Shown here: positions 1-41,060 of the stretch, in pieces
Layout of the letters: the number at the start of each line of letters is the position of its first letter
Numbering within the stretch: the first letter of the stretch is position 1
From: Desulfuromonadales bacterium
GTDB lineage: Bacteria > Desulfobacterota > Desulfuromonadia > Desulfuromonadales > Syntrophotaleaceae
Assembly (NCBI GenBank): GCA_003561875.1
Contig: PWVL01000183.1
Span: forward strand, 1-41,060
Reading direction: 5' to 3'
DNA: 41,060 bases
Translations under genes and position numbers: made by a program
The notes under the pieces: generated by a model
What the model saw: the letters and a program-made list of their open reading frames with translations, nothing else
What the model was told of the DNA's origin: nothing
The model's database searches: none

Positions 1-118
1 GTGCGGCGTACCGATGTACGCCTCCGCGCAACCCTTTGATTTCCTTGCCACAACGAAAAATTGCTCGTTTCCCATATGAAAACTGCGCTGTGTCCATCCG
101 GAGTTTCCGGATGGACAC
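1..118. repeat. 118-bp dispersed structured repeat, copy 1
   Basis: These bases match 28162-28279 at 117 of 118 positions; the only difference is C at 66 versus G at 28227. The unit holds a short hairpin (GGCGTAC at 5-11 with GTACGCC at 16-22, loop CGAT) and ends with a perfect 13-bp hairpin (GTGTCCATCCGGA at 90-102 with its complement at 106-118, loop GTT). The copy begins at the window edge, so it may extend further left. It lies 27 bases beyond the stop of the minus-strand MscS gene, with the 13-bp hairpin nearest the stop. There is no U-tract, so it is not a classical terminator. REP-like or MITE-like element is the best guess. Confidence 0.9.
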
Positions 119-145
119 TAACTAGGGTTAACTGGTTCGCGCCGG

Positions 146-964
146 TCAGGCGGCGGGCTTGTCCGCGGCCTGAATGAGGTGTACGTCCTGTTGCGGGAAC
201 GGAATGGAGATGCCTTCCTTGTCGAAGCGGGTCTTGATCGTTTCCAGGGTATCAAAATAGGTCGGCCAGTAATCGCTGCCATTGACCCAGGGGCGGAAAG
301 CGAAATTCAGGCTGCTGTCGGCCATTTCCAACAGCGCCACGACCGGAGCGGGATCTTTGAGAAAACGCTCCTCGGCGGCGATGATGTCGAGCAGAACCTG
401 TTTCACCTTGCGAATGTCGTCACCGTAGCTGACACTGATCACCAGGTCCATGCGCCGGGTTCCCTTGGTGCTGTAATTGATGATGTTGCCGCCAAGCAGG
501 GCGTTGTTGGGGACGATGACGGTTTTGTTGTCGGGAGTTTTCAGCTGGGTGCTGAAAATCTTTATTTCCTCGACGGTTCCGGCAATGCTGGCGCCTTCGA
601 TGAAGTCTCCGGTTTTGAAGGGTTTGAACAGAACCATCAGCACCCCGGCGGCGAAGTTGGCCAGAGAGCCCTGCAGGGCGAAACCGACAGCCAGGCCGGC
701 GGCGCCGATGACCGCGATCATCGATGTGGTCTGAAAGCCGATCTGGTTGAGGGCGGCGATTACCACGAAAACTACCAGCGCGCCGTATGCCAGGTTGGCG
801 CAGAAGCCGACCAGGGTTGGGTCGACCTGACGGGAGTTGAGTAACTTGCGCAGCAATCCGGTCAGCAGTTTGCTGACCCAGATCCCGATGACCAGAATGA
901 GTATGGCACCGAGCAGGCGCAGACCGTACAGCGTTAACCATGCGTTGATTGTCGACATATTCAT
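146..964 (-). CDS. mscS: MscS family small-conductance mechanosensitive channel
   Basis: This encodes a 272-residue inner-membrane channel that opens under membrane tension to release osmolytes during hypo-osmotic shock. The length is close to E. coli MscS. Three N-terminal hydrophobic segments are visible. The third, pore-lining one is rich in Gly and Ala (GAAGLAVGFALQGSLANF region, about residues 90-115). It is followed by the beta domain with a VPNN motif and a C-terminal mixed domain ending near GISIPFPQ. I chose the ATG at 964 because a perfect AGGAGG lies five bases upstream; a longer frame to 1063 lacks such a site. The gene is divergent from the MFS transporter, with 171 bases between the starts. 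Family assignment is firm; the ion preference is not readable. Confidence 0.93.
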   Translation of the reverse strand: MNMSTINAWLTLYGLRLLGAILILVIGIWVSKLLTGLLRKLLNSRQVDPTLVGFCANLAYGALVVFVVIAALNQIGFQTTSMIAVIGAAGLAVGFALQGSLANFAAGVLMVLFKPFKTGDFIEGASIAGTVEEIKIFSTQLKTPDNKTVIVPNNALLGGNIINYSTKGTRRMDLVISVSYGDDIRKVKQVLLDIIAAEERFLKDPAPVVALLEMADSSLNFAFRPWVNGSDYWPTYFDTLETIKTRFDKEGISIPFPQQDVHLIQAADKPAA

Positions 965-1054
965 CGTGTCCTCCTGGAAAGAAAAAGAGTGTGCAGGGAC
1001 AAAGGTCCTGCGGATGGCATGCAGCGCCCGGCTCACAAAAACCCTGCCATGGAA

Positions 1055-1084
1055 ATTAAACAATAAAGACCCCCTTTAATGCAA
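1055..1084 (-). promoter_or_regulatory. Possible sigma70-type promoter for mscS
   Basis: On the minus strand TTGCAT (1079-1084) and TTTAAT (1055-1060) are separated by 18 bases, about 90 bases upstream of the MscS start. The -10 is a good match and the -35 is weak. This is inference from spacing only. Confidence 0.3.
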
Positions 1085-1135
1085 TGCCTGATGAAGTGAT
1101 CTGCAATGGATTTCGGGCTGATGCGAAAGGATTTC

Positions 1136-2323
1136 ATGAACTCCGTCCCTTCCCCCCGCCTGTACAGCGCCGCATTTCTCGCCATGGCGGCGGCCAATTT
1201 TTCCGCCGCGGCCAGTTTCGGAGTGTTTTTTCTGTTTCCCCTGCTGATCGAAAAATACGGCGGATCGAAGTTTGATATCGGCCTGATCATGGGCATCTTT
1301 GCCTTGGCGGCGACCTTCTGTCGCCCCTGGGTGGCGCAAGTCATCGACCGCCTCGGCCGAAAGCACAGCTACACCCTGGGGTCCCTGCTGCTGACTCTGC
1401 TTCCCTGGGTCTACCTCCTGCCGCCCCGGGATCTTGCCACGGTCTACCCGTTCCTGCTGCTTCTGCGCGTCGTGCACGGTGTCGGCCTGGCTTTCTGCTT
1501 TACCGCCTGTTTTACCTACGTGGCGGATATCGTCCCGGCTCAGCGCCTCAACGAGGGCATCGGCATGTTTGGAATTTCCGGGCTGATCGGTCTGGCGGTA
1601 GGACCCCTGGTGGGTGAACTGGCCCTGCATGGCTGGTCCGAAGCGGCCTTTTTTCTCTCTGCCAGCGCCCTGGCGGCCATCGGCCTGGTTTGCCACCTGC
1701 CCCTGCGGGAGACCCTGGTTCGAACCGACAAAGGTTTCCGAATGTCTTTTCTGGCGGTGTTGAAACAGCCCAAGATGATCCGGATCGGAATGCTTTCCAT
1801 GCTTTTCGGGTTTGGTTTGGCGGGCTCGGGGAATTTTGTCGCGCCCTTTGCCGCCGAACGTCTGATCGCCCTGGCCTCCCTGTATTTTTTCTGCTACTCC
1901 AGCGCCGCGATTTTGATTCGCGTGCTGGGCGGACGGTTGACCGATCGCTTTGGCGAACGCCGCGTGCTGCCCTATGCCCTGCTCCTTACCGGTGCCGGGC
2001 TGTTGTTGCTGCCTCTGGTGCGGGGTCAATGGGACCTGGCCCTGATCGGTTTTGTGGGTGGTTGCGGGCACGGGATACTCTACCCGGCACTGAACTCCTG
2101 GGCGGTCCGTGACGAACCGCCGGTGATTCGGGGCAAGGTGACAGCCATCTATACCGGCGCTCTGGACGCCGGAAATTTCGGCGGCTCGCTGCTTCTTGGA
2201 CTGATCGGGCAATGGCTGGGGCTGCCGGTGCTGTTTCTGGCCGCGGGAGGCGCCCTGTGGCTCGGCCTGCTGCTCCTCGGCCGGGACGCCGACGCTCCAG
2301 CACAGGCGCAACAAGGACGGTAA
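1136..2323 (+). CDS. Major facilitator superfamily (MFS) transporter
   Basis: This encodes a 395-residue, highly hydrophobic protein with roughly twelve membrane segments in two halves. The loop after segment 2 carries the MFS signature (DRLGRKHS), and the second half has the repeat version (DRFGERR), which identifies a proton- or gradient-driven secondary transporter of the inner membrane. A GAAAGGA ribosome site four bases before ATG 1136 supports this start over the ATG at 1106, which has no site. It is divergent from mscS and followed by 222 bases without a gene. The overall pattern resembles arabinose-efflux-like MFS permeases, but the substrate cannot be told from sequence. A drug or sugar exporter are both possible. 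Confidence 0.88.
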   Translation: MNSVPSPRLYSAAFLAMAAANFSAAASFGVFFLFPLLIEKYGGSKFDIGLIMGIFALAATFCRPWVAQVIDRLGRKHSYTLGSLLLTLLPWVYLLPPRDLATVYPFLLLLRVVHGVGLAFCFTACFTYVADIVPAQRLNEGIGMFGISGLIGLAVGPLVGELALHGWSEAAFFLSASALAAIGLVCHLPLRETLVRTDKGFRMSFLAVLKQPKMIRIGMLSMLFGFGLAGSGNFVAPFAAERLIALASLYFFCYSSAAILIRVLGGRLTDRFGERRVLPYALLLTGAGLLLLPLVRGQWDLALIGFVGGCGHGILYPALNSWAVRDEPPVIRGKVTAIYTGALDAGNFGGSLLLGLIGQWLGLPVLFLAAGGALWLGLLLLGRDADAPAQAQQGR

Positions 2324-2545
2324 GGCTTGCGAAACGGCAGCGGAAGAGGGAACGGATCGGTGTTACCCGTCGAGTTTCGGTGATCACGCGGCGAGCCCCC
2401 GCTGGACATGGCGGGGTGATCTGGTCCATACTCCTGATCAAAAACCGGCTCATTTTCGATACCGGGCGGGTTGTCGATTTTGGTACACGTTCTGTTAAGA
2501 GCCTGCGCCGGCAAGCATTTAGTGTGTTGCCATCATAAACGAGCC
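2324..2545. other. Gene-free stretch
   Basis: The 222 bases between the MFS gene and the next small gene hold short frames in several registers but none with convincing composition. I see no clear terminator or promoter. Confidence 0.4.
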
Positions 2546-2827
2546 ATGAACGTTTACACCCTCGAATTTTTTGCTTCGGCAACATCCGTTGACCAGGTGG
2601 ATTGTCCCAGGGAGGATAAGATAGCTCGATTCTGGGTGGTGGCCCGGGATCCTGACGGGGCCCTGCGCCGTGCTCATCACTATCTGGTGCAGCATGGCTG
2701 GCAGCCGGCGGATCTGGTGCTGCCGCCGGTCAGGGCTAAGAGACCGGAAGGCTGTGATGTGGAAGAACGGGCCGGTTACGAGGAGGCCTGCCGTCACGGA
2801 ATCGCCATGGCGATGAAAGGGGCCTGA
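2546..2827 (+). CDS. Small conserved-looking hypothetical protein
   Basis: This is a 93-residue soluble protein that I do not recognise. It has a compact alpha/beta look: an N-terminal strand (VYTLEFFASA), a central FWVVARD strand, a helix with two adjacent histidines (RRAHHYLVQHG) and a charged C-terminal helix (EERAGYEEACRHG). Two Cys residues (CPRED and EGCDVEE) and several His residues could bind metal, but the spacing matches no motif I know. The start is chosen at ATG 2546, where the coherent protein begins; the frame runs open upstream to 2471 but with poor composition, and no strong ribosome site is visible at either. It lies 99 bases before folD in the same direction. Confidence 0.6.
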   Translation: MNVYTLEFFASATSVDQVDCPREDKIARFWVVARDPDGALRRAHHYLVQHGWQPADLVLPPVRAKRPEGCDVEERAGYEEACRHGIAMAMKGA

Positions 2828-2926
2828 TCGGGACTTGACCTTCCGAGGTCTGTTTTTGCGCGATCCCGCGGATCCCGAAGTAAAGGACTGCCGGAACCCG
2901 TTGTTATCATTGTATAAGGAGTTGTC

Positions 2927-3790
2927 ATGGCGGCAAAATTGCTGGAAGGAAAGATGGTGGCCGAAGCGGTGCTGGCGGATGTGGCCGGCCGCGTCGCGGC
3001 ATTGAAGAGCAAGGGCATTACCCCGGGGCTCGGCACCATTCTGGTCGGGGAGGACGGACCCAGTGTCAGTTATGTCAACAAAAAGCGGGAGACCTGTCGC
3101 TCAGTGGGCATCGCCTCCTTTCACCTGGAGATTCCTGCCAGCGCAAGCCAGGCTGATCTGCTGGCGGCGATTCGGGACTTTAACGAAAGTCCGGAAGTGG
3201 ATGCCTATATCGTCCAGTACCCGCTGCCGAGGGGGTTTGATTTTAACGCGGCCCTGCTGCTGATGGATCCGGACAAGGACGCCGACGGACTGCACCCGGT
3301 TAACCTCGGCCGCCTGGTGCTGCAGGAGCCCGGACCAGTGCCCTGTACTCCGGCCGGCATTCGGGAGATGCTCAAACATTACGGGATTGCCGTGGAAGGT
3401 AGAGAAGTGGTGATTGTCGGTCGCGGCCCGACCCTCGGCCGGCCCCTGTCGCTGCTCATGACTCTCAAGCAACCTTTTGCCAATGCGGCGGTAACCGTGG
3501 TTCATTCCGGCATCTCCGATCTTGGCCGTTATACTCGGCGGGCCGACATTGTGATTGCCGCCGCCGGTTGTCCGGGCATCGTTCAGCCGGATATGGTCCG
3601 GCCCGGAGCGGTGGTGGTCAGTGGCGGTATCAGTTGGGAGGGACGCAGGCTGCTTCCCGACGTCGCCGAAGAGGTGGCCGAGGTGGCCGGCTGGATTACT
3701 CCCCGTCTCGGCGGTGTCGGCCCGACCACCGTCGCCATGTTGCTGCGCAACACCGTGCTGGCCGCCGAGAAGCGCTTGGCGGCCTGTTGA
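2927..3790 (+). CDS. folD: FolD: methylenetetrahydrofolate dehydrogenase / methenyltetrahydrofolate cyclohydrolase
   Basis: This cytosolic bifunctional enzyme oxidises 5,10-methylene-THF to methenyl-THF with NADP and then hydrolyses it to 10-formyl-THF for purine and initiator-tRNA synthesis. At 287 residues it is standard length. The catalytic Tyr49 and Lys53 stand in a YVNKK motif, Gln97 in VQYPLP and Asp120 in DADGLHP. The nucleotide-binding fold follows (GRGPTLGRP, residues 166-173), and the C-terminus has GGVGPTTVAMLL. AAGGAG five bases before ATG 2927 fixes the start. Some motifs differ from the usual proteobacterial form: VQYPLP rather than VQLPLP, GRGPTLGRP rather than GRSxxVGxP, and SGGIS rather than DVGIN. 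These resemble actinobacterial FolD. Function should be retained because all catalytic residues are present. Confidence 0.95.
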   Translation: MAAKLLEGKMVAEAVLADVAGRVAALKSKGITPGLGTILVGEDGPSVSYVNKKRETCRSVGIASFHLEIPASASQADLLAAIRDFNESPEVDAYIVQYPLPRGFDFNAALLLMDPDKDADGLHPVNLGRLVLQEPGPVPCTPAGIREMLKHYGIAVEGREVVIVGRGPTLGRPLSLLMTLKQPFANAAVTVVHSGISDLGRYTRRADIVIAAAGCPGIVQPDMVRPGAVVVSGGISWEGRRLLPDVAEEVAEVAGWITPRLGGVGPTTVAMLLRNTVLAAEKRLAAC

Positions 3791-4188
3791 AAACAGCGTC
3801 GCCGCCTCCCGTCAACGCCTGAAGCATCCCTTTCATTCTGGCCGCCGCTTTTGCGTTTCGGCAAGGACACATCATCGGAAATGGGACCAATTGTGACGCT
3901 CCGGCGCGGATTGTGTCCGATTGTCCCGTTGGCGGAGCTTGAGAGAATCTTGTACTGGCACCAGATGTGACTGAATAACCGGGTGAAAATGGAAGTGTTT
4001 TGTGCCGGACGGGGCAAAAAGAATGTTTATGGCAAAGCCTTTGCATTATCAGGGTTGGAGCCGAACGGGTTCGGGAAGCCCGGCGCCGGAATTTGTTGAA
4101 CAGGCGCCTTCAAATCCCTGACAGATTCGTTACGCATTCCGATATAGCCGAAGTTTTTGTCGTAACAGGTTTCCGGAGGGTTTTCATC
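3791..4188. other. About 400-base intergenic leader with dyads, no gene seen
   Basis: No convincing gene lies here. Visible structure: an imperfect dyad with arms GGGACCAAT (3883-3891) and ATTGTCCC (3920-3927); a local hairpin GCAAA/TTTGC near 4032-4044; two GGCGCC hexamers near 4082 and 4103; and a GGAATTTG/CAAATCC pairing around 4088-4118. Some words recall c-di-GMP (GEMM) riboswitches (GGGGCAAA, GCAAAGCC, AGGGTT), but the helix between the last two is missing. It may be a long structured 5' leader of the small gene at 4189. Confidence 0.35.
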
Positions 4189-4347
4189 ATGGGGAGGTCC
4201 GTTGGAAAGCCGAAAAAATTTATCGTATCCTGCCGTATTGACGATCAGGAAATGGAATTACTGAAACGAGTCGCCGAACAGTCGGGAACCAACATCTCCA
4301 GTCTTCTGCGTCGCAGTCTGCACTGCCTGACCAAGGCCCGCAACTGA
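4189..4347 (+). CDS. Small ribbon-helix-helix (CopG/Arc-like) protein
   Basis: This encodes 52 residues. A basic N-terminus (MGRSVGKPKK) leads into a beta strand (FIVSCRID) and then two helices split by a turn (DQEMELLKRVAEQSG, TNISSLLRRSLHCL). This is the layout of ribbon-helix-helix DNA-binding proteins, which bind operators as dimers through the paired N-terminal strands. GGAGGG eight bases upstream of ATG 4189 supports this start; the frame runs open upstream to 4000 but with poor composition. No toxin partner follows it: an intrinsic terminator and then ileS come next, so an antitoxin role is not supported. Its targets are unknown. The roughly 400-base untranslated stretch in front suggests autoregulation, which is inference. 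Confidence 0.72.
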   Translation: MGRSVGKPKKFIVSCRIDDQEMELLKRVAEQSGTNISSLLRRSLHCLTKARN

Positions 4348-4399
4348 TCTGCGGAATCCGGTCCGATGCGACCGGTTCCGCCTTGCTTTCCGCTTTGCC

Positions 4400-4425
4400 G
4401 GCCTCCCTTCGGGAGGCCTTTTTTC
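4400..4425 (+). terminator. Rho-independent terminator
   Basis: A perfect 8-bp stem (GGCCTCCC at 4400-4407 with GGGAGGCC at 4411-4418), loop TTC, is followed by six T and then CTT. It ends the small regulator transcript and separates it from ileS, whose start is 75 bases further on. Confidence 0.92.
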
Positions 4426-4499
4426 TTGTGCTTGCAGGGCTGTTTTGCTAACCTGTCTGACTTGATTTTCACCCATGCAGGCAATCCGGGAGCAGCGAC

Positions 4500-7283
4500 A
4501 TGGACTACAAGACAACCCTCAATCTGCCGGTGACCGATTTTCCCATGCGAGGCAACCTGCCGCAACGGGAACCGCAGATGCTCGATCAGTGGCGCAAGCA
4601 GGATCTTTACGGAAAACTGGAAGATGTGGGGCGCTCACGGCCCAACTTTACCCTTCACGACGGTCCTCCCTACGCCAACGGTCATATCCATATCGGGCAC
4701 GCCCTGAACAAGATTCTCAAGGACGTGGTTCTGAAGAGTCGCCGCATGCAGGGCTTCTACGCCCCCTATGTGCCCGGATGGGACTGTCACGGGCTGCCCA
4801 TCGAGTTGATGGTGGATAAAAAGCTCGGCAAGAAAAAGCGGGAGATGGACAAGGTGGCCATTCGCAAGGCCTGCCGCGAATATGCCAATGAATGGATCGG
4901 CATTCAGCGTCGGGAGTTTGAACGTCTCGGCGTGCTGGGCGAATGGGATCGGCCCTACCTCACCATGACCGAGCATTACGAGGCGACCATCGCCCGGGAA
5001 CTGGCCCGTTTCGCCGAACGCGGCGGCCTTTACAAAGGCAAGAAGCCGATTCATTGGTGTGCGTCCTGCGTCACCGCCCTGGCCGAGGCGGAGGTGGAGT
5101 ACGCCGACCATGCCTCGCCGTCAATTTTCGTCAAGTTTCCTTTTGCCGACACTCTGCCTCCGGAACTGGCGGAGCTGGCCGGCCGTCCTCTTTCTTTTGT
5201 CATCTGGACCACCACCCCCTGGACCATTCCGGCCAATCTGGCCATCTGCCTCAACCCGACACTTTCCTACGCGGTGGTTGACGTCGGAGGCGAATTGCTG
5301 GTGCTTGCCGAAGGGCTGGTGGAGAGCGTCATGGCGCAACTGGAGGCAACTTCTTTCCGGGTCGTTACCACCTTTGACCCACGGCTTTTTGAGGGCAAGG
5401 TCTGCCGCCATCCCTTTTATGCGCAGGATTCGCTGCTGATTCTCGGCGAACATGTCACCCTTGAAGCCGGAACCGGCTGCGTGCATACCGCGCCGGGTCA
5501 CGGTCAGGAAGACTATCAGGCCGGACTGGCCTACGGACTGGAGATTTTCAATCCGGTGGACGACTACGGCCGCTACGTGGCCGATCTGGAATTTTTCGGC
5601 GGCATGAAGCTGGAGGAGGCCAACGAAGCGATCAACGCCAAGCTGGCGGAGGTCGGCGCCCTGCTCCAGATGAGCACTTTGTCGCACAGCTACCCCCACT
5701 GCTGGCGCTGCAAAAAGCCGGTGATTTTTCGAGCCACCGAACAATGGTTCGTGTCCATGGCCGCTAACGATCTGCGGGACCGGGCCCTGGAACACATCAA
5801 CGACGTCCAGTGGATCCCCCGATGGGGACGGGAACGCATTTACGGCATGATCGAGAATCGCCCCGACTGGTGCATCAGCCGGCAGCGCAGCTGGGGGGTG
5901 CCCATCACCATCTTTTATTGCGCCGCCTGCCGCGAGGCGCTTATGGACGGCCGCATCATGCACCATGTGGCGGATCTCTTCGACGCCGCCGGCAGCGACA
6001 TCTGGTTTGAAAAAGAGGCCTCCGAACTGGTGCCGGAGGGCACCCGGTGCCCCGCCTGCGGTGGTGTCGAACTGGTCAAGGAGACCGATATTCTGGATGT
6101 CTGGTTCGATTCGGGCGTATCCCATGCCGCGGTTCTGGAGCACCGGCCCTATCTGAACACTCCGGCGGAGCTCTACCTGGAGGGCAGCGATCAGCATCGC
6201 GGCTGGTTTCATTCCAGTCTGCTCGCTTCCGTCGGCACCCGCGGTGTGGCGCCCTACCGGGCGGTGCTGACCCACGGTTTTGTGGTGGATGGACAGGGCA
6301 AGAAGATGTCCAAGTCCATGGGCAACGTGATAGCGCCCGAAGAGGTGATCAAAAAATACGGCGCCGAAATACTGCGCCTGTGGGTGGCGGCTCAGGACTA
6401 TCGGGACGACATTCGCATCAGCGAGACGATCCTGCAGCGGCTTTCCGACGCTTATCGGCGCATACGCAATACCGCCCGCTACATTCTCGGCAACCTCTTC
6501 GATTTCGACCCGGTTCGGGACTGTGTGGCGGATGACGGACTGCTGGAGATAGATTTCTGGGCCCTGGGTCAGTTGGAAATGCTCAGTCGGCGGGTCGAAC
6601 AGGCCTACGGCGATTACGAGTTTCATGGCATCTACCACGCGGTGCACAACTTCTGCAGCATGGAGATGAGCGCTTTCTATCTCGACGTGCTCAAAGACCG
6701 GCTCTATGCTTCGGCTCCCCGCAGCCCGGAGCGGCGCAGCGCCCAGACCGCCATGTACCGGATTCTGGATGGCCTGACCCGTCTGATTGCACCGGTGCTG
6801 TCCTTTACCGCCGAAGAGATCTGGCAGTGCCTGCCCGGAAAACGCGAAGAGAGCGTTCATTTGGCCGGCTTTCCCCGCTTTGAACGAAGCTTTGAGGACA
6901 GTGCCCTGAACGAACGCTACCGATTGCTGCTGGCGGTTCGCTCCGATGTCAGCAAGGCTCTGGAACTGGCCCGCAACGACAAGCTCATCGGTCACTCCCT
7001 GGATGCCCGGGTGCTTCTGCAGGCCCCCCCGGGGCCGGTGGCCGAATTGCTTACGGCCTATGCGGGACAGCTGGCAACGCTGTTTATCGTTTCCCAGGCG
7101 GAAATCACCGGTGCCCTGGAAGATGGTCTGAAGGGTGAGGCTGTGCCAAGTCTCAGGATTCGCATAGAAAAGGCCCTTGGCGACAAGTGCGAACGGTGCT
7201 GGAACTATTCGCCCACCGTCGGCGAAGATTCGACTCACCCCGGTGCCTGCCAGCGCTGCCGGGAAGCCATGGCTGCTTCATGA
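4500..7283 (+). CDS. ileS: Isoleucyl-tRNA synthetase
   Basis: This cytosolic class I aminoacyl-tRNA synthetase charges tRNA-Ile with isoleucine and edits misactivated valine. The 927-residue length is typical of the bacterial (type 1) enzyme. HIGH is at residues 64-67 and KMSKS at 602-606. The editing domain lies between them (WTTTPWTIP and [12 protein letters not shown]). The C-terminal zinc site has Cys897, Cys900, Cys917 and Cys920 (CERC, CQRC). A CWRC/CPAC pair sits in the middle. GGGAG upstream supports ATG 4500. The stop overlaps the lspA start in ATGA, the classic ileS-lspA coupling. The leader after the preceding terminator is under 80 bases, too short for a T-box. Confidence 0.98.
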
Positions 7284-7768
7284 TGGGCCGACGTTTGCGC
7301 CGGGTGCTGCCCCTTGCCGGGCTGGTGGTGCTTTTCGACCAGCTCAGCAAGATTCATATCGACCGGACCTTTCAGCTCCACGAATCGCGGCCGGTGATAG
7401 AGAACTTTTTTCACCTGACCTATGTTCGCAATGAGGGGGCGGCTTTCGGGCTGTTTGCCGACAAGGCTTTTCGGGTGCCCTTTCTGGTCACCGTGGCGCT
7501 GCTGGCGGTGCTGGGAATTTTCTGGTATCTAAAGCAGTTGGAAGAGCAGCAGAAAGATCAGCAGGTCGGGCTCAGCCTGGTTCTCGGTGGGGCGGTGGGC
7601 AACCTTACGGATCGGCTGCGTCTCGGTGCGGTGATTGATTTTCTCGACCTGCACTGGCGGGGCTACCACTGGCCGGCTTTCAACGTTGCCGACATGGCCA
7701 TCTGTGTCGGGGTCGGTCTGTTACTCTTCGGCATCTGGCGCAGCGAACGCAGGGCAGCAAAGCCCTGA
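7280..7768 (+). CDS. lspA: Lipoprotein signal peptidase II
   Basis: This inner-membrane aspartyl protease removes the signal peptide from diacylglyceryl-modified prolipoproteins after Lgt and before Lnt. It has 162 residues and four hydrophobic segments. The family motifs are NEGAAFG (51-57), GNLTDRL with VIDF (catalytic Asp120) and FNVAD (catalytic Asp138). The start at ATG 7280 overlaps the ileS stop by four bases (ATGATG allows 7283 as an alternative), so translation is probably coupled. It is followed within 60 bases by an intrinsic terminator, so ileS-lspA is a closed two-gene unit. The lipoproteins encoded at 23905 and elsewhere in the genome would be its substrates. Confidence 0.96.
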
Positions 7769-7792
7769 GGCCGACGCTCTGAACCGTGCAGG

Positions 7793-7826
7793 CCGCTTCG
7801 GAAACATCTCCGGGGCGGTTTTTTTT
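7793..7826 (+). terminator. Rho-independent terminator after lspA
   Basis: A nine-pair stem (CCGCTTCGG at 7793-7801 with CCGGGGCGG at 7810-7818, two G-U pairs) with an 8-base loop is followed by eight T. The last T is the first base of the reverse-strand rhomboid stop codon, so the two genes converge tightly on it. Confidence 0.85.
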
Positions 7827-8809
7827 CAGTGTCCGATCAGGGCCAGCAACCAGGCTCCCAGAATCAGGGCCGCGGCTCCCGACCCGGCGACCAGGTTCCG
7901 GCGGCGGGTCTGCCCTGCCGTTCCGGGCCACCATCTGCCGCTCAGCCAGCCCATGGGAAGTCCGGCGGCAAATCCCCACAGATGACCGCCGAGATCTGTT
8001 TGTTCGCCGCCGCTGCCGAGCAGTCCGAGCAGCGCCAGGGCGGCGATGAGCGGCAGGGGCCAGCGGCGCCTGAGGCTGACCTGATAATGTCGGGCGCTGC
8101 GCACGGCCAGCACCGCTACAGCGCCAAATACGGCGGTGGACAGTCCTACCGCCCGGTGTCCGTCCGGCTGCAGCAGGGCGTTGGCCAGGTTGCCCAGCAG
8201 GCCGCTCGCCAGTACCAGCAGCCAGCCTGGTCCGATGCCGACTTCCCGATTCAACCGGTCGATAAAAAAACCGCCGATGAGCAGGTTGCCGAACAGGTGG
8301 ATGCCCCCCGTGTGCAGGGTCAAGGCGGTGGCCGCCCGCCACCACTCGCCGGCCCGAATGGCCGCGGCGTCGGCACTGCCCCGTGCCAGCCAGTCCACGG
8401 AGTGATGAAAAAAACCGGCGGCGTCGAGTTCGGTCAGGTTGTGAAAGATGCCCAAAAGCAGCAGCAGGCACCAAGTGCCCAGGCTGTTGCTGTGCAGGGC
8501 AACCGGCGTTAGCGCCGGCGGTGGCCAGTGGCAGTTTTCCTTTTCATAGTGGCGCAGCTCGTCGCTGGCGGCATTGATTTCCGTTTCCGGCACCAGAATC
8601 CGCCAACGGTCCTGTCGCCCTTCGAGGCGGTAGGCAATGCCCCGGGATTCAAGTACCAGAGCCCAGATACGGAACCGGCCGGGACTCAGGTCCGGGTTCG
8701 GGCAGGATGTCAGCCGAGTCGGATCAAGAGGCCTCCAGACTACTGGGTCCGGTTTTTCCGCCGAAGGTTTTGTCGGTGGTGAAGACGTGTTTTCGGTAGC
8801 ATCGCACAC
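7826..8809 (-). CDS. Rhomboid family intramembrane serine protease
   Basis: This encodes about 327 residues. A soluble N-terminal region (WALVLESRGIAYRLE, like other delta-proteobacterial rhomboids) precedes the membrane domain, where six or more hydrophobic segments carry the family marks. HLFGNLLIGG is the conserved H...GN loop, GLSTAVFG holds the probable catalytic Ser, and GGHLWGFAAG the catalytic His. Rhomboids cleave single-pass membrane proteins within the bilayer. The serine motif is GLSTAVFG rather than the common GASG, though Ser and the downstream FG are kept. No ATG fits; GTG at 8809 with GGAAGA five bases upstream is my choice, and a start further inside is possible. The gene converges on lspA and diverges from the DUF4911 gene by 12 bases. 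Confidence 0.82.
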   Translation of the reverse strand: MCDATENTSSPPTKPSAEKPDPVVWRPLDPTRLTSCPNPDLSPGRFRIWALVLESRGIAYRLEGRQDRWRILVPETEINAASDELRHYEKENCHWPPPALTPVALHSNSLGTWCLLLLLGIFHNLTELDAAGFFHHSVDWLARGSADAAAIRAGEWWRAATALTLHTGGIHLFGNLLIGGFFIDRLNREVGIGPGWLLVLASGLLGNLANALLQPDGHRAVGLSTAVFGAVAVLAVRSARHYQVSLRRRWPLPLIAALALLGLLGSGGEQTDLGGHLWGFAAGLPMGWLSGRWWPGTAGQTRRRNLVAGSGAAALILGAWLLALIGH

Positions 8810-8821
8810 GGGAGTCTTCCA

Positions 8822-9058
8822 TTGTTGAAAAGGTACTATCGGCTGCCGCGCCGACAGATCGGTTATTTGCGTTTCATTCTGGAAAGTTACGATGGCCTGG
8901 CCTTCGTCCGGACTCTCGATTCTCACCAGGCTCTGGTGGAGATTGCTTTTCCCGAGTCCCGTCGGGATGACGCCGAGAGCCTGCTGGCGGCTCTCGCCGG
9001 CGAATGCGCAATGACGGTCTGCACGGTGCCGGAAGGCCACGCGATTTCTTCCCTATGA
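8822..9058 (+). CDS. DUF4911 domain protein
   Basis: This small soluble protein of 78 residues resembles the DUF4911 family common in Geobacter-type bacteria. It has a basic opening (LKRYYRLPRRQIGYLRFILES), a conserved-looking strand (DGLAFVRTLD), a VEIAFPE segment and a C-terminal helix (DDAESLLAALA). The function is unknown. Upstream stops leave only TTG at 8822 or 8825 as starts; GGGAG at 8810-8814 gives seven-base spacing to 8822. Its start codon is only 12 bases from the reverse-strand rhomboid start, so its promoter would have to lie inside that gene. The next gene, ppsA, begins 128 bases later. Confidence 0.68.
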   Translation: MLKRYYRLPRRQIGYLRFILESYDGLAFVRTLDSHQALVEIAFPESRRDDAESLLAALAGECAMTVCTVPEGHAISSL

Positions 9059-9125
9059 TTCCCGTCCCCGCTCAACAGGCTCGTTTCCTTTCTCATTCCC
9101 GGTAATGGTCATCCCCCGGTTCTCT

Positions 9126-9174
9126 GTTAGATTTGAAGGAAAGGTCCGGAGTTTGCGGACCGTTCCAATCTAAC
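9126..9174 (+). promoter_or_regulatory. Strong leader hairpin abutting the ppsA ribosome-binding site
   Basis: Nested arms pair as follows: GTTAGATT (9126-9133) with AATCTAAC (9167-9174), GGAA (9138-9141) with TTCC (9163-9166), and GGTCCG (9143-9148) with CGGACC (9156-9161). The loop is GAGTTTG and a 4-base bulge TGAA is the main interruption. The 3' arm ends exactly where the Shine-Dalgarno GGAGGT (9175-9180) begins. It could be an RNA element controlling ppsA translation or stability, or a DNA operator dyad. There is no U-tract, so it is not a terminator. Confidence 0.65.
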
Positions 9175-9186
9175 GGAGGTGCGACA

Positions 9187-11583
9187 ATGACGCAAGCCAA
9201 CTATATCCGCTGGTTTGAGGACATCCGCCTGCAGGATCTGCCCCTGGTAGGGGGCAAGAACGCTTCTTTGGGAGAAATGATCGCCGCTTTGGGCAGCGCG
9301 GGGGTTCGGGTGCCGGGCGGATTTGCCGTTACCGCCGCCGGTTATCGCCTGTTTTTGAGAGAAACCGGTCTTGACCGGCGCATTACCGCCCTGCTCGAAG
9401 AGTGGCAGCGGGGCTCCCTGGAGAGCCTGGCCGACGTAGGCGGGCGGATTCGTCGCAGCATTCGCGAAGCCGAACTGCCTGCCGTGCTGGTGGAGCAGAT
9501 TGACGCCGCCTATGCCCGCATGGAGGCGGACTACGGTGCCGGTTGCGCGGTGGCGGTGCGCTCCAGCGCCACGGCCGAGGACCTTCCCGACGCTTCCTTT
9601 GCCGGCCAACAGGATACCTTTCTCCATGTCCGGGGGGCCGCCGGACTTTTGGATGCCTGCCGCAACTGCTTCGCTTCGCTGTTTACCGACCGGGCCATGA
9701 ATTACCGCGAGGACAAGGGATTTGAGCACCTTCAGGTGGCCCTGTCCATTGGCGTGCAGAAGATGATCCGCGCCGACCTGGCCTGCGCCGGAGTGCTGTT
9801 CACCATAGATACCGAATCGGGTTTTCCCCATGTGGTGCTCATCAACGGCGCTTGGGGCCTGGGAGAAAACGTGGTGCGGGGCGCGATCAACCCGGATGAA
9901 TTTCTGGTCTTCAAGCCGACCCTCAAAGACGGTTTGCGCCCGATACTTTCCCGCCGTCTGGGGGGCAAGGACAAGAAGATCGTCTACGCCGCTGACGGTG
10001 CCCAGGGGACCCGGGAAATTCCGGTTGCCGAGGAGGACCGCCGGCGTTTTTGCCTGTGCGACGACGAGGTGCTGGAGTTGGCCCGCATGGCCTGCGTCAT
10101 CGAGGAGCATTACGATCGACCCATGGACATCGAGTGGGGCAAGGACGGCGAGAGCGGCGAATTGTTCATCCTGCAGGCGCGACCGGAAACGGTCCAGTCG
10201 GCCGTCGAAGGCCATGTCATGGAAACCTATCACCTGCAGGAAACCGGGGAGATTCTGGCTCGGGGTCGGGCCGTGGGCGACAAGGTCGGCTGCGGTCCGG
10301 CCGCAGTGATCGGCAGTGCCGGAGAAATTGCCCGTTTCGATGCGGGGAACGTGTTGGTGACGGAGATGACCGACCCCGACTGGGAGCCGATCATGAAACA
10401 GGCCGCGGCCATCGTCACCAACCGGGGAGGACGCACCTGTCACGCGGCTATTGTCAGCCGCGAACTGGGGATCCCCTGCGTGATCGGTACCGGCAACGCC
10501 ACCCGCGTTGTGGACGATGGCCGGACCGTGACCGTGGCCTGTTGCGAAGGGGAAACCGGCTTGGTCTACGGGGGAGAGCTGGCTTTCGAAGTTCGGCGCA
10601 CCGACCTGAAGGAACTGCGCCGTCCCCGCACCCGCATCATGCTCAACCTGGGTGATCCCAGCCAGGCCTTTGGCCTGTCCCGCATTCCCAACGACGGGGT
10701 CGGACTGGCACGTCTGGAATTTATCATCAACAACGCCATCAAGGCTCATCCCATCGCCCTGCTTCACCCGGAGCGGGTATCCGATTCCGGGCAGCGCCGG
10801 CAGATTGCCGAGCTGATTCGCGGCTACCGAGACGGTGGAGAGTATTTTGTCGACAAACTGGCCCAGGGGGTGGCCACCATTGCCGCGGCCTTTTACCCCG
10901 GGGATGTGATTGTTCGTCTGAGCGACTTCAAGAGCAACGAGTACGCCAACCTGCTGGGCGGCAGCGGCTTTGAACCCGACGAAGCCAACCCCATGCTCGG
11001 TTTTCGCGGGGCCAGCCGCTATTACGACGACCGCTACCGGGAGGGCTTCCTGCTGGAGTGCCGGGCCATGCAGCGGGCCCGCCAAACCATGGGGCTGAAA
11101 AACATCAAACTGATGATTCCATTCTGTCGTACCCTCGAAGAGGGGCGGCAGGTAATCGATGTTATGGCCGGAGAGGGCCTGCGGCAGGGCGACGACGGCC
11201 TTGAACTGTACGTTATGTGCGAAATACCGTCCAATGTGATCCTGGCCGAAGAGTTCGCCGAACTGTTTGACGGCTTTTCCATCGGTTCCAACGACCTGAC
11301 CCAGCTGATTCTGGGCCTGGACCGGGATTCGGAGATAGTCGCTCATCTCTACGACGAGCGTAACGAGGCAGTAACCCGGGCCCTCGCCGACGTTATCGCC
11401 CGGGTGAAAAAGGCCGGTCGTAAAATCGGCATTTGCGGCCAGGCTCCCAGCGATTATCCCGAATTCGCCGAATTTCTGGTGCGTTGCGGAATCGACAGTC
11501 TGTCACTGACGGCCGACACGGTACTGTCCACCACCCTGCGCGTCCTGGAACTGGAAGAGCGATTGGAGGCGGAGCGGCGTTAA
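9187..11583 (+). CDS. ppsA: Phosphoenolpyruvate synthase
   Basis: This enzyme makes phosphoenolpyruvate from pyruvate and ATP (releasing AMP and phosphate), the entry to gluconeogenesis when cells grow on acetate or pyruvate-level carbon. The 798 residues are in family range. The order is: N-terminal ATP-grasp-like domain (GGKNASLGEM, RSSATAEDLPDASFAGQQ, about residues 20-140), swivelling phosphohistidine domain with catalytic His419 in GGRTCHAAIVSRELG, and C-terminal TIM-barrel PEP/pyruvate domain with Cys750 in GICGQAPSDYP. The last feature and the length favour PpsA over pyruvate phosphate dikinase. GGAGGT seven bases before ATG 9187 sets the start. It stands alone, with the hairpin in front and a decayed region behind. 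Confidence 0.95.
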   Translation: MTQANYIRWFEDIRLQDLPLVGGKNASLGEMIAALGSAGVRVPGGFAVTAAGYRLFLRETGLDRRITALLEEWQRGSLESLADVGGRIRRSIREAELPAVLVEQIDAAYARMEADYGAGCAVAVRSSATAEDLPDASFAGQQDTFLHVRGAAGLLDACRNCFASLFTDRAMNYREDKGFEHLQVALSIGVQKMIRADLACAGVLFTIDTESGFPHVVLINGAWGLGENVVRGAINPDEFLVFKPTLKDGLRPILSRRLGGKDKKIVYAADGAQGTREIPVAEEDRRRFCLCDDEVLELARMACVIEEHYDRPMDIEWGKDGESGELFILQARPETVQSAVEGHVMETYHLQETGEILARGRAVGDKVGCGPAAVIGSAGEIARFDAGNVLVTEMTDPDWEPIMKQAAAIVTNRGGRTCHAAIVSRELGIPCVIGTGNATRVVDDGRTVTVACCEGETGLVYGGELAFEVRRTDLKELRRPRTRIMLNLGDPSQAFGLSRIPNDGVGLARLEFIINNAIKAHPIALLHPERVSDSGQRRQIAELIRGYRDGGEYFVDKLAQGVATIAAAFYPGDVIVRLSDFKSNEYANLLGGSGFEPDEANPMLGFRGASRYYDDRYREGFLLECRAMQRARQTMGLKNIKLMIPFCRTLEEGRQVIDVMAGEGLRQGDDGLELYVMCEIPSNVILAEEFAELFDGFSIGSNDLTQLILGLDRDSEIVAHLYDERNEAVTRALADVIARVKKAGRKIGICGQAPSDYPEFAEFLVRCGIDSLSLTADTVLSTTLRVLELEERLEAERR

Positions 11584-11763
11584 CATGCCGCGGCACTGAA
11601 GACGGTGCGGAAGGGAAAAGGCGGAACGGTAAAAGATTGACAAATCGGAGGAATATCAAGAACTATGCTTTTTTCAAAGCTTTTGTTTGCGACCTGCTGG
11701 AATTTTGCTGGTTGCTTCGTCGCCCGAGGCGAACTCCGGATTTTGTGACAGGACTCTGCCGAT

Positions 11764-12417
11764 TTGAACCGAGCGCTGCAAGGTCGTTATTTTTACCCCC
11801 GCGCCGAGGCCGATAATCTGGCTGTCCTGCCCGAACTGTTTGATCGTCAAAGACCGAGTGAACGACTCCTGGATCCCTTTGCCGCCGCTTGGGATTATTT
11901 TGCCACTTACGTTGCTTCCCCCGAGGATGTTCGCTGTGGCGATTGTGTGGCGGAGCGGTTGCGGGATACGCAGATTCGTCATATCCGGGTTGGATGCAGT
12001 TACGACAGCCTGCAAGGCCCGTCCGCCCGATTTGTAGAACGCCTGCTGAATGAAGGCTTCCCCGTGGCCCTGGTGCTGCTGCCGCCCCGGGAAGGGTGTC
12101 CTCTCACCGGCGCCACCTGCCAAATGCACAGGACCGGAATTCTGCATCGGGATCTGTCCGCCGGCAATCTGATGCTGAGAGAGGATCGACAGGGGGGATA
12201 TCACACCCTGTTTCATCGAGATCGTCTGGGCCCGGGTCGGAATCAAGGCCTTGGCGGTCACCGGCGGGTCCTTGGCCTGATGCGGATCTGTTACAAACTG
12301 GACCGGCCGGATCGCAAGCTGTTTATGGCCTGTTACTGCAGTCGCCGGGACAAACAGTTTTTGCTTTTGCGGCGATGGGTGGTGCGCTATTACGATGAAA
12401 AACGGGGCGGTAAATAA
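11764..12417 (+). pseudogene. Degraded lipopolysaccharide kinase (Kdo/InaA-like) gene
   Basis: The frame of 217 codons ends in sequence resembling lipopolysaccharide kinases of the Kdo/InaA family: the catalytic-loop motif HRDLSAGNL (about residues 125-133), then RRVLGLMRICYKLDRPDRKLFM and a basic C-terminus. The region before it does not build a kinase N-lobe. A fragment FVERLLNEGFP...LPPREG, normally well upstream of the loop, is followed almost at once by MHRTGILHRD, so a few dozen residues seem missing. The metal-binding Asp expected after the loop is lost where the sequence turns to HRDRLGPG, probably a local frameshift. No ribosome site or good start is seen. I read it as a pseudogene with an internal deletion; a very divergent active protein is unlikely. 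Confidence 0.6.
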
Positions 12418-12600
12418 TCCTTGAAGGCCTGGCTTTCGAAAAAGCTCTGAAAGGGCGACAGCAGGCGTATACTACTGCTGCCGGGTTATCCTTCTGTTAG
12501 CAACGGTCCTCTGGACTATCCACGGCAACTGTGTAAAACCCCCGGCATTGCCGGAAACTGCGAGCTCCTATTCCGTGATTTTCCTAGAGAATCACCGTTT

Positions 12601-12729
12601 TGCCTAAAAAAAAGGCACTTTAGCCAGGTCCCGCCAAACAGTTCCCAAACAGTGCCCTAACGTTTCTGCAAGGTGCAGCGGGACCCCAGGGAGCAGGTCG
12701 GCGAAAAAGCTGTATTCGCCGTTTTTTTT
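12601..12729 (+). ncRNA. Candidate structured small RNA with its own terminator
   Basis: This segment has three nested or consecutive pairings. A small hairpin (TGCCT/AGGCA, 12601-12617) comes first. A long-range stem (GGTCCCG at 12627-12633 with CGGGACC at 12679-12685) encloses a CTGCA/TGCAG hairpin (12666-12678). It ends in the intrinsic terminator at 12699-12729. No reading frame runs through it. A TATACT -10-like box lies at 12468-12473 but with a poor -35. It matches no RNA family I recognise (not tmRNA, SRP RNA, or a known riboswitch). It might also be the 3' end of a longer transcript or a remnant leader. Confidence 0.33.
12699..12729 (+). terminator. Orphan Rho-independent terminator
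   Basis: CGGCGAA (12699-12705) pairs with TTCGCCG (12715-12721) around a 9-base loop and is followed by eight T. No protein gene lies close upstream: the degraded kinase ends 280 bases earlier. Confidence 0.7.
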
Positions 12730-13074
12730 GCCAGCCTGTACCTGGAAGCTGCTCTTAAAGTGATTCGGTCACGACAAAATGGTGCCATGGGAAGTGGGGA
12801 CGGACCGTTGGGGATAACTGGAAGGATCGGGGTGGGTTATCCACAACGGATTGCGGATTCTGTGGAAAAGGCATCGTCGCCTCTGGCAGCAAGAAACCCA
12901 CACGGTAGTTTAGGAGGAATTGGATCCCGCTGTGGGTGTGCCGGCAATCTCACTTTGACTGTTTGACGGACCGGTTCGTTGCGGCAACCGAGGTCATGGA
13001 GCCCCTGCCCAAAATCATTATTGCCGTCGTTTTTTCTGAAAACCGGGCTTGCTTGAGTGCGGCTGATCCTATTC

Positions 13075-13420
13075 GGCAGCGGATGCTGAGACTGATGCGC
13101 TGCCGCTAATGGTCCTCGTCCAGTACCGGTACCTGACCAGAACCTGGTTGGGGTCTTTAATAAAGTGGTCGGCGGGCTCCCTCACATGTACCAGCCCGTC
13201 CTGAAGCGCGCCACGTCCACAAAGGCGCCGAAGGCGGCGACATTGGCGACCCCTCCATTGAGCACCATGCCTTCCCGCAGTTCGGTAAAAACGGCCCCAG
13301 AGGGGGCAGAGCGACGTCTTCGCTCACCTAGTCCCGCAGTCGAAGGCTCTCCAGCAGTGCCGGCCGGGAAATGAGCTCGGCGAAGGATGGGCCAAGTTCT
13401 GAAGCCATTGCGGCTTCCCG
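13075..13420 (-). pseudogene. Frameshifted C-terminal remnant of Tex (S1-domain RNA-binding protein)
   Basis: Reading the minus strand in shifting frames recovers the end of Tex, a transcription accessory factor with a C-terminal S1 domain. A segment near 13407 (MASELGPSFAELISRPALL) resembles the Tex linker and is followed by an in-frame TAG (13328-13330). Then come LREGMVLNGGVANVAAFGAFVD (S1 domain) near 13290, GLVHV...DHFIKDPNQV after a shift near 13190, and RQRISLSIR near 13100 after another shift. At least three frame changes and one stop make this a dead gene. Sequence between about 13430 and 13730 on the same strand contains DISGRFIAF and faintly recalls the RNase E/G S1 region, but I cannot support that firmly. 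Confidence 0.72.
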
Positions 13421-13749
13421 CCGGCGCGGGGATCATGGTAAAGGCGATAAAACGACCGCTGATGTCCACCATCAGGCGGTTTTTTTCACGCCCTGAGAGG
13501 ATAGAAACGGGCTTACCCACGTCGTCGCCCTGGAACAGGAATACCTCACAGAGATTGCGGATGCTGCCCGCCGAAACCGCGGGCGAGGCCGTCGTCGGAA
13601 CAATACGAGAAGGCGAGGTATTTGGAAGAAGGCCATAATTGTGTACAGTGCGTGGTATTGAGAAGGGGCAAGATTCAACCGCAGGGGTTGTCGGCGGGTG
13701 TTTCAGTTCCCGCAGATAACCAGGAAACCGAATGTACAAGGAGGGTTGT

Positions 13750-14373
13750 GTGGCGGATCAGGAGAGACAGAAACCCTGGAAATTGCTGCGCTCGGAAGCG
13801 GCTGCGGAACTGCCGATCTTCGATGTGCGTTACGACTGGATGGAGAACCCGCGCAACGGCGCCTGTCTCAAGGCGGTGGTTCTCGAAGTGCCGGATTGGG
13901 TGACCATAGCCGCGGTGACCGAAGACCAGCAGCTGGTTCTGGTGCGCCAGTACCGGTTCGGCGCCGCCGAATTCACCACCGAGCTGCCCGCCGGACTGGT
14001 CAATTCCGGCGAAGAACACGAACAGGCGGCCCGCCGGGAATTGCGAGAAGAGACCGGCTATGCCGGCGGCGACTGGACCTATCTTGGCTGGGTGCAGCCC
14101 AATCCCGCCTACCAGGACAATCGCCTGCACCAGTGGCTGGCGCGGAATGTGCGCCTTTGCGCACCCCGGCGGCTCGACGACGGGGAGGACATTGCGGTGA
14201 GCCTGGCGAGCCTGGAGGAGGCCCGGGAGGAGATTGCCCAAGGGCGCATGCGCAACTCCCTGGCCCTGTTGACCCTGTCCCGGGTCAGCAACCTGTGGCC
14301 CGCGGATCCCCGGCAGAGCGGCTTCCTGGGCGCCTGTCTGACCCTGGATGGCCCCTTGGCGGAAGGATTGTGA
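13750..14373 (+). CDS. NUDIX hydrolase, ADP-ribose pyrophosphatase type
   Basis: This encodes about 207 residues. The full NUDIX box is present: G-x5-E-x7-R-E-L-x-E-E-T-G-Y, from GLVNSGE to REETGY, preceded by the ELPAG segment seen in ADP-ribose pyrophosphatases. Such enzymes split nucleoside diphosphates linked to another moiety, using Mg bound by the box glutamates. ADP-ribose or a nucleotide sugar is the likely substrate. GTG 13750 has an ideal AAGGAGG five bases upstream; the in-frame ATG at 13732 (AGGAA upstream) is an alternative that adds six residues. It is intact although flanked by gene remnants on both sides, and it shares a bidirectional terminator with the PEP-CTERM fragment that converges on it. 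Confidence 0.88.
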   Translation: MADQERQKPWKLLRSEAAAELPIFDVRYDWMENPRNGACLKAVVLEVPDWVTIAAVTEDQQLVLVRQYRFGAAEFTTELPAGLVNSGEEHEQAARRELREETGYAGGDWTYLGWVQPNPAYQDNRLHQWLARNVRLCAPRRLDDGEDIAVSLASLEEAREEIAQGRMRNSLALLTLSRVSNLWPADPRQSGFLGACLTLDGPLAEGL

Positions 14374-14407
14374 ACAGAGCGAAGGCTGCCTATGTCCTGG
14401 GAAAACG

Positions 14408-14437
14408 AAAAAAGCGACGTGAAGACGTCGCTTTTTT
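14408..14437. terminator. Bidirectional intrinsic terminator
   Basis: Six A, GCGACGT, loop GAAG, ACGTCGC and six T form a 13-bp A/T-flanked stem that works on both strands. It closes the NUDIX gene on the plus strand and faces the PEP-CTERM fragment on the minus strand, which suggests that the fragment was once the end of a working gene. Confidence 0.9.
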
Positions 14438-14456
14438 AGCGGTAAGCCAAGCGGGG

Positions 14457-14588
14457 TCAGTTGGTTTTGCGCCGCCGGTGCAGATAGTCCAGACCCAGCA
14501 GGCCGCCACCCAGCAACAACTGGGTGCCCGGCTCGGGTAACGCTACAGTCCCGACCACCATTTCGCCGAAGGTAAAGCAAAAGACCAT
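14457..14588 (-). pseudogene. C-terminal tail of a PEP-CTERM protein (gene remnant)
   Basis: The last 43 codons read as a PEP-CTERM sorting tail. A strand (FTFGEMVVGTVA) leads into the LPEPGT motif, a hydrophobic stretch (LLLGGGLLGLDYL) and a basic end (HRRRKTN). Such tails send secreted proteins to exosortase (EpsH/XrtA type) at the inner membrane, usually in bacteria that make exopolysaccharide. Nothing upstream looks like a mature domain or a signal peptide. The frame stays open into AT-rich sequence (about 14590-14690) without a ribosome site. The gene therefore appears 5'-truncated. Whether an intact copy or an exosortase lies elsewhere cannot be seen. Confidence 0.7.
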
Positions 14589-14702
14589 AGGGTGATGGCC
14601 AAAATGGCTGGTTCGGAGACAAAACCAAAGAAGAACAGGATTAAAAAAATATTTAATAATGGTTTTGGGAAAATTTTTAAGATTTTCCGACAGGCGTACG
14701 GT

Positions 14703-14731
14703 TTGACCGGATACGCGCCGAGGGTTAGGAT
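14703..14731 (+). promoter_or_regulatory. Sigma70-type promoter of the J-domain gene
   Basis: TTGACC (14703-14708) and TAGGAT (14726-14731) are separated by exactly 17 bases. The ribosome site GGGAGG starts about 10 bases downstream of the -10, so the leader would be very short. The AT-rich tract just upstream (about 14630-14690) could act as an UP element. Confidence 0.6.
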
Positions 14732-14749
14732 CAGTGCTGAGGGAGGCCT

Positions 14750-15037
14750 ATGGAATACGCAGCGTTAAAAAGTGCATTACAGGTCATGGGACTGGACGAA
14801 CGGGCAAGCCGGAAGGAACTTCGGCAACGTTACCGGGAACTGGCCCGTCGGCATCATCCTGATGCGGGGGCCCGGGACCAGGATCGAATGCGGCAGATTA
14901 ACGAGGCCTATGCCGTGCTGCAATCCTACCTGCGGAACTACCGTTACAGTTTTGCCGAGGAGGAGTTTTACGAGCAGCAGCCGGAGGCCCGACTGCGCCA
15001 CCAGTTTGCCGACGATCCTCTGTGGGGGAGCCGCTAA
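14750..15037 (+). CDS. Small J-domain (DnaJ-like) protein
   Basis: This encodes 95 residues, almost all a J domain: helix II with RQRYRELARRHHPD (the essential HPD loop present, about residues 34-37) and helix III with MRQINEAYAVLQSY. J domains stimulate the ATPase of DnaK-type Hsp70s. It lacks the Gly/Phe, zinc-finger and client-binding domains of DnaJ, so it would be a specialised co-chaperone whose short acidic tail (SFAEEEFYEQQ) may choose the partner. GGGAGG before ATG 14750 and a good promoter support an independent monocistronic gene. No membrane anchor is visible. The partner Hsp70 and the client are unknown. Confidence 0.88.
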   Translation: MEYAALKSALQVMGLDERASRKELRQRYRELARRHHPDAGARDQDRMRQINEAYAVLQSYLRNYRYSFAEEEFYEQQPEARLRHQFADDPLWGSR

Positions 15038-15042
15038 ACGAC

Positions 15043-15071
15043 TTGACTTTGTCGGGCTGAGAGAAGATATT
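15043..15071 (+). promoter_or_regulatory. Sigma70-type promoter of the PAS-domain gene
   Basis: TTGACT (15043-15048) and GATATT (15066-15071) have a 17-base spacer. The transcript would carry a leader of about 160 bases that includes the hairpin at 15175-15200. Confidence 0.5.
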
Positions 15072-15174
15072 AAAACGGTGTTTTGGCTTGATTTTTCTGA
15101 AAGCTGTTTGCGGCCGGGAAGTTGCGGCCCGCCGAACCGTGAAGTATGGCCGAACAGGATTTTCCGTCCCGACT

Positions 15175-15200
15175 GTTCCACCCCCGTTGTGGGGGGGAAC
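15175..15200 (+). promoter_or_regulatory. C/G-rich leader hairpin before the PAS gene
   Basis: GTTCC-A-CCCCC (15175-15185) pairs with GGGGGGGAAC (15191-15200), ten pairs with one bulged A and loop GTTGT. It lies about 40 bases before the start codon. TTTTT follows 11 bases later (15212-15216), so weak attenuation is conceivable but unproven. Confidence 0.45.
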
Positions 15201-15238
15201 CACCTGCCTCATTTTTCTTCGACAAGGAGCTCATTGTT

Positions 15239-15580
15239 ATGACCGAAACCTGCCAGGTATGGGAAAACCTCAATACCGCCCTGATCGTGTCCGATCCCGA
15301 ATTCAATGTCACCTATGCCAATCAAAGGGCCTACGAGCTTTTTGCCGAGCTTAAGATTGCCGGTCTGGAGGTGGGCAAAAACATGGCCGGCTGTCATAAG
15401 CCGGAAACCATGGAAAAGCTCAAAACCATCTATCAGGATTTCGCCGACCACAAGATCAAGATCAACCATCTCACCATGGACGGTCCCGAAGGGACCCTGA
15501 CCATTGTCAATGTTCCTTTTTACAATGGCGATACTCTGGGCGGCGTGGTGGAAATGGTTTTTGAGGGAGCCCTGGCCTGA
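15239..15580 (+). CDS. Stand-alone small PAS-domain protein
   Basis: This encodes 113 residues that form a single PAS-like sensor fold. An N-terminal segment (WENLNTALIVSDPEFNVTYANQRAYELF) matches the PAS core, a middle helix (MEKLKTIYQDF) follows, and the end has paired strands (GTLTIVNVPFYN, GGVVEMVFEG). There is no attached kinase, GGDEF or DNA-binding output domain and no membrane segment. It may therefore bind a cofactor or a partner protein in the cytosol. AAGGAG nine bases before ATG 15239 sets the start; the frame runs upstream to 15146 but through the leader hairpin. A single Cys near the N-terminus and HKPETMEK in the middle are the only unusual ligand candidates. The ligand is unknown. 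Confidence 0.75.
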   Translation: MTETCQVWENLNTALIVSDPEFNVTYANQRAYELFAELKIAGLEVGKNMAGCHKPETMEKLKTIYQDFADHKIKINHLTMDGPEGTLTIVNVPFYNGDTLGGVVEMVFEGALA

Positions 15581-15628
15581 TTCGGGAGGGTCTGTGCGCC
15601 CCGGCGGGGCGGCACATGGAATGATTTA

Positions 15629-15664
15629 CGAAGCCTGACGGGATTGCCTGTCAGGCTTCGTTTG
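15629..15664 (+). terminator. Convergent hairpin terminator
   Basis: CGAAGCCTGAC (15629-15639) pairs perfectly with GTCAGGCTTCG (15650-15660), followed by TTTGCTTT on the plus strand. It separates the last plus-strand gene from the first minus-strand gene, and its right arm overlaps that gene's stop codon. The T-run is short, so efficiency is uncertain. Confidence 0.55.
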
Positions 15665-16541
15665 CTTTGGGGAGGGGAGGTGCGGAACTTCGCCGGTCCT
15701 TGTCGGGCACTGACGTGGCGGTGACCTGGTCAATGAAGGTCTTCCAGGCCTGCCAGTAGGGGTCACCGCCGACAAGGTGAGTGTTGTTGTGGCCGGCTTC
15801 GGCAATCAGGTGAAGGTGCTTGGGTTCCGGAGCCCGTTCGAGCAGTTGCCGGGCCATTCTGGGTGGCACGATACGGTCCCTTTCACCCTGAAACAGCAGC
15901 AGCGGGCAGGAGAGTCCGTGGATCTTGGAAAGGTTGTCGTAGCGGGTGTTAAGCGCCCACCAGCCCAGCAGGGCGTAAAGAATCGGGTAATGTCGCCGGC
16001 CCATACGGGGGATGGAGGTAAAGGCCGACTCCATTACCAGTCCGGCGGGAGGTTCTTCGAGAGCCAGTTGCAGGGCTACGGCCGCTCCTAGAGAGCGCCC
16101 GAAGTAGATCATCTGCGCAGGGTTCCAGCCCCGATTCTTCAACCAGTCCAATGCGCCGCGCATGTCGGCGTAGGTTCCCTGCTCCGTGGTCGTGCCTTCG
16201 CTGCGACCATAACCACGGTAGTCAAAAATAAACAGGGTCAGCCCCAGTCGGTGGAGTTGGGCCAGATTGCCGATGCGGTGGGAGATGTTGCCCGCGTTGC
16301 CGTGGGCGAAGACCAGCAGCGGTTTGCCCGGTTGCCCCGGCACCAGCCAGCCATGCAGCAGCAGGCCGTCTTCCGTGGAGAAAAAAACCTCTTCATAATG
16401 CAGCCCCGCGTCCGCCGGAGTGCCGATCAGGTTTGGTTCGGGAAAAAAGATAAAGTGGCGATCCAGGATACCGGAAGCGCAGGCCGTGCCTGAGCAGAGC
16501 CACAGCAGCGGAATCAGGGTCGACAAGGACGGTTTTCTCAT
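15651..16541 (-). CDS. Exported alpha/beta hydrolase (BEM46/ABHD13-like)
   Basis: This encodes 296 residues. A signal-type N-terminus (MRKPSLSTLIPLLWLCSG) suggests export or membrane anchoring. The catalytic triad can be placed: Ser150 in GRSLG, Asp222 in GERDRIVPP and His251 in AGHNNTH. The oxyanion HGNAGN motif lies at 80-85 and DYRGYGRS at 107-114. These are marks of the BEM46-like alpha/beta hydrolases, which act on esters or thioesters of unknown identity. AGGAGG eight bases before ATG 16541 fixes the start. It is followed in the operon direction by nothing; upstream lies the nuclease gene 16 bases away, so the two are probably cotranscribed. Confidence 0.88.
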   Translation of the reverse strand: MRKPSLSTLIPLLWLCSGTACASGILDRHFIFFPEPNLIGTPADAGLHYEEVFFSTEDGLLLHGWLVPGQPGKPLLVFAHGNAGNISHRIGNLAQLHRLGLTLFIFDYRGYGRSEGTTTEQGTYADMRGALDWLKNRGWNPAQMIYFGRSLGAAVALQLALEEPPAGLVMESAFTSIPRMGRRHYPILYALLGWWALNTRYDNLSKIHGLSCPLLLFQGERDRIVPPRMARQLLERAPEPKHLHLIAEAGHNNTHLVGGDPYWQAWKTFIDQVTATSVPDKDRRSSAPPLPKANEA

Positions 16542-16557
16542 GGGCCAAGCCTCCTGG

Positions 16558-17061
16558 CTACTGCCACAGGCCTAGCCGGTTTGTCCGGGCCTGTTGCTCC
16601 GTCTGCAGGAACGACTCTTTTCGGGAAAAGTCCGAGCGACGATAAACGGCGGCGTAGCCTTTTTCCAGCATGAGCTGGTTGACCAGTTCTCCATCGGCGG
16701 TGAAGACGTAGGCCAGCAGCCGGTCGTAGCGATCTCGCGGCGCCCCCTCGGTTTGCAAAGTCACTGTCTTTCCCTTGAGAGTCTCTATCAGAAAAACTTT
16801 GCCACTATGGTGAATCCGGCGCAGGGTGGCGGGCGTGATCTGCCAGCGCCCATAGAAACGGTCCCGGGACGAAGCTTCCCGCTCCGGAGCGTCAATGCCG
16901 AGCAGCCGCACGGTGCCAACCCCGCTGACGGCGATGGTGTCGCCGTCGTAAATCCAGCGCACCCGACCGGACAGGGTTTCGGCCCCCGCCAGGGCGGGGA
17001 GCAGCACAAGACAGCAGAGAATGACCCCGCAACGGATATGGGCACGGCAGCGGGCGCCCAT
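16558..17061 (-). CDS. Secreted thermonuclease (SNase) family nuclease
   Basis: This encodes 167 residues. A Sec signal peptide (about residues 1-27, ending ALAGA) precedes an OB-fold nuclease domain. The metal and catalytic residues fit staphylococcal nuclease: YDGDTI with VRLLGIDAPE, a YGR/Arg segment, and EGAPRDRYDRLLAYVF with Glu and Arg. The end NRLGLWQ is the usual family terminus. It would cleave DNA or RNA outside the cytoplasm with Ca. ATG 17061 overlaps the stop of the upstream membrane gene in TGATG, so the two are translationally coupled. A GTG at 17076 is possible but would overlap more. The start inside the overlap gives the cleaner signal peptide. Confidence 0.9.
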   Translation of the reverse strand: MGARCRAHIRCGVILCCLVLLPALAGAETLSGRVRWIYDGDTIAVSGVGTVRLLGIDAPEREASSRDRFYGRWQITPATLRRIHHSGKVFLIETLKGKTVTLQTEGAPRDRYDRLLAYVFTADGELVNQLMLEKGYAAVYRRSDFSRKESFLQTEQQARTNRLGLWQ

Positions 17062-17465
17062 CAGGGACGACCCCACAGAAGTCGGGCAAAAAAACCGGTA
17101 AAGAAACCCCAGACCAGGTACAGGCCGATCACCAGCAGCGGTGCGCTGATTCCCAGGCCGATTCCCAGGACGCCGTGATCGGTCCGATTGGGAAAGAAGT
17201 AGAGGAGGTGCCAGGCGACGGGCGGCAGGGCGGTCCAGAGGCCTTTACGGATCCAGTGGTTGCGGCTTCGAGGGCCGGCCACGGTGATGAAATAGACCAG
17301 GCCCCAGAGCCCGCCGGCAAGCAGATGATCCCTGGACTGCAGCAGCATATGGGTAAGTTGTTCCAGGCCGGCACGGACACCCAGCCAGGCGAACAGACTG
17401 GTTGTCAGTGCGCCGAGCATTCCGGCGCAGAAACAGACGCTCAGCATGGCTCCGGTACGGTGCAT
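17061..17465 (-). CDS. Small integral membrane protein
   Basis: This encodes 134 residues with four likely membrane segments (about residues 5-30, 48-63, 78-92 and 98-125), linked by short basic loops (GPRSRNHWIRKG, FPNRTDHG). I do not recognise a family. The two middle His-containing stretches and the Gly-rich last segment give no catalytic hint. AGGAGG four bases before ATG 17465 gives a firm start. It is coupled to the downstream nuclease by a one-base TGATG overlap and lies 22 bases after larE, so larE, this gene, the nuclease and the hydrolase could form one transcript starting at cysK. Confidence 0.7.
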   Translation of the reverse strand: MHRTGAMLSVCFCAGMLGALTTSLFAWLGVRAGLEQLTHMLLQSRDHLLAGGLWGLVYFITVAGPRSRNHWIRKGLWTALPPVAWHLLYFFPNRTDHGVLGIGLGISAPLLVIGLYLVWGFFTGFFARLLWGRP

Positions 17466-17487
17466 GGTGCCTCCTGCGTATGGGTGG

Positions 17488-18315
17488 TTAAGTCAGTTCC
17501 TGGTTGAGACTGCCGCTGCGAAGCCCTTCAAGGTCCAGGGCCACATGGAGAAAGCCCGCTTGCCGGTAGTGGGCGACCAAGTCCCTTCGCAGCGGATCAC
17601 GAAGCAAGGCGGAGGGATCTGCCGTCGCCACTTCGATGCGTGCCGTGGTGCCGTGGTGGCGAACCCGGCAGTTGTGGAATCCGTGGCGGTGCAGAAACGC
17701 TTCGCAGTGCTCCACCGCCGCAAGAGTATCCCGGGTCAGGGCAACGCCGTAGGGAATGCGGGTGGCAAGACAGGCGGAGGCCGGTTTTTCTGCCGTCTGC
17801 AGGCCCAACTGGCGACTCAATTGGCGAATGTCACCTTTCGTCAGGCCCGCCTCCAGAAGGGGCGAAGCCACAGAGAGCTCATCCACGGCCTGACGGCCGG
17901 GCCGGTAATCGTCCAGGTCATCACAGTTGGAACCTTCGGCGAGCTGCACATAACCCCGGTCCGCAGCTCGTTTCTGCAACTGGCTGAGAATGACTTTTTT
18001 GCAGTGGTAGCAGCGGCGGGGACCGTTGGCGACAATCTCCGCCACGTCGAGCAGGTCGATCTCTATCCGTTCCTGGCGCACCCCCATTTCCGCCGCCAGT
18101 TCACGGCAATATTGATCCTCCGCAGCAGTGAAAAACGGGCTTACGGCGGTCACCGCCAGCACCCGGTCGGCGCCCAGCCGATCCCGCGCGACTCGCAGCA
18201 GCAGGGTCGAATCGACGCCGCCGGAAAAGGCCACGGCCAACGAGGAGAAACCTTCCAGGCGTTGCTTCAGCAGGGCCTTTTTGCCCTCGAGATTCGAAGA
18301 TTCAATTGCCGGCAT
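17488..18315 (-). CDS. larE: LarE-type ATP-dependent sacrificial sulfur transferase
   Basis: This encodes 275 residues of the PP-loop ATP pyrophosphatase class. The loop SGGVDS is at 31-36; CYHCKK and EGSNCDDLDDYRPG are the LarE signatures, and KPASACLATRIPYG holds the cysteine that in LarE of Lactiplantibacillus donates its own sulfur to build the nickel-pincer nucleotide of lactate racemase. Neither larB, larC nor larA lies in the window, so the accepting pathway is not visible; many genomes keep larE apart or use it for other nickel enzymes. It overlaps cysK by 14 bases, so it is likely translated from the cysK message. That is a sensible link, since cysteine is the sulfur source. Confidence 0.9.
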   Translation of the reverse strand: MPAIESSNLEGKKALLKQRLEGFSSLAVAFSGGVDSTLLLRVARDRLGADRVLAVTAVSPFFTAAEDQYCRELAAEMGVRQERIEIDLLDVAEIVANGPRRCYHCKKVILSQLQKRAADRGYVQLAEGSNCDDLDDYRPGRQAVDELSVASPLLEAGLTKGDIRQLSRQLGLQTAEKPASACLATRIPYGVALTRDTLAAVEHCEAFLHRHGFHNCRVRHHGTTARIEVATADPSALLRDPLRRDLVAHYRQAGFLHVALDLEGLRSGSLNQELT

Positions 18316-19231
18316 CGAAGGTTCCGGTGGACAGGTAGCGCTCCCCCGTATCGCAGAGGATTGTGACGACGTTCTGTTCGGGTCCGAGCCGATTGGCGAT
18401 CTGCAGGGCAGCGGTCACATTGGCCCCGGCGGAGATGCCGACAAACAGACCCATTTCCCGGGCCAGCCGGGCCGCCATGGTCATGGCCTGCCGGTCAGTG
18501 ATGGTGAGCACCTCCCGATACAGGGCGGTATCGAGAATCTCCGGAACAAATCCGGCGCCCATGCCCTGAATCCGGTGTGGTCCCGGTGCTCCTCCGGAAA
18601 GAACCGGCGAAGCCTCCGGTTCCACCGGGACCAGCAATACTTCGGGATTTTGCGCGCGCAGGGCGCGGCCGACACCGGTCAGGGTTCCGCCGGTCCCTAC
18701 TCCGGCGACGAAGGCGTCAACCTGGTTGCCCAGAGCGGCCAGAATCTCCGGCCCGGTGGTCTGCTCGTGAATTCGGGGATTGGCCGGGTTGCTGAACTGC
18801 ATGGGCATGAAGCATTGCTTCTGGTTGCGGATTTCCTCAGCCCGGGCGATGGCCCCGCGCATGCCCTGGGATCCGGGAGTCAGGATCAGCTCCGCGCCGT
18901 AAGCGCCGAGCAGTCGCCGACGTTCTGTGCTCATGGTGTCGGGCATGGTCAGAATCAGCCGATAGCCCTTGACGGCACAGACCAGGGACAGGCCGATGCC
19001 AGTGTTGCCACTGGTCGGTTCGACCAGCGTGTCGCCGGGACGAATCAGGTTATCCGCCTCGGCCTGTTCGATCATCGCCAGGGCGATACGATCCTTGACA
19101 CTGCCGCCGGGGTTGCTCGATTCCAGCTTTCCCCAGACGCGGGCGCAGCCCTTTTCTCCCATGCCAATGAGGGATACCAGGGCGGTTTTGCCGATCTGGC
19201 CAAGGACGTTGTCGCTTACAGGGACGGGCAT
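18302..19231 (-). CDS. cysK: Cysteine synthase (O-acetylserine sulfhydrylase)
   Basis: This PLP enzyme of the cytosol replaces the acetyl group of O-acetylserine with sulfide to give cysteine. The 309 residues are normal for CysK. The PLP lysine stands in SNPGGSVKDR, the substrate loop in PTSGNTGIG, and the phosphate-binding loop in GVGTGGTLTG. GGAGGT five bases before ATG 19231 is clear; an upstream extension to 19345 is not supported. It leads a probable operon cysK-larE-membrane protein-nuclease-hydrolase. It is separated by 221 bases from dapL, a space that includes a strong GC hairpin. CysM or cystathionine beta-synthase are less likely alternatives. Confidence 0.94.
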   Translation of the reverse strand: MPVPVSDNVLGQIGKTALVSLIGMGEKGCARVWGKLESSNPGGSVKDRIALAMIEQAEADNLIRPGDTLVEPTSGNTGIGLSLVCAVKGYRLILTMPDTMSTERRRLLGAYGAELILTPGSQGMRGAIARAEEIRNQKQCFMPMQFSNPANPRIHEQTTGPEILAALGNQVDAFVAGVGTGGTLTGVGRALRAQNPEVLLVPVEPEASPVLSGGAPGPHRIQGMGAGFVPEILDTALYREVLTITDRQAMTMAARLAREMGLFVGISAGANVTAALQIANRLGPEQNVVTILCDTGERYLSTGTFDAGN

Positions 19232-19403
19232 GGCAGACCTCCAAATTGGGAAACGACGTCCGCAGCTGCCGTGCAACGGAAGACGAAAGCTATGGCGGCA
19301 GACAACAGCTATGGCGGCGGTACGCGCCGGCCCAAAGCAACACACCCGCGCCAGCAGGCCCGAGCAGCGGACGGTGGCGACGGGTGATTGAAGGCGCTAG
19401 GTC

Positions 19404-19450
19404 CGTCGGTCGCCCCGGCCGGGCGGTTTAAGTGCCCGGCCGGGACCGAT
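19404..19450 (-). terminator. GC-rich hairpin downstream of dapL
   Basis: CCCGGCCGGGC (19414-19424) pairs perfectly with GCCCGGCCGGG (19434-19444) around a 9-base loop just beyond the dapL stop. There is no T-run on either side, so it may protect the 3' end of the message or need Rho instead of being a classic intrinsic terminator. Confidence 0.5.
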
Positions 19451-19452
19451 AC

Positions 19453-20685
19453 TCAGGCCAGGTTTTTCCGAATGCGTTTGACCGCTTCGATGACGTTGTC
19501 CCGGTCACCAAAGGCCGACAGCCGGTAAAAACCTTCGCCGCTGGGTCCGAATCCGCTGCCGGGAGTGCCGACCACGTGGCATTCGGACAGCAGTTTGTCA
19601 AAAAAGTCCCAACTGGTCATGCCGCCCGGTGCCTTCAGCCAGATATAGGGGGCGTTGATGCCACCGTACACCGTCAGGCCGGCATCCTGCAGCCCTTCAC
19701 GGATCAGGCGGGCGTTTTCCATGTAATAGGCGATGGTTTCCTGAACCTGCGCCCAGCCCTCATCGGAATAGACCGCAGCGGCGGCTTTTTGTACCGGATA
19801 GGAAACGCCGTTGAATTTGGTAGACTGGCGGCGGTTCCACAACGTGTTCAGAGCAACCGTTTCACCGTCACCGGTGCGGGCCAGCAGACCTTCCGGGACC
19901 ACGGTCAGGCCGCAGCGCACCCCGGTGAATCCGGCGGTTTTGGAAAAGCTGCGGAATTCGATGGCGCATTGTTCAGCTCCGGGAAGTTCGTAAATGGAAC
20001 GGGGAATGCCCGGTTCGGTAATAAAAGCTTCATAGGCGGCATCGAAGAACAGTACCGTTTCGTTGGCCAGGGCGTAATCGACCCATTGCTGAAGTACCTC
20101 GCGGCTCGCCACGGCGCCCGTGGGATTGTTGGGATAGCAGAGATAGACGATGTCGACCTTTTCCTGCGGAATGGCCGGAGCAAAACCATTTTCCTCGGTA
20201 CAGGGCAGATAGACCAGACCCTTATAATAGCCTTTGTCATCGGCCTCGCCGGTGCGTCCGACCATGACGTTGGTGTCGTTGTACACCGGGTAGACGGGAT
20301 CACAGATCGCCACCCTGTTGTTCAGGGCGAAGATATCCAGAATATTGGCGCAGTCGCATTTGCTGCCGTCGGAAATAAAGATCTCGGAAGACTTTAGGGA
20401 GACGCCGAGGGGTTTGTAGGCCTTTTCGATCAGGGTGTTGATGAGAAACTCATAGCCTTGTTCAGGCCCGTAGCCCATAAAGCTGTCGGGCCGGGTCAGA
20501 TCGTCCACCGCCTTGTGAAAAGCGTCGATGACAGCGGGAGCCAGAGGCTGGGTGACGTCGCCGATACCAAGACGAATGACTTTGGCCTGAGGGTTGGCTT
20601 CGGTAAATTCCCGCACCCGGCGGCCAATCTCGGGAAACAGATAACCGGCCTTCAATTTAAGGTAATGGTCGTTTAAAAATGCCAC
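19453..20685 (-). CDS. dapL: LL-diaminopimelate aminotransferase
   Basis: This PLP-dependent class I/II aminotransferase converts tetrahydrodipicolinate straight to LL-diaminopimelate using glutamate as the amino donor. It thus bypasses the acyl steps of DapD, DapC and DapE in lysine and peptidoglycan synthesis. At 410 residues the length matches DapL. The opening [21 protein letters not shown], the middle YPNNPTGA and the PLP lysine in [14 protein letters not shown] are characteristic. GTG 20685 with GGAG six bases upstream fits the family start better than the ATG at 20715. The gene is last in a dapA-dapB-dapL order on the minus strand, with 40 bases to dapB. Confidence 0.96.
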
Positions 20686-20725
20686 GAAATACTCCTGCGA
20701 TGATGATGGGTTCAAAAGGGGTTGC

Positions 20726-21529
20726 TTAGGTGAGTCCCAGAATGTCCTGCATGTCGTATACTCCCGGTTGCTGACCGACGATCCAGCCTGCGGCCCGCAC
20801 CGCGCCGCGGGCGAACATGTCGCGGCTCATGGCCCGGTGAGTGATTTCGATGCGTTCGCCCATGCCGATAAAATAGACCGTATGCTCTCCGACGATGTCG
20901 CCGCCGCGCACGGTCTGCATGCCGATTTCCTCTTTGGTGCGGGCTCCGCACATGCCTTCGCGATGGTACACGGCGCTGGACTGGTAGTCCCGGCCAAGAG
21001 CCTCGGCGACAATCTCGCCCATCCGTACCGCGGTGCCGCTTGGCGAATCTTTCTTCTGGTTATGATGCAACTCGACAATTTCCACGTCGAATCCCTCACC
21101 CAGAATGCGTGCGGCCTCCCTGAGGATCTTGAAGCAGGCGTTGACGCCGACGCTCATGTTGGGAGCCAGTACCACAGGCACCTGGCAGGCGTACTCTTGC
21201 ACCCTCGTCCTCTGCTCTGGAGTGAAGCCCGTCGAGCCGATAACAATGGTTTTGCCCATGCGGGCACAGATCTCCACGTTTTTCAGCGAAACCTCGGGAA
21301 AGGTAAAATCAACGAGAACCTCGGCATCCTGCAGGGCCTGTTCGTGACAGTCGGTAATGGTCACACCCAGAGCCCCGCAGCCGGCCAGCAGGCCGGCGTC
21401 CTGACCCAGGGCCGGGTGTCCGGCCATCTCCAGCGCTCCGCTCAGCTGCAGGCCTTCCGTCTCTTTTATGGCGGTGATGATGCGGCCGCCCATGCGTCCG
21501 GCGGCACCGTTAACGGCAATTTTTGTCAT
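20726..21529 (-). CDS. dapB: 4-hydroxy-tetrahydrodipicolinate reductase
   Basis: This cytosolic enzyme reduces the DapA product to tetrahydrodipicolinate with NAD(P)H. It has 267 residues. The N-terminal nucleotide-binding motif is VNGAAGRMG (7-15), and the substrate loop is [15 protein letters not shown], containing the catalytic His and Lys pair. The usual KxDAPSGTA is here KKDSPSGTA, an Ala to Ser change not expected to matter. The ATG at 21529 has GGAAGG about eight bases upstream. It lies 39 bases after dapA in the same operon and hands its product to DapL immediately downstream, which is consistent with an aminotransferase route. Confidence 0.97.
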
Positions 21530-21568
21530 GGCGAAACCTTCCTTCCCGAAAAGTCCGATAAAAGCGAA

Positions 21569-22447
21569 TCAAGAGATGAGACCATAGCGAAGCATCACCG
21601 CCTGCAGCGCTTCAAGGCTTTGCGGTTGCAGGGTGACCAGGGGCAGGCGGACCCGGGCGCTGCACTTGCCCATCCTCTCCAGAGCCGCTTTCACCGGAGC
21701 CGGATTGGACTCGATAAACAGGATGTTGTGCAGTTCCAGCAAGGCCAGGTGCTGGTGGCGAGCATCGGCCCAACGGTTCTCTTCAACAGCGGTAACCAGT
21801 TTTTTTATGGCTGCCGGCATGATGTTGGCGGTAACCGAAATGACTCCCTTGCCGCCAATGGCCATGAAGGGCAGGGTCAGGCTGTCATCCCCGGACAGGA
21901 TCGCAAAATCCTCCCCGGTGCAGGCGAGAATTTCGCCGGCCTGACTGACCCCGCCGGAGGCGTCCTTCAGGCCGACGATATGCGGGTGTTCGGCAAGACG
22001 CACGGTGGTTTGCGGGTCCAGGTTGATGCCGGTACGTCCCGGCACATTGTAAAGCACCTGGGGAAGGGCGACCGCGTCGGCCACGGTTTTGAAGTGCTGG
22101 TAAAGCCCTTCTGGTGAAGGTTTGTTGTAATAGGGGGTGATCAGTAGCGCGCTGTCGGCTCCCGCCTGCTTGGCCGCCCTGGTCAGCTCAATGGCTTCGC
22201 TGGTGGAGTTGGAACCGGTTCCGGCGATAATCGGAACCCGACCCTTGACCTGCTCAACGCAGGCGCGAATGACTTCCGTGTGTCCGTTGTGGTCAAGGGT
22301 GGCGGCTTCACCGGTACTGCCGCAGGGGACAATCCCATCGGTGCCGTTTTCGATCTGGAATTCTATCAGGTTCCGGAAAGCGTCTTCATCGAAATTTCCC
22401 TCCCGGTCGAAGGGGGTGACGATTGCCACGATGGATCCTTTGAGCAT
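21569..22447 (-). CDS. dapA: 4-hydroxy-tetrahydrodipicolinate synthase
   Basis: This TIM-barrel class I aldolase condenses pyruvate with aspartate semialdehyde, the committed step of lysine synthesis. The 292 residues are standard. The Schiff-base lysine is in GLKDASGG, the catalytic Tyr in LYNVPGRTG, and the GSTGEAATL loop binds the semialdehyde. GGAGGA precedes ATG 22447. In many bacteria DapA is inhibited by lysine; the sequence does not settle that here. It lies 96 bases after lysA and 39 before dapB. Confidence 0.97.
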   Translation of the reverse strand: MLKGSIVAIVTPFDREGNFDEDAFRNLIEFQIENGTDGIVPCGSTGEAATLDHNGHTEVIRACVEQVKGRVPIIAGTGSNSTSEAIELTRAAKQAGADSALLITPYYNKPSPEGLYQHFKTVADAVALPQVLYNVPGRTGINLDPQTTVRLAEHPHIVGLKDASGGVSQAGEILACTGEDFAILSGDDSLTLPFMAIGGKGVISVTANIMPAAIKKLVTAVEENRWADARHQHLALLELHNILFIESNPAPVKAALERMGKCSARVRLPLVTLQPQSLEALQAVMLRYGLIS

Positions 22448-22543
22448 GATGGCTTCCTCCAGTATTTTAAAAACGTTCAGGTTGCTGCATTCCCCAGGAT
22501 TTGGCCTGGTTTACGGTTTCACAGCCTGTTTTTCTACAACCCG

Positions 22544-23797
22544 TTAAAGCCCCGGGGGGATGGACTCGCCCTTGATCAGATCTTCGTAGGTCTCCCGTCG
22601 GCGCACCACCAGCACCTGGTCGCCTTTGACCATCACCTCGGGTGTTCTGGGACGGCTGTTGTAGTTAGAGGCCATGGTGAAACCGTAGGCCCCGGCCGAA
22701 GAGACGGCCAGCAGGTCGTTCTGCCTGAAAACGCTGATTTCCCGATCCTGGGCCAGAAAGTCCCCGGATTCGCAGATCGGTCCGACCACATCGGCAACCA
22801 TGCGTTGGTCGTTGGAGCGATCCACCGGCAGAATGCCCTGGTAAGAACCGTAAAGGGCGGGGCGGGCCAGGTCGTTCATGGCCGCGTCCACAATCACAAA
22901 GTTTTTGGCTTCGCCTTGTTTGACATACAGCACCTTGGAGACCAGAATCCCGGCGTTGCCGACGATCATGCGGCCCGGTTCGAATATCAGGGTGACGTTC
23001 AGTCCCCGGGTGGCCTCGATGACGGCGTTGGCGTAATCCACCGGCGAAGGGGGCTTTTCATCATCGTAGGTGATACCGAGACCGCCGCCCAGGTCGAGGT
23101 ATTTGATGGCGAAACCTTCCTGTTGCAGGGTTTCCACCAATTCACGGATTTTTCGAATGGCATCCACAAAGGGCGAGAGTTTGGTCAACTGGCTACCAAT
23201 ATGGCAGTCCACGCCGATGACCTCCAGGTTGGGCAGGGCGGCGGCCCGGCGGTAGTCTTCCAGAGCCTGGGCGATATTGATACCGAACTTGGCCTTTTTC
23301 ATGCCGGTGGAGATGTAGGGGTGGGTTTGGGGGTCGACATCCGGATTGACGCGAATGGCGATGCCCGCCTTGCGACCGAGACGTCCGGCCACCCGGTCAA
23401 TGACCTCCAGTTCCTGAGGCGACTCGACATTGAACATCAGGATACCGGCTTTCAGGGCCGCTTCAATCTCCGGTTCAGTTTTGCCGACTCCCGAGTAGAC
23501 GATTTTTTGCGGATCGCAGCCCACTTGTCGGGCGCGGAACAGTTCGCCCCCGGAAACCATGTCAAACCCGGCGCCGAGATTGACGAAGGTCTGGAGTACG
23601 GCCAGGTTGCTGTTGGCCTTGATCGAATAGCACACCAGGTGCGGGACGCTGGCTAAGGCGTTGGTAAAGGCTTCCATGTGTCGCTTCAGGGTGGCGTGGG
23701 AGTAGAGGTAGAAGGGGGTGCCGACCTGGGCAGCGATGTCCTTGACCGCCACCTCTTCACAATAGAGATCGTTGCCCTGATATTGAAAATGATTCAT
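22544..23797 (-). CDS. lysA: Diaminopimelate decarboxylase
   Basis: This PLP enzyme of the alanine-racemase fold removes CO2 from meso-diaminopimelate to make lysine, the last step. It has 417 residues. The PLP lysine is in YSIKANSN, HIGSQL and the Gly-rich GGGLG segment bind the phosphate, and CESGD near the C-terminus provides the active-site Cys from the partner subunit. GGAGGATC before ATG 23797 is a strong site. The epimerase DapF needed to supply meso-DAP is not in the window. lysA lies directly downstream of a LptM-like lipoprotein gene, an order also seen in other proteobacteria. Confidence 0.97.
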   Translation of the reverse strand: MNHFQYQGNDLYCEEVAVKDIAAQVGTPFYLYSHATLKRHMEAFTNALASVPHLVCYSIKANSNLAVLQTFVNLGAGFDMVSGGELFRARQVGCDPQKIVYSGVGKTEPEIEAALKAGILMFNVESPQELEVIDRVAGRLGRKAGIAIRVNPDVDPQTHPYISTGMKKAKFGINIAQALEDYRRAAALPNLEVIGVDCHIGSQLTKLSPFVDAIRKIRELVETLQQEGFAIKYLDLGGGLGITYDDEKPPSPVDYANAVIEATRGLNVTLIFEPGRMIVGNAGILVSKVLYVKQGEAKNFVIVDAAMNDLARPALYGSYQGILPVDRSNDQRMVADVVGPICESGDFLAQDREISVFRQNDLLAVSSAGAYGFTMASNYNSRPRTPEVMVKGDQVLVVRRRETYEDLIKGESIPPGL

Positions 23798-23904
23798 CGA
23801 AGATCCTCCGCAAAAGCGCTCGCAGCGCGACGCTCAGGTTGTGAAAATGAAGATTTTTCTGTTTACAGGCCAGCCTTAACCCTTAACACAGGCTTTCCAG
23901 GATG

Positions 23905-24669
23905 TCAAAAACCCGCCGGGGCGGAGACTACCAGGGGAGGGGACAAGTCACTCTCCAGAATGCGGTCCTGCCAACGGACCAGCAGTCGCACTCCGTAAAC
24001 ATAACTGCGTGCACCCGGTTCGAAGTTCCGGTCTTCAAAGAACGGCTTGGTGAGCAGGACCGGGTTCAGGGGCGCGGCGCCGAAGGCCTGGCCCGGGCGC
24101 CGGCGGTAGATGCGGTAACCGAGCTTTTCTGTTCCTTCGGCAAGATCCGGTTCCTCCCAACTCAGGACCAGGTGATCCTCGGCCCGCCGGACCTGCATGC
24201 CAGAGGGCGCGGGGGGCGGAGGCAGCAGGTTCTGGCTCGCCTCCACGGCGGGACCGTCCTGGCCCCAGCGGTTAAAGGGCACAACCCGATAACCGTAGCT
24301 CTGGCGGATATCCAGGTCTCTGTCGGGAAGCAGCAGTTCTCCCCGGTAAAGCTGGCCCGCCTGCAGATAGTCCAGCTCCACCCGACGCCAGAGCGGCCAG
24401 TCGTGACGACAGTCAGGGCAGTCCCGATCCGGATCGAAGGCCGTGCGATAGACGCGGAAACCGGCCAGGTCGGTGAGGGGACTGCCGTCCAGGTTGCTTT
24501 GCGGAAGCCGCCAGCGGACCAACAGCCCTTCTCCCTGCTGCTGCAGGGTCAGATCGGTAGCTGCGGCAGGCCGTGATGGAGCCAGAGGTTGTACCGGACC
24601 TTTGACACCGCAGCCGGTCAGCAGCAGCCAGCCCAACAGGGCCACTAATCCTGGCAGTCGAAACCTCAT
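23905..24669 (-). CDS. Lipoprotein with LptM-like N-terminus and fibronectin type III domains
   Basis: This encodes 254 residues. A signal peptide (MRFRLPGLVALLGWLL) ends in the lipobox LLTGC, so the protein is lipidated at about Cys19 by Lgt and LspA. The next residues, GVKGPVQPL, strongly recall the LptM (YifL) motif GCGxKGPLYLP, which in E. coli helps mature the LPS translocon. Unlike LptM, which is about 65 residues, it goes on with two fibronectin type III-like beta modules (RVYR and YRIYRR strands, about residues 60-150 and 155-245). It starts four bases after argH and precedes lysA. The LptM-to-lysA proximity is conserved elsewhere; a role in LPS transport is inference. Confidence 0.78.
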   Translation of the reverse strand: MRFRLPGLVALLGWLLLTGCGVKGPVQPLAPSRPAAATDLTLQQQGEGLLVRWRLPQSNLDGSPLTDLAGFRVYRTAFDPDRDCPDCRHDWPLWRRVELDYLQAGQLYRGELLLPDRDLDIRQSYGYRVVPFNRWGQDGPAVEASQNLLPPPPAPSGMQVRRAEDHLVLSWEEPDLAEGTEKLGYRIYRRRPGQAFGAAPLNPVLLTKPFFEDRNFEPGARSYVYGVRLLVRWQDRILESDLSPPLVVSAPAGF

Positions 24670-24673
24670 GGCA

Positions 24674-26059
24674 TCAATTCCTTTCGGCCCGTTCCCGGCG
24701 AGCTGATGCGATCTCCCGTTGAACCGCTTCGCGGGCCGTGCCGCCGGTGGCACGGCGGGCGTTGACCGAGGCGTCGAGGGTAACATAGTCGTAGATGTCC
24801 TCATCGATATGTTCAGAAAAAGATCGGAATTCCGCCAGGCTCAGTTCGGGTATGTCCTTGCTCTGTTCGATGCAGTAGCGCACCGTTTTGCCGACGATTT
24901 CGTGGGCGTCGCGAAACGGAACCCCCTTGCGCACCACATAGTCGGCAACATCCGTGGCGGTAGAGAAGCCCCGGGCCGCCGCCTGGCGCATGGAGTCGGC
25001 CTTCACCGAGAGCTGAGCGATCATGTCGGCAAAGATCTTCAGGCTGCCGATCACCGTGTCGAGGGTGTCGAACAGGGGTTCCTTGTCCTCCTGCATGTCC
25101 TTGTTATAGGCCAGGGGCAGGGCTTTCATGACCGTCAGCAGACCCATCAGGTTGCCGTAGACACGGCCGGTTTTGCCCCGCACCAGTTCCGGAACGTCGG
25201 GGTTCTTTTTCTGCGGCATGATAGAACTGCCGGTACAGAACGCGTCGGAGAGGGTAATGAAATCAAAATCGGCGCTTGACCACAGGATCAGCTCTTCCGA
25301 GAAGCGGGACAGGTGCATCATCAGAATGGACGCGGCCGCGCAGAATTCGAGGGCAAAATCCCGGTCGGAAACCGAATCCAGGCTGTTGCGGGTCACGCCG
25401 GCGAAACCGAGCTGCTCGGCAACGAATTCCCGGTCGATGGGAAAGGTGGTGCCGGCCAGAGCGCCGGCGCCCAGAGGCAGTACGTTGAGGCGCTTGAAGA
25501 GATCGGAAAAGCGCCCGGCATCCCGCCGCAGCATTTCGTAGTAGGCCAGCAGATGGTGGGAAAAGAGCACCGGCTGGGCGGTCTGCAGGTGGGTATAGCC
25601 GGGCATGATAACCCCCAGGTTGGCCTCGGCCTGATTCAGGAGCGCTTCCTGCAGACGATCGAGGTACTCCTGAATGCGGTTCAGCTCGTCCCGCAGGTAC
25701 AGGCGGATATCCAGCGCCACCTGGTCGTTGCGGGAGCGGGCGGTGTGCAGTTTGCCGCCCACCGGGCCGATGCGTTCGATGAGCCGCGCCTCGATATTCA
25801 TGTGGATATCTTCCAGAGCTACGGAAAATTCGAAATCGCCCTGTTCGATATCGGCGAGAATTGCTTCGAGACCGTCGACAATGGTCCGGGCTTCCCCTTC
25901 CGCAATGATGCCCTGGCGGGCCAGCATGCGGGCGTGGGCGATGGAGCCCTGAATATCGTAACGGTAAAGACGCTGGTCAAAGTCGATGGAGGCCGTAAAG
26001 GCTTCCACAAATTGATCGGTGGGCTGGGTAAAGCGCCCGGCCCAGGGTTTCTTGCTCAT
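24674..26059 (-). CDS. argH: Argininosuccinate lyase
   Basis: This fumarase-superfamily enzyme splits argininosuccinate into arginine and fumarate, the last step of arginine synthesis. It has 461 residues. The superfamily signature [12 protein letters not shown] is intact, with the catalytic Ser in that loop, and the N-terminal WAGRF and the TARSRND segment are as expected. GGAG before ATG 26059 gives a usable site. It is 80 bases downstream of argG. That gap contains a small hairpin (GGGCTTT/AAAGCCC, 26098-26117) that could slow transcription between the two genes. Confidence 0.97.
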
Positions 26060-26139
26060 ATCGGGTGTGCTCCTGAATCGATGCGGTCACAAAATCCGGG
26101 CTTTGCGGCAAAAGCCCTTAAACACGCTGCACCTCGAGC

Positions 26140-27363
26140 TCAGCTGAGGCGTTTCTTGCGCATGGCGCTGCGAATCCGCAGGCGCAGGGCGTTGAGACGG
26201 ATAAACCCTTCGGCATCGGCCTGATTGTAAACCTCATCAGCTTCGAAAGTGGCAATTTCCGGATCGAACAGGCTGTCACTGGCCGACTTCCGCCCAACCA
26301 CCCGGCAGTGTCCCTTGTAGAGCATGACCCGGGCCACGCCGTTGACGCACTGCTGAGCCTCGTCGATGAGCGTCTGCAGCACTTCCCGTTCCGGAGCGAA
26401 CCAGTAGCCGTTGTAGACCATGGTGGCATAGCGGGGAATCAGCGAGTCCCGCAGGTTGAGCACCTCCCGATCCATGGTGATCTGCTCCACACCCCGGTGG
26501 GCTTCTTCCAGAATGGTGCCGCCCGGTGTTTCATAAACTCCGCGGCTCTTCATGCCGATGAAGCGGTTTTCCATGATGTCGGCCCGGCCGATGCCGTGCC
26601 TGCCCCCAAGTTCATTGAGCCTGGCCAGCAGTTGGGCCGGCGAAAGAGCCTCGCCGTTGATGGCCACCGGATCGCCGTGGCGGAATTCGATTTCCACATA
26701 CTGGGGACTGTCCGGAGCCTTCTCGGGGTTGGTGGAGAGGACGTACATCTCCTCCGGTGCTTCGGCCCAGGGATCTTCGAGGATCCCTCCTTCAAAAGAA
26801 ATGTGCAGCAGGTTGCGGTCACTGCTCCAGGGCCGTTTCTTGCTTACCGGTACCGGGATACCGTGGTTTTTGGCGTAAGCGATAAGGGCCTCGCGGCTGT
26901 TGAGATCCCACTCCCGCCAGGGGGCGATAATCTTGATTTCCGGGTTGAAATGGTAATAGCCCAGCTCGAAGCGCACCTGATCATTGCCCTTGCCGGTCGC
27001 TCCGTGGCAGACCGCGTCGGCACCTTCAGCGGCGGCAATTTCCATCTGCTTTTTGGCGATCAGCGGGCGGGCGATGGAGGTGCCGAGAAAGTAGCGGCCT
27101 TCATAGATGGCGTTGGCGCGAAACATGGGAAACACGAAGTCCCGCACGAACTCTTCCCGCAAGTCTTCGATGTAGCACTTGGCGGCGCCGGTCTGCCGAG
27201 CTTTCTCCGGAATGCCGTCAAGCTCTTCGGCCTGACCGAGATCGGCGGAAAAAGCGATGACTTCACAGTCGTATTCTTCAATGAGCCAGCGCAGGATAAT
27301 CGAGGTATCGAGTCCTCCCGAATAGGCCAGTACGGCTTTGCTGACGGAACCTTTTTTAGACAT
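26140..27363 (-). CDS. argG: Argininosuccinate synthase
   Basis: This PP-loop ATP-dependent ligase joins citrulline and aspartate. It has 407 residues, which is standard. The loop is YSGGLDTS (residues 14-21), followed by [10 protein letters not shown] and GNDQVRFE, which are family signatures for citrulline and aspartate binding. AAGGAG seven bases before ATG 27363 is clear. It is separated from argF by the RDD protein and by the 118-bp repeat, so argG-argH may be transcribed partly apart from argB-argD-argF. Confidence 0.97.
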
Positions 27364-27425
27364 GGAATCTCCTTGTTTCGTAAATATCCCGCTCGACGGC
27401 TTGGCAAGGCCAGGCAGAGGATGAA

Positions 27426-28013
27426 TTAGAGCTTGATGACGCAGCTGCCGGAAATCTTGTCGTGCAGGCCCTGCTTGCGTTCATCAAAGGCGACCATCAG
27501 GTAACCGATGCCGAGCAGGATTCCCGAGAGGAATTTGCCGATGATTTCCCGCAGGGCCGCCTTGCCGTAGCCCAGTTCGCTGCCGTCGACGGCAATGACC
27601 TTGATGCGCAGGGCCATCTTGCCCAGGGTCTGGCCACAGGAACCGGTGAAGATAACGTAGTAAAGAACGCTCAGAACGCTGCTGAACATCCAGATCAGAA
27701 TCACTACCGACCCTTCCGAGCGGCTCATGCCGCCGAAAAACGAGCCGCTGATGCCGAGTATCAGGCCGCTGAAAAGCTGCAGAAAAAAAACCACAATGGA
27801 ATCGATAAGGGAGGCGACCACCCGTAGCCAGAATCCGGCATAGCAGCCTGCTGCCTTCGAGGCCGCCGCGTCGGTCTTTTCCGGCCCCGGTTGCGGCTTT
27901 TCGAAAGGAAAGGACTGGCCGCAGCTCGGACAACGGACCTGGCGGGTATTGGCCGGTATGGCAGTCTCGGCTACTTCCTTGCTGAAGCCGCAATGGGGGC
28001 AGCAGAGGTTCAT
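27426..28013 (-). CDS. RDD family membrane protein with N-terminal zinc finger
   Basis: This encodes 195 residues. The N-terminus is an MJ0042/zinc-ribbon-like finger with Cys5, Cys8, Cys28 and Cys31. A linker with acidic and Ala-rich residues leads to the RDD domain, whose three or so membrane segments include the motif [12 protein letters not shown] and the end [15 protein letters not shown], both signatures of the family. RDD proteins are poorly characterised; some act as transporters or in ion tolerance. It lies between argF and argG, 62 bases from argG, in the same direction. A role in arginine metabolism is not implied. GGATGAC before ATG 28013 is the likely ribosome site. Confidence 0.86.
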
Positions 28014-28096
28014 GTCATCCTCCCGAATTCGTTTTCATCCGGAAACGGCCCTTTTCCACTGTAGCGGCGTCAATCTACAGGTTTGCTTGTGACTCG

Positions 28097-28139
28097 GACC
28101 ATCCCTGGCCCTCGCCCTTCGGGCAGCCAGGGGCTGTCC
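28097..28139. other. Nested hairpin beside the repeat
   Basis: Outer arms CCCTGGC (28103-28109) and GCCAGGG (28126-28132) enclose GCCC/GGGC (28114-28117 and 28121-28124) with loop TTC; GGAC and GTCC extend it. It lies 22 bases before the 118-bp repeat copy 2. It may be part of a longer repeat unit whose equivalent would fall left of the window for copy 1. Confidence 0.6.
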
Positions 28140-28161
28140 ATTTCCTCTATCCTGTGAAAAT

Positions 28162-28279
28162 GTGCGGCGTACCGATGTACGCCTCCGCGCAACCCTTTGA
28201 TTTCCTTGCCACAACGAAAAATTGCTGGTTTCCCATATGAAAACTGCGCTGTGTCCATCCGGAGTTTCCGGATGGACAC
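28162..28279. repeat. 118-bp dispersed structured repeat, copy 2
   Basis: This is 117/118 identical to bases 1-118 and carries the same two hairpins; the 13-bp one is at 28251-28279. It begins 8 bases beyond the argF stop, again with the 13-bp hairpin nearest the stop. A short reverse frame runs through it (28070-28279), but its composition and the repeat structure make coding unlikely. Confidence 0.9.
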
Positions 28280-28287
28280 GAATTTGA

Positions 28288-29196
28288 TTATTTCATCAGG
28301 GTGGCCATGATGGCTTTTTGAACATGCAGGCGGTTTTCCGCCTCATCGAAAACCACCGAATGAGGCCCCTCGATCACCTCATCGGTGATTTCCTCGTCAC
28401 GATGTGCCGGCAGGCAGTGCAGCACGATGCACTCGGGGTCGGCCACCTCAAGCACCTCGCGGTTAATCTGAAAACCGGTGAAGGCCTTTTCGCGGGCTTT
28501 TTGTTCCTGCTCCCGGCCCATGCTGGCCCAGACATCCGTATTCAGCACCTGGGCGCCGCGGGCCGCCTGCAGCGGATCATTGGTGTAGGTGATGCGGGCC
28601 CCCATCCTTTCGGCACGGGAGCGGACCCCGGGATCGGGCTCGTAACCGACGGGGGTGGCGATCCGCAGTTCAAACCCGAATACCGCGGCGGCATTGATCC
28701 AACTGTTGGCCATGTTGTTGCCGTCACCGATCCAGCAGTAGGTCTGATTCCGATAGTCCTGTTTGTGTTCGATGACGGTAAAAAGATCGGCCATCAACTG
28801 GCAGGGATGGAAGCTGTCCGTCAGGCCGTTGATGACCGGAATGTCCGAAAGCCGGGCCAGTTCTTCCACGGCCGCATGGGAAAAGGTGCGAATCATGATG
28901 CCGTCCACGTAACGGGACATGACCCGGGCGGTGTCCTTGATCGGTTCGCCCCGACCCATCTGGGTGGTGCTTGAGGAAAGGAACAGGGCATGACCACCGA
29001 GCTGGTACATGCCGACTTCAAAAGAAACCCGGGTGCGGGTCGAGCTTTTCTCAAACAGCATCCCCAGGGTTTTGCCCTTGAGCAGGTGATGGCTTTCTTG
29101 CCGCTTCTGCCTGGCCTTGAGATCCCGGGTCAGGTCAAAAATGGCCTCAAGCTCCGCGACGGTCCAGTCGGTAAGGCAGAGAAAGTCCTTTTTCAC
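28288..29196 (-). CDS. argF: Ornithine carbamoyltransferase
   Basis: This enzyme transfers the carbamoyl group to ornithine to give citrulline. It has 302 residues. The carbamoyl phosphate site STRTR (in KSSTRTRVSF), the HPCQ motif, and HCLPAHRDEE near the C-terminus mark it as the ornithine rather than the aspartate enzyme. The second of two GTG codons, 29196, has AGGAGG seven bases upstream and gives the typical KKDFLCLTD opening; the first GTG (29202) is too close to that site. It follows argD by 57 bases. The 118-bp repeat sits directly behind its stop codon. Confidence 0.96.
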   Translation of the reverse strand: MKKDFLCLTDWTVAELEAIFDLTRDLKARQKRQESHHLLKGKTLGMLFEKSSTRTRVSFEVGMYQLGGHALFLSSSTTQMGRGEPIKDTARVMSRYVDGIMIRTFSHAAVEELARLSDIPVINGLTDSFHPCQLMADLFTVIEHKQDYRNQTYCWIGDGNNMANSWINAAAVFGFELRIATPVGYEPDPGVRSRAERMGARITYTNDPLQAARGAQVLNTDVWASMGREQEQKAREKAFTGFQINREVLEVADPECIVLHCLPAHRDEEITDEVIEGPHSVVFDEAENRLHVQKAIMATLMK

Positions 29197-29253
29197 GATC
29201 ACTCCTCCTGATTTCAGGTAAAGGGAAAGACGACGGATGAAAAAAGACCGCCG

Positions 29254-30447
29254 TCAAATCTTGCGCAGTATGTCGTCCAGCAGGGTAACCGCCTCGTCGA
29301 TTTCTTCTCTGGTGACGATGAGCGGCGGCAGGAATCGCAGCACCGTGTCGGCGGTACAGTTGATGAGCAAGCCTCGGTGCAGGGCTTCAAGCACGATATC
29401 GGCTCCCGGTATTGTCAGCTCCATGCCGATGATCAGGCCCCGGCCACGCACCTCCCTGACAAAGGGATAGCGGTCCCGCAACTGTTCCAGCCGTTCCCGC
29501 AGGTAGGCGCCCATGGCCACGCAGTTGTCCAGAACGCCGTCGTCGATAAGGGTCCGCATGGCGGCCAGGGCGGCGTAGGTCATGAGAGGATTGCCGCCGA
29601 AAGTGGAACCGTGGGACCCGGGGCCGAAGCAGGCAGCGGCGGCCTCCGAGGCGATCATGGCGCCGATGGGCGGACCGCCGGCCAGGGCTTTGGCCAGGGT
29701 CATGACGTCCGGAGCCACCCCGTCCTGCTCGTAGGCGAACAGGGTGCCGGTGCGGCCGCAGCCGACCTGCACCTCGTCAAATACCAGCATGAGGTCGTGT
29801 TCGTCGCAGATGCGGCGTACCGCCTGCAGATAGCCGGCAGGCGCCACCCGTACACCGCCTTCCCCCTGCACCGGTTCCAGCATCACGGCGCAGATCCGAG
29901 GGGTAATCGCCCGGTGCAGGGCTTCGGCGTCGCCAAAGGGGACGTAATGAAACCCGGGCAGCATGGGATTGAAGCCGGCCTTGACCTTGTCCTGACCGGT
30001 GGCGCTGATGGTGCCGATGGTACGGCCGTGAAAGGATGCCAGGGCGGTGATGACTTCGAAGCGATCGCGGCCGTATTTCTCGGCGCTGTATTTGCGGACC
30101 AGTTTCATGGCCGCTTCGTTGGCCTCGGCCCCGCTGTTGCAGAAAAACACCCGGTCGCCAAAAGAGTATCGACACAGCAGTTCGGCCAGTTCGGTCTGGG
30201 CCGGAATGTGAAAATAGTTGGAGCAGTGGATCAGTTCGGCGGCCTGCTGCTGCAGAGCGGCGACCACGGCGGGGTGACAGTGTCCGAGATTGTTGACCGC
30301 CACGCCGGCCAGAAAGTCCAGGTAAGGCTTGCCGTCCACGTCCCACAACCGGCAACCCCGGCCGCGGGCAGCCACCAGCGGATAGCGGGCATAGGTCTTG
30401 ACCAGGGACCGGTCCCCGCGGGCGATCCATTGTTCAGAAGCGGTCAT
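29254..30447 (-). CDS. argD: Acetylornithine aminotransferase
   Basis: This PLP class III aminotransferase makes N-acetylornithine from the semialdehyde and glutamate; ArgD enzymes often also act on succinyl-diaminopimelate intermediates. It has 397 residues. FDEVQVGCGRTG and the PLP lysine in TLAKALAGG are present, with GAEANEAAMKL earlier. Its ATG overlaps the argB stop by one base (TGATG), which couples the two. The nearby ribosome site is GGGAGG. ArgC, needed to supply its substrate, is not in the window, nor is ArgJ/ArgA. Confidence 0.95.
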   Translation of the reverse strand: MTASEQWIARGDRSLVKTYARYPLVAARGRGCRLWDVDGKPYLDFLAGVAVNNLGHCHPAVVAALQQQAAELIHCSNYFHIPAQTELAELLCRYSFGDRVFFCNSGAEANEAAMKLVRKYSAEKYGRDRFEVITALASFHGRTIGTISATGQDKVKAGFNPMLPGFHYVPFGDAEALHRAITPRICAVMLEPVQGEGGVRVAPAGYLQAVRRICDEHDLMLVFDEVQVGCGRTGTLFAYEQDGVAPDVMTLAKALAGGPPIGAMIASEAAAACFGPGSHGSTFGGNPLMTYAALAAMRTLIDDGVLDNCVAMGAYLRERLEQLRDRYPFVREVRGRGLIIGMELTIPGADIVLEALHRGLLINCTADTVLRFLPPLIVTREEIDEAVTLLDDILRKI

Positions 30448-31334
30448 CAGGAAAACCTCCCTACGGCTGTGCCGATCCCCTTATCGGTGAAAATTTCCAG
30501 GAGACAGGCGTGATTAACCCGCCCATCAATGATGTGGGCTTTGTGAACGCCTTCGCCGATGGCATCGCAGCAGCAGTTGATCTTGGGAATCATGCCGCCG
30601 CTGATGGTGCCGTCGTTGATGAGGTCGGGAGCCCGCTGAACATCGATGGTGGAGATCAGCCGACCGCTTTTGTCCTTGATTCCTTCAATGTCGGTGAGCA
30701 GAATCAGTTTTTCGGCCCGCAGGGCCCCGGCGATGCGGCCGGCCACCAGGTCGGCGTTGATATTGTAGGTTTCGCCGTTGAGACCGGCCCCCACCGGGGC
30801 GATGACCGGAATGAAGCCGCCTTCCTCCAGAACATTGATCACCTCCGGGTGGATCCTCTCCACTTCGCCGACCAACCCCACGTCGATGATTTCCGGGGTC
30901 AGGGTGTCGGGGTTAATCGCCGTGACCTCCAGCTTGCGGGCTATTACCAGCCGGCCGTCCTTGCCGCTCAAACCCACTGCCTTGCCACCGAAGTGGTTGA
31001 TGTTGGAAACAATTTCCTTGTTGACCTTGCCGCCCAGCACCATCTCCACCACATCCATGGTCTCGGTGTCCGTCACTCGCATACCCTGCACGAATCGGGT
31101 CGGTTTGCCCATCGCCTGCAGAACCTGACCGATCTGTGGACCACCGCCGTGAACCACCACCGGGTTGAGGCCGATGGCCTTGAGCAGAATCACGTCCCGG
31201 GCAAAGCCCTGCTTGAGGCGTTCCTCCACCATGGCGTTGCCACCGTACTTGATGACGATGGTCTTGTTGGCGAAGCGTTTGATGTAGGGCAGGGCTTCCA
31301 TCAGCACGCCGGCTTTTTTGATCAGTTCTTCCAT
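30447..31334 (-). CDS. argB: Acetylglutamate kinase
   Basis: This amino-acid kinase phosphorylates N-acetylglutamate and is usually the arginine-sensing step. It has 295 residues. The nucleotide-binding IKYGGNAM motif (about residues 28-35) and HGGGPQIG (substrate) are intact, and INADLVAG is in the C-terminal half. The helix before the first strand ([19 protein letters not shown]) is the N-terminal helix typical of arginine-inhibited hexameric enzymes, so feedback control is likely. The ATG at 31334 has only AGGAAAG twelve bases away, a weak site. It lies 132 bases after hslU. Confidence 0.96.
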
Positions 31335-31466
31335 GGAGCGGTTGCTTTCCTGAGTTCGGGGTTGAGAACAACAAACCGTGCCCGCCGGGAAGATTCGGGC
31401 TTCGGGATAATGAAAAAAACTCTCCGAAAAGGGGGAATGCTGCAGGTCTTTCCCTGGTTCCGGCTG

Positions 31467-32798
31467 TCAGAGGATATAGCGCGACAGATCCTCGTCCCGG
31501 GCAATGGCCGCCAGGTGATCCCGCACGTAGGCGGCGTCGATGCGCACCCGTCGCTCCGACCGTTCCGGGGCCTCAAAGGAGAGATCCTCCAGCAACTTTT
31601 CCAGGATAGTGTGCAGACGCCGGGCGCCGATGTTCTCGGTGCGATCGTTGACCAATGCGGCGGTCCGGGCGATTTCGCCGACGGCGTCCTCGGCAAAATC
31701 CAGTTCGATGCCTTCCGTCGCCAGCAGGGCCCGGTATTGGCGGATCAAGGCGTTGCGGGGTTCGGTGAGAATCCGCACGAATTCCTTCTCGCCCAGGCTG
31801 TCCAGTTCCACGCGTATCGGAAATCGGCCCTGCAACTCGGGAATCAGATCCGAGGGTTTGGCGATGTGGAAGGCGCCGGCAGCGACGAACAGAATGTGGT
31901 CGGTCTTGACCGGACCGTATTTGGTATTGACTGTGCAGCCCTCGACAATCGGCAGAATGTCCCGCTGTACCCCTTCACGGGACACATCGGGGCCCTGACG
32001 GCCGCTGCGGGTGGCGATTTTGTCGATCTCGTCCACAAAGATAATGCCGCTCTGTTCCACCCGTTCCTTGGCCAGAACCGTGACCTTGTCCATGTCGACC
32101 AACCGTTCCGCCTCTTCTTCGATGAGCAGTTCCCGGGCCTCGGTCACGGTAAGTCGACGCCTCCGGGTCTGTTTGGGAAACAGGTTGCCGAACATCTCCT
32201 TGATGTTGAAACCCATCTCTTCGGTTCCCTGCGGGGTGAAAATCTCCATAGTCGGCGTTCGTGCGGTACGGGTTTCCAGTTCCACCGTGCGGTCATCGAG
32301 TTTGCCTTGCCGCAGCAGCTTGCGCAGTTTGTCCCGGGTCCCGCCGGCAGCGGCGCCGTCCTCTTCCTCGACGCTTTTTTCAGTTCCGGGAAGCAACAGG
32401 TCGAGCAGCCGTTCCTCGGCGGCGTCCTCGGCCTTGATTCCAACCGCCCGCGCTTCTTCGTCCCGGACCATGATGATCGACAGATCCACCAGGTCGCGGA
32501 CCATGCTCTCCACGTCCCGGCCGACGTAGCCGACCTCGGTGAATTTGCTGGCTTCGACCTTGATAAAGGGGGCCTGGGCCAGCTTGGCAAGACGCCGGGC
32601 GATCTCGGTTTTGCCGACTCCGGTAGCACCGATCATGATGATGTTTTTGGGAACGATTTCGTCCCGCAGATCGGCGGCTACCTGCTGGCGCCGCCAGCGA
32701 TTGCGCAGGGCTATGGCGACGGCGCGTTTGGCGTTCTGCTGGCCGATGATATAGCGATCCAGTTCCGAAACGATTTCTCGTGGAGTGAAGTTGGTCAC
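31467..32798 (-). CDS. hslU: HslU, ATPase subunit of the HslVU protease
   Basis: This AAA+ unfoldase feeds proteins into HslV. It has 443 residues, the family norm. Walker A is GATGVGKT (57-64), Walker B FVDEIDK in the I-domain-flanked ATPase, and the arginine/sensor region is GRFPIRVEL. The C-terminus DLSRYIL is the tail that inserts in HslV. The start is GTG 32798, which shares GTGA with the hslV stop (4-base overlap); an ATG at 32822 would overlap hslV too far. The I-domain (about residues 110-240) contains an acidic, Glu-rich stretch. The hslV-hslU pair heads the arginine block. Confidence 0.96.
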
Positions 32799-33328
32799 GG
32801 CAGACTCTCGGTGGCGATACAATCGTTGGTGTGGACGCAGATGTCGGCGGCGATCTTCAACGAGGCTTCGGCGATGTCCAGAGCGTCCAGATTCGAGTAC
32901 AGCAACAAAGCCTTGGCAGCGGCCTGGGCGAAGGAACCGCCGGAACCGATGGCGGCAATGCCGTCATCCGGTTCGATGACATCTCCAGCGCCGGACAGCA
33001 CCAGGGTGCAGGAAGCGTCGGCAACGATCAGCAGGGCTTCCAGCTTGCGCAGTATCTGGTCCGTACGCCAGTCTTTGGCCAGTGCTACCGCCGCCTTGGG
33101 CAGGTTGCCGCGAAACTCCTGTACCTTGTTTTCAAACTTTTCGAACAGGGTAAAGGCATCTGCGGTGCTGCCAGCGAAACCGGCCAGAATCTGCTCGTTG
33201 TAGATGCGCCGGATTTTGCGGGCCGTGTGCTTCATGACCGTGTTGCCCAGAGTGACCTGGCCGTCCCCGGCCATGGCCACGCGGCCGTTTTTGCGAACGC
33301 AGAGGATGGTTGTTCCACGAAAGTCCAT
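32795..33328 (-). CDS. hslV: HslV, proteolytic subunit of the HslVU protease
   Basis: This N-terminal-nucleophile threonine protease forms double hexameric rings. It has 177 residues. The sequence opens MDFRGTT; the catalytic Thr is Thr6 after removal of MDFRG, a short propeptide also seen in related bacteria, where E. coli starts MTT. The GDGQVTLG and [11 protein letters not shown] motifs match. GAGGG precedes ATG 33328. A possible -10 (TAGAAT) lies about 45 bases upstream but its -35 is weak. No sigma32-type box is seen, so heat-shock control is not evident from the sequence. Confidence 0.96.
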
Positions 33329-33526
33329 GATCCCTCTTCACCGAGCGAAAAGTTGGAAAAATAGCGCACATTCTAACACAGCGCCGCAATCGAAAAAAGA
33401 AAAATGGCAGAGGCAAAGGGCTTTGTCAAGGCCCGCTCACTGCGGATGCAGAGGCGCTGCGACGGTGTTCCGAGGCTGAAGGGGGAGGAGGCCGGAAGGG
33501 TTGACGGATAGACAGCCGGCGGTCGA

Positions 33527-33871
33527 CTATTTTAACGGTGGCGTGAACAGGGCCAGCAGTTCAACGGGATCGGCACCTTCATTTCTCAGGCCGTGAGTGA
33601 CGCCGGCAGGGGCGACAACGCAGTCGCCGGCCTGTAGCGGCGTCTCCAGACCGTTCATGCAGCAAATCGCCTTGCCGCTGAGAATGTAGAAGGTTTCCCT
33701 TTGCCGGTCATGACAATGAGGGCGAATTTCGCCCCCTGGGGCGATCTGTCCCCGGTGAACCGACAACTCCGGATGCAGATCCGCCGTCACCAGATCCCGC
33801 AGCAGAAAGCGGTCGTGGGCTGGATGAAGGTAAGGTGTCTTATCGACGCTGCGGCGGATGGTTCCCGGCAT
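33527..33871 (-). CDS. Small cupin-domain protein
   Basis: This encodes 114 residues that form a single cupin barrel. Motif 1 is RPHCHDRQRETFYILSG with two His and a Glu as metal ligands; motif 2 has GDCVVAPAGVTHGLRNEG with the last His. The metal and reaction cannot be read; single-domain cupins include isomerases, dioxygenases and sugar-binding proteins. The start ATG 33871 has AGG close upstream; the frame is open to 33958 but would run into alaS. It lies 61 bases downstream of alaS and 198 bases upstream of hslV, in the same direction as both. Confidence 0.8.
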   Translation of the reverse strand: MPGTIRRSVDKTPYLHPAHDRFLLRDLVTADLHPELSVHRGQIAPGGEIRPHCHDRQRETFYILSGKAICCMNGLETPLQAGDCVVAPAGVTHGLRNEGADPVELLALFTPPLK

Positions 33872-33932
33872 GATGACCTCGCTGGGTGAAAGAGTTGTTC
33901 GTGGCGGCGGCAATGTGGGTACGAAGGCGTAT

Positions 33933-36578
33933 TCAAGCCGTCTGCAACAGATCCTCAATCAGGCGCGGTGCGGTTTTCAGCGCTTCGCCAAGTTGTTCCG
34001 GCCGGCTGCCCCCCGCCTGGGCCAGGTCCGGCCGGCCGCCGCCACCACCGCCGACCAGGGGGGCCAGTTGCTTGATCAGAGCTCCGGCCTGCAGCCGCGG
34101 GGTAAGGTCCTTGCTCACGGCGACCAGCAGACCTGCCTTGCCGGCATGGCTGCTGCCAAGCACCAGTACACCGGATGAGAGGCGGTCGCGAACCTGGTCG
34201 GCCAGCTCCCGCAGCGCTTTGCCGTCCAGATTGTCCACCTGCCCGCAGACCAGAGTGATGCTGCCTACGCTGGTGGCCCGGGCAAGCAGGTCGCCGGCCT
34301 GATCGGCGTTGAGTTTGCCCTGCAGGGACTCGACTTCCCGTTCCAGTTCCTTCTGCCGCTCGAGGAGCTTGCGCAGCCGGACTGCAAGTTGCGGCCGGTC
34401 CGTCTTGATCATTGCCGCCAACTGGTCAAGGGTCCGTTCCTGCTGACGAACCTTTTCCAGAGCCGCGGCCCCGGTGACCGCCTCGATGCGCCGCACTCCG
34501 GCGGCGATACCCGACTCCTGAAGGATTTTGAACAGGCCGATGTCCCCCGAGGCGTCCGCGTGGGTGCCGCCACAGAGTTCCATGCTGAAATTACCGACCC
34601 GCACCACCCGCACCGAGTCGCCGTATTTTTCGCCGAACAGGGCTGTTGCGCCTGCGGCCACCGCCTCCTCTGGAGTCATCTGTTTCGTGACCACCTCCAG
34701 GTTGTTCCGTATCCGCCGATTGACCTCGGTTTCGATGTCTTCGAGTTCGGTGTCGCTGAGGGCGGAAAAATGGATGAAGTCGAAGCGCAGCCGTTCCGCC
34801 GTGACCAGCGAACCGGCCTGCTGGACATGGTTGCCGAGGGTTTCGCGAAGCACCTGGTGCAGAATGTGGGTGCAGGTATGGTTGAGGGCTGTGGCCAGGC
34901 GCGCTTCGCCGTTTACGGACAGTTCGGCCACAGTGTCGCGAAGGACTCGGCCCCTGACTACCCGGCCGACATGGACCGTCAGCTCCGGCAGCGGTTTGCG
35001 CGTGTCGCTGATCGCCACGGAGCCATCGGCGGTCGAGAGAAGTCCCCGGTCGCCGCTCTGTCCTCCCGATTCACCGTAGAAGGGGGTGGCGGCAGTGACG
35101 ATTTCCACTTCCTGGCCTTGCTCCGCTTCTGCCAGAGACCGACCATCGACAAGAATCGCCAGAATTTCGCTGCGGCCGGTGAGACAGTCATAGCCGCTGA
35201 ACTCGCTGCGGACGCCGGCTTGCGCCAATTGCCGGTAAACGGAGGCTACAGCTTCCTCGCCGGAGCCTTTCCAGTGTTCACGGGCCTTGCGACGCTGTTC
35301 TTCCATGGCCTTGTTGAAACCGGCTTCGTCAATGACCAAGCCCTTTTCGGCAATGATGTCGGCAGTGAGATCAAGGGGGAAGCCGTAGGTGTCGTAGAGC
35401 CGAAAGGCGACCTCTCCCGGGAGCACGGTCAGTTTGTGCTGCTGCAGCTGTTGTACCTCCTCGGTGAGAATGCGCAGGCCGTTGTCAAGGGTCTGGATGA
35501 ATCGCTCTTCCTCGTTTTTGACCACTGTGGTGACATAGTCGCAGCGCTGGGCCATCTCCGGATAAGCGTCGGCCATGGATTCCAGAACGAAGGCCGCGGT
35601 GCGATACAGAATCGGCTGGTCAAAACCCAGCATTTTGGCGTGGCGGGCGGCCCGGCGCATGATCCGTCGCAGGACGTAGCCTCGCCCTTCGTTGCTGGGC
35701 AGCACCCCGTCGGCAATCAGAAAAGCGGTGGCCCGGCTGTGGTCGGCGATAACCCTCATGGAGACATCCGCCTCCCCGTTGGTGCCGTAAGCCTTGCCGG
35801 ACAGGCTCTCGATAAAGGCGAGGATGCCCCGCAGCAGGTCGCAGTCGTAGTTGCTGCGGACTCCCTGAACCACGGCGGCAATGCGCTCCAGGCCCATGCC
35901 GGTGTCGATGGACGGCTTGGGCAGGGGGGTAAGGGTGCCTGCGGTGTCGCGATCGAACTGCATGAATACCAGGTTCCACAGTTCCAGGTAACGGTCGCAG
36001 TCGCAGCGGCCGATGCCGCAGTCGGGACCGCAGGCCATGTCCTGGCCCTGGTCGATGTGAATTTCCGAACAGGGACCACAGGGGCCGGTGTCACCCATGG
36101 ACCAGAAATTGTCCTTTTCACCCATGCGGATAATACGCTCAAGGCCCACCTCGTCCCGCCACAGGGCAAAAGCTTCGTCGTCCTCCCTAAACACGGTAAT
36201 CCACAGCTTATCCGCCGGCAGCCCGAGTTCTTCGGTCAGAAAGTCCCAGGCATAGAGAATGGCGTCCCTTTTGAAGTAATCGCCGAAGGAAAAGTTGCCC
36301 AGCATCTCGAAAAAGGTGTGATGGCGGGCGGTGCGTCCGACGTTTTCCAGATCGTTGTGTTTGCCGCCGGCCCGAACGCATTTCTGGGCGGAGGCCGCCC
36401 GCTGGTAATCACGCTTTTCGCGACCGAGAAACAGGTCTTTGAACTGATTCATGCCGGCGTTGATGAACAGCAGGGTCGGATCGTTATGGGGAATGAGCGG
36501 CGACGAGGCAACCAGGGTGTGGCCGCGCTCCTCGAAATAGCGCAAAAAGCGGCTGCGGATGTCGTTGGCTGTGAGCAT
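33933..36578 (-). CDS. alaS: Alanyl-tRNA synthetase
   Basis: This class II synthetase charges tRNA-Ala by its G3-U70 pair and edits Ser/Gly. It has 881 residues. The catalytic domain has [11 protein letters not shown] and [18 protein letters not shown]. The editing domain has the zinc ligands HTCTH (567-571) and Cys669/His673 in CGGTH. The C-terminal domain ends in a Gly-rich [15 protein letters not shown] stretch before the C-terminal helix. The ATG at 36578 is the standard opening ([15 protein letters not shown]). It is the end of the cinA-thpR-recA-pilT-recX-alaS order, with 99 bases to recX. Confidence 0.97.
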
Positions 36579-36677
36579 GAGCGTTTTCTGTTACCTTTCT
36601 GGTCGTTAGGAGTCGAGGATCGCAGCAAGTTCGGCCCGGCTCCAGTTTGAAAGTTCGGTGTCTTTTGGCGGCAGGGG

Positions 36678-37136
36678 TCAGTCCGGGCCTTGCAGCCGGT
36701 TCAGAACCAGTTCCAGCGCGAATCCCCGGCGCAGGAAATAGTGGACCACGCGGCGCTTTTCCCGGTCCTGGGCCTGCCGGTAGTCAAAGGCGGGGAAGCG
36801 CTGCCGCAGTATCTTTTCAAACAGCGCTTCCCCGTCAAATTCCGTCTCCAGTTCCTCAATGACGGTGTCCGCCAGGGCCTCGTCGATGCCCGCTGCCTGC
36901 AGCTCCCGGCGCAGCCGAAAACCGACGGCACGGCCATCGGTCAGCAGCTGCCGCGCCCGGCTGCGGGCGAAGCGTTCATCGCTGACATAGCCCAGTTCCC
37001 GGCAACGGTCGATGGTGCTGCGAATGTTTCGGGGCGCAAACCCCTTACGCCGCAGCCGCTGTTCCAGTTCCCGCTCGGTTCGCTCCCGCACCTTCAGCAG
37101 GTGAAGAGCGGCCTGAAAGACTTCATTCCCGGCCAT
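36678..37136 (-). CDS. recX: RecX, RecA modulator
   Basis: This encodes 152 residues of the RecX family, which binds RecA filaments and limits their growth and coprotease activity. Three-helix repeats are visible: ALHLLKVRERTERELEQRLRRKG, then IDRCRELGYVSDERFARSRA (the family signature), then a C-terminal repeat (VVHYFLRRGFALELVLNRL). The start ATG 37136 overlaps the pilT stop by 14 bases, so coupling to pilT is likely. A longer frame to 37286 is rejected because it would overlap pilT by 160 bases. PilT stands between recA and recX, which is unusual in enterobacteria. Confidence 0.92.
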   Translation of the reverse strand: MAGNEVFQAALHLLKVRERTERELEQRLRRKGFAPRNIRSTIDRCRELGYVSDERFARSRARQLLTDGRAVGFRLRRELQAAGIDEALADTVIEELETEFDGEALFEKILRQRFPAFDYRQAQDREKRRVVHYFLRRGFALELVLNRLQGPD

Positions 37137-38289
37137 GGTCGTCGTAGGTCGGGTCTGCTTCGTCCTGCGAGGGTTTTTCGTGGGAATGTTCAAAGGCTTC
37201 CCAACTGAGATCCGAAGTGGAGGAAATGCCGCTGGCCTTGAGCTTGAAATCGTCGGGGTTGGTGCTCTGCCGCAATGCTTCTTCAAAAGTAATGAGCTGT
37301 TGCCGATAGAGGTTCATCAACGACTGGTCGAAGGTCTGCATGCCGTAGGAGACGTAACCCTGTTGAATAGTGTCCCGCAACAGCTTGGTTTTTTCCCGGT
37401 CGTCGATGAGGTCCCGGGTGCGGGCGGTAGAGATCATGACCTCCACCGCCGGTACCCGGCCCTTGCCATCGGCCCGGGGTACCAGACGTTGGGAGATGAC
37501 TGCGCGGATGATACTGGACAACTGGGCGCGAATCTGCCGGTGCTGGTGGGGCGGAAAAACCGAAATGATACGGTTAATGGATTCCGCCGCGTCGACGGTG
37601 TGCAGAGTGGCCAGCACCAGGTGACCGGTTTCGGCGGCATGCAGAGCGGTTTCTATGGTCTCCAGATCACGCATTTCGCCGACCAGGATAACATCCGGGT
37701 CCTGGCGCAGGGCGTACTTGAGGGCGGTGGGAAAATTCTCCGTGTCGCTGCCGATTTCCCGCTGGTTGATGATGGATTTGCGATCCTTGTGCAGAAACTC
37801 GATGGGATCTTCGACGGTGATGATATGCACGGTGCGCTGGTTGTTGATGAAGTCGATCATGGCCGCCAGGGTCGTCGACTTGCCCGAGCCGGTAGCGCCG
37901 GTCACCAGCACCAGACCGCGAGGCTCCATGGCGATTTTCTCCACCACCGGAGGCATGTGAAGTTCGGAAAGATTGGGAACGATAAAAGGAATGACACGGA
38001 ACACCATGGTAATGCTGCCCCGTTGGCTGAAAATGTTGGCACGAAAGCGGCCCAACCCGGGAACGCCGTAGGCCATGTCGACTTCGTGACGCTCCTCAAA
38101 AATCCGCCGGCGCTTGTCGTTCATGATGGCGTAGGCCATCTGTCGGGTCAGATCGGCACCCAATCGTTCCGCCTTAGGCAAGGGGCGCAAGCTGCCGTCA
38201 ATGCGGTAGATGGGCGGCAGCCCCGGTTTGATGTGAATGTCGGAAGCCTTGGCCTTCAGGGCAACGGTCAGAATTTCATTCAGTTCCAT
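37123..38289 (-). CDS. pilT: PilT-type pilus retraction ATPase
   Basis: This hexameric secretion ATPase depolymerises type IV pili for twitching. It has 388 residues. Walker A is [10 protein letters not shown] (131-140), the Asp box DPIEF follows at 161-165, Walker B is ILVGEMRD (201-208), and the His box [12 protein letters not shown] (220-231). The C-terminal extension past about residue 340 is longer than in short PilT proteins and is charged. ATG 38289 with GGGAG is chosen over GTG 38307. It overlaps the recA stop by 14 bases. No other pilus gene is present, so the pilus itself is encoded elsewhere. PilU is an alternative name. Confidence 0.93.
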
Positions 38290-39313
38290 GATTGGCTCCC
38301 GCCGCACCGACGACCGGTTTGATCAGGCCGAAGTGCTCATAAAGTTTCTCTTCGATGGCCCGGCCCGTGTCGGGGTGATCGCGCAGAAACTGTTTGGCGT
38401 TTTCCCGGCCCTGGCCGATGCGTTCACCGGCAAAGGAATACCAGGCACCGCTTTTGTCGATAATGTCGTGAGCCGCACCGAGATCCACCAGGTCCCCTTC
38501 CCGTGAAATCCCCTCGCCGTACATGATGTCGAACTCGGCTTCCTTGAAGGGCGGCGCGACCTTGTTTTTGACCACCTTCACGCGAGTGCGGTTGCCGATG
38601 CTGTCCTGTCCCTGTTTGAGGGCGGCGATGCGGCGGATATCCATGCGCACTGAAGCATAGAATTTCAGGGCATTGCCGCCGGTGGTGGTTTCCGGATTGC
38701 CGAACATGACCCCGATCTTCATGCGGATCTGGTTGATAAAAATCAGACTGCAACGAGACTTGCTGAGGGTGCCGGTGAGTTTGCGCAGGGCCTGGGACAT
38801 GAGCCGTGCCTGCAGGCCCATGTGGGAATCGCCCATCTCTCCCTCGATTTCCGCTCGTGGTACCAGGGCCGCCACCGAGTCGATTACCAGTACGTCGATG
38901 GCGCCGCTGCGAACCAGCACTTCGGCGATTTCCAGCGCCTGTTCTCCGGTGTCGGGCTGAGAGACCAGCAGGTCGTCGGTCCTGACCCCCAATTTGCGGG
39001 CGTAATGGATGTCGAGAGCGTGTTCGGCGTCGATAAAGGCGGCAATTCCTCCCTTTTTCTGAGCTTCGGCGACGATATGCAGGGCCAAGGTGGTTTTGCC
39101 CGACGACTCAGGACCGTAGATTTCAACGATGCGACCGCGGGGAATACCGCCAACACCCAATGCCAGGTCAAGACTCAGGGCACCGGTGGGAATAACCTCG
39201 ATGTCGGGCAGTGCGGAATCTTCGCCCAGGCGCATGATACTGCCTTTTCCGAACTGTTTTTCAATCTGGCTCATGGCCAGGCCGATGGCGCGGTCGCGGT
39301 TATTGTCGCTCAT
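38276..39313 (-). CDS. recA: RecA recombinase
   Basis: This makes the DNA-strand-exchange and LexA-coprotease protein. It has 345 residues. Walker A is GPESSGKT (67-74), Walker [11 protein letters not shown], and loop 2 lies around [23 protein letters not shown] before ATG 39313 is the site. The spacer to thpR is 21 bases, so no separate LexA-controlled promoter is seen directly in front; SOS control, if any, would lie further up. recA thus appears cotranscribed with cinA and thpR. Confidence 0.98.
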
Positions 39314-39334
39314 GGAGTCAAAATCCTTTGCTGG

Positions 39335-39916
39335 TTAAAGGCCGGTTTCGGAACAGGGGCCCCGCAACGGAACGACCTGGCGTGGCAAATGATGCGCCCC
39401 TCGAGCAGCGAGCCGGCTTTCGTAAAGGACCAGCCGCTCAAAGCGGATGGAGCCCTGAAGGCGTTCGTTGCCGGCAGAGAGAATTCGACCGGCCGCGGCG
39501 ACGGGCCGCCGGCAGCGACCGAGGGTGAGGTGCGGCACGAAGGAGCGTTGCTCCACAGGCAGTTGCAGCTTTTTCAGTTGCAGTACAACTGCTTCGTACA
39601 GCGCTGTCAGCCGGTCGCCGCCGTTCACTCCCAGCCACAGCACTCGCGGCCTGTCGGCATTCGGAAAGGCCCCAAGTCGGGTGAATGTCGCTGTAACAGG
39701 GGGAAATAAGACACCTATCGATAGCATAGAATGACCAAGCTGTTCAAGGGATTCTTCGGCGACACGGCCGAGAAAGGCGAGGGTCAGGTGAAGAGCTTCC
39801 GGTGGAACCCATCGCATATCCGGCAGATCTTCGGCCAGTTTCCGCTGCAGGCCGGAAAGAGCTGGTCGGACAGACTCCGGCAGGGGCAGGGCGACAAAGG
39901 CCCGAAGGTCGGTCAC
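39335..39916 (-). CDS. thpR: RNA 2',3'-cyclic phosphodiesterase (ThpR/LigT)
   Basis: This 2H-phosphoesterase opens 2',3'-cyclic phosphates on RNA, and in vitro can ligate tRNA halves. It has about 193 residues. The two catalytic HxT motifs are HLTLAFLG (about residues 43-50) and HLTLGRC (about 130-136). LRAFVALPLP is the usual opening. GTG 39916 overlaps the cinA stop by four bases (GTGA), so it needs no strong ribosome site of its own; ATG 39961 would overlap cinA by 49 bases. It sits between cinA and recA, a common order in this group. Confidence 0.9.
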   Translation of the reverse strand: MTDLRAFVALPLPESVRPALSGLQRKLAEDLPDMRWVPPEALHLTLAFLGRVAEESLEQLGHSMLSIGVLFPPVTATFTRLGAFPNADRPRVLWLGVNGGDRLTALYEAVVLQLKKLQLPVEQRSFVPHLTLGRCRRPVAAAGRILSAGNERLQGSIRFERLVLYESRLAARGAHHLPRQVVPLRGPCSETGL

Positions 39917-41060
39917 GGCTGTCGGGACTCGAAGCGGGAGGCCAGATAGCGCCGTATCCACTCAAGAGCCATACAGCCGGCCATGCGCCGCACCCGTTCC
40001 CGGTCGCCGCTGAAGCGGTAACCCTTGACCTGATCGGTGTGGCCGTCGCAGAGGGCCAGGAACACGGTGCCCGCCGGTTTGTCCTCGGTTCCTCCGTCGG
40101 GACCGGCGACGCCGGTGATGGCCAGACCCAGGTCGCTGCCGGCGGCATTACGGATGCCTCGAGCCATGGCTTTTGCGCAGGCTTCGCTCACCGCGCCGGC
40201 GGTTTCGAGAACTCCTGCGGGGACCTGCAGCCAGTCCTGTTTGGCAGCGTTGCTATAGGTGATCGCGCCTCGTTCGAAATAAACCGACGAACCGGGCAGG
40301 TCCGTGAGCATCTGCGAGACCAGGCCGCCGGTGCAGGACTCGGCCAGAGCGACGGTCAGCCCGGCATCGGTGAGCATGCGGGCAACGTTGCCGGCCAGGG
40401 TTTCCCGATCGCGACCGAAAACGAAGGGAGTCAGAAGCTTGCGCGCCTGCAGTTCGGCCTGGTCCAGTAGCTGATCGGCTCTTTCTCCCCGGGCGCGAAG
40501 CTTGACATGCACAAAGGGAAAATCCACGCCAAACGCCAGACTCACCCCCTCGGGCAGTTTTTGTGCGTCCAGCAGATCCTCAACCCGGGGCTCGGACAGT
40601 CCGAAGACCTTGACGATGCGTTCCTCCAGAGGCATGGCACCGCCGCTGCGCAGCTGCAGACGCGGCAGGACCTGTTGCTCAAGCATGTCCACCATCTCTT
40701 TGGGGACTCCCGGCAGAAAAAACAGATCGCATTCCTTGTAGCGCAGGGAAAAGCCGGGCGCGGTGCCAAGCCGGTTGCCGAGAACCGTGGCCTGCTGCGG
40801 CAGCAGGGCCTGCTTCTCGTTGCGGGCATGCATTTCCATGGCCCGGGAAGCGAAAAAATCCCTAATCTGGCCCAGAGCCTTTTCGTTCAGGGCCAGGCGG
40901 CGACCGAAAGCCCGAGCCGCCACCCGGGCGGTAAGATCGTCTTCGGTGGGGCCGAGGCCACCGGTGACGATCACCACCTGACGTTTTTCGGCCAGATCCT
41001 TCAGAGCTTTTTCGATCTCCTGCTCCACGTCGCCCACCACCCGGGATTCGAGCAGGGCGA
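39913..41060 (-). CDS. cinA: CinA-family protein: NMN deamidase / competence-damage protein (5' end cut by window)
   Basis: The frame stays open through the window end, so the first residues are missing. The N-terminal part is the molybdopterin-binding-like (COG1058) domain with VVGDVEQEI and VVIVTGGLGPTEDDLT. The C-terminal part is the CinA deamidase domain with ESCTGGL and GVAGPDGGTEDKPAGTVF. Such two-domain proteins hydrolyse ADP-ribose or NMN and support pyridine nucleotide recycling. At least 382 codons are visible of a family length near 415. Its stop overlaps thpR, and it leads the recA block. Confidence 0.94.
   Translation of the reverse strand, partial: ALLESRVVGDVEQEIEKALKDLAEKRQVVIVTGGLGPTEDDLTARVAARAFGRRLALNEKALGQIRDFFASRAMEMHARNEKQALLPQQATVLGNRLGTAPGFSLRYKECDLFFLPGVPKEMVDMLEQQVLPRLQLRSGGAMPLEERIVKVFGLSEPRVEDLLDAQKLPEGVSLAFGVDFPFVHVKLRARGERADQLLDQAELQARKLLTPFVFGRDRETLAGNVARMLTDAGLTVALAESCTGGLVSQMLTDLPGSSVYFERGAITYSNAAKQDWLQVPAGVLETAGAVSEACAKAMARGIRNAAGSDLGLAITGVAGPDGGTEDKPAGTVFLALCDGHTDQVKGYRFSGDRERVRRMAGCMALEWIRRYLASRFESRQP

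Follow-up and report, generated by a model that had tools for sequence, protein, structure and literature searches.

Two repeat families described in Geobacter are among the closest known to the element reported here. The genome paper of Geobacter metallireducens (2009) includes 24 predicted short RNAs with a central palindrome, GRCGTAGCGCTGCTACGCC (PMC2700814, Additional file 4). Chunjie, a MITE of Geobacter uraniireducens, has terminal inverted repeats (TIRs) and direct repeats and measures 178-235 bp, as summarised in a later paper (Chen et al., 2008, cited in PMC10969869). According to the same summary, Correia, ERIC and QMITE are short, folded, intergenic MITEs present in many copies (PMC10969869), while the RAYT-associated REP sequences are palindromes of 20-40 bp (PMC3733652). 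Our element resembles Correia, ERIC and QMITE in being short, folded, intergenic and multicopy. To our knowledge, these three are unrelated to it by sequence and differ from it in ends and target.

The window analysed here, a stretch of 41,060 nucleotides, is the whole of contig C163 in a draft Desulfuromonadales genome (239 contigs, 89% completeness). The original prediction, a near-identical 118-bp repeat pair, is confirmed by direct comparison of positions 1-118 and 28162-28279, which match at 117/118 positions. Both copies contain the perfect 13-bp stem (GTGTCCATCCGGA-AAC-TCCGGATGGACAC) and the smaller GGCGTAC/GTACGCC hairpin that had been proposed, and both, as proposed, come after stop codons and read on the minus strand, where the 13-bp hairpin leads. 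Copy 1 lies 27 bp after the mscS stop, and copy 2 lies 8 bp after the ornithine carbamoyltransferase stop. The limit of 118 bp is wrong: when the copies are aligned with their flanks, identity runs on to position 28031, which gives a longer element of 249 bp with the 118-bp repeat as just its left portion. Because the contig ends inside the element, copy 1 begins with the first base of the window. Long and short forms part at about position 119, where many contigs break; both the 118-bp boundary and these breaks are explained by the divergence of the 249-bp and 176-bp forms at this point.

The element is multicopy, as expected. A genome-wide BLAST search gives about 30 further strong copies, with E values down to 1e-57, many of them at contig ends. 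Counted by left ends, there are at least 24 copies in the genome. The remaining matches are right-end fragments, possibly parts of these 24 copies. Three size classes coexist (249, 176 and 29 bp). Alignment of the long and short forms shows that the 176-bp form is devoid of a 73-bp insert (Table 1). The 29-bp form, which corresponds to the product expected from a deletion between two direct TCCGGATG repeats within the element, was predicted and then found, and three of the four such forms are flanked by clear direct repeats. The claim that the repeat is non-coding also stands, no ORF of at least 80 aa being wholly contained in the element at either 176 or 249 bp.

The ends of the element are 16-bp imperfect TIRs, GTGTCCATCCGGAAAC...GTTTCCGGATGAAAAC, identical at 14/16 positions. 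Copy 2 is flanked by an imperfect 6-bp target duplication (5/6), and paired element ends from many genomes have 6- or 7-bp direct repeats at both sides. Such duplications are exact in 37/73 paired elements, compared to 0.04% of the random positions used as a control; about half of the paired copies are without an exact duplication, which, like the inexact one at copy 2, speaks against the MITE reading, and many of these are one base off. The duplicated target has the consensus TAGCTA, which is common to the target duplication (TSD) profiles of the MITE and of the IS described below. In the relative G007, three 175-bp copies are arranged head-to-tail with a spacing of 181 bp, leaving approximately one target duplication between them (L190, C1:1298616-1299152).

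Both insertion sites of the window are empty in the congener G001, where the ornithine carbamoyltransferase gene (89% identical) is directly followed by the next gene and the mscS gene (90% identical) by unrelated sequence. The window insertions are therefore recent. Downstream of both host genes, no element was found in more distant relatives either. The TIRs, the 6-bp duplications, the empty congener sites and the matching autonomous IS all support the earlier proposal of a recent, multicopy, MITE-like element. A 249-bp copy adjoins mscS in G007 too, on the 5' side of the gene (L157, C1:621877-622125); it is an independent insertion near the same gene.

The autonomous IS was found in G007, as four 1683-bp copies in the fetched half of the chromosome, flanked by 6-bp duplications (TAGCTA/TAGGTA/TAACTA). 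Its left end is GTGTCCATCCGGAAAC, identical to that of the MITE over 16 bp. Its transposase, which contains a DDE domain, matches NF033593 (NCBIfam ISNCY) with an E value of 6e-145 and is related, at about 50% identity, to those of the rhizobial ISRm17 and ISRtr6; in Rhizobium, ISRtr6 carries a related end, GTTTCCGTCC, preceded by CTAGCTA. Across the class, every ISNCY copy readable at both ends shows the same ends and target. The MITE and ISNCY of the ISRm17/ISRtr6 type (NF033593) thus have in common the GTGTCCATCCGGAAAC end, duplications of 6-7 bp and a TAGCTA-like target, but the MITE codes for nothing; only the ends match, and its interior was not seen to derive from the IS. In the window's own genome, one IS end and the first 25 aa of the transposase, flanked by CTACCTA, are present at the end of contig C32 (L206), which stops inside the IS; no complete ISNCY copy is assembled in this draft. 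A partner search by TIR spacing in two other genomes, G003 and G004, found no autonomous element.

Table 1. Coordinates of the element copies, their parts and the neighbouring genes in the window; the last row gives a different repeat from another genome.
Feature	Position	Strand	Basis
Copy 1, element positions 1-118, remainder lost at contig start	1..118	-	BLAST and covariance-model match ending at contig edge
Copy 2, complete long form, 249 bp	28031..28279	-	Copies with flanks, TIR pairing, match to covariance model positions 1-176 (163.9 bits)
Left terminal inverted repeat GTGTCCATCCGGAAAC, same as left end of ISNCY element	28264..28279	-	Copies with flanks; IS comparison
Right terminal inverted repeat GTTTTCATCCGGAAAC, 14/16 to left one	28031..28046	+	End comparison
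13-bp terminal hairpin (left end palindrome), copy 2	28251..28279	-	Folding
Apical hairpin GGCGTACATCGGTACGCC, matching central palindrome of Geobacter predicted-RNA family	28166..28183	-	Folding, covariance model
73-bp hairpin-forming insert, long form only	28089..28161	-	Long/short form alignment
Target duplication, low-coordinate side, GAATTC, 5/6 to other side	28025..28030	.	Flank comparison
Target duplication, high-coordinate side, GAATTT	28280..28285	.	Flank comparison
13-bp terminal hairpin, copy 1; next to it TAGTTA (minus strand), in agreement with target consensus	90..118	-	Copies with flanks, target profile
mscS-type channel gene, upstream of copy 1 (host gene, outside element)	146..1063	-	
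Ornithine carbamoyltransferase gene, upstream of copy 2 (host gene)	28288..29202	-	
Zinc-ribbon/RDD gene, downstream of copy 2 (host gene)	27426..28013	-	
MITE-like repeat with ends GGAGCCTGTCGGACTT (G186)	L421:2061-2228 and three more places in L418-L437		

All these comparisons point to the element being a non-autonomous transposon (MITE) moved in trans by an ISNCY DDE transposase of the ISRm17/ISRtr6 type, a reading to which we give a probability of about 0.88. The ends, the duplications, the empty sites, and the ends and target in common with the IS are read from sequences, and from them we infer that the ISNCY transposase does the moving. The element would insert at TAGCTA-like sites, mostly intergenic, with duplication of 6 bp (sometimes 7), and would be mobilised by ISNCY transposase supplied in trans; the 29-bp remnants would arise by deletion between the direct TCCGGATG repeats. 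Our best guess is that the fold could keep read-through transcripts harmless or protect the RNA or DNA of the element, rather than serve one host gene. Knowing the element's ends and target rule, and having a candidate transposase, makes its mobility open to testing.

By covariance model search, the element is present in 186/277 genomes of the class, as well as in further genomes of the phylum outside the class; among the hosts with names are Geobacter, Oryzomonas and many Desulfuromonadales assemblies. The ISNCY transposase, in contrast, is found in only 14/277 genomes of the class, and some genomes rich in element copies, such as G095, have none; this counts against the ISNCY reading. Where the transposase is absent, another transposase may move the element, or the IS may since have been lost.

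The wide distribution includes two Geobacteraceae loci (L271 and L319) in which the palindrome GRCGTAGCGCTGCTACGCC is located at the model's apical hairpin. The predicted RNAs of Geobacter share with the element this palindrome at the apical hairpin and a multicopy, intergenic occurrence, and the two are probably the same family or sisters. They differ in being described as RNA, with no mention of transposon ends or duplications in the part of the source devoted to them (PMC2700814), and some Geobacteraceae matches consist of the core only (model positions 47-166). A GC-rich copy at L319:2145-2265 covers these positions only, without transposon ends, and the same core-only matches occur in other genomes. 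Chunjie is another candidate for a previously described relative: compared by its summarised description only, it is likewise a MITE with TIRs and direct repeats, of similar size and from a related host. A second MITE-like repeat, of about 168 bp and with other ends (GGAGCCTGTCGGACTT), is present in four copies in 400 kb of G186, where our element occurs once. We describe a new family, or extend the description of one, within a known kind of element, a structured MITE served by ISNCY ends; its unusual part is the depth of fold conservation. Our results join a multicopy Geobacter repeat annotated as a predicted regulatory RNA with ISNCY transposons, a link that was not found in the literature searched.

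The fold raises the question of a function of its own. The 249-nt copy folds with z = -7.1 relative to shuffled sequence, as a 13-bp hairpin followed by a single long, branched hairpin that starts near position 36 and extends to the end. In an alignment of 57 distinct relatives, standard pairs fill 94% of pair cells, and 35/53 pairs show two-sided changes; this alignment was fitted to the covariance model, which favours the result somewhat. These values are well above those of shuffles and of slid-partner controls, where 37-50% of pair cells are standard. In an independent sequence alignment of 20 copies, 20 pairs show two-sided changes. It is a puzzle that the folded interior of a non-autonomous element is deeply conserved, far beyond the spread of its transposase. 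One explanation could be a mobile structured-RNA gene, whose hairpin-first transcript would have its own function, for the host or selfish, and which the transposon ends would just spread. The fold and its covariation favour this explanation, as does the fact that the Geobacter copies were called predicted short RNAs (PMC2700814). It is also favoured by an excess of G-U over mirror A-C on the hairpin-first strand, for pairs of both strands, of 67 to 30 in the sequence-only alignment and 55 to 13 in the model-fitted one, yet of just 16 to 11 when the first 20 sequences are taken. This bias had first been seen on pairs chosen by RNAalifold, shrank to 16:11 on pairs common to both strands and grew again as sequences were added; it could partly come from choosing and aligning sequences by a model of that strand. 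As a hint of selection on an RNA, or on this strand as single-stranded nucleic acid, it is suggestive only. Against an RNA gene, no sigma-70-like promoter was found in the window copy, orientation relative to genes is not constant, and Rfam gives no match at gathering or relaxed thresholds. Moreover, both copies are absent at the same sites of the congener, so that they are not fixed host genes. We consider an RNA gene unlikely, though the best placed of the alternatives. Equally doubtful is the stronger form of this idea, namely that a structured RNA of about 176 nt, kept up throughout a bacterial phylum by one-strand compensatory change, spreads as a cargo of ISNCY-type ends and outlives the transposase.

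The position of both window copies after stop codons could point to a 3'-end element, either terminator or mRNA stabiliser, under selection at gene ends. Along 1.6 Mb of G007, none of 37 copies is inside a predicted gene (gene calls by a simple script). They are distributed among tandem (27), divergent (6) and convergent (4) gaps, against a background of 73/15/12%, without enrichment in convergent gaps. Orientation is mixed, 9 copies being oriented with the genes and 18 against, and in the window's own genome 16/24 copies have the hairpin end turned towards the 3' end of a gene and 8/24 towards a 5' end (p = 0.15). The orientation of the element relative to genes is thus not fixed. When G007 and the window's own genome are combined, 18/59 gene-3'-facing cases have an element end at most 10 bp from a stop codon, but 0/58 cases have one that close to a start codon (p = 2e-6), in apparent support of a role at gene ends. 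This proximity, however, is not confined to one end of the element and agrees with the TAGCTA target: elements come to lie next to stop codons because a TAGCTA-like target frequently contains one (TAG). In addition, no U-tract matching a terminator follows the hairpin on the minus (gene) strand of copy 2, and the congener is devoid of both copies. The background gap proportions, the mixed orientation, the p value of 0.15 and the missing U-tract leave the predicted 3'-end RNA stabiliser unsupported; gene-end function was rejected on the orientation statistics of G007 and the own genome, and we regard it as improbable. Placement after stop codons, as a caution, need not mean gene-end function. 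Least probable is a REP/RAYT-type palindrome or an IS200/IS605-like single-strand element, which would agree with a hairpin at one end and a multicopy, intergenic occurrence, but is contradicted by the TIRs, the 6-bp duplications and a DDE-type IS sharing the element's ends; the label REP is also wrong in size and structure for complete elements of 176-249 bp.

Finally, when phage and plasmid collections were searched, the element had no match in the former, and the latter gave nothing besides a weak match of the 73-bp insert to an Aeromonas caviae record (80% over 64 bp). This insert forms a hairpin and has CAC at both borders; it could be another repeat that has inserted itself into the first one.
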